A stretch of 64,000 nt of DNA from assembly GCF_023566055.1 (NCBI RefSeq), contig NZ_JALIQP010000002.1, positions 744,001 through 808,000 on the forward strand. The letters run 5' to 3'. The position numbers and the translations under genes were made by a program. Positions 1 through 64,000 of this stretch are shown here, one piece after another. The DNA is from Halosolutus amylolyticus. GTDB taxonomy: Archaea; Halobacteriota; Halobacteria; Halobacteriales; Natrialbaceae. The notes under the pieces are model-generated. The model saw only the letters and a program-made list of their open reading frames with translations, was not told the origin of the DNA and did not search any database. Within the stretch, counting starts at the first letter, position 1. The number at the start of each line of letters is the position of its first letter.

Positions 1-675
1 TGTGAGCGAATCGCCGAGGACGTCGACGCACTCGTCGGCCCACCGATATCGTACGGGGCGTCGGATATGCACGCCGGCTACGATGGCATCACCTATCTCA
101 CCTACCGGACGCTGGCGACGGTGGTGCGCGATATCGCCTATTCGCTCGCCGAAAGCGGGTTCACCGACATCGTCTTCGTTTCGGGTCACCTCACGAACGA
201 CTGGGCGGCGAAAGTCGGTGCCAACCAGGCGACCCACGACCTGCCCGAAGAGAACTACGTGTACGCGTTCCCCTACTGGGACGCGCTGAGCGCGGACGAC
301 ATGGAGGACTACCTCTCCTTCGACGCCGGGTGGCACGCGAATATCGGCGAGACGGCCGCAGTGATGGCTATCGACGAGGACCTCGTCGACCTCGAGAGTA
401 CCTCCACCGACGACCCCGACCTGCCCGAGGACATCGAGAACCCTGCGGCGCTGCTGGATCACCTCCTCATCGGCAAAGGTGCGTACTACCGAGTCAGCGA
501 AACCGGAACGTGGGGCGATCCGAGCGACGCGACTGCCGACCTCGGCGAGGAGTACTTCGAGACGATCACGCACGCCGTTGCGGAACTCATCAATACGTTC
601 CAGGAGGTTCGAGACGACATCTACAAGCGAGAGCGCCCGGATCGTGTACAGGAGCAGTGGGATAGTAGCGACTGA
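1..675 (+). CDS. Creatininase-family amidohydrolase (5' partial)
   Basis: The frame is open from base 1, so the N-terminus lies outside the window. Members of this family hydrolyse cyclic or linear amides in the cytoplasm using two metal ions. Visible are an early PPISYGASDMHAG stretch, a FVSGHLTNDW stretch where the family normally has NGHGGN, and a later WHANIGETA that matches the HAG-ET(S) motif. The last codons and the stop lie inside a miniature inverted-repeat element (663-743), so the C-terminus was probably changed by that insertion. Nearby amidase and amide-channel genes suggest amide metabolism. The changed GHGGN motif makes the substrate, and even the activity, uncertain. Confidence 0.8.
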   Translation, partial: CERIAEDVDALVGPPISYGASDMHAGYDGITYLTYRTLATVVRDIAYSLAESGFTDIVFVSGHLTNDWAAKVGANQATHDLPEENYVYAFPYWDALSADDMEDYLSFDAGWHANIGETAAVMAIDEDLVDLESTSTDDPDLPEDIENPAALLDHLLIGKGAYYRVSETGTWGDPSDATADLGEEYFETITHAVAELINTFQEVRDDIYKRERPDRVQEQWDSSD

Positions 676-743
676 AAGTCAATGCACACCTGATCGCAGG
701 ACGGCTGTGCGATCAGTGTGTAAATCGTTTCAGTTTCTACTAT
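663..743 (+). repeat. Miniature inverted-repeat element, copy 1
   Basis: This 81 bp element begins TAGTAGCGACTGAAA and ends TTTCAGTTTCTACTATA, so the ends are imperfect inverted repeats. The interior has a second complementary pair, GATCGCA and TGCGATC. It matches copies at 48463-48543 (same orientation) and 51460-51543 (opposite orientation). The TGA stop of the upstream amidohydrolase (673-675) lies inside its left arm. It encodes nothing and looks like a non-autonomous transposon (MITE). Confidence 0.8.
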
Positions 744-933
744 AGCCCGCTGGTGATCGCCTCGAACCAGGAACGTCGATAGCCCTCTCGAATCGTCCTA
801 TCAGCATCGGGACGTGTATTTGGTCCTGAACCGATCGTACTTTCCTTTTACGATAGCCCAGATATGTATATTGAAAAGCATTATTGCCGCATTCATGGCC
901 GTATCGAATGGGCTTGCCGGCCCGGAGTAACGT

Positions 934-2205
934 ATGCCCGAAGTACAATTCGAGGTGGACGTCGACGAGCCACCCGACGAACAGCCAGGGGACAACCCAT
1001 TCAACCGCTGGCATCCGGAGATCGAGACCGTCATCACGGTCGAACCAGGCGAGACGGTTCGACTCGAGTGTCTCGACTGGACTGGGGGACAGATACAGGA
1101 CAACGATAACGCGAACGAGGTCCGGGACGTGGACCTCAACCAGGTCCACTACCTGAGCGGCCCTGTGGAGGTACAGGGAGCCGAACCGGGAGACCTGTTG
1201 AAGACGACGCTTCTCGATATCGGACCGCTGAACGATCGATGGGAGTTCGGCTTCACCGGGATCTTTTCCCAGCAGAACGGCGGCGGATTCCTCACCGACC
1301 ACTTCCCCGACGCTGCGAAGGCGATCTGGAATCTCGACGGAACCTACGTTTCCTCGAGACACATTCCGGACGTCTACTACGAGGGGATGATCCACCCCGG
1401 CTTGATCGGCACCGCTCCCTCCCACGAACTGCTCGAGGAATGGAACGAGCGCGAGCAGGAACTGATCGAGAAACACGCCGAGGATCCCGAATCGATCCAG
1501 AATCACCCGACCGGCGAGTCGGAACCGCCCGTCGCGTCGCCGCCGACCACCGACGGAGCCCTTCCCGGCGAGGCGACCGGCGACACCGCCGACAGCATCG
1601 CCGAAGAAGGGGCCAGAACGGTTCCCCCGCGGGAACACGGCGGCAACTGCGACATCAAGGACCTCTCGCTGGGTTCGACGATCTACTTCCCGGTCTTCGT
1701 CGACGGCGCGAAGTTCGGGATCGGTGACCTCCACGCCTCCCAGGGTGACGGGGAGATCACCTTCTGTGGCGCCATCGAGATGGCTGGCTACGTAGACGTG
1801 AAGTTCGAACTCGTCAAGGACGGGATGAACAAGTACGGCATCGACCACCCCATATTCGAACCGGGGCATCGCGGCCCGAACTTCACCGATTACGTCGTCT
1901 TCGAGGGCTACTCCGTCACGGAGGACGGCGAACAGCGGTATATGGATCCTCACGTCGCGTATCGGCGTGCCGCACTCGAAGCGATCGAGTATTTGACCAA
2001 GTTCGGCTACACGCGAGAGCAGGCGTACATGATCCTCGGAACCGTCCCGATCCAGGGCAGACAGAGCGGGATCGTCGACATCCCCAACGCCTGTTCGACG
2101 CTCGCCGTCCCGAAGGACGTCTTCGAGTTCGACGTCAGTCCAGACGCGCTCGACGAGCACGACGGCCGCAAACAGGTCCCGATCACCGACGATCCGCTGG
2201 GCTGA
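934..2205 (+). CDS. Acetamidase/formamidase family protein (paralogue 1)
   Basis: This 423-residue cytoplasmic enzyme belongs to the FmdA/AmdA family, which hydrolyses formamide or acetamide to ammonia and the acid. Diagnostic stretches are RLECLDWTGGQI near residue 50, VEVQGAEPGDLL, GLIGTAPSHELLEEW, and PPREHGGNCDIKDL followed by FVDGAKFGIGDLHASQGDGE, which is the conserved core. Length is normal for the family. The ATG at 934 is preceded by GGAG about six bases upstream, and the second paralogue aligns from the same residue. The paralogue lies on the opposite strand at 4555-5817, and an amide/urea channel lies further on at 7331. Which amide is used cannot be read from sequence. Confidence 0.93.
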   Translation: MPEVQFEVDVDEPPDEQPGDNPFNRWHPEIETVITVEPGETVRLECLDWTGGQIQDNDNANEVRDVDLNQVHYLSGPVEVQGAEPGDLLKTTLLDIGPLNDRWEFGFTGIFSQQNGGGFLTDHFPDAAKAIWNLDGTYVSSRHIPDVYYEGMIHPGLIGTAPSHELLEEWNEREQELIEKHAEDPESIQNHPTGESEPPVASPPTTDGALPGEATGDTADSIAEEGARTVPPREHGGNCDIKDLSLGSTIYFPVFVDGAKFGIGDLHASQGDGEITFCGAIEMAGYVDVKFELVKDGMNKYGIDHPIFEPGHRGPNFTDYVVFEGYSVTEDGEQRYMDPHVAYRRAALEAIEYLTKFGYTREQAYMILGTVPIQGRQSGIVDIPNACSTLAVPKDVFEFDVSPDALDEHDGRKQVPITDDPLG

Positions 2206-2236
2206 GCCGCTCGATCGGTAGGTATCGGCATCGCCC

Positions 2237-2572
2237 TCAGTTCGAGTCCCGCTCGGCGGGGTCGAGCAGGTCCTCGCCCTCGAGGGCCTCCCGAACGGGG
2301 GCGGTCAACGGAAGCAGTTGGTCCTCGTCGAGGGATTCGAGTTCCTGGCGCTCTCCCGTCGCCAGCGCGTGGTAGCGGCTCGCACCGAGAAGTGCGATCC
2401 GCATGACGTCGTTCGTCGTGAACACTCGCTCTCCGACGCTGTCGTTGAGTGCGTCCTGGATCGCTCGAAGCCGATCGCGGGTCTGGATCGACATCGTCAA
2501 CGAGACCTGGAACTGGTGTGGTACGTCCTCGTGGAAGCGAGACGCCGCGGACGCGATGTCGTCGTCGTTCAT
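2237..2572 (-). CDS. Hypothetical haloarchaeal protein
   Basis: A 111-residue acidic, soluble protein with no signal peptide or membrane segment. The middle (residues 25-60: SLTMSIQTRDRLRAIQDALN, then VFTTNDVMRIALLGASRY) looks helical and could resemble a small DNA-binding or ribbon-helix fold, but I do not recognise the family. The start at 2572 leaves a compact acidic N-terminus (MNDDDIASAA); longer upstream extension in this frame is arginine-rich and unlike coding sequence. It is transcribed divergently from the chaperonin-like gene at 2781, so the two may share a regulatory region of about 210 bases. Confidence 0.7.
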   Translation of the reverse strand: MNDDDIASAASRFHEDVPHQFQVSLTMSIQTRDRLRAIQDALNDSVGERVFTTNDVMRIALLGASRYHALATGERQELESLDEDQLLPLTAPVREALEGEDLLDPAERDSN

Positions 2573-2780
2573 AGACGTGTGCCACCAGAGAGACCCACGT
2601 AAGTGTTCGGGAGGTGCCACCGACGGAAACGGAACGGGCGTGCCTCCGCGGGTACGGGCCTGTCGGATATCGGAGTTCGGTCCGGGTGCCAATCGGGGTC
2701 CTGGGGGCGCTTCGGGAGTCGCGTCGACGGACCACAGTAGCTTTTTGGTCGCACCTGGTGAGAGACACAGTCGAACCGCC

Positions 2781-4484
2781 ATGACAAACGGTGGCAACCA
2801 TCGACAGGTGCTCTCGCGGGGAAACGGGATCCACACGCTCGGCGGGCGTGAGGCACAACTGGACAACGTCGCGGCTGCCCAGGCGCTTTCGGAGGCGATC
2901 AAGACGACGCTCGGTCCGAAGGGGCTGGACAAACTCCTCGTGAGTTCGGACGGGACGGTCGTCGTGACCAACGACGGGGCGAGCATCGTCGATCGAATGG
3001 AAATCGATCATCCCGCCGCGAAGTCGATCGTCGAAGTCGCGGCCCAACAGGATTCAGCGGTCGGTGACGGAACGACGTCGGCGATCGTTCTCGCGGGCGA
3101 ACTGCTCGAGGAGGCCGAGGGACTTCTCGAGGACGGACTCCACGAGACGACCATTGCACGGGGCTATACCCTCGCTGCCGAACGCGCACAAGACACCCTG
3201 TCCGACCGAACGATACCGGTGGAATCCGACGATTACGCCACGCTTCGAGCCGTCGCCCAGACCGCGATCACGGGCAAGTGGGATCGAGCGGCGAGCGACT
3301 TCCTGGCGAAACAGACGGTCGACGCCGTCCGCACGATCGAACGGGACGGGACAGTCGATCTGAAACGGCTCACGCGCAAGGCGGTTCCGGGGAGTTCGTA
3401 CTACGACTCGGAACTCGTCGACGGACTCGTCATCGACATGGAATCGTCGTCCACGACGCCGGTGTCGCCCGAACCCGGCCTCCCCCGCGTGTTCGATGGG
3501 GCCACCGTCGCGCTCGTCGACGACCAACTCACGATCGAAACGGCGACTGGACAGGGGACGGTTAGCCTCGAATCCCCGGCGGACCTGCAGGACCTCAGAG
3601 GGTACGAGCGAGCGGTCTACGAGCGGTACGTCGACCGGATCACCGACGCGGGTGCGGACGTGGTCTTCTGCCAGAAGGCGATCGACGACATGGTCCGGTA
3701 CCTGCTCACGAAGCATGGCGTTCTTGCCGTCGAGCGGACTCGTCAGGACGAACTCGAAAAGCTCGGTCGTGCCACGGGAGCACGTCCAGTGGGGACGGTC
3801 GACGACCTGACGGCTGCTGATATCGGTCGGGCGCGACGAGTCGAGCGCCGCGGCGTCGGCCCGACCGACGTCGCGATCGTCGACGGCGGAACGGACGCCG
3901 ATCAGGTGACGTTGCTTCTCCGGGGCGGGACACGACAGGTCGCCGACGAGACGAAACGGGTCGTCGACGGGTGCATTCACGTCCTGACACGGACGATCGA
4001 GGACGGTGCCGTCGTTCCCGGCGGCGGTGCGACGGAAATCTCCGTCGCGAGTGATCTCCGGGGGTACGCGACGACCGTCTCTGGACGGGAGCAACTCGCC
4101 GTCGAAGCGTTCGCCGACGCCATCGAAGCGATCCCCCGGATCCTCGCCGCTTCAGCGGGGTTGGATCCGATCGACGCCCTCGTCGAGTTGCGAGCCAGAC
4201 ACCACGACGGCGATCACACAGCGGGATTGCGTCTCGATGCGGAGTCGGGTCGTATCGGCGACGTAGTCGAAGGCGGGATCCTCGAGCCGCGTGCGGTCAC
4301 CGAGCGGGCGATCGCCAGCGCGGCCGAAGCCGCGAACCTGCTCGTCCGCGTCGACGAAGTCGTCGCGGTGAGCCGCGACGCGGACGAGGACGCCCACGAT
4401 CACGAGCACGATCACGGTCCGGACGGCGTCGTCGAGGGCAGCGGCGGCTACCCCTGGGCGATCGGCCACTCGATGGGGCACTGA
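2781..4484 (+). CDS. Divergent thermosome (group II chaperonin) subunit
   Basis: This 567-residue protein is a group II chaperonin of the thermosome/CCT type, an ATP-driven cytoplasmic folding machine. ATP-site motifs are present: TTLGPKGLDKLL near residue 38, VTNDGASI near 60, and SAVGDGTTSAIVLAGELL near 90. GGGATEISVAS near residue 415 is the usual C-terminal equatorial motif. Two features are unlike housekeeping thermosomes: a histidine-rich stretch (DAHDHEHDHG) near the C-terminus and an end GGYPWAIGHSMGH in place of a Gly-Gly-Met tail. The start was chosen at ATG 2781 because the family begins just before its LSRGNG stretch; the frame upstream is arginine/serine-rich. It sits between two amidase genes, which hints at a specialised paralogue. 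Confidence 0.93.
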   Translation: MTNGGNHRQVLSRGNGIHTLGGREAQLDNVAAAQALSEAIKTTLGPKGLDKLLVSSDGTVVVTNDGASIVDRMEIDHPAAKSIVEVAAQQDSAVGDGTTSAIVLAGELLEEAEGLLEDGLHETTIARGYTLAAERAQDTLSDRTIPVESDDYATLRAVAQTAITGKWDRAASDFLAKQTVDAVRTIERDGTVDLKRLTRKAVPGSSYYDSELVDGLVIDMESSSTTPVSPEPGLPRVFDGATVALVDDQLTIETATGQGTVSLESPADLQDLRGYERAVYERYVDRITDAGADVVFCQKAIDDMVRYLLTKHGVLAVERTRQDELEKLGRATGARPVGTVDDLTAADIGRARRVERRGVGPTDVAIVDGGTDADQVTLLLRGGTRQVADETKRVVDGCIHVLTRTIEDGAVVPGGGATEISVASDLRGYATTVSGREQLAVEAFADAIEAIPRILAASAGLDPIDALVELRARHHDGDHTAGLRLDAESGRIGDVVEGGILEPRAVTERAIASAAEAANLLVRVDEVVAVSRDADEDAHDHEHDHGPDGVVEGSGGYPWAIGHSMGH

Positions 4485-4554
4485 CCCGACGGACGCGGGT
4501 CCCGACCGGTTCGGATCGGCCCGAAAAAGACCGCGAACTGGGACCGATGCCGGA

Positions 4555-5817
4555 TCAGGAGGGTTTGGCGACGTCGCCTTTCCCGCCGACGGACGCGTAC
4601 TCGTCGGTGAGCGTATCCGGATCGATGTCGATGTCGAAGGCCTCGTTGGGAACCGACACCGTCACGCAGGTGTTCGGCAGGTCGACGATTCCCGCGATAC
4701 GGCTCTCGACGGGGATCGTGCTGAGGAGGATGTACGCCTGCTCTTCGGTGTAGCCGAAGTTCGTCAGGTAGTCGATCGCATCCAGACAGGCCCGGCGCAT
4801 TCCGACGTTCGCGTTCTTGTAGTGCTGGGTGCCGTCTTCGTCGACGGAGTAGCCCTCGAAGACGACGTAGTTCGAGAAGTCGGGATCCTGGTAGCCGGGT
4901 TTGAACATCGCGTAATCGGTTCCCAACTGTTCCATCCCGTTTTTGATGACGTCGACTTTCAAGTCGATCCAGCCGGCGATCTCGATGGCGCCACAGAAGG
5001 TGATCTCCCCGTCGCCCTGGGAGAAGTGCAGATCACCGGTGATGAAGTTCGCACCCTCGACGAACACGGGGAGATACACCCGGGAGCCGCGACCGAGGTT
5101 CTTGATGTCGCAGTTCCCGGCGTTCTCCCGGGGCGGGATCGTCCGGGCCGCTTCTTCGGCTGCCTCCTCGACGTCTTCCTCGTCCATGTCCCCGAGGAAT
5201 ACCTCGTTCGGTTCCGGTGGCAGAGCGAGCGGTGGGTCGTCCTCTCGCGTTTCGTGATTGACTGCGGTTTCGGCCTCAGCCCCCCGCTCGATGAGTGCCT
5301 TCTCGCGCTCGTTCCACTCCTCGAGCAGTTCGTGTGAGGGTGCAGTCCCGACGATGCCGGGGTGAGTACAACCCGGGAATCGCACGTCCTCGATATGACG
5401 CGAGTGAGTCATCACGCCGTCGGTCTCCCATATAGCCTTCCTGGCTTCCGGGAAGTGATCGGTGAGGAACCCGCCGCCGTTATCCAGTTCGAAGATGCCG
5501 GTGAACCCCCACTCGTTCTCCGGGAACGGGCCGAGATCCAGAATGTCGATTACGAGAACGTCACCGGGTTCGGCCCCCGCGACCTCGAAGGGGCCGCTCA
5601 AGTGGTGGTTGGGATCCAACCGCATGTCCCGGATGTCGTTCGCGCTGTCGTCGTTTTTCACCTGATTCCCCGTCCAGTCGAGGCATTCGATCCGAACTTT
5701 CTCACCGGGTTCGATCGTCGCCGCCGGTGGGACGTCCGGATGCCAGCGGTTCACTATCGGATCCGGTTGTTCCTCGATGGAGGCGTCCACGTCCACCTCG
5801 AATATCGTCTCTGGCAT
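4555..5817 (-). CDS. Acetamidase/formamidase family protein (paralogue 2)
   Basis: This 420-residue paralogue of the protein at 934-2205 shares its layout: IECLDWTGNQV, FEVAGAEPGDVL, GIVGTAPSHELLEEW, and PPRENAGNCDIKNLGRGSRV followed by VEGANFITGDLHFSQGDGE. It is expected to release ammonia from a short amide in the cytoplasm. The start is placed at 5817 because the N-terminus MPETIFEVDVD then aligns with MPEVQFEVDVD of the other copy; a start ten codons upstream would add an unrelated cysteine-containing stretch. A TATA-like AGCTATATG lies about 30 bases before this ATG. The differences between copies suggest different substrates or expression rather than a recent duplication. Confidence 0.93.
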   Translation of the reverse strand: MPETIFEVDVDASIEEQPDPIVNRWHPDVPPAATIEPGEKVRIECLDWTGNQVKNDDSANDIRDMRLDPNHHLSGPFEVAGAEPGDVLVIDILDLGPFPENEWGFTGIFELDNGGGFLTDHFPEARKAIWETDGVMTHSRHIEDVRFPGCTHPGIVGTAPSHELLEEWNEREKALIERGAEAETAVNHETREDDPPLALPPEPNEVFLGDMDEEDVEEAAEEAARTIPPRENAGNCDIKNLGRGSRVYLPVFVEGANFITGDLHFSQGDGEITFCGAIEIAGWIDLKVDVIKNGMEQLGTDYAMFKPGYQDPDFSNYVVFEGYSVDEDGTQHYKNANVGMRRACLDAIDYLTNFGYTEEQAYILLSTIPVESRIAGIVDLPNTCVTVSVPNEAFDIDIDPDTLTDEYASVGGKGDVAKPS

Positions 5818-6018
5818 GATACACGTTAGCTTCCCACATATCGGCACATATAGCTATCTCACAGCACGGATTACACTAATAATTACGTAGACGGTCGGGA
5901 GAATGACAAGGGAAATTCGCGAGTCGGCAGTGGAATAGTTCGGAGCGGAACCGGACCCCTTACCGAGAGTCCCCGACAACGTTTTCTATTCGAGCGTTGC
6001 CGGTTGCGGTACCGATCG

Positions 6019-6657
6019 ATGGCGACGCTCGGCACACTTCCGGCGATCGACGACTGTATCGAGGCGTATCTCACGGCCCATGCCGCGTTCGGTAGTGATC
6101 CGTTCTCGGCGGCCGACGTTGGCGACCACGTAGACGGCGACGAGCCGTCGGCGTCCGAGATCGAGTACCGACTCACCCTCCTCGTCGCGTACGGCCTCCT
6201 CGATCGCATCGACGACGATCGGTACCGGATTCGCTGTGCACCGGACGAGAGCATCGCGCAGTGGCGGGAGCGAAGCGCCGAGCGTGCCCAGACGTTGCAT
6301 CGACTGGTCACGGAACCGGCAGCGGATGGTCGAACAGCGGCCGACGACGTGGACGTAGAACTGGTGACACGAGACGATGCACCTTTCGCCAGCGTCTTCG
6401 TCTTCGAACACGACGACGCCGAGTCCGTCGCGACGACGGCGGCGTCCGCGCTCGCTCGGGACGAGTCCGTCGCGGGGATCGTCCTGCGGGCGTCGGGGGC
6501 ACGCGCCGATCATGCCCAGCAAATCGCGGATCAACTGTGTACGCCCGACATCGCCGACCGAACCCCACTCGAGCGGCCGTTCGAAAAGGGACTCTCCGAC
6601 GTCGTCGGCGAGTCCAAAGACGACCTCGAGTTTCGATTGTTTCTGGAGATCCCCTGA
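6019..6657 (+). CDS. Winged-helix domain hypothetical protein
   Basis: A 212-residue acidic cytoplasmic protein. Residues 20-75 (FSAADVGDHV, then IEYRLTLLVAYGLLDRIDDDRYRI) have the helix-helix-wing pattern of a winged-helix DNA-binding domain. The remainder is an alpha/beta domain without a motif I can name, containing SVFVFEHDDAES and ending FRLFLEIP. The ATG at 6019 (MATLG) is preferred to one five codons upstream because it starts the predicted folded part. Its position between the second amidase and the amide channel makes it a candidate regulator of amide use, but this is only an inference from context. Confidence 0.75.
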   Translation: MATLGTLPAIDDCIEAYLTAHAAFGSDPFSAADVGDHVDGDEPSASEIEYRLTLLVAYGLLDRIDDDRYRIRCAPDESIAQWRERSAERAQTLHRLVTEPAADGRTAADDVDVELVTRDDAPFASVFVFEHDDAESVATTAASALARDESVAGIVLRASGARADHAQQIADQLCTPDIADRTPLERPFEKGLSDVVGESKDDLEFRLFLEIP

Positions 6658-6798
6658 TCCTCCGGCCCGCGCCCGGCGCTCCCTCGAGGGGATGTCTGCC
6701 GCGACGATCGGTCGTTCGATCGGGACTTGCTGATCGAATCGTCGATTCTCGCGCGACGACGCCCGGCCAACGCAGGCCGCCCGCCGATTCGAGACGAG

Positions 6799-7068
6799 TC
6801 AGTCAGCGGATCGGTCGGAACCGATCCACCAGAGTTCCTCGTGGACGGCCCAGCCGCCGGTCTGAAGGTTCTGCGAGAGCGTGAGACGGTCGTCGTTCGG
6901 ACCGACGACCGTAATCGAGTACCTGTCGGTTTCGACGACCTCGTATCGCGCGTCCCGATCGTTGAACGATATTTCGTCGCCTGGACTGAGAGAATCGATC
7001 CGATCGGTGATCGACTGTAGCGAGAGGCGTTCGCGATCCGTGGCGGGGTCAGTCTCGTCCTCGGACAT
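6799..7068 (-). CDS. Small acidic hypothetical protein
   Basis: An 89-residue acidic soluble protein with a beta-rich middle (EISFNDRDARYEVVETDRYSITVVG) and a tryptophan-containing end (GGWAVHEELWWIGSDRSAD). It has no cysteines, signal peptide or membrane segment. Composition and codon use are typical of haloarchaeal genes, while a longer overlapping frame on the same strand is arginine/serine-rich and looks spurious. I do not recognise a named family. It is transcribed divergently from the amide channel gene, with about 260 bases between them. Confidence 0.75.
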   Translation of the reverse strand: MSEDETDPATDRERLSLQSITDRIDSLSPGDEISFNDRDARYEVVETDRYSITVVGPNDDRLTLSQNLQTGGWAVHEELWWIGSDRSAD

Positions 7069-7288
7069 CCGTAGTCGTCCGCACCACGTCTCGAAGCATA
7101 ACCGTTATACCCGATGGTGGACCGGGACTCGGACGCCGGTGTCCGGTCCGTCGGATCGGCGACCGGAGTCCGGAGCGTGGTTGCGATCCGGGACGCGGGA
7201 AATCGTTCGTTTACGAGGCCGAGACTGTGTCCACTCGGAGATATTTCACGCGCGTATCGGCTAGAATTATTAATCCGTCTGCTGAAGC

Positions 7289-7308
7289 ACCACTTGTGTG
7301 GTAATAAC
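7289..7308 (+). promoter_or_regulatory. Inverted repeat next to TATA-like box before the amide channel gene
   Basis: ACCAC-TTGT-GTGGT (7289-7302) is a perfect 5-bp inverted repeat. It abuts GTAATAAC (7301-7308), which sits 23-30 bases before the ATG at 7331, the normal place for a TATA box in a leaderless haloarchaeal gene. A regulator bound here would cover the promoter. A second AT-rich box, AATTATTAAT, lies further upstream. Confidence 0.4.
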
Positions 7309-7330
7309 ACGCAATACGGGGTGGACAGCA

Positions 7331-7873
7331 ATGTCACTGTACATGATACTGGGTATGGGACTGATTTTCGTCGGTGCCGTACTGGTGGTGAACGGGATTT
7401 GGTTGCTCGGCAAAGGGGCCGACAGCGACGTCGCGATACTGAACTTTTTCGTCGGGATACTCACGTTCATCATCGCGATGTGGTGGGCATTCGGCGAGTT
7501 GTGGGCGTTCGGGGAGTACCAGTCCGGAGACGCGTTCGTCGCAGCCGGGACGCTGCTGTTTTCGTTCACGTACCTGTGGATCGGCGCGAACGCGATCCGG
7601 GGTATCGGTGACCAGCGATCGTTCGGCTGGTATTGCATACTCGTCACCGTCATCGCCGTTCCGACGGGATACCTGGTATTTACCGGGGGAGACGTCGGAC
7701 TCGCCGGACTCTGGTGGATCTGGGCGGTCCTCTGGGCGACGTTCTGGGTGCTACTGGGGTTAGAACTCGACGAGTACACCGAACCGATCGCCTGGTTCAC
7801 GACGGCCGTCGGTCTCGTCACGGGTGCGGCCGGCTACCTGATGGCGGCCGGCTTCTGGCCGTGGGCAGCCTGA
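7331..7873 (+). CDS. AmiS/UreI family amide or urea channel
   Basis: This 180-residue integral membrane protein has six hydrophobic segments and begins MSLYMILGMGLIFVGAVLV, then NGIWLLG, the typical start of the AmiS/UreI family. WWAFGELWAFG and the C-terminal AGYLMAAGFWPWA also fit. Family members let urea or short amides cross the cytoplasmic membrane and in bacteria lie beside amidase or urease genes. Here two acetamidase/formamidase genes lie within 6 kb, which supports amide uptake. The ATG at 7331 was chosen since an earlier start would add a charged stretch before the first helix and would overlap the promoter-like box. Confidence 0.85.
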   Translation: MSLYMILGMGLIFVGAVLVVNGIWLLGKGADSDVAILNFFVGILTFIIAMWWAFGELWAFGEYQSGDAFVAAGTLLFSFTYLWIGANAIRGIGDQRSFGWYCILVTVIAVPTGYLVFTGGDVGLAGLWWIWAVLWATFWVLLGLELDEYTEPIAWFTTAVGLVTGAAGYLMAAGFWPWAA

Positions 7874-7909
7874 TGCGGTCCAGGTCGGATTTCGAGCGGC
7901 GGCGGTCGG

Positions 7910-8257
7910 TCAGGCGACCAGGACCCAGGCGATCCCGATCGCCGTGACCGAGACCAGGACGTTGCCGAGCGCGTAGATAGTGGCAGTCCGCACGTGCCCC
8001 TCCTCGACGAGTCGAACCGTGTCGACGGAGAACGTCGAAAACGTGGTGAACGCGCCGCAGGCTCCAACCCCGACGAACAACTGGATCGACTCGGCGACGT
8101 CCGCGAACAGCACGAGTCCCAGCAGGAAGCTTCCGAGGACGTTCACCAGGAACGTCGACAGCGGGAATCGCTCTCCCTCGACGAGAGTGGTCACTGTGTA
8201 CCGACCCAGCGCACCGATCGCACCACCGAAGCCGACGAGAAGTACCGGGTCACTCAC
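7910..8257 (-). CDS. crcB: CrcB/Fluc fluoride exporter subunit 2
   Basis: A 115-residue, four-helix membrane protein of the CrcB/Fluc family, which exports fluoride as a dual-topology dimer. Motifs seen are GFGGAIGALGRYTV near the N-terminus, FLVNVLGSFLLGL with the pore asparagine, and GACGAFTTFSTFSV with the phenylalanine box. The start is a GTG at 8257 placed after a GAGGTGGA ribosome-binding site; an ATG-type start further up would overlap deep into the preceding gene. The GTGAGTGA sequence overlaps the end of the first crcB gene by eight bases, so translation is probably coupled and the two subunits likely form a heterodimer. Confidence 0.9.
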   Translation of the reverse strand: MSDPVLLVGFGGAIGALGRYTVTTLVEGERFPLSTFLVNVLGSFLLGLVLFADVAESIQLFVGVGACGAFTTFSTFSVDTVRLVEEGHVRTATIYALGNVLVSVTAIGIAWVLVA

Positions 8258-8639
8258 GAGATCCACCTCGGATTCGAAGCGCGACCCATCGACCGAGTAC
8301 GACGCCCGCAAAGCCACACGAGTAACTGGCAGCGACGTTGATCAGGCCGACCAGCGGTTCGACAGTCACCGTCTGGTACGCGAACGTGCTGTAGGTCGTG
8401 TACGAGGAGAGAAAGCCCGTCGACACGAGCAGACGACTCCTGTCCGTGAGATAGTCGGTGTACATCGCCTCGTACACGACGAACCCGAGCACGAAACTCC
8501 CGGTCACGTTCGCGACGAACGTTCCGGACAAGCCCGGGGAGACGAGGCCGACCCCAAATCGGGCGTTCGCCCCCAGAAAGCCCCCGATTGCGACGAGGAT
8601 CACTACCTGGATGCCGGCAAACCACTCGTAGTCGGTCAT
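8250..8639 (-). CDS. crcB: CrcB/Fluc fluoride exporter subunit 1
   Basis: A 129-residue, four-helix membrane protein, the first gene of the crcB pair. It carries GGFLGANARFGVG, FVANVTGSFVLGF with the conserved asparagine, and TGFLSSYTTYSTFAY. In the last motif two of the usual phenylalanines are tyrosines, so it differs from its partner (GAFTTFSTF). That is expected for a heterodimer whose halves have specialised in opposite orientations. Start at 8639 (MTDYEW) gives a short N-terminus directly before the first helix. I looked for a fluoride riboswitch in the 240 bases upstream and did not recognise one. Confidence 0.9.
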   Translation of the reverse strand: MTDYEWFAGIQVVILVAIGGFLGANARFGVGLVSPGLSGTFVANVTGSFVLGFVVYEAMYTDYLTDRSRLLVSTGFLSSYTTYSTFAYQTVTVEPLVGLINVAASYSCGFAGVVLGRWVALRIRGGSRE

Positions 8640-8881
8640 CCGTTGAGATGTCAGTATTCAGTGTGAAATGTCTGTTGAACAGGCGTTCGACCGCTGAAAC
8701 GCTGAAAGCAGATCCATCGGGACGACAATCGCTCGCGACCACCGACGACGGGCGTCGTCCGGCCGTCGGTCAGCTGGATCGACACTCCAACGGGTACGGG
8801 GACGGGCCAGGCGACCGGTTCTCGACCCAGGCCCCTCGGGTACTCGATCGCGCCGTCGAGTTCGGAAGCGCCGACCCGTTG

Positions 8882-9460
8882 CTACGTCTCTCGCTCGAGC
8901 GGATACTCGAGTCCGGTCGGGTACGGACTCGTTTCGGTGGTATCTAGCCGCAACGCGATACAGAACCTGTCGAGTCCGACCTCGAGGCCGGCGAACAGCA
9001 GGAGTTCGACGATCGCCTCGTCGCTGTATTCCTCGCGCAGTTCGGCGACGAATTCGTCGGGCATCTCCTGTGGATTCCGAGACATGTAGTCCGCCACGCG
9101 AACGGCGAGTTCCTCGCGCCGCGTGAGTTCGCTCGTATCGATTTGATCGGCGAACACCGCGTCTTCTTTCGGTTCGATCGCGTCCTTCACGTCCCAGGTA
9201 CGAACGGTGCCGCAGTATGCACAGCCGTGGACCGCAGCGACCCGCAGTCGCATCAACTCCAGCGTCTCGGCGTCGATCGAATCGCTCCGCGGAAAGAGGC
9301 GGAACGTTCTGACGAGCCGCTTCAACAGTCGCGGTCGATGTGCGACGGCACCGAAGTACGCGGAATCCTTGTACCAGCCTCGTTCGCTCTCTCGGAGGAT
9401 CTCGTTGACCGTCTCGTCGTCCGCGTCACCGGGTTCGATCGGTTCGATTCGGGAAGACAT
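8882..9460 (-). CDS. Carboxymuconolactone decarboxylase/AhpD-like protein
   Basis: A 192-residue cytoplasmic, mostly helical protein. The stretch VHGCAYCGTVRTWDVKDA near residue 78 has the CxxC plus downstream histidine/aspartate-type layout of AhpD-like alkylhydroperoxidases, which use the cysteine pair as a redox centre. The second part (VRVADYMSRNPQEM, then LLLFAGLEVGLDRF) fits the CMD helical fold. In this copy the residue three after the second cysteine is arginine rather than the usual histidine, so peroxidase activity is uncertain. It lies alone between the crcB pair and nuoCD. A related protein is encoded at 28118-28732. Confidence 0.85.
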   Translation of the reverse strand: MSSRIEPIEPGDADDETVNEILRESERGWYKDSAYFGAVAHRPRLLKRLVRTFRLFPRSDSIDAETLELMRLRVAAVHGCAYCGTVRTWDVKDAIEPKEDAVFADQIDTSELTRREELAVRVADYMSRNPQEMPDEFVAELREEYSDEAIVELLLFAGLEVGLDRFCIALRLDTTETSPYPTGLEYPLERET

Positions 9461-9754
9461 ATGTCATGCTATGGTACTCGCTCACATAAAGTCCGATCTC
9501 GACACATACGTGACGGGGGGACCAGCGACGTCGGGGCGGTCACTGCAGTATCGCGGGTCGAGTACGACCGGCGAACGAATCACGAGTTCCGCCGCAATTG
9601 CGAGTCGGTGCCTCGACGGTGTCCACGAGTGACTGCTCGAAACCGATCGAATCCCGTGACTGTCAGTCCGATCCCCCAAAACCCTCATTCCCGTGTCGAG
9701 TGTACGTGAGAGAAACACACGCTAGCGTCCGCAACGGCGTCCCTGGAGTCCCCC

Positions 9755-11440
9755 ATGAGTGAACCAGAACAGCGCGAGCGCGAGCGCATCGACCCCGAGT
9801 ACGACCACCTGCGAGACGAGCAGGTCGACGAGGCCGAACTCGAGGCGCTGCTCGACAAGTACGCGATCGGCCGGGACGACCACGAGAACGCGCCGGCGTT
9901 CGTGATCCGCCCGGACGACGTTCAGGCGGTCCTGGCGCTGTTGCGAGACAAGGCCGGATTCGATCACCTCTCGTGTCTCACCCCACAGGAGTACGAGGAC
10001 CGCTACGAGTCGATCTATCACCTGACGAAGTACGACCAGCGGACCCACGAGGTGACGCTGATCGCGCAGGTGCCGAAAGACGATCCGGTCTGTCAGACCG
10101 CCGAAACCGTCTTCAGGACGGCCGACTGGCACGAGCGCGAGGCGTTCGACCTCGTCGGGATCGAGTACGAGGGCCATCCCGACCTCCGCCGGATTCTCCT
10201 GCCCGAATCGTGGCAGGGCCACCCGCTCGCGCTCGAGTACGACCAGGAGAAACCGCAGGTCGTCCGGTTCGGGGAGCACGCGAACCCGCTGGAACCGGAC
10301 CGGAGGCTGTCCGAGTCGGACACGATGCTCCTCAACATCGGGCCACACCACCCCGCGACCCACGGGGTGCTCCACCTCAAGACGATCCTCGACGGCGAGA
10401 CCGTCGCCGACGTCGATCCCGACGTGGGCTATCTCCACCGCTGTGAGGAGCAGATGTGCCAGAACGGCCAGTACCGCCACCAGATCATCCCCTACTCGAA
10501 CCGGTGGGACTACACCGCGAACCTCCCCAACGAGTGGGCGGTCGCCCGCGCGATCGAGGACCTCGCGGACATCGAGGTGCCCGAGTACGCCCAGGTCCTG
10601 CGCACGATGGCGACCGAGTTCGGCCGGATGCTCGGGCACTTCCTCGCGCTCGGTACCTTCGCGCTCGACGTCTACGGCGACTTCACTGCCATCTTCCAGT
10701 ACGCCTTCCGCGATCGGGAGGTCGTCCAGGACATCCTGGAGGACCTGACCGGCCAGCGGATGATGTTCTACTACTTCCGACTGGGTGGGGTCGCGTGGGA
10801 CCTGCCCCGACCGCGCGACGAGTTCGTCGAGAAGTGCCGGGATTTCCTCGACGAACTACCCGCAAAAGTAGACGAGTACAACGCCTTGCTCACCGGGAAC
10901 GAGATCTTCCAGATCCGGTGCGTCGACACCGGCATCTTAGAACCCGAGGTGGCCAAAGACTACGGCTGTACGGGTCCCGTCGCCCGCGGATCGGGAATCG
11001 ACTACGACCTGCGCCGCGACGACCCCTACGGCTACTATCCAAACCTCGACTGGGACGTCGTCACCCTCGACGGCTGTGACAACTACTCGCGGGTGCTCGT
11101 CCGGATGCGGGAAGTCGAGGAGTCCGCGAAGATCATCGAGCAGTGTCTCGACCTGCTGGAGGACTGGCCCGAGGACGAGCGAACCGTCCAGAGCAACGTC
11201 CCCCGAACCCTGAAGCCGGACGCCGGTACCGAGACCTATCGCGCGGTCGAATCCGCGAAGGGTGAACTCGGGATCTACGTCCGATCGGACGGCTCGAACT
11301 CGCCCGCGCGGTTCAAGATCCGGAGCCCGTGTTTCCACAACCTCTCCGCCCTCCCCGAGATGGCCGAAGGGGAGTACGTCGCCGACCTGATCGCCTCGCT
11401 CGGCAGTCTCGACATCGTGCTCGGCAGCGTCGATCGATAA
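9755..11440 (+). CDS. nuoCD: NADH-quinone oxidoreductase subunit CD fusion, standing alone
   Basis: A 561-residue peripheral subunit of respiratory complex I (Nuo/Fpo-like), which passes electrons to quinone at the membrane. Residues about 40-185 are the 30 kDa C domain, with DWHEREAFDLVGIEYEG and HPDLRRILLP. From about residue 190 comes the 49 kDa D domain, with LNIGPHHPATHGVLHL, RTMATEFGRMLGHF and a C-terminal PARFKIRSPCFHNL. Key histidines at the quinone site are present, so it looks functional. Haloarchaea normally keep this gene in a long nuo operon; here no other nuo gene is adjacent, so it is either relocated or a second copy. Poly-T (TTTTT) follows the stop. Confidence 0.93.
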   Translation: MSEPEQRERERIDPEYDHLRDEQVDEAELEALLDKYAIGRDDHENAPAFVIRPDDVQAVLALLRDKAGFDHLSCLTPQEYEDRYESIYHLTKYDQRTHEVTLIAQVPKDDPVCQTAETVFRTADWHEREAFDLVGIEYEGHPDLRRILLPESWQGHPLALEYDQEKPQVVRFGEHANPLEPDRRLSESDTMLLNIGPHHPATHGVLHLKTILDGETVADVDPDVGYLHRCEEQMCQNGQYRHQIIPYSNRWDYTANLPNEWAVARAIEDLADIEVPEYAQVLRTMATEFGRMLGHFLALGTFALDVYGDFTAIFQYAFRDREVVQDILEDLTGQRMMFYYFRLGGVAWDLPRPRDEFVEKCRDFLDELPAKVDEYNALLTGNEIFQIRCVDTGILEPEVAKDYGCTGPVARGSGIDYDLRRDDPYGYYPNLDWDVVTLDGCDNYSRVLVRMREVEESAKIIEQCLDLLEDWPEDERTVQSNVPRTLKPDAGTETYRAVESAKGELGIYVRSDGSNSPARFKIRSPCFHNLSALPEMAEGEYVADLIASLGSLDIVLGSVDR

Positions 11441-11544
11441 CGTGACGGCGCGCCCCGTTTTTCGGTCGTCCTAACGGTAAATATGGCCGCCATCTGTGAC
11501 GGAATCGCCAAGGATTAAGGTCGGCAGACCGGACCATCGATCAG

Positions 11545-11685
11545 ATGTCGATCGAGCCGCTGGCCGAAGGCGCGGCCGCCGTCCGGTCCGCCTGGACGGC
11601 CCTCGAACGGGACTGGCGAAGCGTCGTCGTCGGCGCAGTGATCGTCGCGGTCGTCCAGGTGCTGAACCTCGGGATCCCGTGGTAA
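11545..11685 (+). CDS. Small single-span membrane protein upstream of YeiH-type exporter
   Basis: A 46-residue protein with a polar N-terminal half (MSIEPLAEGAAAV, then ERDWRSV) and one hydrophobic segment (VVVGAVIVAVVQVLNLGI). Its stop TAA ends four bases before the ATG of the exporter gene at 11690, so the two are almost certainly co-transcribed and probably translationally linked. Haloarchaeal codon use and high third-position GC support coding. It may be an accessory of the exporter; I do not know a characterised relative. Confidence 0.7.
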   Translation: MSIEPLAEGAAAVRSAWTALERDWRSVVVGAVIVAVVQVLNLGIPW

Positions 11686-11689
11686 ACGG

Positions 11690-12673
11690 ATGAGTGCGCG
11701 CCGATTGCTTCCGGGACTGTTCGCCCTCTGTATCGGTGCGATCGCGGCCCGAGCGATCGCGCTGGCCGGCGGTCCCAATCACCTCCTCGTCGCGATCGCG
11801 CTGGGCTTCGTCCTCGAGAACGCCGTCGGCGTTCCGGAGCGACTCGAACCGGGGATCGAGACCCACAAGCTCTGGCTCGGGGCCGGGATCGTCCTGATGG
11901 GCGCGTCGCTGTCGCTCGGGACGGTGCTCGACGTCGGCGGACTCGTCCTCCTCGTCGTGATCGGCGTCGCCGGCGTCACGCTCGTCGTCGTCGAGACCCT
12001 CGCGCGAAACGTCTTCGGGGTCGCCGATCGGCTCGGGTCGCTGCTCGCGGCCGGGGCCAGCATCTGCGGCGTCTCGGCCGTCGTCGCGGTGGCCGGCTCG
12101 ATCGACGCCCGGGAGGACCAGATCGCCTACGCGGCCGCGACCGTCCTGCTGTTCGACGCGGTGACGCTCGTCGTCTACCCGATCGTCGGCGACCTGCTCG
12201 ACCTCTCCGGGATCGTCTTCGGGGTCTGGGCCGGCGTCAGCATGTTCTCGACGGGCCCGGTCGTCGCGGTCGGGGTCGCCCACTCCGAGGTCGCCGGCCA
12301 GTGGGCGACGATGACGAAACTCGCGCGAAACGCCCTGATCGGGGTCGTCGTGCTCGGCTACGCGAGCTACTACGCCCGATCCGGGACCGGCGATCGCCCC
12401 TCCCTCCGGACGCTCTGGAGCGAGTTCCCGAAGTTCGTGGTCGGCTTTCTCGCGCTCGCGGCCCTCGCGAGCGCTGGCGCGTTCTCGGCCGCCCAGCAGG
12501 CGTCGATCGAGAACGCCTACAACTGGCTGTTCCTGCTCGCGTTCGTCGGCCTCGGGACGGAGATCCGACTCGCCGAACTCCGCACCACCGGCACGACGCC
12601 CGTCGTCGTCGTCCTGGTCTCGTTGCTCGTCGTCAGCACGCTCTCGCTTGCGGTGCTGACGGTCCTGTTTTGA
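11690..12673 (+). CDS. YeiH/UPF0324-family putative sulfate exporter
   Basis: A 327-residue integral membrane protein with about ten hydrophobic helices. The stretch HKLWLGAGIVLMGASLSLG and the motif AAGASICGVSAVVAVAG near residue 120 are characteristic of the YeiH/UPF0324 (putative sulfate exporter) family. A second-half helix contains STGPVVAVGVAHSEVAG. The family is thought to export sulfate or related anions, but few members have been tested, so the substrate is uncertain. It follows the small membrane protein with a four-base gap and reads in the same direction as trpB downstream. Confidence 0.85.
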   Translation: MSARRLLPGLFALCIGAIAARAIALAGGPNHLLVAIALGFVLENAVGVPERLEPGIETHKLWLGAGIVLMGASLSLGTVLDVGGLVLLVVIGVAGVTLVVVETLARNVFGVADRLGSLLAAGASICGVSAVVAVAGSIDAREDQIAYAAATVLLFDAVTLVVYPIVGDLLDLSGIVFGVWAGVSMFSTGPVVAVGVAHSEVAGQWATMTKLARNALIGVVVLGYASYYARSGTGDRPSLRTLWSEFPKFVVGFLALAALASAGAFSAAQQASIENAYNWLFLLAFVGLGTEIRLAELRTTGTTPVVVVLVSLLVVSTLSLAVLTVLF

Positions 12674-12701
12674 ACCCCGATCGCAGTCCAGATGGGAGCA
12701 C

Positions 12702-12709
12702 CTAATACC
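12702..12709 (+). promoter_or_regulatory. TATA-like box of trpB
   Basis: CTAATACC lies 22-29 bases before the ATG at 12731, the usual spacing for a leaderless haloarchaeal transcript. It supports starting trpB at 12731 and not at the ATG 39 bases upstream, which would precede this box. Confidence 0.45.
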
Positions 12710-12730
12710 GTCGAGCAAGAGTCGGCGGGT

Positions 12731-13882
12731 ATGTCCAACGGAGAGTTCGAGGGGTACGGCGGGAGACACGTTCCGGAACCGCTCGAGGAACCGCTCGAGC
12801 AACTCGCTGCCGCCTACGACGAGGTCGCGACGACCGACGCGTTCCAGTCCGACTTTCGCGACCTGCTCGAATCGTTCGCCGGTCGACCGACGCCGCTGTA
12901 CCACGCGAGCAACCTGAGCGATCGGTACGGGGCCGACATCTACCTCAAGCGCGAGGACCTGCTCCACGGCGGCGCGCACAAGATCAACAACTGTCTCGGC
13001 CAGGCCCTCCTCGCCAAGCGGGCGGGACGCGATCGGCTGATCGCCGAGACGGGGGCCGGTCAGCACGGCGTCGCGACCGCGATGGTCGGCGCCCTGCTGG
13101 GCCTCGAGACGGAGATCTACATGGGCAAGAAGGACGTCGAGCGCCAGGAGATGAACGTCTTCCGAATGCGCCTGATGGGCGCCGAGGTCAACGAGGTCAC
13201 CCGCGGGGACGAGGGGCTGGCCGACGCCGTCGACGCGGCGCTGGAGGACTTCGCCGAGAACGTCGACGACACCCACTACCTCGTCGGGAGCGTCGTCGGT
13301 CCCGACCCCTTCCCGCGCATGGTCCGGGACTTCCAGAGCGTCATCGGCGAGGAAGCCCGCGAGCAGTTCCGGGAGCGCACGGGTGGGCTCCCCGACGCGG
13401 CCGTCGCCTGCGTCGGCGGCGGGTCGAACGCGATCGGCCTCTTTCACGCCTTCCGGGACGACGACGTCGCGTTCTACGGCGCGGAGGGCGGCGGCGAGGG
13501 TGCGGAGTCGAGCAGGCACGCCGCCCCGCTCGCGAAGGGGTCCGACGACGTGCTCCACGGGATGAAGACGCGCGTGATCAACGAAGACGTCGACGTCCAC
13601 TCCGTCTCGGCCGGCCTCGACTACCCCGGCGTCGGCCCCGAACACGCCATGTTCCGCGCCGTCGGCCGCTGCGAGTACACGGGCGTCACCGACGACGAGG
13701 CGCTGGCGGCGTTCCGTGAACTCAGCGAGACCGAGGGGATCATTCCCGCACTGGAATCGAGTCACGCGATCGCGCGGGCGATCGAACTCGCCGAGGCCGG
13801 CGAGCACGAGACGATCCTCGTGAACCTCTCCGGGCGCGGCGACAAGGACATGGAGACCGCGGCCGCGAAGTTCGATCTCTAA
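12731..13882 (+). CDS. trpB: Tryptophan synthase beta subunit (orphan)
   Basis: A 383-residue PLP enzyme that joins indole and serine to form tryptophan. The PLP lysine lies in [13 protein letters not shown], the catalytic glutamate in [12 protein letters not shown], and the phosphate-binding loop in [20 protein letters not shown] and the C-terminal [10 protein letters not shown] are also typical. Length is close to bacterial-type TrpB1. No trpA or trpC gene is adjacent, so this copy either acts with a distant TrpA or on free indole. Its stop overlaps by four bases the end of the convergent HIT gene. Confidence 0.93.
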
Positions 13883-14289
13883 ACCGCGTCCCGCAGTCGC
13901 GACGCGAGTCGATCGCCATCCGCGTCGTCGAGCCGATCCCTGACCAGGGAGATGGTGACGCCGTCGTCCACGAACCGGGGGACGAGGTGGACGTGGGCGT
14001 GCTCGACCGTTCCGACGATCGAGCCCGTGGTGTAGAACACGCTGATCCCGATCGGATCGAGCATGTCGTCGATCGCCGTCCAGAGCCGCCGGACGGTCCG
14101 GAAGACGGCCCCGACGGTCCGCTCGTCCATCTCGAACAGTTCCGACCCGTGTGTTTTCGGCACGACCAGCGTGTGGCCCGTCGTAACCGGTCGCTGGTCG
14201 AGAAACGCGAGCACGCGATCGTCGTCGAAAACACGCACGGCAGCGTCCTCCCCCGCGACGATCCGGCAGAAATCACAGTCGTCTTGCAT
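13879..14289 (-). CDS. HIT-family nucleotide hydrolase/transferase
   Basis: A 136-residue cytoplasmic protein of the histidine-triad superfamily, which cleaves nucleoside phosphate esters and amides. The triad is seen as EHAHVHLVP near residue 97, and the N-terminal [14 protein letters not shown] matches the HINT-like start with a CxxC zinc pair. [16 protein letters not shown] is the conserved beta region. The ATG at 14289 is chosen because the protein then begins with the usual short lead to CDFC; upstream codons in the same frame lack coding character. It converges on trpB with a four-base overlap. Confidence 0.92.
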
Positions 14290-14451
14290 GTTCGTCTCCC
14301 TGTTACGAGCCGATCGTAATAGCTGTCCCGCACGATCTAACCGGGCACCGATCACCGATTGCGAGCCGTCCGCACCCGAGCGCCCCGAAACCGCCGAGTG
14401 CCAGCGGGTGATACGATTAAGTCCCGACCGGTGGAGTCTCGACCCGGAACG

Positions 14452-15225
14452 ATGACTGTCGAAGATCGAATCGCGATCGTCACTGGCGGCGCCAGCGGAA
14501 TCGGGGCGGGAATCGCGGACGTGCTGTCGACGGCCGGCGCGACGGTCGTCCTGGCCGACGTCGACGAGGCAGAGGCCGAACGCGTCGCGGACGACCTGCC
14601 GGGCGAAGCGATAGGCGTCGAGGCCGACGTAACCGAACCCGCCGAGACGGCGGCGCTCGCGGAGACCGTCGTCGACGAGTACGGTCGGATCGACGTGCTC
14701 TGTGCCAACGCCGGGATCTTTCCGTCCGCCACCCTCGAGGAACTCTCGGTCGAGGACTGGGACCGGGTCTTCGACGTGAACGCGAAGGGTGTGTTCCTGT
14801 CCGTGCGCGCGTGTCTGCCGCACATGCGCGAGCAAGACTACGGTCGGATCGTGATCACGTCCTCCATCACCGGGCCGCTGGTCGGCTATCCCGGCTGGAC
14901 CCACTACGCCGCGACCAAGGCCGGCGTCCTCGGGTTCATGCGAACCGCCGCACTCGAGGTCGCCGCCTCGGACATCACGATCAACGCCGTCCTCCCCGGG
15001 AACATCGCGACGGGCGGACTGGACGACCTCGGCGAGGAGTACCTCGAGAAGATGCGCAACTCGATCCCGAAGGGGAAACTCGGGACGCCCGAGGACGTCG
15101 GCCACGCGGTCGCGTACCTGGCGTCCGAGGACGCCAGCTACGTCACCGGCACCTCGATCGTCGTCGACGGCGGCCAGACCCTCCCGGAGTCACAGCTCGC
15201 GATCGAGGAGATCGAGGGCGCGTAG
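14452..15225 (+). CDS. SDR family NAD(P)-dependent oxidoreductase (FabG-like)
   Basis: A 257-residue classical short-chain dehydrogenase. The Rossmann motif TGGASGIGAG sits near residue 10, NAG within LCANAGIF near residue 87, the active serine in ITSSITGP and the catalytic YxxxK in HYAATKAG. The C-terminal GTSIVVDGGQTLPE is typical of the FabG/glucose dehydrogenase subgroup. The aspartate after the second beta strand (VLADVDEAE) suggests preference for NAD over NADP. The ATG at 14452 gives the normal short lead before the Rossmann strand. Neighbours do not show its substrate. Confidence 0.92.
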   Translation: MTVEDRIAIVTGGASGIGAGIADVLSTAGATVVLADVDEAEAERVADDLPGEAIGVEADVTEPAETAALAETVVDEYGRIDVLCANAGIFPSATLEELSVEDWDRVFDVNAKGVFLSVRACLPHMREQDYGRIVITSSITGPLVGYPGWTHYAATKAGVLGFMRTAALEVAASDITINAVLPGNIATGGLDDLGEEYLEKMRNSIPKGKLGTPEDVGHAVAYLASEDASYVTGTSIVVDGGQTLPESQLAIEEIEGA

Positions 15226-15282
15226 ATCGGGCCACTGCCGGGTTCGCTCCCTGTCGGATCGCCACGGCGATCGCCGCCCCCG

Positions 15283-16344
15283 TCAAAAGACGCCCCGATC
15301 GTCCTGCAGCGCCCGATACCGCTCCAGGTACCGATCGGCGACGGCGTCGCCGTCGTACTCGGCGAACGTCTCGTCGACGTCGCGGTGTTCGAGCTCGCCC
15401 GCCGAAAGAATCGCGTCGGCGAGTTCGTCCTCGCTCGTGGTGCGAAAGCCGCGATCCCAGCCCTCGACGAGTTCGTGGGCGCTGGAGTCGGCGTGGTACT
15501 CGACGATCCCGACGCAACCGGCCGCCAGCGCCCACAACATCTCCGTCGGGAAGACGCAGTGTTCGGCCGTCTGCGCAAAGACGTGGGCCCCGCGGTAGGC
15601 CGCGATCCGCTCGTCGAGCGAGAGCGCGCCGGCGAACGTGATCCGATCGTCGATCCGGAGGTCGCTCGCGAGTCGTTCGTACCGCTCACGTTCCGGTCCG
15701 TCGCCGACGACGGTCGCCTCCCAGTCCCGGTCGCGAAGCTCCGCGAGCGCCAGCAGGAGGCTCTCGAGGTTGGCACCGTCGTCGAGTCGGCGGGCGTAGA
15801 TCACGTCCACGCGCTCGTCCGGCTCGACCGCTCGAATGCGTTCCAGATCGATCGGGTTCGGGATCCGCTCGACGAGGTCGCCGTCGGCCCCGCGCTCCCG
15901 GACCCACGTTCCGACGAGTTCGGACGGAGTGACGATCCAGTCCGGGCGGCCGGCCGCCAGCCGCGTCGCTCGATCGTCCGCGACGCCGCCGTCGCCGTAC
16001 CACTCGACGAGTAGCGGAACGCGGGCCATCGTCGCTCCCAGGCTGGCCGCGAGGACCTGTCCCGACGGCTGTGCGCTCGCGTGGACGACGTCCGGCCGCG
16101 CGGCCGCGAGGACGAACGGCAGCCGCAACAGGAACGAGGCCCTCGCCTCCGGCCCGACCGACACGCCGTGATAGGTGACGTCGTCGCGCTCGAGGCGACC
16201 CTGCTCGCCGTCCCAGAACTGGGTACAGAACACGTGCACGTCGTGGTCGTTCGCCGCGAGCAGGTCGACGATCGACTGGAACCGCTGGTTCGTCTCGGTA
16301 TCGCGGTGGTGAACCGTCTCGTACGAGACGAACGCGATGCGCAT
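15283..16344 (-). CDS. Glycosyltransferase family 4 protein
   Basis: A 353-residue GT-B fold glycosyltransferase. It starts with MRIAFVSYETVHHRDTETN, typical for the N-terminal Rossmann-like domain, and the second domain has VDVIYARRLDDGANLESLLLAL and the EX7E-like region near QTAEHCVFPTEMLWALAAG. Such enzymes transfer sugars from nucleotide donors to lipids, glycans or small metabolites at the cytoplasmic side of the membrane. The start at 16344 was chosen since it places the first beta strand at the N-terminus. It is a single gene without a glycan cluster around it, so the acceptor is unknown. Confidence 0.88.
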   Translation of the reverse strand: MRIAFVSYETVHHRDTETNQRFQSIVDLLAANDHDVHVFCTQFWDGEQGRLERDDVTYHGVSVGPEARASFLLRLPFVLAAARPDVVHASAQPSGQVLAASLGATMARVPLLVEWYGDGGVADDRATRLAAGRPDWIVTPSELVGTWVRERGADGDLVERIPNPIDLERIRAVEPDERVDVIYARRLDDGANLESLLLALAELRDRDWEATVVGDGPERERYERLASDLRIDDRITFAGALSLDERIAAYRGAHVFAQTAEHCVFPTEMLWALAAGCVGIVEYHADSSAHELVEGWDRGFRTTSEDELADAILSAGELEHRDVDETFAEYDGDAVADRYLERYRALQDDRGVF

Positions 16345-16507
16345 ATGCCGTCGGCACGTAGTGCGGGGATAAAAAGTCACTTCTTTCGTTCAGTTCGGCG
16401 ATTTCCGATCGCGGGACGCGTCGGTTCCCCTGCGATATCGCGATCGAGAAGTGTGGAGAGCGGCCCGCACCCTCGAAACGGGCCCGTACCGCGTGTTCGC
16501 GATCGAG

Positions 16508-17065
16508 TCAGTTCTCTTCGAATCCGGTAACGAGATCCTCGAGGTACGACCCGATCCATTCGAGCACGCCATCGTCCTGGCCGTCGTCACCGGCTTCGTC
16601 GGCCGGATCGGGGTCGTCTTCGTCGGTCTCGGCCTCGTCAGCGGGGCGGTCGTCGGCGTCGTCCACGTCGGCCGACTCGGTGTCGTCCGACTCGCCGTCA
16701 TCGCTGTCGTCCGTATCGCTATCGTCAACCGCATCACCGTCCTCCCCGTCGTCCTCGTCGGTATCGGCTTCATCGCCGTCGTCCGAGCCGTCCGCGTCAG
16801 TACCGTCGCTCGCCGGTCCGTCTCCCGACGGGCCCTCGGTCGAGGCGTTGTCGTCGCGTTGCGCGTCCTCCTGATCGGCCGCCGGTTCGGAGTCGATATC
16901 GGTCGGTCCTGGTCCCCCGTCGGTGGGGGAGGAATCGCCGGCCACGAACGCCGGTGCGACGACCGCGACGACCGCCGCGAACGCGGCGAGCACGATCAGC
17001 ATCGTCAGGAGAACCGTGCGAAGCGAAACGTCGTCCGTGTCGTATTCGGTCCCACCGTCTGTCAT
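16508..17065 (-). CDS. Single-span membrane protein with acidic low-complexity domain
   Basis: A 185-residue protein with a short cytoplasmic-type N-terminus, one membrane helix (TVLLTMLIVLAAFAAVVAVV, about residues 18-40), then about 115 residues of Asp/Glu/Ser/Gly low complexity, and a short folded-looking end (LEWIGSYLEDLVTGFEEN). No lipobox or twin-arginine motif is seen, so the helix is likely a signal anchor with the acidic part outside. The function is not known. The repetitive acidic codons make exact homology searches difficult, but the end segment may be diagnostic. Confidence 0.75.
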   Translation of the reverse strand: MTDGGTEYDTDDVSLRTVLLTMLIVLAAFAAVVAVVAPAFVAGDSSPTDGGPGPTDIDSEPAADQEDAQRDDNASTEGPSGDGPASDGTDADGSDDGDEADTDEDDGEDGDAVDDSDTDDSDDGESDDTESADVDDADDRPADEAETDEDDPDPADEAGDDGQDDGVLEWIGSYLEDLVTGFEEN

Positions 17066-17358
17066 CGATACCGTCTAGGCCGTCCGATCCGCTTTGTTAC
17101 GCACGACGATCGGTACCGCGCCGATCGGCAGCGGGACGGGGGCGGCCACCGGCGGGTGCGTTCGAAAACCGATCGACTGCGCGGGGAACGGATACCCAAC
17201 AGCCGCTGTACGAACGGGTTACGCGTTTTCACGGGCCCTGCCCGTCATCGAATTCGGATACTGGTCACGGTCGCGAGCGCGAGCCACACGTGACGATCGG
17301 AGTCGAGGGGACGGCCACAACACAAACCACTACAGGATCGGCTCCGTACGATCCCCCC

Positions 17359-19191
17359 ATGCCGACCTACGACATCGAACGCTATCTCAACGTCCGGAGC
17401 GCGTACGGCGCGTCGTTCGGGCCCGACGGCGATCGGCTCTCGTTCCTGATGGACACGACGGGGACGCCGCAGGTCTGGACGCTCACCGGCCCCCGCGAGT
17501 GGCCCGAACAGCGCACCTTCTACGACGAGCGGGTGACCTTCGCCTCGTGGTCGCCCGAGCGCCCCGAACTGATCTTCGGGATGGACGAGGGCGGCAACGA
17601 ACGCGCCCAGCTGTTCCGGCTCGACGCCGAGACGGGCGCGATCGAGAACCTGACCGCGATGCCCGACGCCAAACACCGCTGGGGCGGCTGGAGTCACGAC
17701 GGCGATCGGTTCGCGTTCGCCTCGAACCGACGCGACGAGTCCGTCTTCGACGTCTACGTCCAGGGCCGGGACGAGACGGGCGACGAGGCGACCCTCGTCC
17801 ACGAGGGCGACGGCTGGCTCTCGCTGGCGGGGTGGAGCCCGGACGACTCCCGATTGCTGGTCTCGCAGGCCTACTCCAACTTCGACCAGGACCTGTACGT
17901 GCTCGATCTCGAGACGGAGGAACTCGAGCACCTCACCCCCCACGAGGGCGACGTCCGCTACGGGAGCGCGAGCTGGGCTCCCGACGGCGAGGGGATCTAC
18001 CTCGTCACCGACGAGGGCGATGCGGACACGCTCTACCTGGCCTACCTGGATCTGGAGACCGGCGATCTGGAGAGCATCGTGGAGGGCGAGGGATGGAACG
18101 TCGACGGCATCGCGCTGGACGACGAGACCGGCCGGTTCGTCTACTCGCGGAACGTCGAGGGCTACACCGACCTCACCGTCGGCGAGTTCGACGCCGACGA
18201 TCCGACGGCGTTCGAGACCGTCTCCGAACCCGATCTGCCGGGCGGCGTCGCCGGCGGCGTGAGTTTCGGTCCCGACGCGGAACGGTTCGCGCTCTCGACC
18301 TCCGGTGACAGGGTCAACACGAACGTCTTCGTCGTGGAATTCGCGACCGGCGAGACGGAACGGTGGACGGACGCCCCGACCGCGGGCATTCCGCGGGAGA
18401 CGTTCGACGACTCCGATCTCGTCCACGTCGAGAGTTTCGACCAGTTGGAGGTGCCCGGCTTCCTGACCCTGCCGAACGAGGCGGACGACACCGGGGCCAG
18501 CGACGGCGACGGCGTCCCGGTCATCGTCGACATCCACGGCGGCCCCGAGAGCCAGCGCCGGCCGTCGTTCTCGAGCGTCAAACAGTACTTCCTCGATCGG
18601 GGGTACGCCTACTTCGAGCCGAACGTGCGCGGCTCGGCGGGGTACGGCGCAGACTACGCGGCACTCGACGACGTCGAGAAGCGGATGGACTCGGTCGCCG
18701 ACATCAGGGCCTGCGTCGAGTGGCTCCAGGACCACCCGGCCGTCGACCCCGATCGGATCGCCGCCAAGGGCGGCTCCTACGGCGGCTTCATGGTGCTGGC
18801 CGCGCTGACCGAGTACCCCGACCTCTGGGCGGCCGGGATCGACGTCGTCGGCATCGCCAACTTCGTCACGTTTCTCGAGAACACCGGCGACTGGCGCCGC
18901 GAGTTGCGAGAAGCGGAGTACGGGAGCCTCGCGGAGGACCGCGAGTTCCTCGAAGAGATCTCGCCGATCAACAACGTCGAGGAGATCGAGGCACCGCTGT
19001 TCGTCCTCCACGGCGAGAACGATCCCCGCGTCCCGGTCGGCGAGGCCGAACAGATCGTCGAGAAAGTCGCCGACCACGGCGTCCCGGTCCGGAAGCTGAT
19101 CTTCGAGGACGAGGGCCACGGCTTCTCGAAGCTCGAGAACCGCATCGAGGCCTACTCGGCCATCGCGGAGTTCCTCGACGAACACGTCTAG
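17359..19191 (+). CDS. S9 family peptidase (acylaminoacyl-peptidase/prolyl oligopeptidase type)
   Basis: A 610-residue cytoplasmic serine peptidase. The first about 370 residues are a beta-propeller with repeated WSPD/SWAPDG-type blades that restricts access to small peptides. The C-terminal alpha/beta-hydrolase domain has DIHGGPESQ near residue 392, the nucleophile elbow GGSYGGFM, the acid in HGENDPRVP and the histidine in DEGHGFSK. It releases short or acylated N-terminal peptides. ATG 17359 is chosen because family members start close to the first propeller strand; the frame upstream is arginine-rich. It is monocistronic. Confidence 0.93.
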   Translation: MPTYDIERYLNVRSAYGASFGPDGDRLSFLMDTTGTPQVWTLTGPREWPEQRTFYDERVTFASWSPERPELIFGMDEGGNERAQLFRLDAETGAIENLTAMPDAKHRWGGWSHDGDRFAFASNRRDESVFDVYVQGRDETGDEATLVHEGDGWLSLAGWSPDDSRLLVSQAYSNFDQDLYVLDLETEELEHLTPHEGDVRYGSASWAPDGEGIYLVTDEGDADTLYLAYLDLETGDLESIVEGEGWNVDGIALDDETGRFVYSRNVEGYTDLTVGEFDADDPTAFETVSEPDLPGGVAGGVSFGPDAERFALSTSGDRVNTNVFVVEFATGETERWTDAPTAGIPRETFDDSDLVHVESFDQLEVPGFLTLPNEADDTGASDGDGVPVIVDIHGGPESQRRPSFSSVKQYFLDRGYAYFEPNVRGSAGYGADYAALDDVEKRMDSVADIRACVEWLQDHPAVDPDRIAAKGGSYGGFMVLAALTEYPDLWAAGIDVVGIANFVTFLENTGDWRRELREAEYGSLAEDREFLEEISPINNVEEIEAPLFVLHGENDPRVPVGEAEQIVEKVADHGVPVRKLIFEDEGHGFSKLENRIEAYSAIAEFLDEHV

Positions 19192-19243
19192 CGACCCCGA
19201 AAAAGTCTCCGTGCGGATATTCACACTCGGAAACTGCTGAGAA

Positions 19244-19255
19244 AACTTACAAGTT
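19244..19255. promoter_or_regulatory. Palindrome at the ABC exporter promoter
   Basis: AACTT-AC-AAGTT is a perfect 12-base palindrome located 20-31 bases before the ATG at 19275, overlapping the expected TATA/BRE position. It could be the core promoter, an operator, or both. Confidence 0.35.
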
Positions 19256-19274
19256 ACGGGGCGGGAGGGGGCGT

Positions 19275-20219
19275 ATGGCTGCGATCGAAACGACCGGCCT
19301 GACGAAACGGTTCGGCGAGGACGTCCTTGCCGTCTCCGACCTCGACCTCACCGTCGAGGAGGGAGAGATATTCGGCTTCCTGGGCCCGAACGGGGCCGGA
19401 AAGTCGACGACGATCAACCTGCTCCTCGATTTCGTCCGGCCGACGTCGGGAACGGCGACGGTGCTCGGACACGACGCCCAGGAGGAGACCGAACGGATTC
19501 GCGAGCGGATCGGCGTCCTCCCCGAAGGTGCGACCGTCTACGACCGACTCTCCGCGCGGGAACACCTCGAGTGGGTCGTCGACACCAAGGGGGCCGACGA
19601 CGACCCCGACGACCTGCTCGATCGCGTCGGCTTGCTCGAGGACGCCGATCGGACGGCCGGCGGCTACTCGAAGGGAATGCGCCAGCGAATGGGACTGGGG
19701 ATGGCTCTCGTCGGCGACCCCGACCTGTTGATCCTGGACGAACCGTCGTCCGGACTGGACCCGACCGGGATCCAAGACATGCGCGAACTCCTCCGCGAGG
19801 AGGCCTCGAGCGGGACCACCGTGTTCTTCTCGAGTCACATCCTCTCCGAGGTCGAGGCGGTCTGTGACCGCGTCGGCATCATGAACGGGGGCGAACTCGT
19901 CGCGCTGGACTCGATCGAGAACCTCCGGGACGACGCCGCCGGCGCGGCCACGATCGACGTCGAACTCGCGTCGATGCCGACCGGCCTCGACGTCGCGTCG
20001 ATCGAGGGGGTTCGGGAGGCGACCGTCGAAGACGGCGTCGTCTCCGCGGTCTGTGTCGACGCGAGCGTGAAGGTCGACGTGGTGCGCCACCTCGACGAAC
20101 GCGCGACCGTCACCGACATCCTCTCGGCGGACACCTCCCTCGAGCACCTGTTCAACCAGTACACCGGCGAGTCGTCCGGGACCGGCGACGAACCCGCCGC
20201 ACAGGAGGTGATCGCATGA
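19275..20219 (+). CDS. ABC exporter ATP-binding protein
   Basis: A 314-residue ATPase of the ABC-2/DRA (drug or antibiotic export) type. Walker A is GPNGAGKST near residue 42, the signature is GGYSKGMRQRMGLGMAL (a YSKGM variant), Walker B is LLILDEPSSGLDP and the switch histidine is in FFSSHILSE. The C-terminal about 90 residues form the usual regulatory tail of this subtype. It energises the permease encoded next, whose start overlaps its stop by four bases (ATGA). The substrate is unknown. The ATG at 19275 has a palindromic promoter-like sequence just upstream. Confidence 0.93.
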   Translation: MAAIETTGLTKRFGEDVLAVSDLDLTVEEGEIFGFLGPNGAGKSTTINLLLDFVRPTSGTATVLGHDAQEETERIRERIGVLPEGATVYDRLSAREHLEWVVDTKGADDDPDDLLDRVGLLEDADRTAGGYSKGMRQRMGLGMALVGDPDLLILDEPSSGLDPTGIQDMRELLREEASSGTTVFFSSHILSEVEAVCDRVGIMNGGELVALDSIENLRDDAAGAATIDVELASMPTGLDVASIEGVREATVEDGVVSAVCVDASVKVDVVRHLDERATVTDILSADTSLEHLFNQYTGESSGTGDEPAAQEVIA

Positions 20220-21052
20220 GCGCCGTCTCGATCGCGAAGCGGGACTTCCTCGACGTGCGGCGTGCGAAACTCGTCTGGGCGCCCGCCGTGCTCTACGTCG
20301 TCTTCATGCTCCTGTTCTTCTGGGGCCAGAGCAACAGGGCCGAGCCGGACTTTTACATGGTGCTGTTCAACCTGGCCGGCCTCGGCGGCGCGCTCGTGAT
20401 CCCGCTGGTCGCGCTGGTCGCGGCCTACCTCTCGATCGCGGGCGAACGCGAGTCGGGAAGCATCAAGTACCAGCTGAGCCTCCCCGTCTCCCGTACCGAC
20501 GTGGTGCTTGGGAAACTGCTCGCTCGAGCAGGGGTCGTGAGCGTCGCACTCCTGCTCTCGTTCGGCGTCGGTATCGTCGCCGCCTGGCTCCTGGTCCCGG
20601 AGATGACGATCGAGTACGGCCACTACGCGGCCTTCGTCGGGCTGACGCTCCTGTACGCGCTGGCGTACGTCGCCGTCGCCGTCGGCATCTCGGCGGCGAC
20701 CGCGAGCCGATCGCGGGCAATGGGCAGCGCCATCGGCTTCTTCTTCGTGTTCAATCTCGCCTGGAACTTCCTGCCGGTCGGCCCGACCGCCATGATCCGG
20801 TTCGTCTTCGATCGGTTCGGGATCGAGTACACCGACGACCTCCTGCAATTGATCTTCAGCCTCAGTCCGACCGGTGCCTACCTCAACGGGATGGAACTGG
20901 TCTTCCCGAACGACATCGGGCCGATCCAGGCGACTGCCAGTAGCGACCCGTTCTACCTCCAGGGCTGGTTCATGCTCGTCATCCTGGCGGGCTGGATCGT
21001 CCTGCCGCTCGCCCTCGGCCGCTGGCAGTTCGGGCGGGCGGATCTCGGGTAG
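20216..21052 (+). CDS. ABC-2 type exporter permease
   Basis: A 278-residue integral membrane protein with six hydrophobic segments: an N-terminal one after RRAKLVWAPAVLYVVFML, a second in LVIPLVALVAAYLSI, the conserved cytoplasmic loop GERESGSIKYQLSLPVSR, and four more up to LVILAGWIVLPLALG. GERESGSIK...LSLPVSR is typical of ABC-2/NosY-type permeases. Its start overlaps the ATPase gene by four bases, indicating translational coupling and a two-component exporter. A 60-residue extracellular loop (FSLSPTGAYLNGMEL onward) precedes the last helix. The transported compound cannot be told. Confidence 0.9.
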   Translation: MSAVSIAKRDFLDVRRAKLVWAPAVLYVVFMLLFFWGQSNRAEPDFYMVLFNLAGLGGALVIPLVALVAAYLSIAGERESGSIKYQLSLPVSRTDVVLGKLLARAGVVSVALLLSFGVGIVAAWLLVPEMTIEYGHYAAFVGLTLLYALAYVAVAVGISAATASRSRAMGSAIGFFFVFNLAWNFLPVGPTAMIRFVFDRFGIEYTDDLLQLIFSLSPTGAYLNGMELVFPNDIGPIQATASSDPFYLQGWFMLVILAGWIVLPLALGRWQFGRADLG

Positions 21053-21103
21053 CCCCGCCGCCGATCGCGGTCGTCTCCCGGCGCTCGCCTCCGACCTCCG
21101 TCT

Positions 21104-22165
21104 TCAGCCGATGACGCCCGTCTTCGTCGCGACTTCGCGTGCGGCCCGCTCGTTCATCCCGTCGCCGAGGATCGTGTACCGATCGCGGATCTCGTGGCAG
21201 GTCGTCAGCGCCTCGATCACCGTCTCGTCGTCGATCCCGAGTTCGGCGGCCGTCGTCGGCGCGTCGATACTCGAGAGGGCGTCCCGGATGTTCCGCCAGA
21301 AGCCGCGATCGCCGCCGTGCAGGTAGGCTGTCATGATCGAGCCGACGCCGACCTGGTGGCCGTGTAGCGCCGCTCCGGGGGCGAGCCGATCGAGCTGGTG
21401 AGAGAACAGGTGTTCGGCGCCGCTGGCCGGCCGCGAGGAGCCGGCGATGCTCATCGCGACGCCCGAGGAGACGAGCGCCTTGGTGACGATCCAGGACGAC
21501 TCCTCGAGTCCGGGACGGACGAGGTCGGCGTTGTCCACGAGGATCTCTGCGGTCATCTCGGAGAGCGCCGCGGCGTACTCGGAGTATTCGACGTCCTTGA
21601 GCCGCTTTGCGAGCCGCCAGTCCATCACCGCGGTGTAGTTGGAGATGATGTCCGCACAGCCCGCGGTCGTCAGTTCCCACGGCGCTTCGGCCAGGATTTC
21701 GGTATCCGCGACGACCGCCAGCGGCGGTTCGGCGGCGACGCTGTGGCGCGTATCGCCGTCGGGGACCGAGCCGCGATTGCTGACGATCCCGTCGTGGCTG
21801 GCCGCCGTCGGAACGGAGAGAAAGCCCATCGAGAGGTGATCGCTCGCCATCTTCGCGATGTCGATCGCCTTCCCGCCGCCGATGCCGACGAGGTAGGCGG
21901 CGTCCTCGGCTTCGGCGGCCTCGATCACGCGCTCGACGGCGTCGAACGTCGCTTTCTCAATCGTCACGATCGCTGGCTCGATCCCGGCCGCCACGAAGTC
22001 GTCGGCGATCGGGTCGGCCGCGACCTCCCGGGGCGTCGGACTGGTCACGAACAGGGGCCGGCCCTGCAGGTGGAGGTCGTCGACGACGTCGACGGCGTCG
22101 TCGATGACGCCGTGGCCGACGACGACGTTTCGCGGCAGGCGAATCCACGTCGACTTCTCGAACAT
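21104..22165 (-). CDS. egsA: sn-glycerol-1-phosphate dehydrogenase
   Basis: A 353-residue cytoplasmic NAD(P)- and metal-dependent enzyme that reduces dihydroxyacetone phosphate to sn-glycerol-1-phosphate, the backbone of archaeal lipids. GIGGGKAIDIAKMAS is the nucleotide-binding motif, and SVPTAASHDGIVSNRGSV the family-specific loop. Zinc ligands are expected among the aspartate in AGCADIISNY and the histidines in GAEHLFSHQLD and HGHQVGVG. The start at 22165 (MFEKSTWIRLPRNVVVG) agrees with other archaeal EgsA proteins. The gene is divergent from the membrane protein gene at 22305. Confidence 0.95.
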   Translation of the reverse strand: MFEKSTWIRLPRNVVVGHGVIDDAVDVVDDLHLQGRPLFVTSPTPREVAADPIADDFVAAGIEPAIVTIEKATFDAVERVIEAAEAEDAAYLVGIGGGKAIDIAKMASDHLSMGFLSVPTAASHDGIVSNRGSVPDGDTRHSVAAEPPLAVVADTEILAEAPWELTTAGCADIISNYTAVMDWRLAKRLKDVEYSEYAAALSEMTAEILVDNADLVRPGLEESSWIVTKALVSSGVAMSIAGSSRPASGAEHLFSHQLDRLAPGAALHGHQVGVGSIMTAYLHGGDRGFWRNIRDALSSIDAPTTAAELGIDDETVIEALTTCHEIRDRYTILGDGMNERAAREVATKTGVIG

Positions 22166-22304
22166 ACGTCGTTCCACGCAGTGGAGCACATAAAACCGTT
22201 CTCGTCGATCCGAGCGTCCGAGATGGAGTCCGGGACCAGTTCGCGATCGACGTTCGGTACAGTGAAGGCGGGACGGTCGCTACTTTCGAGCAGGATTCGA
22301 ACGA

Positions 22305-23400
22305 TATGTTCGCTGTAGTCACGCGCTGGCTCGGACTGCTCGTCGTCGGCTACGCGGCGGGCCGACTGTACGGCGTCTACTCGGTTCGGCGCGACGACGG
22401 GAGCGACGACCGATCGTACGGGACGTACCGGCTCCTCGCCGTCGTCGGCATCACGACCCTGCTCGTCCTCGCGTTCTCCGGGCTGGTCGACGCGACCGAG
22501 ACGGCGCTCGCGGCCGTCCACCCTGTACTGACCGGCGGCCTCGCCGAACCGCTCGCCTGGGTGCCGACTGCGGCCGGGACGATCGTCGCGGTTCTCGTCG
22601 CGTATCTCGGCGTCTTTCCGTACGCCCGAGCGCGGCGCGACGTCGATATCGGTGCCGCGACGGCGACCGCCCGTCTCGCCAGGTACCTCGCGGCGATCGC
22701 GATCTTCTGCCTGGCCGCCCTCGCGCCCGTCACCGCGCTCCTCGGCGCGTCGGAGCCGAGTCCGTGGCTGACTCCCGTCCTGTTCGCCGGCCTCGTCGTC
22801 GGCGTCTACGCCTGGACGCAGTACAGCGTGGTACTCTCGCAGGAGATTTCCGAACCGACCGGCGAACAGCGGCGGCGACTCGAGACCACGGCCGATCGGG
22901 CCGACCTGACGGCGACGATCGCCGGCGTGTTTCCGGGCGAAGAAACCGAAACGGCGCGACTCTACCTGCAGGGCCCGTTCTGGAATCGGCGGCTGTACGC
23001 CGCCGACTACGCGATCGACGCCCTCGACGACGACGAACTGACGGCGCTGTGTGCGCGGGCGGCCGCCGCCGACGACCGCCGACTCGTCGAGCGTCGATCG
23101 ATCGTCGTGGCCGTCCTCCTCGGGCTGTTCCTGACCCTCGTCGTCTGGACGTCGGTGCTCGTCGCACTCGCCGGCCTCCTCGTGGCCTGGCCGCTTCTCT
23201 CCCGGCACCTCCAGCGGTGCGAGTTCGCCGCCGATCGCGAGGCGGCCCGTGCGGTCGGAGCCGACACCCTCGCGAGCGCGTACGAGACGACGACGGACCC
23301 GACCGACGGCCGCGGACGACTCCACGAACAGCTCGCGTCGACGCCGGCGACGGCGCGACGACTCGATCGACTCCGGAACTCCCGATCAGAACGTGTCTAG
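22305..23400 (+). CDS. M48-like membrane protein lacking the HExxH zinc motif
   Basis: A 364-residue membrane protein (first codon ATG at 22306) with helices near residues 3-20, 42-62, 88-105, 125-145, 155-172 and a pair near 266-296. Its layout matches HtpX/M48 peptidases: the stretch LDDDELTALCARAAAADD (240-257) lines up with the usual LDDDELxAVLAHELAHxxxxD, and CEFAADREAARAVG (305-318) with the downstream ExxAD motif. The zinc-binding HELAH is replaced by ARAAA, so metallopeptidase activity is not expected. It probably acts as an inactive homologue, for example a scaffold or regulator. Its end overlaps the convergent epimerase gene by 15 bases. Confidence 0.8.
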
Positions 23401-24375
23401 AATACCCAGCACGCGCTCCTCGGCCTCCCGATCGGGCCCGTGTTCGCGCCCGGTCCGATCGCTCTCGAGGTGGGCCGCGACCGATCGGGCCATGGCCTCC
23501 TCGAGCGGGGTCGATTCCCAGCCGAGGGCGGCGAGTTTCGCGGTCGAGAGGACGTGCGGGTACTCCCGGTAGAGGACGTAGTCGTCGACGGCGATGTCGC
23601 CGGCCGCGAGTTCGCGGGGGCCGGCGGTGACGACCTCGGCGTCGGTGTCTAACTGCGCCGCGATCAGGTCTACCATCTCCTCGAGCGTGACGAGGCGCCG
23701 ATCGCCGACGTTGTACGCCTCGCCGGCCTCGCCGCGCTCGGCGACGAGTCGCATCGCGGACGCGACGTCCTCGACGTAGGCCCGGTGCCAGATATTCGTC
23801 CCGTCGCCGGGCACCACGATACGGTCGAACCGGTTCACGCGATCGATCCAGAAGTCCAGTCGCTCGGTGTAGTCGTGGGGGCCGTAGACGATGCAGGGGC
23901 GGACGGACATCGCGTTCACGCCGCGTTCCGCGGCGGCGAAGACGGCCCGATCGCCCTCGGCCTTGCGAGCGCCGTAGGTCTCGTTCGAGTCGTCGATCGC
24001 CTGCTCGGGCGTACACGGTTCGAGCGGCGTTTCGCCTTCGCGCTTGGGAATCTCCTCGCGGCCGTAGGCCGCCCCGCTCGAGATGTAGACGTAGGCCTCG
24101 CAGTCCGCGAAGATCCGGGTCGCCGCCTGCACGTCCTTCGGATAGTAGGCGACGCAGTCGAAGACGGCGTCCGGGTCGACGGTCTCGGCGGCGGCCTCGA
24201 GCGACGAGTCGTTCGTCCGATCGCCCTCGACGTGGCTGGCCCGATCGTCGTCGGCGAAGGGATCGTCGTGGTTGCCACGGTTGAAGATCGTCACGTCGTA
24301 GCCGTGTGCGAGCAGGTCGTCCACGAGGTGGCGGCCGATGAAGCGCGTGCCGCCGATGACGAGTGCGGTGTCCAT
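23386..24375 (-). CDS. NAD-dependent epimerase/dehydratase (extended SDR)
   Basis: A 329-residue extended SDR enzyme acting on nucleotide sugars or a similar substrate. It begins MDTALVIGGTRFIGRHLV, a GxxxxxG Rossmann motif of the atypical GGTRFIG kind also seen in plant chloroplast RNA-binding/epimerase homologues. The catalytic region is YISSGAAYG followed by ETYGARKAEGD, giving the YxxxK pair. The C-terminal half has YVEDVASAM and EAYNVGDRRLVTLEEMVDLI, the typical substrate-side elements. The start at 24375 is directly before the first strand. Substrate unknown; no sugar cluster surrounds it. Confidence 0.9.
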   Translation of the reverse strand: MDTALVIGGTRFIGRHLVDDLLAHGYDVTIFNRGNHDDPFADDDRASHVEGDRTNDSSLEAAAETVDPDAVFDCVAYYPKDVQAATRIFADCEAYVYISSGAAYGREEIPKREGETPLEPCTPEQAIDDSNETYGARKAEGDRAVFAAAERGVNAMSVRPCIVYGPHDYTERLDFWIDRVNRFDRIVVPGDGTNIWHRAYVEDVASAMRLVAERGEAGEAYNVGDRRLVTLEEMVDLIAAQLDTDAEVVTAGPRELAAGDIAVDDYVLYREYPHVLSTAKLAALGWESTPLEEAMARSVAAHLESDRTGREHGPDREAEERVLGILDTF

Positions 24376-24477
24376 GTCCGATCGTGGTCGCTGGTCGGGA
24401 AAACGATGGCGAAGCCGACTTCCGTTCCGGCCGGGGTCCGTTCGCCACGCCGAACAGTCAGGGCAGTCACGAAAGGG

Positions 24478-24485
24478 AACTATTT
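24478..24485 (+). promoter_or_regulatory. TATA-like box of the KaiC-like gene
   Basis: AACTATTT lies 26-33 bases before the ATG at 24511. Its position supports that start for a leaderless transcript over longer versions of the frame. Confidence 0.45.
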
Positions 24486-24510
24486 CGCCGACCGTCGTAG
24501 CACCGGCGTC

Positions 24511-25518
24511 ATGAGCGAGCACCTGCGGACCGGGGGGACACCCCAGTATCCGCTCCAGTGCGATCACTGTCACTACCCGATCCCGGGCGAACCGAAAGAG
24601 CGCGGTGACGGCCACTACTGCTCCGGGAGCTGTCGCGAGGCCGCCGACGGCGAGTCGACCATGCCCGACCCCGACGCCTACAAACGCGTCGTGACCGGGA
24701 TCGAACCGCTCGATTCGCTCGTACCGAACGGGATCCCGGCGGACTCGTTTCTCCTCCTCTCCGGTGACGAGGGCACCCGCCGGAGCGAACTCCTGACCGA
24801 ACTCGTCTGGCGCGCGATCGAACGGGGCGAACCCGCGGTCCTCGTCTCCTTCGCCGATCCGCCGACGGCGACCCTCGAGCGGTTCTTCGGGAACGGCTGG
24901 AACGTCCTCCCCGCGCTCGAGACCGATCGGCTCCGGATCGTCGACTGCTTCACCCATCGGCTCTCGGACCGCGAGGCGTTCCTCGAGAGCCGCAACGAGT
25001 GGCAGACGTTCGTGGGCGAGGCCGCGGCGGACTCGATCGTCACCGTCGAGGAACCGGACGACGGGCCGGCGGTGGCCGACGCGTTGCACGAGGCGCTGGA
25101 CGCACTCGAGATGACCGAAACGGGGCTGGTGACGATCGACTCGCTGGACGAACTCGGCCGATTGCTCCAGCGGGATCGGGTCCACGACTTCGTAACGGAG
25201 GTTCGCGGAACGATCTGTACGCCCCGGTACGTGCCGATCGTCGCGGGGGCGACGACCGCCGGAAGCGACAAGTATCCGGAGGATGAGTACGTCTTCGACG
25301 GGATCGTCGACCTGCGACTGACGGACCAGTTCACGCCCGAGACGCGACTCAAGCAACTCGGGGTGCGCAAACTGATCGGGACGCAGTTCCTGCCGCAGTG
25401 GATCACCTACGAGTACGAACCGGCCCGGGGCCTGTTCGCGTTCGGCTCCTCGACGGACGCGCGAGAGGTGTACGACTACGACTTCGGGAACGGACCTCGC
25501 GCCGTCGACCGCCGGTGA
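24511..25518 (+). CDS. Zinc-finger/KaiC-like RecA-fold protein with degenerate P-loop
   Basis: A 335-residue cytoplasmic protein with two parts. Residues 14-45 hold a four-cysteine knuckle (CDHC at 17-20, CSGSC at 37-41) likely to bind zinc. From residue 58 there is a RecA/KaiC-like domain beginning VVTGIEPLDSLVPNGIP, the usual lead into Walker A, but the P-loop itself reads SGDEGTRRS (84-92) where GxxGxGK(T/S) is expected, so the lysine is missing. The Walker B-like strand is TGLVTIDSLDELG. ATP hydrolysis is therefore doubtful; it may sense or sequester a partner. The ATG at 24511 follows a good TATA-like box. Confidence 0.82.
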   Translation: MSEHLRTGGTPQYPLQCDHCHYPIPGEPKERGDGHYCSGSCREAADGESTMPDPDAYKRVVTGIEPLDSLVPNGIPADSFLLLSGDEGTRRSELLTELVWRAIERGEPAVLVSFADPPTATLERFFGNGWNVLPALETDRLRIVDCFTHRLSDREAFLESRNEWQTFVGEAAADSIVTVEEPDDGPAVADALHEALDALEMTETGLVTIDSLDELGRLLQRDRVHDFVTEVRGTICTPRYVPIVAGATTAGSDKYPEDEYVFDGIVDLRLTDQFTPETRLKQLGVRKLIGTQFLPQWITYEYEPARGLFAFGSSTDAREVYDYDFGNGPRAVDRR

Positions 25519-25594
25519 GACGGGGCCGCGAACCCGTCACACGGAGGCCCGATCGGCGGTCGAACGGCTGCAAGCGAACGCGCGCCGTGCTTTT

Positions 25595-25613
25595 ATTCGC
25601 CTGATAGGCGAAT
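25595..25613. promoter_or_regulatory. Tight hairpin/operator-like palindrome before the Arg/Gly-rich gene
   Basis: ATTCGCCT-GAT-AGGCGAAT is an 8-bp perfect inverted repeat with a 3-base loop. It directly follows TTTT, and together they read CTTTTATTCG, a plausible TATA box, about 73-91 bases before the ATG at 25686. It could be an operator, an mRNA 5' hairpin, or the terminator of the preceding gene (stop at 25518). Confidence 0.45.
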
Positions 25614-25685
25614 CACCGCCTGCAAAACGAACGTAGCGACGGCCATCAGCGCGGCATCCGGGCGAGACGCCACTCTACACCAATC

Positions 25686-27548
25686 ATGAACGACCGATAC
25701 GACGACGACCGGCGACGGCGGGACCGACGAACCGACCGACAGCACGAGGGCGATCGGTATCGCGGCGACGATCGCGGCCGGAATCGAAGCGGGGACGATC
25801 GCGGCCGGAATCGAAGCGGGGACGATCGCGGCTGGCTCCACGGACTGTTCAGCCGCGGCGAGGGCGAGAAACGGGGACGCGGCGATCGGGGGGGACAGCA
25901 CGAGACCGAAGACCGACGGCCGACGGACACGCCCTACGGCGAACCCGGCTGGGGCCAGAGCCCCCGGGCGCAGGGCGACCGCGACAGAGGTCAGCGGCGT
26001 CGCCAGGAAGGCCACCAGGGCCGCCAGGAGCGGGATACCGGCTGGCGACGGGAGGACCAGTCCGAGGGCCGCAGCCAGCGTGAAACGCCACGCGAGGGCG
26101 ACCGCGGCCGCAGTCGACACGACCGTCAGGAGCAGTACGGAGCCCAGGAAAACGAGGGGTTCGAAACCGACGCGATCGAAGAAGGAACGCTCGAGTACGG
26201 CGGAGAGGCGCGCCGCGAACGGCACCAGCAGGGTTCGCACGAAATCGAAGGAGCCGGCGGGCAACAGTACGGTGCCGAGAGACGGGGCGAGTATCGCCGT
26301 GAAGAGTACGGCCGCGGGGGACAACGGCGCGGTCAGCCAGACCGCGGGGGACAACGGCGCGGTCAGCCAGACCGCGGGGGACAACGGCGCGGTCAGCAGG
26401 ACCGCGGAGGACAACAGTACGAACAGCGCGGTCGCAGACCGGAACGGCACGAACAGTACGATCGTGGGCAGCGAAACCGGCAACGCGGCGGACAGCAACG
26501 GGCCCGCGACCAGCGGCGCCAGCGTGGCGAGCGCGGTCGACAGGGTCGACAGCGGATGGATCGCGGTGACCAGCGACGTGGTCGTGGGGACCGCCGCGAT
26601 CGGAGCCAGCACGATCACGAAATGCACCAGCGCCAGGGGCGACAGGAACAGCAGCGAGGCCGCGATCGAGGCGGCGGTCGCGACCAGCGTCGAGGTGGCG
26701 GCCGTGATCGGCGGACAGAAGGTCGCGGCGGCGAGGAGCGAGCGAGCTTCCACACTGACGCGATCGGCGAATCGGACCTCCAGTACGGCGGGGAAGCACG
26801 CCGCGAAGGCCGCCAGCAGGGCCAGCGAAGGCCCGAACCTCAGGGAGAGCGTCGGCGCGATCAACGGAGCCCCGAGGGGAGCCAGCGCGGTCGACAGGGC
26901 CGCGGGGAGTACGGACGCGAGGAGCAACAGTACGGCCAGCAGGGTCGACAGCAGATGGGCCGCGGGGACCGCCAGCACCAGCGCTCACCACGGGGAGGTC
27001 AGCAGGACCAGCCAGCGGGCGGCCAGCACGGCGGACGGGACCACCACGGGGAGCGCGGCCAGCGTGATCGGCGCGATCGGGAACGGCAGGGTCCCGAGAA
27101 GCGCTGGCACGAGGAACGCGACACCCACCAGCACCGATCGGGCCAGCCCCAGGGCGGGCGACACCAGCGGAGCCAGGGCTTCCGCGGGCGACAAGAGCAG
27201 GGCCAGACTGGGCAGGGGAGTCGACACGAGTCCCGGCGAAGCGACCGCGGCCAGGACGAACCGCAGCGCGACGTCCGCAGTCAGGACGAGCTCCGTCGTG
27301 GAACCGGCGAGACGTCTCGGGACCCGCAACGAGCGACGGATCGGACCGGCGGCGGCCTCGAGTACGAACCCGACCGGCCGCGCGACGAATCCGGTAGCTG
27401 GACCGCGGAGCGATCAACCGACGATCGGGACCGGGATCAGCGACGAGAACGCGACTCACGGACGGACGAGGACGAGAGCAACCGGCGCCACGTCCACGAG
27501 CAGGATCCGACCGACGAGAGCCGACGCGATCGGGGCGAATCCGAGTGA
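25686..27548 (+). CDS. Arg/Gly/Gln-rich low-complexity protein with repeated TDAI...YGGEARRE motif
   Basis: This 620-residue protein is dominated by Arg, Gly, Gln, Asp and Glu in RGG/RGGQ-like runs, and appears basic and unstructured, the opposite of normal haloarchaeal proteins. It has no membrane helix. Two near-identical 20-residue motifs, FETDAIEEGTLEYGGEARRE (159-178) and FHTDAIGESDLQYGGEARRE (355-374), mark it as real coding sequence, as does a degenerate third form near the C-terminus (GGGLEYEPDRPRDE). An N-terminal GWLHGLFSRGEG and PYGEPGWGQSP add aromatic patches. A 30-base unit encoding RGGQRRGQPD is repeated three times. By analogy with RGG proteins it may bind nucleic acid or form condensates, but this is inference. 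Confidence 0.7.
   Translation: MNDRYDDDRRRRDRRTDRQHEGDRYRGDDRGRNRSGDDRGRNRSGDDRGWLHGLFSRGEGEKRGRGDRGGQHETEDRRPTDTPYGEPGWGQSPRAQGDRDRGQRRRQEGHQGRQERDTGWRREDQSEGRSQRETPREGDRGRSRHDRQEQYGAQENEGFETDAIEEGTLEYGGEARRERHQQGSHEIEGAGGQQYGAERRGEYRREEYGRGGQRRGQPDRGGQRRGQPDRGGQRRGQQDRGGQQYEQRGRRPERHEQYDRGQRNRQRGGQQRARDQRRQRGERGRQGRQRMDRGDQRRGRGDRRDRSQHDHEMHQRQGRQEQQRGRDRGGGRDQRRGGGRDRRTEGRGGEERASFHTDAIGESDLQYGGEARREGRQQGQRRPEPQGERRRDQRSPEGSQRGRQGRGEYGREEQQYGQQGRQQMGRGDRQHQRSPRGGQQDQPAGGQHGGRDHHGERGQRDRRDRERQGPEKRWHEERDTHQHRSGQPQGGRHQRSQGFRGRQEQGQTGQGSRHESRRSDRGQDEPQRDVRSQDELRRGTGETSRDPQRATDRTGGGLEYEPDRPRDESGSWTAERSTDDRDRDQRRERDSRTDEDESNRRHVHEQDPTDESRRDRGESE
26311..26405 (+). repeat. 30-bp tandem repeat inside the Arg/Gly-rich gene
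   Basis: Three consecutive 30-base units (CGCGGGGGACAACGGCGCGG and ten more bases each) encode RGGQRRGQPD, RGGQRRGQPD and RGGQRRGQQD. The multiple of three keeps the frame. A two-copy 27-base repeat (encoding DDRGRNRSG) lies at about 25767-25821. Both are expansion-prone and point to length variation between strains. Confidence 0.75.
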
Positions 27549-27627
27549 GGAGCCACGCCGATCGATCCACACCCGAACGCGTCCCGAAATCGAGCCCGTT
27601 TTTGTCCGTCTCGTTCACACTCCCGGT

Positions 27628-28041
27628 ATGGGCGGCACGTACGTGCTCGTGATCGACGTTCCGGAGCCGATCGAGATCGACGTCGGCGCGCTCGGTACCC
27701 ACGAATTCGAGGCCGGCGCGTACGCCTACGTCGGTACCGCGTTCGGACCCGGCGGCTTCGCCCGCGTCGATCGGCATCGCGAACTCGCTCGCGGCGAGCG
27801 GGACGTCCGCCACTGGCACGTCGACTACCTGCTCGGCCACCCCGAGACGGGACTCGAGACCGCGATCACGTTCCCCGACGCCGATCGAGAATGCGAGCTA
27901 GCCGATCGGCTGCCGGGCGATCGGATCACGGGATTCGGGGCCTCGGACTGTGACTGTCCGGCCCATTTGCTGGCCGCGCCCGACGCCGAGGCAGTCCGCG
28001 AGGCGGCGACGGCCGACGGCGGTAGGCTCGCGGACGAATGA
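27628..28041 (+). CDS. GIY-YIG/DUF123 family nuclease-like protein
   Basis: A 137-residue cytoplasmic protein of the DUF123 branch of the GIY-YIG superfamily. It shows the opening GGTYVLVIDV, the YIG-like AGAYAYVGTAFGPGGFARVDRH with the arginine position of the nuclease core, and RHWHVDYLLGHPE. The C-terminal DCDCPAHLL carries two cysteines and a histidine that could bind a metal. Some members have endonuclease activity, but the cellular role is not established. The ATG at 27628 is preferred because the protein then starts at the first core strand; the long open frame before it belongs to another gene. Confidence 0.9.
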   Translation: MGGTYVLVIDVPEPIEIDVGALGTHEFEAGAYAYVGTAFGPGGFARVDRHRELARGERDVRHWHVDYLLGHPETGLETAITFPDADRECELADRLPGDRITGFGASDCDCPAHLLAAPDAEAVREAATADGGRLADE

Positions 28042-28086
28042 CGCTGTCGACCGATACCTCGTGTGTTCGGGGAGATCGGCACCGCG

Positions 28087-28092
28087 AATTAT
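28087..28092 (+). promoter_or_regulatory. TATA-like box of the peroxidase-related gene
   Basis: AATTAT lies 26-31 bases before the ATG at 28118. An upstream ATG (28091) overlaps this box, which argues for the shorter protein and a leaderless transcript. Confidence 0.45.
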
Positions 28093-28117
28093 GGCGATCG
28101 ACTGTGAACCTGTAGCC

Positions 28118-28732
28118 ATGGCCGACCCAGACCAGGACGCCGAGGCCGAACCGCAACCGGAACTCGACGACGACGCCATGCACCGGTTCCCAGTTCCCGA
28201 CTTCGAGGACCTTCCCGACGATCTCCGGGAGCGGATCGTCGAGGAGACCGATCGGGCGGGATTCACGCCGAACGTGTTCTCGGCGATGGCGTACAGGCCG
28301 TCGCACTTCCGGGCGTTCTTCGACTACCACGACGCGCTCGTCGAGGACACCGCCCTGGAGCGCGAGGAGATCGAGATGATCGTCGTCGCGGTCTCCGGCG
28401 TCAACCACTGTTACTACTGCAACGTCGCCCACGGCGCGCTCGTCCGGATCTACGCGGACGACCCGCAACTCGCCGATCAACTCGTCGCGAACTACCGGAC
28501 CGCGGATATCAACGACGCCCACCGGACGATGTTAGACGTGGCCGTGAAACTCACCGAGCGCCCGACGGAGATCGAGGAGAGCGATCTCGAGGCGCTCCGC
28601 GAGGCCGGGTTCAGCGAGGAAGCGCTCTGGGACGTCGCGTCCGTCGCGGCGTTCTACAACCTGAGCAACCGGCTGGCGATGTTCGCCGACATGCGCCCGA
28701 ACGACGAGTTCCACACGCTCGGCAGGGAGTAA
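28118..28732 (+). CDS. Uncharacterised peroxidase-related enzyme (AhpD/CMD type)
   Basis: A 204-residue helical cytoplasmic protein. The motif SGVNHCYYCNVAHGALVR near residue 96 has the CxxC and the histidine four residues after the second cysteine (CxxCxxxH), complete in this copy, as in AhpD-like peroxidases that take electrons from thiols. FTPNVFSAMAYRPSHFRAFFDYHDAL is the first CMD helix pair and FYNLSNRLAMFADM the C-terminal family signature. The start at 28118 is decided by the TATA-like box at 28087. It is unrelated in position to the other AhpD-like gene at 8882 and may complement it in peroxide defence. Confidence 0.9.
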   Translation: MADPDQDAEAEPQPELDDDAMHRFPVPDFEDLPDDLRERIVEETDRAGFTPNVFSAMAYRPSHFRAFFDYHDALVEDTALEREEIEMIVVAVSGVNHCYYCNVAHGALVRIYADDPQLADQLVANYRTADINDAHRTMLDVAVKLTERPTEIEESDLEALREAGFSEEALWDVASVAAFYNLSNRLAMFADMRPNDEFHTLGRE

Positions 28733-29259
28733 CCGACTGCCACTGTCGGTTGGGACGAGTGCACGAACTCTCATCCGCTGGTACTGTTTCTCGAGAGAAT
28801 AACTCGATGATTGAGGTTTTCTCATCGAGACAGTAATCCAACACAGACGACAGGGTTAGATAAGGCTAAATATTAAGTTAGTATAGAGAAAATACATGGA
28901 TGAGGTGATCAGACAACGAAACCGAACCAACGACGTTGACGGGTACCGGGTCGGATCGTGCCAGGAAAGTCCCGGTAAACAGCGGAAGCCGGTCTGTGGT
29001 TACGGTTCTTCGCCGTGTTTGCGTGGTCAGTCACCGTAACTGTCAGCCGGCATTGAGCTCCTGTATCCGCGTATCTCTCCGCTGTTTTCGAACGGAAGCT
29101 ATCTGGTTTTGCGTTGCGTTCAATACAGTCGTTGGATAGTGCCAAGAGGCAAAAGTTCGAACACGTTCCGTTGTCTCTACCGCCAAGCGCTGATTTAGAT
29201 GCGACTAATCTATTAAGTAGATAGCAATAATTATATGTGTTGCCACATTAGTTCCCTCC
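28733..29259. other. AT-rich intergenic region with a hairpin and the metal-transporter promoter
   Basis: This 527-base stretch is AT-richer than its surroundings. It holds an 8-bp hairpin, CTCGATGA (28803-28810) and TCATCGAG (28822-28829), that may end the upstream transcript. Between 28909 and 29145 short frames exist on both strands, but none has haloarchaeal codon use and no start signal is evident. The final 50 bases contain the palindrome and TATA box of the transporter operon. Confidence 0.6.
29208..29238 (+). promoter_or_regulatory. Palindrome and TATA box of the metal-transporter operon
   Basis: ATCTA-TTAAG-TAGAT (29208-29222) is a perfect 5-bp inverted repeat, immediately upstream of AATAATTATATGTG (29225-29238). 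The latter is 22-35 bases before the ATG at 29260, so it is the likely TATA box. The palindrome fits an operator for a DtxR/SirR-type metal-dependent repressor, by analogy only. Confidence 0.5.
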
Positions 29260-30294
29260 ATGACGAACGATCTCCCTTCCCGCGACGATCGCTGGTCGCG
29301 TCGACGCGTCGTATCGGCAGTTGGGGGTACCGCAGTTGCCGGACTGGCTGGCTGTATCGGGAGCGGCGACGAGGACGACAGTAACGACGGGCCCGTCGCC
29401 GTTGCATCCTTCTTTACGTTCTATGATTTTGCGAGGCAGATCGCTGCGAAGACGCCCGTTTCGGTCGAGAACCTCGTTCCGACGGGGATGCACGGCCACG
29501 GCTGGGAACCGGATCCATCGATCCAGCGAGATATCACCGACGCGGACGCGTTCCTCCACGTCGGCCCCGACTTCCAGCCGTGGGCCGATCGAGCGATCGA
29601 CACCGTCGGAGCCGAGGCCCAGGAGACGCACCTGATCAACGTCCGCGAGGGAGTCGAACTGATCGACCTTGCCGACAGCCTCGACGACGACGAGGCGGTC
29701 GGGGACGCAAAGGACCCCCACTTCTGGCTCGATCCCGAGCTGGCGATGACGTCGGTCGACAACATCGCCGACGGACTGGCCGAAATCGCGCCGGATCACG
29801 AGGAGACGTTTACCGAACACGCCGCCGAAGTCAAGTCGGAGCTCGAGACACTCGACGAGGAGTGGCAGGCGCTCTTCGATGCGACCGAGCGTGACGTCCT
29901 CTTTTTGGCCGCACACAACGCGTTCGCGTACGTGGCCGAGCGCTACGACGTAACGATCGAACCGCTCGTCGTCAACCTCGCGGCCAACGACGACGTGCGC
30001 CCTACAGATATGCAACGCGCACAGGAGACGATCGCGGAAAACGACATCCAGCATATCGGTGCCGCTGTCTTCGAACCGATTCGACCTGCTCAACAGCTAC
30101 TCGAGCAGACGGACGTCGAGGCGTACTATCCGGTGACGCCGTACGCCGGGACGGCCGAATCGTGGGCTGAGCGCGGTTGGGGCTACTTCGACATCGCACG
30201 CAACGTCAACATGCCGACGTTCCGTCTGCTCGCAGGCGCCGCCTCGCCTGACGAAGTAACCTTCGAGGACTACGGTCGGAACTTCGAGCCGTGA
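29260..30294 (+). CDS. Metal ABC transporter substrate-binding lipoprotein (ZnuA/TroA type)
   Basis: A 344-residue extracellular solute-binding protein of the cluster 9 (TroA/ZnuA) family, which captures zinc or manganese. The twin-arginine signal WSRRRVVSAVGGTAVAGLAGC ends in a lipobox cysteine (residue 32), so it is a Tat-exported lipoprotein. Metal ligands are expected at the histidines in TGMHGHGWEPDP and KDPHFWLDPE, the histidine in AAHNAFAYV, and an acidic residue in the C-terminal lobe (VFEPIRPAQQ). The long histidine-rich loop of typical ZnuA is absent, which leaves Zn and Mn both possible. It leads a three-gene operon with ATPase and permease. Confidence 0.92.
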   Translation: MTNDLPSRDDRWSRRRVVSAVGGTAVAGLAGCIGSGDEDDSNDGPVAVASFFTFYDFARQIAAKTPVSVENLVPTGMHGHGWEPDPSIQRDITDADAFLHVGPDFQPWADRAIDTVGAEAQETHLINVREGVELIDLADSLDDDEAVGDAKDPHFWLDPELAMTSVDNIADGLAEIAPDHEETFTEHAAEVKSELETLDEEWQALFDATERDVLFLAAHNAFAYVAERYDVTIEPLVVNLAANDDVRPTDMQRAQETIAENDIQHIGAAVFEPIRPAQQLLEQTDVEAYYPVTPYAGTAESWAERGWGYFDIARNVNMPTFRLLAGAASPDEVTFEDYGRNFEP

Positions 30295-30301
30295 GACACT
30301 C

Positions 30302-31084
30302 ATGACACAACCCCAATCCAACGTCCGTAGCGATCGTGCCGACCCCATCGTCGACGTCGAGGACGTCTCGTTCGGCTACACGGCGAGTCCGGTCGTCGAG
30401 GACATCTCGCTCACCGTCGAGCGCGGCGAGTACGTCGGGATGATCGGTCCCAACGGCTCCGGAAAGAGTACGTTGTTGCAACTGATACTCGGGCTGCACG
30501 AGCCCGACGAGGGCCAGGTCGAACTGCTCGGCCACCCCGCGCGTGCGTTCGCCGAGCGCGAGAAGGTCGGCTACGTCGCTCAGGACGTCACCGAGAACAC
30601 CAAGCGAATGCCGATCACCGTCGCGGAAGTCGTCCTGATGGGCCGATTCCCCCACGTGGGCTTCGGCCGCGTCACCAGCGACGACCGCGATCGGGCTCGG
30701 CAGGCGCTTCGAACCGTCGGCATCGACCACCTCGCCGATCGGAAGATCACGCAGCTGTCCGGCGGCCAGCGCCAGCGCGCGTACATCGCCCGCGCACTCG
30801 CCGGCGAGGCCGAACTGCTCGTGCTCGACGAGCCGACGGTCGGCGTCGACGCGGAGTCCGTCGACGCCTTCTTCGACCTGCTCACGGACCTCAACGACGA
30901 CGGGATGACTATCCTGCTGGTCGAACACGATATCGGGGCCGTCCTCGAGCACACCTCGCGCGTGATCTGTCTCAACCGCGAGGTGTACTTCGACGGCTCC
31001 CCCGCCGCGTTCGCCGACAGCGACGCGCTCGATCGCGCCTACGGGACGAACGTTCGACGTGATGACGGGGTGGTGGTATCGTGA
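30302..31084 (+). CDS. Metal ABC transporter ATP-binding protein (ZnuC type)
   Basis: A 260-residue ATPase that powers metal uptake. Walker A is GPNGSGKST near residue 58, the signature is LSGGQRQRAYIARAL, Walker B is LLVLDEPTVGVD and the switch histidine is in LLVEHDIGAV. It starts eight bases after the stop of the binding-protein gene, and its last codons overlap the GTG start of the permease by four bases. This order and coupling match known zinc/manganese importers. Nothing in the sequence fixes the metal. Confidence 0.93.
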   Translation: MTQPQSNVRSDRADPIVDVEDVSFGYTASPVVEDISLTVERGEYVGMIGPNGSGKSTLLQLILGLHEPDEGQVELLGHPARAFAEREKVGYVAQDVTENTKRMPITVAEVVLMGRFPHVGFGRVTSDDRDRARQALRTVGIDHLADRKITQLSGGQRQRAYIARALAGEAELLVLDEPTVGVDAESVDAFFDLLTDLNDDGMTILLVEHDIGAVLEHTSRVICLNREVYFDGSPAAFADSDALDRAYGTNVRRDDGVVVS

Positions 31085-32067
31085 CTGGGTCAGCCGCCGT
31101 GGTTGCGATCACGAGCGTTCCCTACGACGCACTCGACTGGTTGATCCAGCGCTGGAGCGACGAACTCAGAGAGATCGGTGCGGAACTCGGCATCGAGATG
31201 CTCGAGTACACGTTCATGCACCACGCGTTTCTCGTCGGTGCACTCATCGCCGTCATGGCCCCGCTGATCGGGACCTTCCTGGTGCACCGACAGCTGGCAC
31301 TCATCGGCGACGCCCTCGCTCACACCGCGTTCGCTGGCGTCGCGGTCGGCCTGTTCGTCAACGCGACGTTCGGGACCGGCATCTCGCCGTACGTCACGGC
31401 CGTCGTCGTGGCGATGATCGCCGCACTCGCGATCGAACTGATCTCGGAGGTCACGGACGCCTACAACGACGTCTCGATGGCGATCGTCCTCTCGACCGGG
31501 TTCGCACTCGGGGCCGTGCTGATCAGCCTCAACACCGGTGGCCTCGCGGTCGGGATCAACCAGTACCTGTTCGGCAACCTCGCGACGGTGTCCCGGGAGA
31601 ACGCGATCATCCTGGTCGTCCTCTTCGTCGTCGTCTCGCTCGTCGTCACGCTGACGTACAAACAGCTCCTGTACGTGACCTTCGACGAGACCGCCGCCCG
31701 GGTCGCCGGACTCAACGTGCCCTGGTACAATCGACTCGTGGCGATGCTCACCGCGATGGTCGTCGTCGGGGCGATGCAGATCATGGGCGTCATCCTCGTC
31801 GCCGCGATGCTCGTCGTCCCGGTCGCCAGTGCCGCACAGTTCGCGCGCGGCTTCAGGGAGGCGCTGCTGGCGTCGGTCGTCCTGGCACAGCTTGCAGTCC
31901 TCGTCGGCATCACCCTCTCCTACCAGTACGAGACGACGGCCGGCGGGACGATCGTTCTCGTCGCCGTCGGAATCTACATCGGAACCATCCTGCTCGGGAA
32001 GGTACAGTCCCGCCGGGCCGACGTCGAGGAGACGCAGCCGATCCCGGACGAGCAGACGGCGGACTAA
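31081..32067 (+). CDS. Metal ABC transporter permease (ZnuB type)
   Basis: A 328-residue integral membrane protein with eight or nine helices of the ABC-3 family. HHAFLVGALIAVMAPLIGTFLV starts the core, and RQLALIGDALAHTAFAGVAVG is the conserved cytoplasmic coupling motif of zinc/manganese permeases. VVGAMQIMGVILVAAMLVVPVASA is another family signature. The GTG start at 31081 overlaps the ATPase gene as GTGA, so translation is coupled. About 45 extra residues precede the first helix. The stop at 32067 is followed by a non-coding gap before the convergent gltB. Confidence 0.92.
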   Translation: MTGSAAVVAITSVPYDALDWLIQRWSDELREIGAELGIEMLEYTFMHHAFLVGALIAVMAPLIGTFLVHRQLALIGDALAHTAFAGVAVGLFVNATFGTGISPYVTAVVVAMIAALAIELISEVTDAYNDVSMAIVLSTGFALGAVLISLNTGGLAVGINQYLFGNLATVSRENAIILVVLFVVVSLVVTLTYKQLLYVTFDETAARVAGLNVPWYNRLVAMLTAMVVVGAMQIMGVILVAAMLVVPVASAAQFARGFREALLASVVLAQLAVLVGITLSYQYETTAGGTIVLVAVGIYIGTILLGKVQSRRADVEETQPIPDEQTAD

Positions 32068-32384
32068 TCGTCTGGCTTCGGAACGACGGAGCGGGCAGAG
32101 ATCACACCGATCGGACTGCTCGGCGATCGCGATCGGCGACACCCGACGTGACCTACCGCCCGGGGACGCCGAGCGGTTTTTCGTCGAACGACTCGACGGG
32201 ACCGGGTCCAGGTGAGACCTGCGCAGCCCCGAGAGCAATCGTCAGGCGGCACGCTCCCGCGTTCGATGGCTCGTAGAAACCGGCAGGAAACGGACGCCGG
32301 CTCGTACGGAGTACTGTCAGTCATGTCCGGCGCACCCGCGACCCGCCGTGCGGGTGCGTCGGTACACAGTGACAGCGAACCGTA
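32068..32384. other. Convergent intergenic region with a strong hairpin
   Basis: This 317-base region separates the convergent transporter operon and gltB. It has a 9-bp perfect hairpin, CGCACCCGC (32331-32339) and GCGGGTGCG (32350-32358), near the end of gltB, and a TTTTT run at about 32176. These are plausible transcript ends for the two converging units. No coding sequence is convincing. Confidence 0.5.
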
Positions 32385-35300
32385 TCAGTCGTCGCTCGCG
32401 GCGAAACTCGCCGACTCGGCGACGGCGCCCGTTTCGGGCGAGCCGGGCAGTTCGTTGCGCACGTCGTCGCTCCCCTGTTCGGTGATCGCCTCGTGGTACG
32501 CGTCGGGCATGACCTTCACGAAGGCGTCGAGCGCACGCTCCCAGTTCTCGAGCAGGAGTTCGCCCCGATCGGAGCCGGTGTAGGCGACGTGGTTCTCGAC
32601 GAGGCGACGCAACATCGCCTCGTCTTTCTCCTCGAGATCCTCGTGGAGCGAGACCATCCCGGTGTTGGCTTTCGCCTCGAACTTCCGGTCCGGATCGTAG
32701 ACGTATGCGACGCCGCCGGACATCCCGGCCGCGAAGTTCGTACCCGTCTCGCCGAGCACGGCGACGACGCCGCCGGTCATGTACTCACAGCCGTGGTCGC
32801 CGACGCCCTCGACGACGGCCTTCGCGCCGGAGTTGCGGACGGCGAAGCGCTCGCCGGCCACGCCGTTGACGTACAGCTGTCCGTCGGTTGCGCCGTACAG
32901 CGCGACGTTGCCGATCGCGATGTTCTCCGTCGGATCGTAGGCGGCCGTCTGCGGCGTCCGGACCGTGATCTTGCCGCCCGAGAGCCCCTTGCCGACGTAG
33001 TCGTTGGCGCTGCCGTCGAGGTGGAGCGAGACGCCGCTGGCGAGGAACGCGCCGAAGCTCTGGCCGGCCGTCCCCTCGAAGTCGATCGAGATCGTGTCCT
33101 CGGGGAGACCGGGCTCGCCGTAACGGCTCGTGATGCGGTTCGAGAGCATCGCGCCGACGGTCCGATCGACGTTGGTGACCCCGGTCGCGATCGAGACCGG
33201 GTCTCCGTCCTCGATGGCGTCGGCCGCGGCCTCGATGAGGTCCCGATCGAGCTGGTCGTCGAGTTCGTGGTCCTGCTCGCGGATCTTGCGCCGGACGTCG
33301 CCGCCGGGGTCGGCCAGCACGTCCGAGAGGTCGACGTTGCGGGCTTTCGGGTGGTCGACGTCGTCGCGCTGGGCGAGGACGTCGACCCGTCCGATCATCT
33401 CGTCGACCGTGCGGAAGCCGAGGTCGGCCATGATCTCGCGCAGTTCCTGCGCGATGAAGGTCATGTAGTTGATGACGTGTTCGGGTTCGCCGGGGAACCG
33501 CTTGCGCAGGTCCTCGCGCTGGGTGGCGACGCCGACCGGGCAGGTGTTCTCGTGACACTGCCGGGCCATGACACAGCCGCTCGTGACGAGCGAGGCCGTC
33601 CCGAAGACGTACTCCTCGGCACCGAGCAGGGCGGCGACGGCGACGTCGCGCCCGGTCTTCATCCCGCCGTCGGCGGAGACGCGGATCCGATCTCGCAGGC
33701 CGGTCGCACAGAGCATCTGGTTCGCTTCGGCGAGGCCGAGTTCCCAGGGGAGCCCCGCGCTCTTGATCGAGGTGCGCGGCGACGCGCCCGTCCCGCCGGA
33801 GTGGCCCGAGATGTGGACCACGTCGGCGTTGGCCTTCGCGACGCCGGCCGCGATCGTGCCGATCCCCGCCTCGGAGACGAGTTTGACGTTGATGTCGGCC
33901 GCTTCGTTGGCGGCCTTCAGATCGAATATCAGCTGTTTCAGGTCCTCGATCGAATAGATGTCGTGCAGCGGCGGCGGGGAGATGAGACCCACGCCGGGCG
34001 TGGACTTGCGGACGTGCGCGATCATCTCGTTGACCTTCTCGCCGGGGAGGTGCCCGCCCTCGCCGGGTTTCGATCCCTGGGCCATCTTGATCTGGAGTTC
34101 GTCGGCCGAGGAGAGATAGGTGCTCGTGACGCCGAAGCGCCCCGACGCGACCTGCTTGACGTTGCACTCCTTTTCGGTGCCGAACCGTTCCGGCGGTTCG
34201 CCGCCCTCGCCCGAATTGCTCTTGCCGCCGATCCGGTTCATCGCGATCGAGTTGTTCTCGTGGGCCTCCGGCGAGAGGCTCCCGAGACTCATCGCCGCGG
34301 TCGAGAACCGCTGGACGATGTCTTCGATCGGTTCGACCTCCTCGATCGGGACCGGGTCCCGGTCGCTCTCGAACTCGAGCAGACCGCGCAGGGTCTGGAG
34401 GGTCTGTTGCTGTTCGTTGATCTGTTCGGCGAAGTCCCCGTACCGTTCGTAGTCGTTCGATCGCACGGCCTGCTGGAGCGCGCCGACCGTGTCGGGGTTC
34501 CACTGGTGGTGGATACCGGTCGATCGGTGTTCGAACTCGCCCGAGCGGGGGAGATCCGCGTCGTCACCGCCGAAGGCGGTCTCGTGGCGCTCGCGGACGT
34601 CCGCTTCGATCTCGGTGAGGCCGATCCCTTCGGTCCGGTTCTCGGTGCCGGCGAAGTAGTCCGCGACGAGGTCCGAATCGAGGCCGACGGCCTCGAAGAT
34701 CTGGGCGCCCTGGTAGCTCTCGACCGTCGAGATGCCCATCTTGGCCATGATCTTCAGCAGACCGTCCTCGACCGCGCCGACGTAGGCGTCGATCGCGACC
34801 CCGGTATCGGCGCCGTCCTCGCCGGCCGTGATGTCCGCGATCGTCTGGTAGGCGAGGTACGGGTTGACTGCACCAGCACCGTAGCCGACGAGCGTCGCGA
34901 AGTGGTGGACCGTCCGCGGGTCGGCGGACTCGACGACGAGACCGACGTGGTTGCGCAGGCCGTTGCGGACGAGGTGGTGGTGGACGGCGCCCGTCGCGAG
35001 CAGGCTCGGGATCGCCGCGCGCTCGGCGTCGACGTTCCGGTCGGAGAGGACGAGCACGTCGTGACCGGCCTCGATCGCCTCGACGCTGTCCTCGCGAACG
35101 CGTTCGATGGTGTCACGGAGGTCGCTTCCGAGTTCCTCGCTCGCGGGCTCGTACGTGATGTCGACCGTCGCGGCGGTGATCCCGTTGGCCGAACAGTCCC
35201 GGATCGACGCGAGTTCGGCGTCGGTGAGGATCGGCGAGTCGAGTACCAGCTGGCGCGCGTGTCCGGGCGATTCGGAAAGCAGGTTGCGCTGGAAGCCCAG

Positions 35301-36929
35301 CCGGCTCTCCATCGAGGTGACCAGTTCCTCGCGGATGTAGTCCAGCGGCGGGTTGGTGACCTGCGCGAACAGCTGCTTGAAGTAGGAAAAGAGCGGGCGG
35401 TTGAACTCCGTGAGTACCGACAGCGGCGTGTCGTCGCCCATCGAGCCGACGGGGTCTTTCCCCTTCTGGGCCATCGGCGCGATCATGTTGTCGAGTTCGT
35501 CCCGCGTGTAGCCGAACGCGGCCTGGTAGTCGCGCAGGCCGTCGACCGCTTCCCGCGGGGTGTTGTCGGCCGTGGTTCGAATGTCGTCGAGATGGACCTG
35601 CTCCTGTTCGACCCACTCGCCGTACCGCTCGTCGGTGAGGTCGTCGAAGACCTCCTCGTCGGGGATGACCCGTCCCTCGTTCGGATCGGCGAGGAACAGT
35701 TGGCCGGGCTTGAGGCGGCCGCGCTCCTCGATTTCACTGGGGTCGGTGTCGAGCGCACCGGCCTCGCTGGCCATGACGAGTCGGTTGTCGGTCGTCACGT
35801 CGTACCGGCACGGCCGGAGGCCGTTGCGATCGAGCACCGCGCCGACGCGTTCGCCGTCGGTCGCAGCCACGAGCGCGGGGCCGTCCCACGGTTCGACGAG
35901 CGAGGCGTGGAAGTCGTACCAGTCCTTGCGGTCCTCGCCCATGGCGTCGTCGCCGCGCCAGGCCTCCGGGATGAGCATCCGCAGGGCGTGTGCGAGGTCC
36001 CGCCCGTCCTGCATGAGCAGTTCGAGCGCGTTGTCCACGCTCGCGGTGTCGGACTGGTCGGGGTCGTCGATGATCGGCTTGACGGCCTCGAGATCGGAGA
36101 TCACGTCGCTCTCGATGTCCGTCTCGCGGGCACGCATCCAGTTGATGTTGCCCTGGATGGTGTTGAACTCGCCGTTGTGTACGATGTTCCGGTAGGGATG
36201 GGCGAGATGCCACGCGCCGAGCGTGTTCGTCGAGAACCGCTCGTGGACCATCGCGAACGTCGATTCGATGCGCTCGTCAGTCAGATCCGGATAGTAAGAC
36301 GGGACCTGTGCTCCCTTGAGCAGGCCCTTGTAGACGATCGTCTTCGAGTCGAGCGAGCAGACGTAGAAGCGCTCGGCCCCGTCGACGTCACGGTCCTCGA
36401 CGGCGTTTTCGAGCGCGCGGCGCGCGACGTAGAGCCGTCGATCGAAGTCCTCACCCGTGACGTCGTCCTCGGGCGTGACGAACACCTGCCAGACGTCGGG
36501 TTCGGAGTCGACGGCCGTCGCCCCGAGGTCCCCGTTGTCCGTCGGCACGTCGCGCCACTCGACGACGGAGAGATCGTACCGATCGAAGACGTCCTCGGCG
36601 ATCGCGATCAGCTCGTCGCGAGCCGCCTCGTCCTGCGGGAAGAAGAGAGATCCGGCGGCGTACGGATCCGGGAGCGACGCGTCGAGGACGCTCTCGAAGA
36701 ACGAATCCGGAAGCTGGAGCATGATACCGGCCCCGTCGCCGGTGTCTTTCTCCGCGCCCGTGGTCCCGCGGTGTTCGAGATTGACGAGTAGTTCGAGACC
36801 GTCGGCAACGACGTCGTGTCCCCCCTCACCGTCGAGGTCCATCACGACGCCGACCCCGCAGTTCGACCGCTCGTCCGCCGGGTCGGCGAGACCCTGCGAA
36901 CGCTCGGTGGATGAGTGTGGCTGTGGCAT
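32385..36929 (-). CDS. gltB: Glutamate synthase large subunit
   Basis: A 1514-residue cytoplasmic enzyme that makes glutamate from glutamine and 2-oxoglutarate. The class II glutaminase domain starts at Cys24 (SNCGVGVVMDL) after a short propeptide, with EHRGTTGAEKDTGDGAG and NTLGAWHLAHPYRNIVHNGE. The central domain follows, then the FMN-binding synthase domain with GGKSNSGEGGE, SAGLPWELGLAEANQ and the 3Fe-4S cysteines in CVMARQCHENTCPVG near residue 1130. The C-terminal alpha-subunit-like beta-helix has MSGGVAYVYDP. No gltD is adjacent, so the electron donor, perhaps ferredoxin, is encoded elsewhere. A TATA-like CTTATG lies about 25 bases before the start. Confidence 0.96.
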   Translation of the reverse strand: MPQPHSSTERSQGLADPADERSNCGVGVVMDLDGEGGHDVVADGLELLVNLEHRGTTGAEKDTGDGAGIMLQLPDSFFESVLDASLPDPYAAGSLFFPQDEAARDELIAIAEDVFDRYDLSVVEWRDVPTDNGDLGATAVDSEPDVWQVFVTPEDDVTGEDFDRRLYVARRALENAVEDRDVDGAERFYVCSLDSKTIVYKGLLKGAQVPSYYPDLTDERIESTFAMVHERFSTNTLGAWHLAHPYRNIVHNGEFNTIQGNINWMRARETDIESDVISDLEAVKPIIDDPDQSDTASVDNALELLMQDGRDLAHALRMLIPEAWRGDDAMGEDRKDWYDFHASLVEPWDGPALVAATDGERVGAVLDRNGLRPCRYDVTTDNRLVMASEAGALDTDPSEIEERGRLKPGQLFLADPNEGRVIPDEEVFDDLTDERYGEWVEQEQVHLDDIRTTADNTPREAVDGLRDYQAAFGYTRDELDNMIAPMAQKGKDPVGSMGDDTPLSVLTEFNRPLFSYFKQLFAQVTNPPLDYIREELVTSMESRLGFQRNLLSESPGHARQLVLDSPILTDAELASIRDCSANGITAATVDITYEPASEELGSDLRDTIERVREDSVEAIEAGHDVLVLSDRNVDAERAAIPSLLATGAVHHHLVRNGLRNHVGLVVESADPRTVHHFATLVGYGAGAVNPYLAYQTIADITAGEDGADTGVAIDAYVGAVEDGLLKIMAKMGISTVESYQGAQIFEAVGLDSDLVADYFAGTENRTEGIGLTEIEADVRERHETAFGGDDADLPRSGEFEHRSTGIHHQWNPDTVGALQQAVRSNDYERYGDFAEQINEQQQTLQTLRGLLEFESDRDPVPIEEVEPIEDIVQRFSTAAMSLGSLSPEAHENNSIAMNRIGGKSNSGEGGEPPERFGTEKECNVKQVASGRFGVTSTYLSSADELQIKMAQGSKPGEGGHLPGEKVNEMIAHVRKSTPGVGLISPPPLHDIYSIEDLKQLIFDLKAANEAADINVKLVSEAGIGTIAAGVAKANADVVHISGHSGGTGASPRTSIKSAGLPWELGLAEANQMLCATGLRDRIRVSADGGMKTGRDVAVAALLGAEEYVFGTASLVTSGCVMARQCHENTCPVGVATQREDLRKRFPGEPEHVINYMTFIAQELREIMADLGFRTVDEMIGRVDVLAQRDDVDHPKARNVDLSDVLADPGGDVRRKIREQDHELDDQLDRDLIEAAADAIEDGDPVSIATGVTNVDRTVGAMLSNRITSRYGEPGLPEDTISIDFEGTAGQSFGAFLASGVSLHLDGSANDYVGKGLSGGKITVRTPQTAAYDPTENIAIGNVALYGATDGQLYVNGVAGERFAVRNSGAKAVVEGVGDHGCEYMTGGVVAVLGETGTNFAAGMSGGVAYVYDPDRKFEAKANTGMVSLHEDLEEKDEAMLRRLVENHVAYTGSDRGELLLENWERALDAFVKVMPDAYHEAITEQGSDDVRNELPGSPETGAVAESASFAASDD

Positions 36930-37301
36930 ACCCCTGACTGGCGCGACTGTACATAAGAGACTACCCCATAATGGCTAAGGGTATTATAATCACATATATA
37001 TGGATATAAGGTGTAAAGGTTCCGCCGTCGATGCAACTGCCGAACGAGTCCGTCGACGGAGGTATCGCGTGAACGGGCCAGAAGTGTCAGAGGCATGTAG
37101 TGCTCACCCACCAGAGTGAACACCACACCCGTGGTTCGTTCTCCAGCGGCAAGCCCTATTTGGGTAAACGATTAGGTCCACTCGATTGACAAGACGTTCT
37201 CAGCCCTCGCATAACATCCCCACGCCGGTCTCTCGAGATCGGTACGGCCGGAATTCGAGGGGAGCGGCGTCGATCGGCGTTCGACTGCCCACGTCGCACC
37301 C
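36930..37301. other. Intergenic region upstream of gltB
   Basis: This 372-base gap holds the gltB promoter on the minus strand near 36950 and a long AT-rich tract at 36970-37020 (TATTATAATCACATATATAT). The size and AT content suggest regulated expression by nitrogen supply, but no operator is recognised. I see no gene or structured RNA here. Confidence 0.5.
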
Positions 37302-37769
37302 CTAGACGGGGCTCTCGGAGACTTCGATTTCGTAGTCACCGACCTCCTCGGCGCGTGCACCGAGAAGCGGGACGTCGAACGTCCACTCCGCCCCGCTGTC
37401 GAGGCCGTCCGTGGTATCGATTCCCTCGTGTATCTGGCGATCGTCCGTATCGTAGAACCGGACCGTGACCTCGACGGACTCCAGTTCGGCACCCGTATCG
37501 TTGCGCACGCTCCCGTCGACGCCCGCCTGGAGTTCGTCCTCGTAGAACTCGTGGTCGAGGAGTTCCACCCCATCGGTCCCACTACTACTGTCGTCGCGAT
37601 CACCATCTTCAGCGCCGGTGCCCTCGTTGCCACCCTTTTCAGGACTGTCATTCCCGTCAGCACCGCCGTCCACAGTCCCACTATTGCTCTCGCCACCGCT
37701 GGTACAGCCTGCGAGCGGGAGCGTCAGCCCCCCAGTCGCCAGCAACTGGATAAGATCTCTCCGTCGCAT
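37302..37769 (-). CDS. FxLYD-domain lipoprotein
   Basis: A 155-residue cell-surface lipoprotein. It starts MRRRDLIQLLATGGLTLPLAGC with a twin-arginine motif and lipobox (Cys22), followed by about 50 residues of Gly/Asp/Ser/Glu linker. The C-terminal domain (DGSVRNDTGAELESVEVTVR, then FYDTDDRQIHEGIDTT) matches FxLYD domains, beta-sandwich modules found on archaeal and bacterial surfaces; here FYD takes the place of LYD. The start at 37769 puts the arginine pair at the N-terminus; longer versions have no signal sequence. Function is unknown. Confidence 0.85.
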   Translation of the reverse strand: MRRRDLIQLLATGGLTLPLAGCTSGGESNSGTVDGGADGNDSPEKGGNEGTGAEDGDRDDSSSGTDGVELLDHEFYEDELQAGVDGSVRNDTGAELESVEVTVRFYDTDDRQIHEGIDTTDGLDSGAEWTFDVPLLGARAEEVGDYEIEVSESPV

Positions 37770-38023
37770 TCTAGTGCACTGGGTAGTCTCCCAATAGAAA
37801 AGTAAACAGTCGCTAACAGATCGGCACGGAGCGTCTGCGGATCGATTTTCGACGGTCCCGCGTCTGCTCTCAGGCCCGTCCACGGAGTGCGGTTACGCGT
37901 TTCGAAAATGGGGTCGGTCAAAAGCACTCTCTCAGTGAGGGAGTACTCCGTGCTCGAGAAACCGAAACGCGACGACGCGACGGACGGCCCTCTCACTTCT
38001 ACGAGACGGCCACCGGACAGTCC

Positions 38024-39508
38024 CTAATACGACTTCGCGAAGTACGCGATCTCCTCGGCGTCGTCACCGCAGACGCCGCACGTCGCGTCGTCGTCGGGAC
38101 GGACGGGTTCGCCCGCGCTCGCGCCGCCTTCCTCCGCCAGCGGCTGCATGACGATCTCGGCGGCGATCTTTTCCTTGATGGCTTCCTCGCAGGCCTGGTC
38201 GCCACACCACGGCGTCTTCACGTAGCCGCCGTGTTTGCCGATCGTCCCGAGGATCTCCTCGGGGCTGTGGGCTTCTCGGACGTTCTCCTCGAGGGTCTCT
38301 TCGGCCGTCTCGTAGAGTTTGTCGTAGATCGCGTCGAGGTTCTCCTCGACGGTCTCGACGAGCCCCTCGCGATCGGCGACGACGTTCTCGGTGTCCGGCC
38401 GGTGGACGAGCGTGACCTCCTCGTCGTCGACCTCGTTGGGGCCGATCTCGATTCGGAGGGGGACGCCGTTGAGTTCGTGCTCGTTGAACTTGAAGCCGGG
38501 ATTGCGCTCGTCGCGATCGTCGAGTTCGACGCGCAGACCCGCGTCCTCGAGTTCCTCGGCGATCGTCTCCGAGTAGTCGAGCACCTTCTCCTTGGTGTCG
38601 GCCTGCCAGATGGGGACGATCGCGACCTGGGTAGGTGCGATGGTCGGTGGGAGGACGAGCCCCTGATCGTCCGAGTGGGTCATGATGAGCGCGCCGAGTG
38701 CGCGCCAGGAGAGCCCCCACGAGGTGGTGTAGGCGGTCTGTTCCTCTTCGTCCTCGTCGACGAAGGTGATGTCGAACGCGTCGGCGAAGCTCTGGCCGAG
38801 GTGATGGCTGGTTCCCCCCTGGACGGACTTGCCGTCGGGCATCAGCGCCTCGACCGTCGTGGTCGTGTCCGCGCCGGGGAACTTGTCGTGTTCTGGCTTC
38901 TTGCCGCGAAGAACCGGGATGGCAAGCACGTCCTCGTAGACGCGTTCGTACTGGCTCAGCCGCGTCCAGACCTCCTCCCAGGCCCCCGCGTCGGTCGCGT
39001 GGGCGGTGTGACCTTCTTGCCAGAGGAACTCCTTCGTCCGGAAGAACGGCTTGGTCTCGGTGGCCTCCCAGCGGACGACCGAACACCACTGGTTCAGCCG
39101 CAGCGGCAGGTCGCGGTGGCTCCGGACCCACTCGGCCATGAAGGGCGCGATGATCGACTCGCTGGTCGGGCGGACGGCGAGTCGCTCCTCGAGTTCGTCG
39201 TGGCCGCCCTGGGTGACCCAGGCTACCTCGGGGTCGAACCCTTCGACGATGTCCTTCTCGCGCTCGAGGTAGCTCTCCGGGATGAACATCGGGAAGTAGG
39301 TGTTCTGGACGCCGGTCTCCTTGAACCAGCCGTCCAGCGCGTCCTGGATCGACTCCCACAGCGCGTAGCCGCGGGGCTTCGTGACGATGAACCCGCCCAT
39401 CGGCGCGTAGTCCGCCAGCCCTGCCTTCTGGACGACCTCGGCGTACCACTCGCCGGGTTTGTGCGATTTCGACTCGGTGATCCCGAGTTCCTGACTCTCG
39501 TCGCTCAT
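38024..39508 (-). CDS. proS: Prolyl-tRNA synthetase (archaeal/eukaryotic type)
   Basis: A 494-residue class II aminoacyl-tRNA synthetase that charges tRNA-Pro. Motif 2/active-site stretches are LAVRPTSESIIAPFMAEWVR and LNQWCSVVRWEATETKPFFRTKEFLWQEGHTAHAT; QGGTSHHLGQSFADAF is motif 3-proximal. The anticodon-binding domain follows (TQVAIVPIWQ), then the C-terminal zinc-binding extension with CGDQACEEAI and CGVCGDDAEE, and the typical final tyrosine (AKSY). The start at 39508 (MSDESQELGITESKSH) fits other haloarchaeal enzymes. The gene stands alone. Confidence 0.96.
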   Translation of the reverse strand: MSDESQELGITESKSHKPGEWYAEVVQKAGLADYAPMGGFIVTKPRGYALWESIQDALDGWFKETGVQNTYFPMFIPESYLEREKDIVEGFDPEVAWVTQGGHDELEERLAVRPTSESIIAPFMAEWVRSHRDLPLRLNQWCSVVRWEATETKPFFRTKEFLWQEGHTAHATDAGAWEEVWTRLSQYERVYEDVLAIPVLRGKKPEHDKFPGADTTTTVEALMPDGKSVQGGTSHHLGQSFADAFDITFVDEDEEEQTAYTTSWGLSWRALGALIMTHSDDQGLVLPPTIAPTQVAIVPIWQADTKEKVLDYSETIAEELEDAGLRVELDDRDERNPGFKFNEHELNGVPLRIEIGPNEVDDEEVTLVHRPDTENVVADREGLVETVEENLDAIYDKLYETAEETLEENVREAHSPEEILGTIGKHGGYVKTPWCGDQACEEAIKEKIAAEIVMQPLAEEGGASAGEPVRPDDDATCGVCGDDAEEIAYFAKSY

Positions 39509-39723
39509 ACATCGACTCACTGCCACGGCGGGCTTAAACCATGCGAAGGATAGTCCCGGAAGTCGGATAACTGTGGCTTCGGTTTTCCTCTCCGATGAGA
39601 CCGACCGGCGCCGACTGGCCTGGGATCCCTCGGTAGCGTCGACGAACAGTTTTTCCGCAGGCTATCTGAGACACCCCACTTTCGATCCAGCTTATCAGTC
39701 GTTCTCGGGTATCCGGGCCGCGC

Positions 39724-40605
39724 TCAAACGCATTCGTCGACCACTTTTGTACACGAAACCGGGACTGCGAGACCACACGATCCAGTAACGCAGAGTACAC
39801 ATCCCGCTACTGCTGGCGGGTTAACCGGTGCTGAACCACACGCAAGGAAACAGGCGGAACAGATCGTGATGCTCCCCATACACTTGAACGCCCAGGTATC
39901 ACAGCTACTCGTCGTAACGACCTCGTCCGTCTCCATCGACGAGAGGTCCGTCACCTCCGAACTGGCACCCGCACTGATATTCGCGTTCGAACTGTTCGCT
40001 GGTGGCTCGACGAGGTACGCTCTGGGCTCCGCGTCTCGAGCGGTCGCGTTATGTTTCGAATGGATTTCAAATCCGTCGATGAGCGAGTTGTAGAACATGA
40101 CGGCCTCGTCCGAATCGACGCCCGTTTTCTTCGTGAGGCGTCGTTGTTCCGCCGGCGTCGCCGCCCGCATGAAGACGACCCCTTCTCTGGCGTCGATCGT
40201 GAGTATCGCCTCCTCGGCTTGCGGAGGAAAACGGTATTTCTGCGGAAGCTGACTTCGAGACTTCCCTCGACTAGCCTGTTGATCGAACTCGAACAACGCG
40301 GTCGCACCACCGTTTCCGTCTTCCCCGTAGGTGAGGGTGCCAAGCTCCGTCTCGAGGTCGATTCCAGTGATGACCCAATCTCCGACGGTCACCTGCCGAG
40401 TAGATACGTCGATGATCTCTGGGTGGCCGAGCTCGGCGAGCATCGACTGGACGTACTCCGACTCGAGTGCCCGCTCTTTCGCTTCATCTGGTTCGACCAC
40501 GCTGTCGGCCGTGGTAATCCCGGTTGACACAACCAGCCCACTTGCGGCCGTACCAGCGCTCTTCAAGACTTTTCTCCGATTGACCCCACTGTCATCAGCC
40601 GGCAT
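39724..40605 (-). CDS. Halocin C8-like precursor, copy A
   Basis: A 293-residue secreted precursor. The N-terminus (VNRRKVLKSAGTAASGLVV) is a Tat-type signal. Residues about 40-230 form a conserved soluble domain; in halocin C8 the equivalent region acts as immunity protein. Residues 235-293 are a hydrophobic core with ten cysteines spaced C-x6-C-x6-C-x2-C-x3-C-x12-C-x2-C-x4-C-x7-C-x6-C. Halocin C8 also has ten cysteines in a C-terminal peptide released from a Tat precursor, so this is most likely a microhalocin. Its own TATA-like TTTAGTATC lies about 25 bases upstream. Copy B lies 1269 bp away on the same strand. Confidence 0.82.
   Translation of the reverse strand: MPADDSGVNRRKVLKSAGTAASGLVVSTGITTADSVVEPDEAKERALESEYVQSMLAELGHPEIIDVSTRQVTVGDWVITGIDLETELGTLTYGEDGNGGATALFEFDQQASRGKSRSQLPQKYRFPPQAEEAILTIDAREGVVFMRAATPAEQRRLTKKTGVDSDEAVMFYNSLIDGFEIHSKHNATARDAEPRAYLVEPPANSSNANISAGASSEVTDLSSMETDEVVTTSSCDTWAFKCMGSITICSACFLACGSAPVNPPAVAGCVLCVTGSCGLAVPVSCTKVVDECV
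39918..40293 (-). repeat. Near-identical block in halocin-like copy A (pairs with 41187-41562)
   Basis: This 376-bp block aligns without gaps to 41187-41562, offset 1269 bp, with about 20 mismatches by hand count. It encodes residues about 105-230 of both precursors. The match ends five codons before the first core cysteine. Confidence 0.85.
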
Positions 40606-40645
40606 AGAAAGTAATTACGCATCTAGATACTAAAGATTTACTAAA

Positions 40646-40831
40646 TTATTTACTGAAACATATATAGGACAGGACCAGTAGTGAAAGTACTGCGATAGCT
40701 GCACTGAACAGCCATAACTGAGAATTTTCAGGCCCAGATGAACGCATGAAGGCGGGGAAGAGGGCCAATAGAGATCCGATGACCAGGATTATGAGTGCCG
40801 TACATAACCGAGTATTGTCTCCCATATTCAT
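40646..40831 (-). CDS. Two-helix small membrane protein within the halocin-like locus
   Basis: A 61-residue protein with two hydrophobic helices (LCTALIILVIGSLLALFPAF and LWLFSAAIAVLSLLVLSYICF) separated by a short polar loop (MRSSGPENSQ). It is encoded on the same strand as the two halocin-like precursors and ends 40 bases before copy A. A TATA-like TTATTTTATC sits about 20-29 bases upstream, so it may also be transcribed alone. Small membrane proteins beside peptide-toxin genes are often immunity or export accessories; this role is inferred only from position and shape. Confidence 0.6.
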   Translation of the reverse strand: MNMGDNTRLCTALIILVIGSLLALFPAFMRSSGPENSQLWLFSAAIAVLSLLVLSYICFSK

Positions 40832-40989
40832 TCACACATCGTACTAGATAAAATAACTTTCCGTCAAATTCATCGTTATTCTACAGAAAGATCAACGTAC
40901 TCGATATCGACCACGGCCGAAACCTGCCATCAGTTCCATCCGGGAGATCTCGTACTGAAAAGTCAGCGCGAACGATCTTCGGCCGTTCG

Positions 40990-41874
40990 TTATCCACAAT
41001 TATCTATCAATTTCTTGCATGCATACGGAAGGGCGACGACACACGAAGTTCCGACACACGTCGCACATGCGAGGACTCCGCCGACGGTAGTTAGTGGAAT
41101 TGAGGCACACGCCATAATGCAACTCCCACACCACGTTATCGATAATCCGCAGTTAGTCGCCCAGGTTGCACAACCACTTGCAGCGACGACCTCATCCGTC
41201 TCCATCGACGAGAGGTCCGTCACCTCCGAGCTGGCACCCGCACTGATATTCGCGTTCGAACTGTTCGCTGGTGGCTCGACGAGGTACGCTCTGGGTTCCT
41301 CGTCTCGAGCGGACGCGTTATTTTTCAAGTGGATTTCGAATCCATCGATGAGCGAGTTGTAGAACATGACGGCCTCGCCCGAGTCGACGCCCGTTTTCTT
41401 CGTGAGGCGTCGTTGTTCCGCCGGCGTTGCCGCCCGCATGAAGACGACCCCTTCTCTGGCGTCGATCGTGAGTATCGCCTCCTCGGCTTGCGGAGGAAAA
41501 CGATATTTCCTCGGGAGTTGACTCCGGGACTTCCCTCGACTAGCCTGTTGATCGAACTCGAATAGTGCGGTTGTATTACCGCTCTCATCCTCACTATAGG
41601 AAAGAATACCGAGGTCCGTCTCGAGGTTGATTTTGGTTATTTCCAGACTTTCGATGGTCACCTTTTCTGCCGAGACACCTGCGATTTCTGGTTGATCGAG
41701 TTCGTCGAGCAGCGATTGAACGTACTCCGACTCGAGTGCTCGCTCTTTCGCTTCGTCCAGTTTGGCTGAACCAGTGGCTGTGGTGACCCTCGCCGAAGCG
41801 ACGATGCTGCTTACAGCAATTCCAGCATTTTTCATCATATGCCTTCTATTGACAATGTTGTTATCACCACTCAT
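40990..41874 (-). CDS. Halocin C8-like precursor, copy B
   Basis: A 294-residue paralogue of copy A with the same architecture: Tat-type N-terminus (VNRRHMMKNAGIAVSS), conserved soluble domain, and a cysteine-rich core at residues 235-294. The ten cysteines have the same spacing as in copy A except x13 rather than x12 in the longest loop. The conserved domain is nearly identical to copy A, while the core residues between cysteines differ strongly (CGLSITWCGSCIMAC against CMGSITICSACFLAC). The start at 41874 matches copy A; an ATG three codons upstream is also possible. A TATA-like TTTTAAATAATG lies 22-34 bases before it. Confidence 0.82.
   Translation of the reverse strand: MSGDNNIVNRRHMMKNAGIAVSSIVASARVTTATGSAKLDEAKERALESEYVQSLLDELDQPEIAGVSAEKVTIESLEITKINLETDLGILSYSEDESGNTTALFEFDQQASRGKSRSQLPRKYRFPPQAEEAILTIDAREGVVFMRAATPAEQRRLTKKTGVDSGEAVMFYNSLIDGFEIHLKNNASARDEEPRAYLVEPPANSSNANISAGASSEVTDLSSMETDEVVAASGCATWATNCGLSITWCGSCIMACASIPLTTVGGVLACATCVGTSCVVALPYACKKLIDNCG
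41187..41562 (-). repeat. Near-identical block in halocin-like copy B (pairs with 39918-40293)
   Basis: Second copy of the 376-bp block. Most differences cluster at its upstream-coding end (around 41506-41540), consistent with the edge of a conversion tract or simply divergence after duplication. Confidence 0.85.
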
Positions 41875-42176
41875 GACATACATAACAATATCCGCATTAT
41901 TTAAAACTTTATTGTTTTAGTAAGTTAAATATTCTCCATAACAGATATATGTTACAAATCCGAATCTCGATGAAACCACTGTCGGCCTATTTATCCACTT
42001 TCGCCTGCTCCTTCGAGGACGTCCTCGAAACGGACGAGATCGCCCTGATACAGGTCGGTACCGTGATTCGACACGGCAATCCTTCGGCTTACGTCGTACG
42101 ACGAGTCGAGGTCTTCAGCACTGCGAGTAGGTGGGCACAGTTACGAACCGATGATTGTCTGTCGAGAACCGAACTG

Positions 42177-42401
42177 TCACGAACTGGCGCCTCGGACCGA
42201 CTGGGTCGAAGGGTTCTGGAGGGGCACATCTACGGGATCTTCGTCAACGACCTCGGTACGTTCGAACAGGTAACTCGTCGCGGTCGAGGCGGTGATACCG
42301 GTGACGTCTCAGGGCACGCACACGATCGCGACCGTTCTGTTCGCTACCCCGACTACCGAAAGAGAAAGTCGAGTGATACCAGATTCGATCCTGACAGACA
42401 C
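42177..42401 (-). pseudogene. Possible decayed small gene with an in-frame TGA
   Basis: Reading from GTG 42401 the frame gives VSVRIESGITRLSLS, then GVANRTVAIVCVP, a TGA stop at 42309-42311, then DVTGITASTATSYLFERTEV and an acidic tail ending in TGA at 42177. Sequence on both sides of the internal stop has plausible haloarchaeal composition and stays in one frame. It could be a remnant of a larger gene; the family is not recognised. Confidence 0.25.
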
Positions 42402-42447
42402 GAGAACTACTTACAACGATTAGACGGTTCCCGTCAGTTCTCAGCCC

Positions 42448-42454
42448 TTTATAC
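42448..42454 (+). promoter_or_regulatory. TATA-like box of the quinone oxidoreductase gene
   Basis: TTTATAC lies 24-30 bases before the ATG at 42478, correct for a leaderless haloarchaeal transcript. Confidence 0.5.
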
Positions 42455-42477
42455 AGCAGGCCTTCGAACGGAACCGT

Positions 42478-43449
42478 ATGCGTGCAATCGAGGTAACCGA
42501 ATACGGCGACAGCGACGCGCTCGAGATTATCGACGCTGACCTTCCCGAACCGGACGCGAGCGAGGTCCGGATCAACGTCGAAGCCGCGGGGATCAACTTC
42601 GCCGACATCATGCAGCGCCGGGGGCTCTACCCGGGCGGGCCGGACGCGCCCTACGTCCCCGGCATGGAAGCCGCCGGAACGATCGACGCGACTGGCGAGG
42701 GCGTCGGCTTAGACGAGGGCGATCGGGTCGTCGCGATGCTCAACGGCGGCGGCTACGCCGAGTACGTCACGGCTGACGCGCAGATGCTCTTTCCCATCCC
42801 GGAGGGGATGAGTTTCGAGGAGGCCGCGGGCTTTCCAGTCCAGTTCCTCACTGCTCACTCCTGTCTGTTCGAGTGGGGCGGACTCGAAGAAGACGAAACG
42901 GTTCTGATCCAGGCCGCCGCGGGCGGGGTCGGGACGGCCGCCGTCCAGTTAGCCTCGAACCACGGCGCGGAGGTCTTCGGGACCGCGAGCACGCAAGAGA
43001 AACTCGACCTCGCGGCCGATCTGGGCTGTGACCACCCGATCAACTACACCGAGACGGACTTTCGGGAGGTCGTCGACGAGGAAACCGACGGCGAGGGCGT
43101 CGATCTCGTCTTAGAGAGCGTCGGCGACGACGTCTTCGATCGCAGCCTCGACGCGATGGCCCACTTCGGGCGGATGGTCACCTTCGGGGTCGCGAGCGGT
43201 GTCCCCGCGAGCGCCGAGAACCAGCGGCTCCTCTTCGAGAACAAGACCGTCAAGGGGTTCCACCTCGGGCAGGCCGCCTATCACGATCCGGGCAAGATCA
43301 TGAAAGCCGTTCCCGACCTCACGCAGGGACTCACGAGCGGGGACCTCGAGGTCGTCCTCGGCGAATCGTTCGCGCTCGCGGACGCCGCCGAGGCCCACCA
43401 GTACATCGAAGACCGCAAGAGCGCCGGGAAAGTCGTCCTGACGCCCTGA
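42478..43449 (+). CDS. qor: Quinone oxidoreductase (zeta-crystallin type, MDR family)
   Basis: A 323-residue cytoplasmic NADPH-dependent medium-chain reductase without catalytic zinc. The N-terminal GroES-like domain has EAAGINFADIMQRRGLYPG and PGMEAAGTIDATGEGV; the coenzyme domain has LIQAAAGGVGTAAVQLA (the AxxGGVG motif) near residue 145. VDLVLESVGDDVFDRSLDAM and the C-terminal SAGKVVLTP are typical. It reduces quinones or enones and probably helps in detoxification. A good TATA box lies at 42448. It is monocistronic. Confidence 0.93.
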   Translation: MRAIEVTEYGDSDALEIIDADLPEPDASEVRINVEAAGINFADIMQRRGLYPGGPDAPYVPGMEAAGTIDATGEGVGLDEGDRVVAMLNGGGYAEYVTADAQMLFPIPEGMSFEEAAGFPVQFLTAHSCLFEWGGLEEDETVLIQAAAGGVGTAAVQLASNHGAEVFGTASTQEKLDLAADLGCDHPINYTETDFREVVDEETDGEGVDLVLESVGDDVFDRSLDAMAHFGRMVTFGVASGVPASAENQRLLFENKTVKGFHLGQAAYHDPGKIMKAVPDLTQGLTSGDLEVVLGESFALADAAEAHQYIEDRKSAGKVVLTP

Positions 43450-43530
43450 GACGGGACCGAGGCGATCGCAACCCGCGGATCGAGTCTCCGATCAGCCGCA
43501 CGGTGACAACTGGTACTCGTCCCCACCGCC

Positions 43531-44223
43531 TCAATCCTCGTCGTCCTCATCCTCGTCCTCATCTTCATCCCCATCGTCCTCGTCCTCATCCTCGTCCTCG
43601 TCCTCATCCTCGTCCTCGTCCTCCTCATCCTCGTCCTCATCCTCGTCGTCCTCGTCCTCATCTTCATCCCCATCGCCCTCGTCCTCATCTCCATCTCCAC
43701 CGCCCTCGTCCTCATCTCCATCTCCACCGCCCTCGTCGCCCTGGTCGTCGCGCTCTCCCTCCTCGTCTTCGTCGTCACTGTCCTCGTCACCAGCCTCGTT
43801 GTCGGTCTCGATCTCCCCGCTGACTTCGGCGTCGTCGCTGACCTCGATCGACTCGGCGATCACGTCACCCGCGACGGTCGCGCCCGGACGGATCGTCACT
43901 GCCGTGCCGGAGACGCTCCCGTCCACGGCGGCGTCCTCGCCGATCGTCACCGACACGCCGCTGACGTCGCCGCCGACCGCGACCCCGGGACGGACCTCGA
44001 GAGGACCGTCCGTCGTGACACTCTCGTCCGTATCCTCGTCGATCGTGACCGCAGTCCCCGAGTAGCCGGCGGCGGAGCGCTCCCCACCGACGTCCCTGAT
44101 CTCGTTCTCGCAGTCGGCACACTTGTCGTCGCCACCGTCGCCGCCCAGACAGCCCGCGAGCGCGGTCGTCACCGCCCCAGCGACCGTCACGAGGACTGAT
44201 CGGCGTCGAGACTGGTCGACCAT
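43531..44223 (-). CDS. Bactofilin-like lipoprotein with long acidic repeat tail
   Basis: A 230-residue surface lipoprotein. The N-terminus (SRRRSVLVTVAGAVTTALAGC) is a Tat-type signal with lipobox Cys25. Residues about 50-140 consist of short beta-strand repeats such as GVAVGGDVSGVSVTIG and AAVDGSVSGTAVTIR, as in the right-handed beta-helix of bactofilin/polymer-forming proteins. The last about 90 residues are almost only Asp, Glu and Gly (DEDEGGGDGDEDEGDGDEDE-type), encoded at about 43534-43800. CADCEN after the lipobox could bind a metal. The acidic tail may bind cations or extend the protein from the membrane. Confidence 0.75.
   Translation of the reverse strand: MVDQSRRRSVLVTVAGAVTTALAGCLGGDGGDDKCADCENEIRDVGGERSAAGYSGTAVTIDEDTDESVTTDGPLEVRPGVAVGGDVSGVSVTIGEDAAVDGSVSGTAVTIRPGATVAGDVIAESIEVSDDAEVSGEIETDNEAGDEDSDDEDEEGERDDQGDEGGGDGDEDEGGGDGDEDEGDGDEDEDEDDEDEDEDEEDEDEDEDEDEDEDEDDGDEDEDEDEDDED
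43534..43730 (-). repeat. GAY-rich low-complexity tract coding for Asp/Glu
   Basis: A run of short imperfect repeats (units like GAGGACGAGGAT on the minus strand) encodes the acidic tail of the bactofilin-like lipoprotein. Such tracts are prone to slippage, so length may vary between strains or be misassembled. Confidence 0.7.
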
Positions 44224-44324
44224 GCGAACCCGGAGCTACCACGTCCCCGGTAAAGAGGGTTCTCGAACCTCTCACTGGCCGCGAACGTCGATTCAGGGCG
44301 GTGACAGATTCGCGTCGCGATCGA

Positions 44325-44852
44325 CTACGATCGATCCTCGAACGAGACGTCTCGTTCCAGATCGTGATCGGCGAAATCGGCCTCGTCCAGCGGCTCACCG
44401 CCCTCGAACCGGAACTCGCCGGCGACGGTGTCGCCCTCGAGGACGGCCGGGAGCCAGAGCCGATCGTCCTCCCACATCCGATCGTAGGGCACCTCGTCGA
44501 TCGGGACCCACTCCGGGCGGGCCTCGTCGGAGGGGGTCGGTTCGCCGTCGAACGATCGCGTCCGGTAGACGTGACAGAACGTGTGCCGGTCACCATCGAG
44601 CGTGAACGTAAGTTCGCCGGCCTTCTCGAGGTTCCGGACCGCGAGTCCGACTTCTTCGCGCGTCTCGCGGACGGCACACTCCCGGGGCGTCTCGCCGTTC
44701 TCGAGTTTGCCGCCGGGGCCGTTGTACCACCCCTCGCCGAGTCCGCGGCGCTTCTCGATCAGGAGCACCTCGTCGGTCCGCTCGCGATCGTCGCCCGTTC
44801 GCTCGTCGGGAGTCCACTCCCGGAGCGGAAAACACAGCGTCGCCTCGATCAT
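44325..44852 (-). CDS. NUDIX hydrolase (8-oxo-dGTP diphosphatase-like)
   Basis: A 175-residue cytoplasmic pyrophosphohydrolase. The Nudix box is complete: GGKLENGETPRECAVRETRE followed by EVGL, near residue 48. EVLLIEKRRGLGEGWYNGPG before it, and the start MIEATLCFPLRE, resemble the MTH1/MutT subgroup that removes oxidised purine nucleotides. The final part (DVSFEDRS) is an acidic tail. It lies between unrelated membrane-associated genes and seems monocistronic. Confidence 0.92.
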   Translation of the reverse strand: MIEATLCFPLREWTPDERTGDDRERTDEVLLIEKRRGLGEGWYNGPGGKLENGETPRECAVRETREEVGLAVRNLEKAGELTFTLDGDRHTFCHVYRTRSFDGEPTPSDEARPEWVPIDEVPYDRMWEDDRLWLPAVLEGDTVAGEFRFEGGEPLDEADFADHDLERDVSFEDRS

Positions 44853-44921
44853 ACCGAGGTGTTCGTCCGATCGCGAATAAAGCCCACCATCGCGACCCGG
44901 TGCGATTCCGAAGGCCCTCGC

Positions 44922-45425
44922 TCACGACCCGGCGCGATCGGTCCCGACGATCGTCAGGTAGCCCACGTACAGCAGGGCCGCGACCACGAGCGCGGCGGCG
45001 AACACCGTGACGCCGACGTAGCCGGTGAGCGCGACGTCGGGCCGTTCCCAGAGATACGCCGCGCCCTCGACGGCGAAGACGAACAGGCCGCCGTAGACGA
45101 CGGCGAGCGCGATCGCGCGGCCGAGCGCGATGGCGTCGAGGCGGCCCCGCTGGAGCAATTCGACGACGAACAGGAAGGCGACGACCAGCCCGTAGAACGG
45201 TTCGGGGATCGCCTGCCCGAGTTCTCGCGGTCCCTGGATCGCGACTACCCCGTAGTACGCCAGGGCGAGCAGGACGGCCCCGACGAGCGTCAGGGAGAGT
45301 CCGTAGCCGCTGGTGTCCGCGGGCGAGGGAACGGCATCCGGACCGGAGCTACCGGCGTCGGGTCCGCCGTCGAACGCCAGCGGAGACGGTCCCTCGCGAT
45401 CGTCGACCGCGTCGTCGTCCGGCAT
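44922..45425 (-). CDS. Four-helix membrane protein of unknown function
   Basis: A 167-residue protein with a 40-residue acidic/proline-rich N-terminus and four hydrophobic helices (LSLTLVGAVLLALAYYGVVA, FYGLVVAFLFVVELL, ALGRAIALAVVYGGLFVFAV and TGYVGVTVFAAALVVAALLYV). No motif shows transport or enzyme function. It ends 69 bases before the start of the NUDIX gene on the same strand and might be co-transcribed with it. The family is not recognised. Confidence 0.75.
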   Translation of the reverse strand: MPDDDAVDDREGPSPLAFDGGPDAGSSGPDAVPSPADTSGYGLSLTLVGAVLLALAYYGVVAIQGPRELGQAIPEPFYGLVVAFLFVVELLQRGRLDAIALGRAIALAVVYGGLFVFAVEGAAYLWERPDVALTGYVGVTVFAAALVVAALLYVGYLTIVGTDRAGS

Positions 45426-45606
45426 ACGTTGCGGTCGTGCCCCCTGGAGCTTTGTTAGGGGGTCCGTGAGCGAGGTCCCGGGTCGGCCCCGACAGGGACG
45501 AGACGACGAGCGAACGGCGGGGACGATCGCGGCCGCCGGAACGTCACGCCGGTTGGCGGTTGGCCCCCCGTCCGCGATCCCGACGAATCGAACCGGTTGG
45601 CCAACC

Positions 45607-45614
45607 CTTATACT
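45607..45614 (+). promoter_or_regulatory. TATA-like box of the CBS-domain gene
   Basis: CTTATACT lies 22-29 bases before the ATG at 45636. The palindrome GATCATGATC follows it at about 45622-45631, just before the coding start. Confidence 0.5.
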
Positions 45615-45635
45615 GATCTAGGATCATGATCGTCT

Positions 45636-46046
45636 ATGGACGACATTTTCGTCGCACGAGTGATGTCCACGTCACTCCACACCGTGACGCCGGACACGCT
45701 CGTCGAGGACGCGGGAGAGACCATGCTCGAGAACGAGATCGGGTCGGTCGTCGTGGTCGACGACGACAACCAGCTCGAGGGAATCCTGACGACGACCGAC
45801 TTCGTCAACATCGTCGCCGAGAGCCACCCGAAAGCCGAGACGACGGTCTCGCGCTACATGACCACCGACGTCATTACGGCCTCGGCACAGGACAGTATCG
45901 TCGACGCGGCCGACGTCATGGTCGAGCACTCGTTCCACCACCTGCCGGTCGTCGACGAGGACGAGGGGGTCATCGGGATGATCACGACCTCGGACCTGGC
46001 AGCGTACCTCTCGCGAGTCTCCACCCCGTCGCCCGAGCGGGAGTAG
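45636..46046 (+). CDS. CBS-domain pair protein
   Basis: A 136-residue cytoplasmic protein composed of two CBS domains: residues 5-60 (VARVMSTSLHTVTPDTLVED, then GILTTTDFVNI) and 70-127 (RYMTTDVITASAQDSIVDAA, then GMITTSDLAAYL). CBS pairs bind adenine nucleotides or related ligands and act as sensors or regulators. It has no attached effector domain, so it must act on a partner in trans. The start follows a clear leaderless promoter. Neighbours give no indication of the partner. Confidence 0.93.
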   Translation: MDDIFVARVMSTSLHTVTPDTLVEDAGETMLENEIGSVVVVDDDNQLEGILTTTDFVNIVAESHPKAETTVSRYMTTDVITASAQDSIVDAADVMVEHSFHHLPVVDEDEGVIGMITTSDLAAYLSRVSTPSPERE

Positions 46047-46203
46047 TCGGACCGCTCCGGCACAGTCGCGGACCCAGGACGCGACCGCGACTACCAGGCA
46101 CGAGGTCCGAGAGGTCACACCGGCCCCTGCGACGGCGCTCGGGGATCGATTCTCGACCGATCGTCGTCGCGAGTCCGACGCCGATTCGGTCGCCGCAGGC
46201 CGG

Positions 46204-46545
46204 TCAGCCGTCCTCCTCGGTCGGCTCGTCTTCGGTCATCCAGCGTGCCGTCTCGGCGAGGCGCTCGGACAACTGGCGCGCCTCCGCGGGGGTCAGCGTC
46301 GCGTCGGCGTGGCCCGTCCCGTGGTCGCCGGCCATCGCGTCGACGCTCAGGACCACCCGATCGTCCGCCGGTCGGATCGAGACGTCCGCCCGATCGGGGT
46401 AGTCCCGCGGCGGCCCGATCTCGAGGTCGGCCTCGCCGCGAGTGACGCCGATCTGGACCTCGTCGGGATGGACCAGGTCCAGCGTGTCCGTCGGCTCCTC
46501 CTTGATCGGGTCGGGTTCCTCGGCGCGGTTGGAATCCGCTGGCAT
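46204..46545 (-). CDS. Acidic hypothetical protein
   Basis: A 113-residue soluble, very acidic protein. The central part (DEVQIGVTRGEADLEIG, DRADVSIRPADDRVVLSV) looks like a beta-sandwich, and the C-terminus (TLTPAEARQLSERLAETARW) is an amphipathic helix. There is no signal sequence. The start at 46545 (MPADSNRAEEP) is chosen because the longer frame is arginine/serine-rich. I do not recognise a named family; codon use is typical of the genome. Confidence 0.72.
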   Translation of the reverse strand: MPADSNRAEEPDPIKEEPTDTLDLVHPDEVQIGVTRGEADLEIGPPRDYPDRADVSIRPADDRVVLSVDAMAGDHGTGHADATLTPAEARQLSERLAETARWMTEDEPTEEDG

Positions 46546-46771
46546 ACGCGGACGTTGGCGGGCCGGGGCCTTGGCTGTACTCCCCGACCAGCCGTCTGCC
46601 ATCACCGACCCTGACCTGCGGTCGGTCAGACTCATAAACGCTAGTTACAGTCGCAGATACTGATAATCCAACGGAGGTATAACTTCGTTTTCGTCGCTAT
46701 TCCGGGTGTGAGAGATAGTGGCAGTGACGCCCGGACCCGACGTCGGGACCGATCTCTCTTCACCCCTGATC

Positions 46772-48100
46772 ATGAACCGACGAACCTTCATCACGGCGGG
46801 TAGCGCATCGCTCGGGGCACTCACTCTCGGATCGACGGCCGCGGTGGCCGACTCGACCGGCCGATTCGTCGTCGATCGCACGAGTCTCCGGACCGAATCG
46901 GACCTCGAGATCGTCCACGAACTGGAACCGGTAGATCTGCTGGTCGTCCGGGCGACGGCGGACCGACTCGATCGATCGGGAGCCGCGTACGCCCCCGACC
47001 GGCAACTGGCAGTCGACCGGTACCGGCCGACAGCCGTCGCCGGTCTGGAGTCGTCCGCACCGGCACGGGATCTGACCGACTTCCAGTGGGACAAACGCGA
47101 CCAGGGGGTTCCCGAGGCCCACGAGATCACCAGGGGCGAGGGGACGCGCGTCGCGATCATCGACTCCGGGATCGCGGCGGATCACCCTGACCTGGACGGG
47201 CAGGTCGACCTCGATCTGTCCCGGAACTTCGCGCCGGACGAGTACGGCGTCGGCGAACCGTACGGCGGGACCCACGGGACCCACGTCGCGGGGATCGTCG
47301 CCGCGACCGACGACGGTAGCGGGGTCGTCGGCTCCGCTCCTGGTGCCGACCTCGTCGACCTGCGCGTCTTCGGGGCGGCGCTCGAGAGCCGCGATCGCGG
47401 GGATCTGCCGCCCGCGTACTGGCGGGAGACGTACATGGGCGACGTCATGGCGGCGATCGTCTACGCCGCCGAGATCGGCTGCGACGTCGCGAACCTCAGC
47501 CTCGGTTGGACCTGGGAGATGCGGATGGACGGCTGGGGGAAATTCTGGGGCACGGTCCACCAGCGCGTGGGTCGCTACGCCCGACGCCAGGGGATGGTCC
47601 ACACCCACGCCTCGGGCAACTGGGGCGAGAGCCTCCAGTTCAACCGGGACGAGACCGACTCCTCGGAGACCGCCGGCGGACTCACCACCAGCGCCACGGG
47701 CCCCGTCGGGTTCGATCCGGAGACGGGAACGTACGACGAGCCACCCCATTCCCCCTCGACGTACACGACCCACGGCGTCGGCGCGATCGACCTCGCCGCT
47801 CCCGGCGGCAAGGGCGGCGAGTTCACGCACGATAACGTGCTGAACGCGATCGCGCTCCCGCAGTTCGACGACGACGGTACGTATCTCGGTGCCGACTACG
47901 GCCACGCCTGGTTCGCGGGCACCTCGATGGCCGCGCCGCAGGTCGCCGGGGCCGCTGCGTTGGTTGCGAGTGCGAACCCGCGGTACAACGCGAACCAGGT
48001 CGCGAACGCGTTGACGCGGACGGCGGAGATTCCGGAGGAGTACGATCGGAAGTACTACGGTCGCGGGTATCTGGATACGCTGGCCGCGGTTCGGGACTGA
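46772..48100 (+). CDS. Tat-exported subtilisin-like serine peptidase (S8)
   Basis: A 442-residue extracellular peptidase. The signal MNRRTFITAGSASLGALTLG ends near AVA, so export is by the Tat route. A propeptide of about 80 residues follows, then the S8 catalytic domain with Asp in VAIIDSGIAADHPD, His in GGTHGTHVAGIV and Ser in FAGTSMAAPQVAG; THASGNWG holds the oxyanion asparagine. The ATG at 46772 is preferred over the GTG 54 bases upstream since it puts the twin arginine at the N-terminus. It is smaller than halolysins with C-terminal extensions and has no C-terminal anchor. Confidence 0.93.
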   Translation: MNRRTFITAGSASLGALTLGSTAAVADSTGRFVVDRTSLRTESDLEIVHELEPVDLLVVRATADRLDRSGAAYAPDRQLAVDRYRPTAVAGLESSAPARDLTDFQWDKRDQGVPEAHEITRGEGTRVAIIDSGIAADHPDLDGQVDLDLSRNFAPDEYGVGEPYGGTHGTHVAGIVAATDDGSGVVGSAPGADLVDLRVFGAALESRDRGDLPPAYWRETYMGDVMAAIVYAAEIGCDVANLSLGWTWEMRMDGWGKFWGTVHQRVGRYARRQGMVHTHASGNWGESLQFNRDETDSSETAGGLTTSATGPVGFDPETGTYDEPPHSPSTYTTHGVGAIDLAAPGGKGGEFTHDNVLNAIALPQFDDDGTYLGADYGHAWFAGTSMAAPQVAGAAALVASANPRYNANQVANALTRTAEIPEEYDRKYYGRGYLDTLAAVRD

Positions 48101-48160
48101 CGTCTCGCGGGCGGCCCACGTCCGCTTTCGGAAGTTCGGTCGAATCGGTGATCCACGAGC

Positions 48161-48370
48161 ATGACGCGTGCTAGCTGGGAACTGGAGTGGTTGTGGGACA
48201 CCTCAGGGACCGAATAGGCGAAAATCGTGGCTGTTCGATCGCTAGCCCGACTCCATTTCGATCCCCTGGTGTTCGTCAACTACTACCGTGAGATTGAAGA
48301 CCGACGTTGGAAAATCCAGAATCGGGCTGGAGAGAGACCACCACCAGTACCACCTACCACTCCAGCCTGA
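48161..48370 (+). pseudogene. Possible decayed gene with an in-frame TAG
   Basis: From ATG 48161 the frame reads MTRASWELEWLWDTSGTE, a TAG stop (48215-48217), then AKIVAVRSLARLHFDPLVFV, NYYREIEDRRWKIQ and a proline-rich end with TGA at 48368. Both halves look like real protein in one frame. The family is not recognised; it could be a fragment of a mobile-element gene given the repeat nearby. Confidence 0.3.
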
Positions 48371-48462
48371 CCTTCAGTTGTGCAGATACAGTGATGTTGG
48401 TTCTGCCTAACTGTTTATGGCCGAGGGCCATCGTGAACGGGACCGATCGCACCGGCGGTCTG

Positions 48463-48543
48463 TAGTAGCCACTGAAAGTCACTGCACACCTGATCGCAGG
48501 GCGGCTTTGCGATCAGTGTGTAAATCCTTTCAGCGGTTACGAT
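48463..48543 (+). repeat. Miniature inverted-repeat element, copy 2
   Basis: This 81 bp copy begins TAGTAGCCACTGAAA and continues with GCACACCTGATCGCAGG and GCGATCAGTGTGTAAATC, as in copy 1 (663-743) with few mismatches. Its right arm is degraded (CAGCGGTTACGATA). It lies 43 bases from the tRNA-Ala gene. Confidence 0.8.
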
Positions 48544-48586
48544 ACCATTCGCGCCGCTCGCGAATGTGCTCGCGGCGCAAGAATCA

Positions 48587-48658
48587 TGGACTCGCCGGGA
48601 TTTGAACCCGGGGCCTCTTCCTTGCGAAGGAAGCGATCTGCCACTGATCTACGAGCCC
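48587..48658 (-). tRNA. tRNA-Ala (anticodon CGC)
   Basis: On the minus strand the sequence folds as a cloverleaf: acceptor GGGCTCG with CGAGTCC, D arm GATC...GATC, anticodon stem CTTCC/GGAAG with loop TTCGCAA (anticodon CGC), and T arm CGGG-TTCAAAT-CCCG. The discriminator base is A and the CCA end is not encoded. It reads GCG alanine codons. It is followed on the same strand by the gap with miniature repeat copy 2. Confidence 0.92.
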
Positions 48659-48735
48659 TCGCACGTTCCTAACCCCGGTTTCTATTTGTAGCTTGTGTTT
48701 CGGGGCCGGCGTGGGGAGCGGACACATCCCATCGC

Positions 48736-49422
48736 TCAGCCCCTGGCGCCACCGCGGCGCGGTTCGAGTACGCCGGCACGCCCCGCCACCAGCCCGAGCA
48801 AGAGGCCGGTAAAGTGCGCGACCAGCGCGATCCCTGGCCGGGCGGTCGCCAGCGTGACGATCGCCGCGAGCACGAGAAAGACCAGGAGGGTGGCCCAGCG
48901 CGGGACGTCGATCACCGACGCGAACGCGTCCGAGAGCCGGTTGCCGGTGAGCAGGTAGCCCAGCAGGGCAAAGACCGCGCCGCTGGCCCCGAGCACGCCG
49001 ACCGTCGGCGTTCCCGGAACGATCGGCAGCGAGGCGAGCGCACCCGTGACGACGATCTGGGAGATCCCCGCCAGCGCACCCGTGACGAGGACGAACGTGT
49101 GGAATCGTACGCGGGTCGTCGCTCGCGCGACTGGCCAGCCGAAGAGCACGAGCGCCACGCTGTTCGAGACGAGGTGACCGAACGTCTTGTGGGCGTAGAC
49201 GCTCGTGACGATCGTCCACGGGTCGTCGGCCAGTGGCGGCGCGAGGACGAACAGGCCGGCCATCGCCCCGGCGAACGCCGTGAGCGCCTGGACGGCGAAG
49301 ACGATGACGAAGATCGCGAGCAGTTCGAGGATGGGACTCGAGTCGGACCCGGTGGACGGATCGGGTCCCTCGGGCCGCCCCGCGAGTTTCGGCCCCGACC
49401 GGGGGGGCGATCGGTCTGCCAT
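48736..49422 (-). CDS. Rhomboid-family intramembrane serine protease
   Basis: A 228-residue membrane protein with six or seven helices after a 30-residue acidic/proline-rich cytoplasmic N-terminus. The catalytic serine lies in VGVLGASGAVFALLG (GxSG motif) and the histidine in IALVAHFTGLLLGLVAG; HKTFGHLVSNSVALVLFG is the helix-2 histidine/asparagine region. Rhomboids cut transmembrane segments of other proteins. The ATG at 49422 (MADRSPPRSG) gives the shorter N-terminus. The gene follows rps10 on the same strand after 236 bases. Confidence 0.92.
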   Translation of the reverse strand: MADRSPPRSGPKLAGRPEGPDPSTGSDSSPILELLAIFVIVFAVQALTAFAGAMAGLFVLAPPLADDPWTIVTSVYAHKTFGHLVSNSVALVLFGWPVARATTRVRFHTFVLVTGALAGISQIVVTGALASLPIVPGTPTVGVLGASGAVFALLGYLLTGNRLSDAFASVIDVPRWATLLVFLVLAAIVTLATARPGIALVAHFTGLLLGLVAGRAGVLEPRRGGARG

Positions 49423-49658
49423 AGCCGGCAGTGGGGCGGCGAGCCACAAAAGTCTGCGCGGCTTACGACGAGCAGCGGTCGGATACCGCGTCGATTGGAG
49501 CGATCTGGCGGGCCCACGAGCGAGGGCGTCGGCGCGATGCTGGGCGCTCGCGGTGGTGGTATCCGGTCGGCTCAGGCAGTCACGATATCGGCGACCGCAC
49601 AGCTACGGCTCGGACCCAAAGAAAGCGAAAACTCGCTCGTCGGTTCCGATCGCGATCG

Positions 49659-49967
49659 TCAGTCTTCGAGGACGATCTCGATCGAGACGTCGTTCGGCAC
49701 CTGGATGCGCATGAGCTGACGGAGTGCGCGTTCGTCGGCGTCCAGATCGATGAGGCGCTTGTGGACGCGCATCTCCCAGTGCTCCCACGTGGCGGTGCCC
49801 TCGCCGTCAGGCGACTTCCGGGTCGGCACCTCGAGGGTCTTCGTCGGCAGCGGGATCGGACCGCTCAGGTTGACGCCGGTGTTGTTCGCAATCTCGCGGA
49901 CGTCGTCGCAGATGTCGTCTAAGTCGTCTGGACTCGTGCCCGCGAGTCGAACGCGTGCCTGCTGCAT
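49659..49967 (-). CDS. rps10: Ribosomal protein S10
   Basis: A 102-residue small-subunit ribosomal protein. [20 protein letters not shown] starts the archaeal S10; [20 protein letters not shown] and [16 protein letters not shown] are signature stretches. It begins directly after the EF-1 alpha stop (start 49967, stop 49968), so the two genes are co-transcribed, the conserved archaeal arrangement. Length is standard. Confidence 0.97.
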
Positions 49968-51230
49968 TTATTTCTCGTCGACGCTCAGGACCTTGCCGGC
50001 CGCGATGGTCTGACCCATGTCGCGGATGGCGAAGCTCCCGAGTTCGGGAATTTCGCTGGACGGCTCGATGCTGAGGGGCTTCTGCGGTCGGATGGTGACC
50101 ACAGCAGCGTCGCCCGACTGGATGAAGTCGGGGTTCTCCTCGGCGACCTCGCCGCTGGACGGGTCCATCTTCTTGTCGATGGACTCGATCGTACACGCGA
50201 CCTGGGCCGTGTGGGCGTGGAAGACCGGGGTGTAGCCGGCCGTGATGACCGAGGGGTGCTGCATGACGACGACCTGGGCCTGGAACGTCTCGGCGACCTT
50301 CGGCGGGTCGTCGGCGGGGCCACAGACGTCACCGCGGCGGATGTCGTCCTTGCCGATGCCGCGGACGTTGAATCCGACGTTGTCACCGGGCTCGGCCTTG
50401 GGGACTTCCTCGTGGTGCATCTCGATCGTCTTCACTTCGCCGCCCACGTCGCTGGGCTGGAAGACGACGTCGTCGCCGGTGTTCATGACACCGGTCTCGA
50501 TCCGTCCGACGGGGACGGTACCGATACCCGAGATCGTGTAGACGTCCTGGATCGGGAGTCGGAGCGGCGCGTCCGTCGGCGGCTCCGGCTCCGGCAGGTC
50601 GTTCAGGGCCTCGAGCAGGATTTCGCCGTCGTACCACGGCGTGTTGTCGGACTCCTCGGCGATGTTGTCGCCTTCGAACGCCGAAATCGGGATGAACGAG
50701 GCGTCGTCCGTGTTGAACTGGACCTGCTTGAGCAGCTGGGTGACCTCGTCGACGACCTCGTCGTAGGTCGACTCCTCGTAGTCGACGATGTCCATCTTGT
50801 TGATGCCGATGATGAGCTCGTCGATCCCGAGGGTACGGGCCAGGAAGACGTGCTCCTGTGTCTGGGGCGCGACGCCGTCGTCAGCGGCGACGACGAGGAC
50901 GGCGTTGTCCGCCTGGGACGCGCCCGTGATCATGTTCTTGACGAAGTCGCGGTGACCAGGACAGTCGACGATGGTGAAGTCGTACTCGTCGGTCGAGAAC
51001 TCCTGGTGGGCGATGTCGATGGTGACACCGCGTTCGCGCTCTTCGGCGAGGTTGTCCATGACGTAGGCGAACTCGAATCCGCCCTTGCCTTTCTCCTCGG
51101 CTTCCTCGCGGTGCTGTTCGATGACGTGCTCTGGTACGCTCCCCGTCTCGTAGAGGAGGCGTCCCACGAGCGTACTCTTCCCGTGGTCAACGTGGCCGAT
51201 GATGGCCAGGTTCTGGTGTTGTTCGCTCAT
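49968..51230 (-). CDS. tuf: Translation elongation factor EF-1 alpha
   Basis: A 420-residue GTPase that brings aminoacyl-tRNA to the ribosome. G1 is [17 protein letters not shown], the switch II/G3 region [14 protein letters not shown] and G4 [14 protein letters not shown]-type G5 appears as PISAFEGDN. Domains 2 and 3 follow, with [13 protein letters not shown] and [12 protein letters not shown]. Its TATA box (CCGATATAAG on the minus strand) is 25-32 bases before the start. It heads a two-gene unit with rps10. Confidence 0.97.
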
Positions 51231-51254
51231 TGTTGTAGCTCACGCGCAGAGGCG

Positions 51255-51264
51255 CTTATATCGG
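51255..51264 (-). promoter_or_regulatory. TATA box of the tuf-rps10 unit
   Basis: CCGATATAAG on the minus strand lies 25-34 bases before the tuf ATG (51230). It is one of the best haloarchaeal promoter matches in the window, as expected for a highly expressed gene. Confidence 0.6.
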
Positions 51265-51459
51265 TCTCTTTTGCTCGTTGCGGTTAAAACCATTTCGAAA
51301 GCGTATTCAGCCGAACCCGACGCCCTCTGGCGGTTTGTGTCACGTACACACGGTTTCGGCGACCGCGCTCCCGTCGATCGATCTCGATCGGGTCCGGCAC
51401 GACGGGGCGCGACAGCCCCTGCCCTGATCCGGCCCCGCTCATCGGAACCAGCGGCATCA

Positions 51460-51543
51460 TATAGTAGCCACTGAAACGATTTACACACTGATCGCAAAGC
51501 CGTCTTGCGATTAGATGTGCAGTGACTTTCAGTGGCTACTATA
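51460..51543 (-). repeat. Miniature inverted-repeat element, copy 3 (best preserved)
   Basis: This 84 bp copy has perfect 17-base terminal inverted repeats, TATAGTAGCCACTGAAA (51460-51476) and TTTCAGTGGCTACTATA (51527-51543). The interior matches copies 1 and 2 in reverse orientation. Its perfect ends suggest that it is the youngest copy. No target-site duplication is certain, although TAT/ATA flank both ends. Confidence 0.85.
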
Positions 51544-51711
51544 GAGCGGACGATCGGAGAACGGCATCGTGGGGACGAGCCGAAATCGTGGGGGAAGCGA
51601 CGCCAGGATCGAGGATGTGAAACGAACCGGACGGGAGATCGTGGATGGGAAACGAAAACCACGGAAATCCGACGAGAAGTCACGTACCGGTGTACAGGTC
51701 CAGGAAGAGTG

Positions 51712-52659
51712 TTACCGCTCCGGGAGCCGACCGACGTCCGACAGGACGGCCGTGGCCGTCTCCGGGCCGCCCGCACCGCGGCCGCTGTTGTGGAGACTGC
51801 CGGCGTGTTTGGTCTCGATCTGGACGATGTTTCGCGTGCCCGTGACCGCGAGCGCGCCGTTCTCCGGAACGAGTCGCGGGCCGACGCGGACGCCGTCGCG
51901 GGTCGCCTCGCCGATCAGGCGGATGGTCCGGCCGTCCTCGGCCGCGAGGTCGAGGGCGCTACCGGGGACGTCCTGGATCCCCGTGACGTCGGCGTCGTCG
52001 AGCGCGAAGCCGCCGTCGGCCAGCACGTTCGCGAGGATGACGAACTTCAGCGCGGCGTCGGTGCCGTCGACGTCGAAGGTCGGGTCGGCCTCCGCGACGC
52101 CCAGATCCTGGGCCTCCGCGAGGACGTGTTCGTAGTCGAGTCCCTCGGCGGCCATCCGCGTGAGGATGAAGTTCGCCGTTCCGTTGAGCACGCCCCGGAC
52201 CGCGGTCACGGCCTGTGGCGTCGAGTCCTCGATCGTCGACAGCACCGGAATGGCCCCGCCGACGGTCGCCTCGAACCGGATCGAGCCCGCGCTCTCGGCC
52301 TCGATCGCCCGCAGGTCCTCGTAGCGTTCGGCGACCGGGCCCTTGTTCGCCAGGACGACGTGTCGATCGGCTTCGAGTGCACGTTTCGCGTGCGTGAAGC
52401 CGGGCTCGGCGTCGCCCAGCGTCGTCGGGGTGGCTTCGACGAGCGCGTCGTAGTCGGTCTCGAAGACGGCCTCGGGGTCGCCCGTGCCGACGGCGTCGCC
52501 GCCGACTTTGCGTTCGAGGGCGCGTTCGACGTCGATCCCGTCGGGGTCGATCGCGGCGCCGGTCGAGTCGGCGATCGCGACGACCTCGTGGCCGTACTCG
52601 CCGGCGAGGTCGGCGACGGATCGCCCGACGTCTCCGGCACCGAGGATGGCGAGTCGCAT
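51712..52659 (-). CDS. hom: Homoserine dehydrogenase
   Basis: A 315-residue cytoplasmic oxidoreductase that reduces aspartate semialdehyde to homoserine for threonine and methionine synthesis. The Rossmann motif is MRLAILGAGDVGRSVADLAG; VVLANKGPVAERYEDL has the catalytic lysine, and GVLNGTANFILTRMAAEG with EADPTFDVDGTDAALKFVIL is the family signature. There is no aspartokinase or C-terminal ACT domain. Its start overlaps by one base the stop of the upstream ACT-domain gene (TGATG-type), so regulation is likely supplied by that partner. Confidence 0.95.
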   Translation of the reverse strand: MRLAILGAGDVGRSVADLAGEYGHEVVAIADSTGAAIDPDGIDVERALERKVGGDAVGTGDPEAVFETDYDALVEATPTTLGDAEPGFTHAKRALEADRHVVLANKGPVAERYEDLRAIEAESAGSIRFEATVGGAIPVLSTIEDSTPQAVTAVRGVLNGTANFILTRMAAEGLDYEHVLAEAQDLGVAEADPTFDVDGTDAALKFVILANVLADGGFALDDADVTGIQDVPGSALDLAAEDGRTIRLIGEATRDGVRVGPRLVPENGALAVTGTRNIVQIETKHAGSLHNSGRGAGGPETATAVLSDVGRLPER

Positions 52660-53228
52660 CAGGCATCACCTCCGAGCAGCGGTTCGACGACGGTGAGGTC
52701 CTTCGCCGAACCGATCGCCCGGATCGACTCGAGCGCCTCGGTCGTCCGGCCGGAGTCGATCGCGAGTCGGATCCGGGCGCTGGCGACGCCCTCGGTCCCT
52801 TCCGGCGCGGTCAGCGAGAGGTCGAGGACGACGGCGCTGGCCTCGTCTTCGATTCGCGAGAGCGTCTCCGAGAGGTCGTTCGCGACGAGGTGACCGACGA
52901 GCACGACGCTGATCTCCTCGCCGTAGCGCTCGGCACCGGCCTGAATGACGTTGACGCCGGCGTCGCGAAGTCCCTCGACGATGTCGTCGAACCGATCGGG
53001 CGGACACTCCATGTCGACCTCGACGGGGATGTGCCCGCGAGGTGTGATGTTGCCGCGTTCGTGGTGGATACTCAGGAGGTTTCCGCCGTTGTCGGAGATC
53101 GGTTTGAGCGCGCGAAGCAACTCGCCGGGTTCGTCGACGAGTTCGAGTCGGACGGTGTAGGCGCGAACACCGCCGTCGGTCTCGGCGTCCCCGTCCGGTT
53201 CGTCCCCGGCGTCGGCGGCGTTATCCAT
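52659..53228 (-). CDS. ACT-domain amino-acid-binding regulatory protein
   Basis: A 189-residue cytoplasmic protein with an acidic 30-residue lead and two ACT domains: residues 33-110 (TVRLELVDEPGELLRALKPI, then NLLSIHHERG) and 115-185 (EEISVVLVGHLVANDLSETL, then VVLDLSLTAPEG). ACT domains bind amino acids and control linked enzymes. It directly precedes hom with a one-base overlap, so it most likely senses threonine or a related product and regulates homoserine dehydrogenase. The start at 53228 is the second candidate; ten more codons upstream are possible. Confidence 0.9.
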   Translation of the reverse strand: MDNAADAGDEPDGDAETDGGVRAYTVRLELVDEPGELLRALKPISDNGGNLLSIHHERGNITPRGHIPVEVDMECPPDRFDDIVEGLRDAGVNVIQAGAERYGEEISVVLVGHLVANDLSETLSRIEDEASAVVLDLSLTAPEGTEGVASARIRLAIDSGRTTEALESIRAIGSAKDLTVVEPLLGGDA

Positions 53229-53404
53229 CGCCGACACCTCCCGCCTGCGGGCGTCCACACGTCGTCATGGTATACGACTCCGTAATGGGCGCGTAAAAGG
53301 ATATAGGACTTCCCAAAACTATCCGTCCCTGTCAACGAGCGGCATACGGGCTGCAGGGCCCCGATTCGATCGGAGCGGATCGACCGTGCGGACGCCGCCA
53401 GCAG

Positions 53405-53770
53405 TTAGAGGTGGTCCTTTCCCGGGTTCGAGGAGCCCCAGTCGCCGCGACCGCCCTCGGTCCGATCGATCCCCATGATGGACTCGGCCTGATCGGGGCC
53501 GCCCAGGCTCTCGCGGGCGTCGGGTACCCGGATGGTCACGTCGTCGATCTCCGGCCACTGGATGAGTTCGGCCTCGATGTTGCCCGTCGTGACGTCGCTG
53601 ACCGAACAGCCCTTGCAGCCGCCGCCGAGTTCGACGACGACCTCGCCGGTCTCCGGATCGGCCTCGCGGACGGCGCTGGTCCCGCCGTGCATCTGGATGA
53701 TCGGCATCTCGCGGGCGAGCCACTTCTCGACCCGCTCTTTGAGCGTCCCGTCGTCGTCGGAGTCAGTCAT
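53405..53770 (-). CDS. NifU-like iron-sulfur scaffold protein
   Basis: A 121-residue cytoplasmic protein. The core (ERVEKWLAREMPIIQMHGGT onward) is a NifU C-terminal domain, with the cluster-binding CxxC in GGGCKGCSVSDVT (Cys52, Cys55). Such proteins carry [4Fe-4S] clusters to target proteins. A 35-residue haloarchaeal C-terminal tail (GDWGSSNPGKDHL) follows. The start at 53770 was chosen because it gives the compact acidic N-terminus; longer versions are arginine/serine-rich. Confidence 0.92.
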   Translation of the reverse strand: MTDSDDDGTLKERVEKWLAREMPIIQMHGGTSAVREADPETGEVVVELGGGCKGCSVSDVTTGNIEAELIQWPEIDDVTIRVPDARESLGGPDQAESIMGIDRTEGGRGDWGSSNPGKDHL

Positions 53771-53870
53771 CAGCGGGACTAGGGACCCGACGCTAATAGG
53801 TCTGATCCATGGTAACAGACCATCAGGAACGATCACGAGGGATCGGGAGTGCGCGAGAGTAATCGATTCG

Positions 53871-55280
53871 TCATTCGCCGCCGTGACGGCGGCGGACCCA
53901 CTCCAGTCCGGCCACCCCGCCGGCGAGACCCGCGAGACCGGCCACCCCCGCGAATCCGGGAATCGTATCGGACGCGTCGTCGTCCTCGCGTTCCTCCTCG
54001 CCGAACTCGATCGGGAACGTGTAGAGTGCGCCTTCGGTTCCCGCACCTGGAATCAACTGGGTGCTGCTCGCGACGAGCGTCTCCCCGGGAGCGGCGACGC
54101 GTGCCGTCCAGAAGCCCGCGGTCTCGCGGTCCTCCCACGAGACCACCTCGACGGGATCGGCCGGGTCGGAGACGTCGTGGATCTTCACACCGCCCTGGTA
54201 CCACGACGAGTAGAGGTGACCATCGCGAAGTTCGAAGTTGTGCGACGTCGTCCACTCCCCGCCGCGGTACGTCGCGTCCTCCGTCTCCGGGGGGTCGATC
54301 GACGCGACGTGGGTCGGCGCTTCCGGATCGGACACATCGTAGAGGTCGATCCCGCCCGGCCCGCCCGCGTCGTTGTCGTCGGTGGCCCAGGCCTCCCGAC
54401 CGACCGCCATGAGCGTACCCGAATCGTCGACCGCCGCGTAGTGGTCGTTGCCCGGCAGTTCCTGCTGGGCCTCCCGGCCGTCCTCGATCGCCCGTTGGTC
54501 CTCGAGTTCCGTGCGCCGGACGTGGGAGAGGTACTCGGGATCGGCCGGGTCGCTGACGTCTAAGAGGTAGGTGCCGGCGTTCCAGAACGGGAGGTAGGCG
54601 ACGTCGTCGTGGACGTACGCGTCGTGGAGGTAGCGGGCGAGCCAGAAGACGTCGCCCCACTCCGGATCGTGGTCCAGCAGGGACCAGTCGCCGATCGCCT
54701 CGATGGCGTCCCCGCTCACGTCGTAGACGTCGAGGCGGTTGCCGTCCGGCGTCTCGTCGTCTTCACCGGGTCCGTTGGCGACGACGTAGAGGACGTCGCC
54801 GTCGAGATAGCAGTTGTGGATGTGATAGCCCGTCTCGTACTCGGCGACGCGAACGGGATCGGCGGGATCGCCGACGTCGTACACGAGAACGCCGTTGAAG
54901 ATCTCGCTGTCGCCCTTCTGGTTTGCCGGACCGGGAACGACCAGCCGATCGCCGTCGACCGCGACGTCGAGAATCTCCGTCAGTCGGCCGCCGTCGACCT
55001 CGATCCGGCGTTCCTCCGCGAGGACCGTCGGGTCGGCGGGATCGCTCACGTCCACGGTCACGAACCCGTTCGTGGCCGCGAGATACGCGACGTCGCCGTC
55101 GTCGCCGACGACCGTTTCGGCCGCGCCCTCGACGGACACGCGGCCGCGGGGTTCGAACGCGTCGTCCTGGGAGACTGCGGCAGTCGACGGGACGGCAGCC
55201 GTCTGCAGACCCGACAGCGACGTCCCGACGATCGCGCCGGACCGGAGGAGGGCTCGTCGATGCACAAATACACGACACAT
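53871..55280 (-). CDS. Tat-exported LVIVD-repeat surface protein with PGF-CTERM-like end
   Basis: A 469-residue extracellular protein. The N-terminus (VHRRALLRSGAIVGTSLSG) is a Tat-type signal. The body is a beta-propeller of LVIVD repeats, marked by DVSDPADPTVLAE, DVGDPADPVRVAE, DVSDPADPEYLSH, DVSDPEAPTHVAS and DVSDPADPVEVVS. The C-terminus has an acidic spacer, then DTIPGFAGVAGLAGLAGGVA and basic residues (RRRH), which resembles the PGF-CTERM signal processed by archaeosortase A and lipid-attached. The role of LVIVD proteins is unknown; adhesion or protein interaction is possible. Confidence 0.88.
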   Translation of the reverse strand: MCRVFVHRRALLRSGAIVGTSLSGLQTAAVPSTAAVSQDDAFEPRGRVSVEGAAETVVGDDGDVAYLAATNGFVTVDVSDPADPTVLAEERRIEVDGGRLTEILDVAVDGDRLVVPGPANQKGDSEIFNGVLVYDVGDPADPVRVAEYETGYHIHNCYLDGDVLYVVANGPGEDDETPDGNRLDVYDVSGDAIEAIGDWSLLDHDPEWGDVFWLARYLHDAYVHDDVAYLPFWNAGTYLLDVSDPADPEYLSHVRRTELEDQRAIEDGREAQQELPGNDHYAAVDDSGTLMAVGREAWATDDNDAGGPGGIDLYDVSDPEAPTHVASIDPPETEDATYRGGEWTTSHNFELRDGHLYSSWYQGGVKIHDVSDPADPVEVVSWEDRETAGFWTARVAAPGETLVASSTQLIPGAGTEGALYTFPIEFGEEEREDDDASDTIPGFAGVAGLAGLAGGVAGLEWVRRRHGGE

Positions 55281-55401
55281 GCGCTATCGTAATAAACGTT
55301 GCAATGTGCCCGCAGGGAAGAGGCCACAGCGAGGGGACCGTATCACCGCCCGGACCGTGCGATCGCACGGCCAGTACCACTGGTGGTGCGTCGACGCCGA
55401 C

Positions 55402-56379
55402 TCAGTCGTCGAGTCGACCTCGATCGCCCGTCCCCTCCGTCAGGGCGCTCGCGAGCGCACCCTCGAGGACGACGTCGTCGCCGTGGTCGGTGACGGTGAT
55501 CTCGGGGACGTTGGACATCACCATCTCCGAGACCCGTTCGCGGATCGGATCGACGACCAGTTCCTCGTTGTTGAGCGCGACCGCGCCGCCGAAGGAGACG
55601 ACGAGCGGCGCGAACGCGTGGACGACGTTCGCGACGCCGATCGCGTTCCAGTGGGCGAGTTGCTCGATCGTGTAGTCGGCCAGTTCGTCCTCGCCCGCGA
55701 ACTCGAAGACGTCCTTCGCGGTGAAGTCCGGTCCCTCGAGCGGCAGGTCGGTCGAGATGGTCGGGTCGTCCTCGGCGAGCAGTCGCGCGTAGTCGGGGAT
55801 CGCGTTGCCAGAGCAGTAGGCTTCCCAGTGGCCGTCGTGGCCGCAGCCGCAGGTGAGGCGGCCGCGGGGATCGACGACGCAGTGGCCGACCTCGCCGGCG
55901 TTGCCGTCCCAGCCGCTCACGATGTTGCCGTCACAGCAGACGCCGGCCCCGATCCCCGAGGAGATCGTGACGTAGACCATGTCGTCGGGGTTGCGCGCGG
56001 AGTGGAACCGTTCGCCGATGACGCCGGCCGTGGTGTCGTTGTGGAGGTGGACGTCGTCGCTGTCGATCAACTGTTCGATCGGGCCGGTCAGGGGGATGCG
56101 ATCGATCGAGTCCGGCAGGTTGGCGGGATCGATCACCGCGCCCTCCGCGAGGTCGAACGGGCCGATCGAGCCGATACCCGTGGCCGCGATCGACTCGGGT
56201 GCGATACCGGCGTCCCCGCACGCCTCGCGAAGCGTCCGGAGGACGCCCTCCGTCACGTCGATGCCGGTGGGACCGCGCGGCGTCGCCCGACGACTCACAC
56301 CGATCGGCGTCCCGTCGGCCTCGGCGACGAGCGCCCGCACGTTCGTCGCGCCGAGGTCGACGCCCGCATAGTAGACCAT
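55402..56379 (-). CDS. ROK-family sugar kinase (glucokinase type)
   Basis: A 325-residue cytoplasmic kinase that phosphorylates a hexose, probably glucose, with ATP. The phosphate-1 motif is GVDLGATNVRALV; the sugar-binding/catalytic aspartate lies in VHLHNDTTAGVIGE, and GAGVCCDGNIVSGWDGNAGEVGH contains the ExGH motif. The ROK zinc motif is CGCGHDGHWEAYCSG. VVSFGGAVALNNEEL is the adenosine site. Substrate choice between glucose and other hexoses cannot be settled here. It is divergent from the gene at 56524. Confidence 0.9.
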   Translation of the reverse strand: MVYYAGVDLGATNVRALVAEADGTPIGVSRRATPRGPTGIDVTEGVLRTLREACGDAGIAPESIAATGIGSIGPFDLAEGAVIDPANLPDSIDRIPLTGPIEQLIDSDDVHLHNDTTAGVIGERFHSARNPDDMVYVTISSGIGAGVCCDGNIVSGWDGNAGEVGHCVVDPRGRLTCGCGHDGHWEAYCSGNAIPDYARLLAEDDPTISTDLPLEGPDFTAKDVFEFAGEDELADYTIEQLAHWNAIGVANVVHAFAPLVVSFGGAVALNNEELVVDPIRERVSEMVMSNVPEITVTDHGDDVVLEGALASALTEGTGDRGRLDD

Positions 56380-56523
56380 GCTATCAGAGAGACGGCCGTC
56401 GCCGTACTTAACTAAACAGATCCTGACTCGCCGGCGAGTACACTGTCGATCGTCGGTCGTGACGCGATGGGAATCGTGGGGACGTGCGACAGTCGTATGC
56501 CACTGTATGACATAGTTCGACGT

Positions 56524-56949
56524 ATGGCCATCGACAATTCATCCACGGAGTCCGAGGCCGAACCGGGCCCGGCGATCGCCGAAACGGAACTGGAGGCGCT
56601 TCACGAGGTCGAACTGGCCCTCGAGTGGGTCCAGCGCGCCCAGGGCAGTCTCATCGAGTTCCACCACGCGACGGGTCACGGGATGGACCACCTCGCCGAG
56701 GCGGAGGATCTGCTCAGGGAAAGCGACCACGACGAACTCGCCGACGCGATCCGGACCGACCTCCTCCCCCACGGCGTCGTCGACGAGGATCGGTGGTCCT
56801 ACGACGTCCTCGAGAACTTCCAGGAGACCCTGCTGGCCGAAACGACAAGGCTCGAGCGCCGCGTCCGCCGCGACCTCGCCGACGGCGAACGCCACCTCCG
56901 CGAACGACGGCAAGAACGCGACTGGAAAGAGCGGGCCGGTCGGGGGTGA
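56524..56949 (+). CDS. Helical hypothetical protein
   Basis: A 141-residue acidic, almost fully helical soluble protein. EAELEALHEVELALEWVQRA-like helices occupy residues 20-70, with HHATGHGMDHLAEAEDLL contributing four histidines, and the C-terminus (RRVRRDLADGERHLRERRQE) forms a charged amphipathic helix. The histidines could bind a metal but no known motif is met. The start at 56524 is chosen at the end of a short AT-rich region. I do not recognise the family. Confidence 0.75.
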   Translation: MAIDNSSTESEAEPGPAIAETELEALHEVELALEWVQRAQGSLIEFHHATGHGMDHLAEAEDLLRESDHDELADAIRTDLLPHGVVDEDRWSYDVLENFQETLLAETTRLERRVRRDLADGERHLRERRQERDWKERAGRG

Positions 56950-57043
56950 TCGATCGCACAGCCGTCGCCCGATCGATTGGAAACTACCGGACAGCGACTC
57001 CCGTATCGGGGCACGATGAGAACGGTCTGGGCGTGTCCGCGGA

Positions 57044-57508
57044 CTACTCCATGACGTCCAGGTCCCGGAAGTACGTCACCGGGCAGGGTGCCTGCAGGAT
57101 GATCTCCTGGGATACCGAGCCGAGTACCGCCTTCTCCGCCGGCGATCGGCGACGGCCGCCGACGACCATCCGATCGGCGTCGACGTCGATCGCCATATCG
57201 ACGACCGCCGAGCTAATCTCACCGAGTGCGCCGCGAACCTCGGTCTCGACGCCCGCCTCCGCGAACCGTTCCTCGAGGTCGCCGACCGGCGGCCGGCGGG
57301 CGGCGACCGCGTCGGGGTCGACGTTCTCGACGCGGTCCTCGAAGCCGAGATCCTCCCGGAACTCCTCGTACTCGTCTTCCGTGAAGGCGTGCCCGATCAC
57401 GACGGACGCACCGAGCGGTTCCGCGACCTCGAGAACGGTTTCCGCGAGTTCCTCGGCGCGAACGGTATCCATGGGCCCGACTGCGAGCAGAACAGTGTCG
57501 ATCGCCAT
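57044..57508 (-). CDS. UspA-family universal stress protein 1
   Basis: A 154-residue cytoplasmic alpha/beta protein. It begins [20 protein letters not shown], with a second strand in SVVIGHAFTEDEYEEF. The end has [20 protein letters not shown] followed by SVSQEIILQAPCPV, matching the nucleotide-binding G-x2-G-x9-G-(S/T) pattern in modified form. Such proteins bind ATP and help cells survive stress. It is a tandem paralogue of the next gene, same strand, with about 96 bases between. Confidence 0.9.
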   Translation of the reverse strand: MAIDTVLLAVGPMDTVRAEELAETVLEVAEPLGASVVIGHAFTEDEYEEFREDLGFEDRVENVDPDAVAARRPPVGDLEERFAEAGVETEVRGALGEISSAVVDMAIDVDADRMVVGGRRRSPAEKAVLGSVSQEIILQAPCPVTYFRDLDVME

Positions 57509-57604
57509 GACCCTACGTTGGCGTTGCCACCCGCTTAAGTATTCCCGTCCTTGCAGTATTACGGCCGTTTTCAGTGCTAGCGGGGGGTCGATCCGGCCGG
57601 CGGG

Positions 57605-58060
57605 CTACTCGCCACTCCGGACGAACGTCACCGGACACGGGGCCGACAGCAGGACCTCCTGGGCCGTCGATCCGAAGACGGCTTTTCCGGTCGGCGAGCG
57701 GCGACGGCCGCCGACCACGACGCGATCGGCGTCGACGTCGGTCGCGAGGTCGACGATCGTCGGGCCGTGCTCGCCGACGGCACCGCGAACGTCGTAGTCG
57801 ACGTCGTGTTCGTCTAGAAGCGACTGCAGATCACGGATCGTCGAGTGTCGCATCGCGACCTCGTCGGGATCGATCTCGTCGTGGTCGGCATCGAACTCGA
57901 GTCGCGTCACGACCTCGTCGTACTCGCTGCTCGTGAAGACGTGGGCGAGCGCGACGGTCGCGTCGGCCGGTTTCGCGACCTCGACGACGGCCTCGGCCAG
58001 TTCGTCGATCCGATCGGCGTCGCCCGGTCCCACGGCGAGCAGGACAGTTTCCAGCGTCAT
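57605..58060 (-). CDS. UspA-family universal stress protein 2
   Basis: A 151-residue paralogue of the neighbouring Usp[21 protein letters not shown] starts it, [16 protein letters not shown] follows, and [20 protein letters not shown] with [14 protein letters not shown] closes the nucleotide site. The near-identical ends of both proteins show a tandem duplication. The start at 58060 is fixed by homology with the other copy; the frame upstream is unrelated. Both are likely stress proteins of the cytoplasm. Confidence 0.9.
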
Positions 58061-58189
58061 ACCCCGACAATGATGCGCGACCCACTTAAGTTCCGGACTT
58101 TTGAAATCAAAACGGTGGGACAGTGGACGGATACTCGAATCCGGGACGATTTCCGAGTGATTTTTCCATACAGTCACCGACGACGGCGT

Positions 58190-58930
58190 ATGGACGGACC
58201 CGACCTCGAGGGGCGGACGGTACTCGTCACGGGCAGTGCGAAAGGCGTCGGACGCGAACTCCTGCTGTCGACGGCCGACTGCGGCGCGCGAACGGCCGTC
58301 CACTACCACACGAGCGCCGACGCCGCTCGCGACGTGGCCGAGCAGGCACGCGAACGAGGCGCGGACGAGGCGATAACGGTCCAGGGTGACGTCACCGATC
58401 CCGAGAGCGTCGACGGCCTCTTCGCGGCCGTCGAGTCCGAACTCGGGCCCGTCGACGTCCTCGTGAACAACGTCGGCGACTTCGCGCCCGCCCACTGGGC
58501 GGACCTCGAGTACGAGACCTGGACCCGGGTGCTCGAGACGAACCTCGACGGGACCTACCTCTGTTCGAAGCGGGCGCTCCCCGCCATGCGCGAGGCCGGC
58601 TACGGCCGGATCGTGAACGTCGGCTACGCCTCCAGCGAGAAGGGGCTGGTCGACCCGACGAACTTCCCGTACTTCGTGGCGAAAGCGGGCGTCCTGATGT
58701 TCACCCGGATGCTCGCGGCCGACACCCAGGACGACGGGATCACCGTCAACGCCATCTCGCCGTACGTCGTCGAGAACTCCGACGAGTTCCCCGAGGACCT
58801 CCCGCGCGATCGGCCCGCCTCCTTCGCGGACCTGGTCCAGCCGCTGTACTTCTTCCTCGATCCGGACAGCGACTACATCAGCGGGGAGAACGTCGAGGTG
58901 GACGGCGGCTGGTTGCCCGAAGACGTGTAG
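58190..58930 (+). CDS. SDR family oxidoreductase
   Basis: A 246-residue classical short-chain dehydrogenase. [13 protein letters not shown] is the cofactor motif, [12 protein letters not shown] the NNxG motif, [10 protein letters not shown] carries the active serine and PYFVAKAG the YxxxK pair. The C-terminus is [15 protein letters not shown]. Arginine is absent after the second strand ([10 protein letters not shown]), so cofactor preference is open. The last 44 coding bases are duplicated 212 bp downstream, which points to a local rearrangement. Confidence 0.92.
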
Positions 58931-58954
58931 CGGAGCAGTGCAATCGAACCGCGG
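58887..58954 (+). repeat. Direct repeat, first copy (3' end of SDR gene)
   Basis: This 68-base sequence spans the last codons of the SDR gene and 24 bases beyond its stop. It is repeated at 59099-59166 with three mismatches. A 17-base hairpin, GCGGCGC-ATC-GCGCCGC (58951-58967), begins at its end. Confidence 0.85.
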
Positions 58955-59033
58955 CGCATCGCGCCGCGGGACGTTTTTGGTCCAGATTTTTGCAAGGAGC
59001 GGGTCTCGAGCGATCCGCGGCGCACCGCGCCGC
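58951..59033 (+). repeat. Twin GCGGCGC/GCGCCGC hairpins
   Basis: Two nearly identical hairpins, GCGGCGC-ATC-GCGCCGC at 58951-58967 and GCGGCGC-ACC-GCGCCGC at 59017-59033, flank a segment with two T5 runs (GTTTTTGG, ATTTTTGC). They may end the SDR transcript or be parts of a small repeat element. Confidence 0.6.
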
Positions 59034-59098
59034 AGGAGTGCGAACGGCGGAGGCCGTGAGCGAAGCGAGAGACCCCGACGCAGTAAAAAGGTGGGTGC

Positions 59099-59166
59099 AG
59101 AACGTCGAGGTGGACGGCGGCTGGTTGCCCGAGGACGTATAGCGGGGCAGTGCAATCGAACCGCGG
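59099..59166 (+). repeat. Direct repeat, second copy (isolated SDR gene end)
   Basis: This copy still encodes [13 protein letters not shown] and a TAG stop but has no gene body before it. Together with the first copy it brackets about 144 bases that contain the twin hairpins and a CAGTAAAAAGG stretch. The 212-bp spacing fits either a deleted tandem gene copy or insertion with duplication of the target. Confidence 0.8.
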
Positions 59167-59171
59167 GCGGC

Positions 59172-60410
59172 TTACGGCTCGTCCCGATCGCCACCGGTTC
59201 TCACGTCGGCGTCCGACGGCCCGCCCGCGTCGAAGGCCGCGACGAACGCGTCGAGACGCGCCGGATCGTCCGCCCCCGGAAGGCGGCGATCGGCCGTGAT
59301 ACAGGGGTCGTCGACGCCGAGTCGGTCCGCGACCAGATCGGCCGTCGCCTCGGCCATCGCCCGATACGTCGTGAGTTTCCCGCCGACGATCGAGGCGAGG
59401 TTCGCGACCCCGTCGATCTCGTGATCGAGCAGAAAGAAGCCGCGGGAGATGCCTCGGCCGCCGCGGGCCGCCTCGTCGGGCGCGTAGAGCGGGCGGACGC
59501 CCCACCACGTTCGGATCGGCTCGGCCTCGGCGACGGGCGGGAGCATCCGCGCGCACTCCTCGCGCACCCGATCGAGTTCCCAGTCGGCGCTGCCGGGGTC
59601 GTCCGGATCGTCGACGTCGACGCTCGTCGTTCCGAGAACGACCTCGTCCGCGTGGGGGACGACGATGTCGCCGTCGCCGGGATCGCGACCCCGGTTGAGC
59701 ACCGGGTCGAGGTCGGCGTAGTCGACGGCGATCATCACGCCCCGGTTGGGGTGCATCTCGACGTCGACGTCGGCCATCGCGGCGATTCGATCCGCCCACG
59801 CGCCGGCGGCGTTGACGACGAATTTCGCCTCGATCGCGCCGTCGACCTGGCCGCCGACGCGAACGCCGGTGATACGATCGCCCGCGACGCGCATCCCCTC
59901 GACGGGCGTGTGCGTGAGGATCCGCGCACCGTGGTCGCGAGCGTCCTCGGCGTTCGCGGCGACGAGCCGCGAGGGGTAGACCACGGCGTCGGGGACCGCC
60001 ATCGCCCGGCGCACGTCGGGGGCGAGATCGGGCACCCGATCGCGGGCCTCCGCGGCGGTCAGGAGCGTCGCCGGGATGCCGATGTCGACGCAGGCGTCGT
60101 GTTTGGCCCGCAGGTAGTCGGGGTCGTCGTCCTCGAGTTCGACGAACAGGCCACCCGTGTCGCGCACGCACGCGCCGGCGATCGACCCCAGGATCCGTCG
60201 TTCCCGGATGCACTCCTCGGCACCGGCGCGATCGGCCGGCGCGTACCGCGCGCCGCTGTGGAGCAGGCCGTGCGAGCGACTCGACGTGCCGCCCGCGAGG
60301 CCACCGCGATCGACGAGGACCACGTCGACGCCGCGCAGCGCGAGGTCGCGTGCGATCCCGGTGCCCGTGGCCCCGCCGCCGACGACGAGGACGTCCGTTC
60401 GGAGCGTCAT
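59172..60410 (-). CDS. FAD-dependent glycerol-3-phosphate dehydrogenase-like protein, short form
   Basis: A 412-residue DAO-superfamily flavoprotein similar to GlpA/GlpD. The FAD motif is [20 protein letters not shown], then [15 protein letters not shown], the family's RSSxxxHGGxRY-like loop. [13 protein letters not shown]-type and [12 protein letters not shown] stretches and the [15 protein letters not shown] motif are present. Haloarchaeal GlpA is normally near 550-600 residues with a C-terminal iron-sulfur domain; here that domain is missing, and no glpB/glpC gene is adjacent. It may act on another 2-hydroxy or polyol phosphate substrate. Its 3' end lies beside the duplicated SDR end. Confidence 0.88.
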
Positions 60411-60564
60411 AGCCGGGCTAGGGAGGCGAGCGGGAAACGTCTGGTCCCGACGGCAACGCGAACGGCTGGTGGTTCGATCGTCGAACGCGAAACGGTTCCA
60501 GAAGGCGAGTAGCGACGGTCCAGAACCGAAAACGTCCTTGGTGGCGAGTCCTAACCCCCACTCG

Positions 60565-61362
60565 ATGAACGAGCCGGGAATCCAGTCGCTGATGGACCAG
60601 GAGACCCTCGATCGGCGGGTTCGATCGGGCGAGACGCCGGAGTGGGTCGCCGCCCACTGGGAGTCGTTCCGTGACGGACTGCTCGGCGAGCGAAACGACA
60701 CCCCGTTCCCGTGTTTCTTCGGCGTCGAGTCCGTCCAGAACGGGGACCCGCTCTACACCGCGGTCCCGTCGATGTCGGACGCCGACGCGCTGTTGACCCT
60801 TCGCGATCGGATCCTCGAGTACCTCGAGGTGTACGAGGACCATTCCGAGCGCGCGTCGCTGGTCACCTTCTTCAGGCCGCCCGAAGAGCCCCTCTCGGAG
60901 CGGGAGTACCACGACGCGCTGTGGCACGTCCTCCAGACCCTGCACCTCCACGACCCCGAGCCCTGGCCCGAGGACATCCCGACCGATCCCGACGACCCCT
61001 ACTGGGAGTTCTGTCTCGACGGCGAACCGATGTTCCCGACCTGTCGCGCACCGTTCTACGAGGAGCGAAAGAGCCGCTACTGCCCGATCGGCCTCGAGAT
61101 CACGTTCCAGCCCCGCGAACTCTTCGAGCGCATGGACGTGACGGCCGACACCGAGGCGGGCCAGCGGGCCCGGGAGGTCATCCAGGACCGCCTCGAGGGG
61201 TACGACGGCGTCTGTCCCCACGCCGATCTCGGCGACTGGGGCGTCGAAGGCGATCGCGAGTGGCCCCAGTACATGCTCTCGGAGGACGACTCGCAGGCCC
61301 CCGCGGAGTGTCCGATCACGGTCACGCGAGACCACCCGAAACCGGCGGCACGGCTGCCATGA
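60565..61362 (+). CDS. YqcI/YcgG family protein
   Basis: A 265-residue soluble protein. [60 protein letters not shown] and [19 protein letters not shown] are typical of the YqcI/YcgG family, whose biochemical function is not settled. Cysteines and histidines in these stretches (PFPCFF, LHLHDP, PTCRAP) could bind a cofactor. Its stop overlaps by four bases (ATGA) the start of the isochorismatase-like gene, so the two are translated together. ATG 60565 is chosen by homology of the N-terminus. Confidence 0.88.
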
Positions 61363-61961
61363 CGGGCGACAACGACGACCACTCGTCGGCGCGATCGAGG
61401 GACGGCGCGCCGGGGGTGCCGGACGACGCCGTCCTCGTCCTGATCGACTTCCAGCAGGGGTTCGACGCCGACGCGTGGGGCACCCGGAACAACCCCGACG
61501 CCGAGGACCGCGCCGCGGCGCTTCTGGCCCGGTGGCGGGAGACCGATCGGCCCGTCGTCCACGTCCGCCACGCCTCGACCGAACCGGGCTCGCCGCTGCG
61601 GCCCGATCGGCCGGGATACGCCTTCAAACCCGAGACCGAGCCGCTCGCGGACGAACCGACGTTCGAGAAGTCGGTCAACGGGGCGTTCGTCGACACCGAT
61701 CTGGAGTCGTGGCTCCGCGACCGCGGCTCCGAGACGCTCGTCGTCGCGGGCCTGACGACGGACCACTGCGTGTCGACGACGACCCGGATGGCCGAGAATC
61801 GCGGCTTCGACGTCTCCCTCGTCGCCGACGCGACGGCGACCTTCGATCGGACGTTCGACGGCGAGGCGTTCGACGCGGAGACGGTCCACCGGACCGCCCT
61901 CGCCCACCTCGACGGCGAGTTCGCGACGGTGGTGCGGACGGCCGATCTCCTCGAGACGTGA
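61359..61961 (+). CDS. Isochorismatase-like cysteine hydrolase
   Basis: A 200-residue cytoplasmic hydrolase. The catalytic triad is visible: Asp in [13 protein letters not shown], Lys in [14 protein letters not shown] and Cys in [14 protein letters not shown]. The family includes nicotinamidases, carbamoylases and isochorismatases; the TTDHCVSTT loop with no zinc-site DxHxxxH favours a non-nicotinamidase role. It overlaps the YqcI/YcgG gene by four bases and may act on the same metabolite. An extra acidic 20-residue N-terminus is present. Confidence 0.92.
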
Positions 61962-62043
61962 GCGAAGCCGGAAGCCGTCGGAACGATCGACGCCGGGAAC
62001 CGTTCCAGCAGGTTAACGGTCGTCGCGTCCGTCACGATCGACA

Positions 62044-62463
62044 ATGGCGTCCGACCGACACTCGCTGGCCCTCGTCGTCCTCCTCGGCAGTGCGGCGCTC
62101 GTTACGCTGGTCGTTCACCTCTCGATCCTGCCGCGGTACTATCCCGACGACCCGTTCACGACCGGGCTGGTCCTGCTGGCCGGCTGGACGACGTTCGCGC
62201 TCGTGTTCTACGCGGCCGGACGACTGCGGGCCGGTCCCGCGACGATGCCGAGCATGCGGATCGGCGACGTCGGTCTCGCGCTCTTTTTGCTCTCCGTGTT
62301 GTTCGCACTCGCGCTTGACTCGTTCGGGTTCACGCCGGAACTGATCGGTGCGGCGTACGTCCTCCCGGGGATCGGGGCGTACGCCGGCCTCGCGTTGCTC
62401 GGCTGGGCGATCGGACAGCGAACCGCGGCGATAAACCGGATCGCCGCCGACGCGGGCGACTGA
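62044..62463 (+). CDS. Four-helix membrane protein of unknown function
   Basis: A 139-residue integral membrane protein with four helices (ALVVLLGSAALVTLVVHLSI, FTTGLVLLAGWTTFALVFY, VGLALFLLSVLFALALDSF and LPGIGAYAGLALLGWAIG). A polar loop, GRLRAGPATMPSMRIG, joins the second and third helices. No functional motif is seen. It starts 82 bases after the isochorismatase gene, probably from its own promoter. Confidence 0.75.
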   Translation: MASDRHSLALVVLLGSAALVTLVVHLSILPRYYPDDPFTTGLVLLAGWTTFALVFYAAGRLRAGPATMPSMRIGDVGLALFLLSVLFALALDSFGFTPELIGAAYVLPGIGAYAGLALLGWAIGQRTAAINRIAADAGD

Positions 62464-62520
62464 CCGGTGCCCCGTCGATCGATAGGCGGCCCGATCGCCG
62501 CTCTCGATCGATCGCGGCCT

Positions 62521-62961
62521 TCAGGACGATTCCTCGCTGGCGGTCGTGACGAACACCGGAACGTCGCCGAACCGGACGACGTGGTCCGTCACGCTCCCGA
62601 CCGCCATCCGGTGGACGCCGCCGCGGCCGCGAGAGCCCATCACGACGAGATCGGCGTCGATCTCCCGGGCGTAGTCGAGTATCTCGGACTCCGGCGGCCC
62701 CTCGCGGACCGCTCCGGTCACGTCGAGATCGGCCGGTGCGCGATCGAGCGTATCGTCGACCGTCTCCTGGGCCTGCTGGCGGATCGCCTCCTCGGCACTC
62801 GTCGCGTCGCCCGGCAGACGAAGCCCGCCGAGCGGACCGACGTCGGCGACGCAGAGCACGTGTACCGCCGCGTCGTGGACGCCAGCGAGTTCGAAGCCGT
62901 CCGCGACGGCGGCCGCGGCGTGGACGCTCCCGTCGGTCGGAACGAGGATCGTATCGAACAT
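62521..62961 (-). CDS. UspA-family universal stress protein 3
   Basis: A 146-residue UspA of the classical ATP-binding kind. MFDTILVPTDGSVHAAAAV begins it, and ADLVVMGSRGRGGVHRMAVG followed by SVTDHVVRFGDVPVFV gives the G-x2-G-x9-G-S motif in full. This separates it from the two modified copies at 57-58 kb. The start at 62961 matches the strict family N-terminus. Confidence 0.93.
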   Translation of the reverse strand: MFDTILVPTDGSVHAAAAVADGFELAGVHDAAVHVLCVADVGPLGGLRLPGDATSAEEAIRQQAQETVDDTLDRAPADLDVTGAVREGPPESEILDYAREIDADLVVMGSRGRGGVHRMAVGSVTDHVVRFGDVPVFVTTASEESS

Positions 62962-63060
62962 TGCCGGCAGTTCGATCGCCAGCACCGAAAACGCTACTGC
63001 CCGCCGGGACGGCTCGATCGTGAATCGCGCTCCGTCAGTCCGCCGACCGCGACGGCGTCC

Positions 63061-64000
63061 TCACAGCAGGTCGCCGAACGTGAGTTCCTGTTTCGCGAAC
63101 CGGGCGAGCAACGGAAGATCGTCGACGTGGAGGAGTTTCGCGATCGCGGCGGGGTTGCCCTTGTTCGCCCTGGCCAGGGTGTCGTCGTCGAGTCGGTTCA
63201 GGTCGGCCATCAGGCGATCGTAGCGCTCGTCGGGCGCGAGATAGAGGAGTTTCGTCATCAGCAGGCGGGCCCGCACGTTCGGCGCGACGTCCCGGTGCCA
63301 GAGCGTCTCGTAGACCTCGAGGTTCTCGGCCGTCGGTTCGACGTTGCCGTGTTTGAGACAGCTATCTGCCGTCGCGGCCGCCATCCGACCGGATTTCATG
63401 CACTTGTGAATCCCCTCGCCCCAGAGCGGATCGACCGTCGGGACGGTGTCGCCGATCGCCATGAATCGATCGGTGTAGAGTTGGCCGGGCATCTGGATGT
63501 GCGCGGAGCCGCGGTGCATCTTTCCCTCGAGACGCGTGGCGTCCTGGAGTCGCGGGTCGGTGTCGACCCAGTGGTCCAGGTAGTCGTCGATGCTGTAGCT
63601 CTCCCGGCCGTACTGGTGGTACTGTTCGTTGCGGATGTAACAGAGGCCGACCTTGGCCGTGTCCTCGCCGGTGTGGAAGATCCACGAGTAGCCGCCGGGC
63701 GCGAGTTCGTGGTCCAGTCGGAGCATCATCGCGTCGTGGAGGTCCGCGAAGCCGGGCCGATCGACGTCGATCCCCTCGAACTCGTACTCGATGCCGATCG
63801 CGTGGTTCTCGTGCTCGAGGTCGACGACGTCGAGTTTCTTCGCGAGCGGCGCGGCCGGCCCCGTCGCGTCGACGACGATCTCGCCGTAGACCTCCTGGTC
63901 GCCGTTGTAGGTGACGCCGACGATCTCGCCGTTCTCCATGATCGGGGCGGTCACTCGCGCGTCGAAGCGGTACTCGGCCCCGTCCTCGCGGCCGTCGGCG
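63061..64000 (-). CDS. Geranylgeranyl reductase family protein (5' partial)
   Basis: The frame stays open to the window edge, so the N-terminal FAD motif is missing. The visible 313 residues match digeranylgeranylglycerophospholipid reductases, flavoproteins that saturate the isoprenoid chains of archaeal lipids at the membrane. EIVVDATGPAAPLAKKLDVV, PGGYSWIFHTGEDTAKVGLC and FMAIGDTVPTVDPLWGEGIH, the FAD-phosphate motif, are diagnostic. The C-terminus has a typical helical end (LARFAKQELTFGDLL). A GTG at 63954 could be mistaken for a start, but coding continues upstream. Confidence 0.88.
   Translation of the reverse strand, partial: ADGREDGAEYRFDARVTAPIMENGEIVGVTYNGDQEVYGEIVVDATGPAAPLAKKLDVVDLEHENHAIGIEYEFEGIDVDRPGFADLHDAMMLRLDHELAPGGYSWIFHTGEDTAKVGLCYIRNEQYHQYGRESYSIDDYLDHWVDTDPRLQDATRLEGKMHRGSAHIQMPGQLYTDRFMAIGDTVPTVDPLWGEGIHKCMKSGRMAAATADSCLKHGNVEPTAENLEVYETLWHRDVAPNVRARLLMTKLLYLAPDERYDRLMADLNRLDDDTLARANKGNPAAIAKLLHVDDLPLLARFAKQELTFGDLL

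Follow-up and report, generated by a model that had tools for sequence, protein, structure and literature searches.

A family of predicted disordered, multi-motif proteins of Natrialbaceae with a gene-specific promoter-like element

The gene, its reading frame and its genomic slot

We analyzed a stretch of 64,000 nucleotides of Halosolutus amylolyticus (contig NZ_JALIQP010000002.1, positions 744,001 to 808,000 of the forward strand; hereafter, the window), which contains an ORF that starts with an ATG at 25686 and closes with a TGA ending at 27548. An earlier note on this DNA had described this frame as a 620-residue basic protein rich in Arg, Gly and Gln, and both its extent and its length proved exact. 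The features of the locus are listed in Table 1. Orthologues were found in the same genus (405 aa, genome G002), in other Natrialbaceae and in Halopiger goleimassiliensis (Natrialbaceae).

Table 1. Positions of the gene, its conserved blocks and its neighbors in the window
Feature	Position	Strand	Basis or remark
KaiC-family ATPase, upstream neighbor	24472..25518	+	Pfam PF06745, synteny; syntenic landmark
Promoter-like element TGCAAGCGAACGCGCGCCGTGCTTTTA: upstream element, two half-sites 10 bp apart, then TATA box	25569..25595	+	
Leader/promoter-proximal region, putatively transcribed, with moderately conserved blocks	25596..25685	+	Alignments of 12 and ~40 members
CDS of predicted disordered R/G/Q-rich protein, 620 aa	25686..27548	+	ORF list, orthologues, dN/dS, stop counts, AlphaFold
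N-terminal conserved block MNDRYDDDRR	25686..25715	+	Alignments; kept even in 83-aa and acidic orthologues
Tandem repeat GDDRGRNRS, 27-bp unit x 2.6	25762..25832	+	
Conserved block DRGWLHGLFSRG, hydrophobic cluster (WLHGLF)	25824..25859	+	D47, R48, G49, W50, L51, G53, S56 and R57 invariant, 9 sequences
Motif copy 1, FETDAIEEGTLEYGGEARRE	26160..26219	+	Orthologue alignment
Tandem repeat RGGQRRGQPD, 30-bp unit x 3.5, in length-variable spacer	26312..26415	+	
Motif copy 2, FHTDAIGESDLQYGGEARRE	26748..26807	+	196 codons after copy 1; single copy in most orthologues
Conserved block EKRWHEERD	27096..27122	+	Orthologue sequences, regular-expression count
Conserved block GRHQRSQG	27156..27179	+	R492, H493, Q494, S496 and G498 invariant, 9 sequences
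Conserved block GGGLEYEPDRPRDESGSWT, further LEY-type element	27348..27404	+	Kept in acidic short orthologues L109, L112 and L122
C-terminal conserved block DEDESNRRHVHEQDPT	27465..27512	+	R, R and H invariant, V and H nearly so (19 sequences); kept in 83-aa L066
DUF123 protein, downstream neighbor	27628..28041	+	Pfam PF01986, synteny; syntenic landmark

We compared 12 pairs of orthologues and obtained dN/dS values of 0.18–0.41 in the codon frame, with roughly double the number of changes at codon position 3 in the same pairs, whereas the other two sense frames gave values of 0.87–3.6. Both alternative sense frames contained stops in all of the 44 long members, and the antisense frame sharing the wobble position, despite its similarly low dN/dS, accumulated 569 stops over these members. 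Because the codon frame shows low dN/dS and the other sense frames are stop-ridden in homologues, the comparison indicates that the ORF is a coding gene and that its frame is under purifying selection. Regular interruption of the frame in homologues, which the earlier note had named as an argument against its reading, was not observed: nearly all orthologues were open. Our extraction of members required an open stretch; however, the scoring of profile hits continued across stops, and almost none of the hits contained one. The copies in genomes G052 and G054 look broken or frameshifted.

Very long overlapping ORFs occur in other frames of the window (25849-27840 on the minus strand and 26080-28041 on the plus strand, the latter running into the DUF123 gene). 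They arise because the sequence is T-poor and GC-rich, and since homologues carry stops in the other sense frames, they should not be annotated as genes. These ORFs and an unusual codon-position GC (GC3 of 0.73) would favor the view that the real product is an RNA or comes from another frame, and that the openness of the present frame reflects GC-rich, T-poor DNA with few stops. However, this view is hardly tenable: it is ruled out by the dN/dS values and stop counts, the start (MNDR) and the C-terminus are conserved in frame, and Rfam gave no match. The GC3 of the gene compares with 0.85 expected from the codon usage of its neighbors and is low in several orthologues as well; weak translational selection or a young repeat expansion may be the cause, and the less biased codon usage argues against very high expression.

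A survey of one genome per species identified a single-copy orthologue in approximately 57 of 125 Natrialbaceae genomes, representing 17 of 29 genera; the tally is approximate, since one assembly includes a run of N and two or three of the copies appear to be broken. No convincing relatives were found outside Natrialbaceae in a partial sample of the order (392 genomes), in which hits in 18 other genomes (E values of 0.004–0.1) were at chance level. An origin from a mobile element, virus or plasmid was also considered and set aside, as viral contigs and plasmids yielded no relatives. As judged from this distribution, the gene is single-copy, vertically inherited and dispensable or accessory in Natrialbaceae.

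The gene occupies a constant slot, with an epimerase-like gene (a label taken from the sequence of that gene rather than from a family search) and/or the KaiC-like ATPase gene upstream, and genes for the DUF123 protein and a CMD-domain protein downstream, followed by glutamate synthase. The KaiC-like and DUF123 genes were considered as operon mates or partners, without support: both occur without the gene, and the gene is also present where neither homologue was detected alongside. These neighbors are therefore landmarks and not demonstrated partners. Other genomes have clean empty sites, with DUF123 immediately after the KaiC-like gene, and two relics just upstream of DUF123 (L197 in G072 and L196 in G087) lack the gene body but retain the promoter and start region, suggesting that the gene was lost. 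In the same slot and behind the same promoter, three orthologues (L109, L112 and L122 in G088, G089 and G092) encode proteins of 161–169 aa with a pI of ~4, suggesting that within a single family a basic or neutral disordered protein has become acidic. Orthologues of 83 and 155 aa in the same slot retain the N- and C-terminal blocks only.

Farther downstream, a ZnuABC-like zinc/metal ABC transporter operon (Pfam ZnuA, ABC_tran and ABC-3; 29260-32064) lies between the CMD gene and glutamate synthase, and glutamate synthase follows CMD almost directly in several relatives (e.g., L055 and L062). The GC content of the window falls from ~0.66 to ~0.52 at about 39000-43000, which suggests that this segment is foreign or mobile.

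A promoter-like element found at one gene

A 27-bp element with the consensus TGCAnGCGAnCnCrCGC...TTTA is located ~90 nt before the ATG. It was found with three or fewer mismatches in 38 of the 42 members scanned, versus ~8 mismatches in shuffled sequences, and it occurs once in its own genome. Across the 125 family genomes we obtained 51 matches (46 at the gene, 2 at the relics and 3 elsewhere), and a reversed control pattern gave 10; empty sites lacked the element. The search also recovered a full member (G103) that the protein profile had missed. With a single occurrence in its own genome and fewer off-locus matches in the 125 genomes than control matches, the element was rejected as the signature of a regulon. 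Its position and TATA box suggest that it works as the gene's own promoter, and we infer a transcription start for the leader, which had no Rfam match. By these searches, the element is present as a single copy per genome, conserved across Natrialbaceae genera and specific to one gene.

Composition, conserved blocks and spacers

The protein is composed of 24.4% R, 17.6% G, 13.1% Q, 10.6% E, 10.2% D and 0.3% K, and its pI is 10.81, compared with 4.1–4.7 for 9 of the 10 neighboring proteins computed. By charge count it is only mildly basic (R+K 153 versus D+E 129). Members of the family range from 83 to 759 aa in length, from –41 to +46 in net charge and from 4.1 to 11.7 in pI; most have a net charge per residue of ~0 to +0.08. 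Lys accounts for 0–0.6% of residues across members, and low Lys is also common in haloarchaea generally. Of 48 members, 45 had a more even mixing of charges than shuffled sequences, although the members are related and do not amount to 48 independent tests. Most orthologues are polyampholytes with well-mixed charges that nearly cancel, and short, acidic orthologues also occur. A strongly basic charge was rejected as a conserved property because charge varies widely and some orthologues are acidic; the contrast between a basic protein and an acidic proteome drawn in the earlier note thus holds for the Halosolutus protein (neighbors ~4.5) but not for the family, in which acidic orthologues have a pI of ~4.

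The same note had described the protein as made of RGG/RGGQ-like repeats. Compared with composition-preserving shuffles, RG (39 versus 26.7 expected), RGG (10 versus 4.7) and RGGQ (7 versus 0.7) were in excess, and DR exceeded the shuffles even more than RG. Under published spacing definitions (PMC9957100), the protein contains neither di-RGG nor tri-RGG (RGG spaced by 0–4 residues) and has 8 overlapping tri-RG hits (three RG spaced by 0–4 residues; 1.1 in shuffles). Among 48 members, 22 have a tri-RG and 7 a di-RGG. The enrichment was accordingly borne out, but canonical RGG boxes are absent from this protein and not conserved in the family. On these sequences, basicity and RGG boxes are traits of some members and not of the family. 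With 17.6% Gly, a GRAVY of –2.52 and a mean hydrophilicity of 1.23 (Hopp-Woods), the protein lies within the compositional limits of hydrophilins (Gly >6%, GRAVY < –1, mean hydrophilicity >1; PMC4190154), as do 29 of 48 members; 19 of the 48 fall short of the hydrophilicity threshold.

AlphaFold, given 18 sequences, returned a mean pLDDT of 44.5, with 532 of 620 residues below 50, and the sole predicted helix (256-291) falls in a non-conserved Arg/Gln-rich stretch. The protein is thus modeled as lacking a fold and is predicted to be disordered, as had been expected in the earlier note.

Conserved blocks occur in a fixed order: MNDRYDxDRR, DRGWLHGLFSRG (lost in several lineages), FETDAxxxxNLEYGGEARxE, QRWHExRD, GRHQRSxG, GGGLEYxxxxRRSExGxWT and DxDMSNRRHVHExDPT. 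These approximately seven short motifs hold most of the few Leu and many of the Trp, Tyr and Phe residues of the protein. We considered WLHGLF as a PCNA-interacting (PIP) box and rejected it, since Q and the first aromatic residue of the consensus are absent. In 11 pairs of sequences, the blocks were 88% identical and 5% gapped, and the spacers 70% identical and 14% gapped, a comparison that favors the blocks because they were defined from the same family.

The two copies of the YGGEARRE motif, TDAIEEGTLEYGGEARRE (residues 161-178) and TDAIGESDLQYGGEARRE (residues 357-374), are 18 aa each, lie 196 codons (588 bp) apart and are identical at 41 of 54 bases. In an alignment of 18 sequences, F159, T161, A163, L169, Y171, G172, G173, A175 and R176 were conserved at 90% or more. 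Orthologues carry one to three copies, mostly one. The pattern L[EQ][YHF] was observed 94 times in 44 members versus 3.2 expected, with at least two copies in 31 of the 44; YGGEAR thus belongs to a wider set of LEY-type elements, with one to four copies as a rule. The suggestion in the earlier note that two such motifs are docking elements under selection survives in part: the alignment indicates that the motif is selected and plausibly serves in docking, but a conserved spaced pair was ruled out, with a single copy each in G002 and G001, mostly one in the others and two or three in a few.

Proposed function and comparable disordered proteins

Database searches yielded no known family. None of 18 members matched an NCBIfam family, and their only Pfam match was a weak one to a collagen repeat (E 0.006). 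Six members gave no Pfam family at E values of up to 10, the LEA, KGG and hydrophilin models included; no RNA-binding domain was found in the Pfam searches of members, and the PDB contained no family match. The collagen-repeat hit and a PDB hit to prunin (E 0.07) were dismissed as low-complexity matches, and we found nothing relevant in the literature on haloarchaeal disordered, RGG or phase-separating proteins. As far as these searches reach, the proteins form an undescribed family of the general kind of disordered multi-motif proteins, which are neither RGG nor LEA proteins.

We consider an accessory, regulated, disordered multi-motif scaffold to be the best explanation, with a rough probability of 0.42. 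In such a scaffold, a flexible chain would carry multiple motifs, of which the repeated LEYGGEAR-type elements, the WLHGLF cluster and the C-terminal RRHVH block would serve as docking sites for partner proteins or for one another, and the spacers of Arg, Gly, Gln and acidic residues would keep the chain soluble, expanded and adjustable in length in a cytosol of several-molar KCl. The dedicated promoter would switch the gene on under a sensed condition. The protein has the layout of stickers and spacers, a disordered chain in which spacers lie between several conserved, sticker-like motifs, and this interpretation is supported by the fast evolution, repeat-proneness and variable length of the spacers. 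However, the motifs could be conserved for a purpose other than docking, and the family must have some function besides that of a long scaffold, because the long spacer and most motifs are missing from the 83-aa and the short acidic orthologues.

A stress protectant of the hydrophilin or LEA type, in which a hydrophilic, Gly-rich chain shields macromolecules during desiccation or salinity change and the motifs add little to composition, is a rather unlikely alternative. High Gly, a very low GRAVY, high hydrophilicity and predicted disorder are shared with hydrophilins and LEA proteins (including group 1 LEA and KGG/GsiB-type repeats), and a dedicated promoter element also agrees with this idea. 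As a lead only, YGGEARRE faintly resembles the GG..R.E core of group 1 LEA. However, neither a permissive Pfam search nor the composition of all members places the family there, its set of motifs and promoter are its own, and the position-specific conservation of the motifs exceeds the needs of a compositional shield; moreover, the composition criteria have been called insufficient in themselves (PMC4190154). We consider it quite improbable, too, that the protein is a haloarchaeal RNA-binding protein of the RGG/RG type that forms RNA condensates, as proposed in the earlier note. Like eukaryotic RGG/RG (GAR) proteins (fibrillarin, FUS, Caprin-1 and hnRNPs), it has Arg/Gly-rich disorder, RG and RGG above chance, and tri-RG by the published spacing rule. 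Unlike them, it lacks di- and tri-RGG and a folded RNA-binding domain, is Gln-rich, has Glu and Asp in numbers nearly equal to Arg and is dominated by other conserved short motifs; furthermore, tri-RG occurs in less than half of the orthologues, and charge is not conserved, with acidic orthologues in existence.

It is also possible, although unlikely, that function resides in the two termini (M[NT]DR... and GGGLEY...W...RRHVH) and that the long middle is a nearly neutral, slippage-driven and harmless expansion of low complexity. The 83-aa and 155-aa orthologues reduced to their terminal blocks, the wide range of lengths and the tandem repeats in the spacers agree with this. In contrast, dN/dS is well below 1 across whole long genes, the middle motifs FETDA...YGGEAR and GRHQRS are conserved over genera, and charge mixing is non-random.

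The alternation of motifs and spacers in the scaffold could sustain condensates at high salt, held together by contacts that are Arg-mediated or otherwise non-ionic. In vitro, high salt brings Arg-rich peptides, but not Lys-rich ones, back into a condensed phase owing to the hydrophobicity of Arg (PMC9705477), and FUS and other proteins show high-salt re-entrant condensation through hydrophobic, non-ionic contacts (PMC7889641). The present protein resembles these Arg-rich proteins (protamine with hyaluronate, FUS and PR25; PMC9705477, PMC7889641) in that its cation is Arg (24% R, 0.3% K) and its working environment is of high salt. However, those observations were made in vitro on unrelated proteins, and the present chain is nearly charge-balanced. 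By this analogy, the near-absence of Lys in a molar-salt cytosol may fit Arg-driven condensation at high salt, but weakly, given how common low Lys is in haloarchaea, and condensation of the protein in the saline cytosol is possible; the driving force would be limited because aromatic residues are few (about 3-4%). It is doubtful that the scaffold forms a native condensate at molar KCl that dissolves or rearranges when salinity drops, such that the chain reads intracellular salt.

Haloarchaeal proteomes are strongly acidic, and this acidity is the usual explanation of protein solubility in molar KCl. A selected, single-copy, near-neutral-to-basic family of Arg-rich disordered proteins is a testable exception to this rule, and it raises the questions of how solubility and specificity of a disordered chain are maintained once charges are screened, and whether cells contain high-salt condensates. 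In addition, the family offers an evolutionary series in one slot behind one promoter, from 83 to 759 aa and from acidic to basic, together with empty sites and relics. Such a series in a single syntenic slot is unusually good material for telling conserved motifs from drifting spacers.
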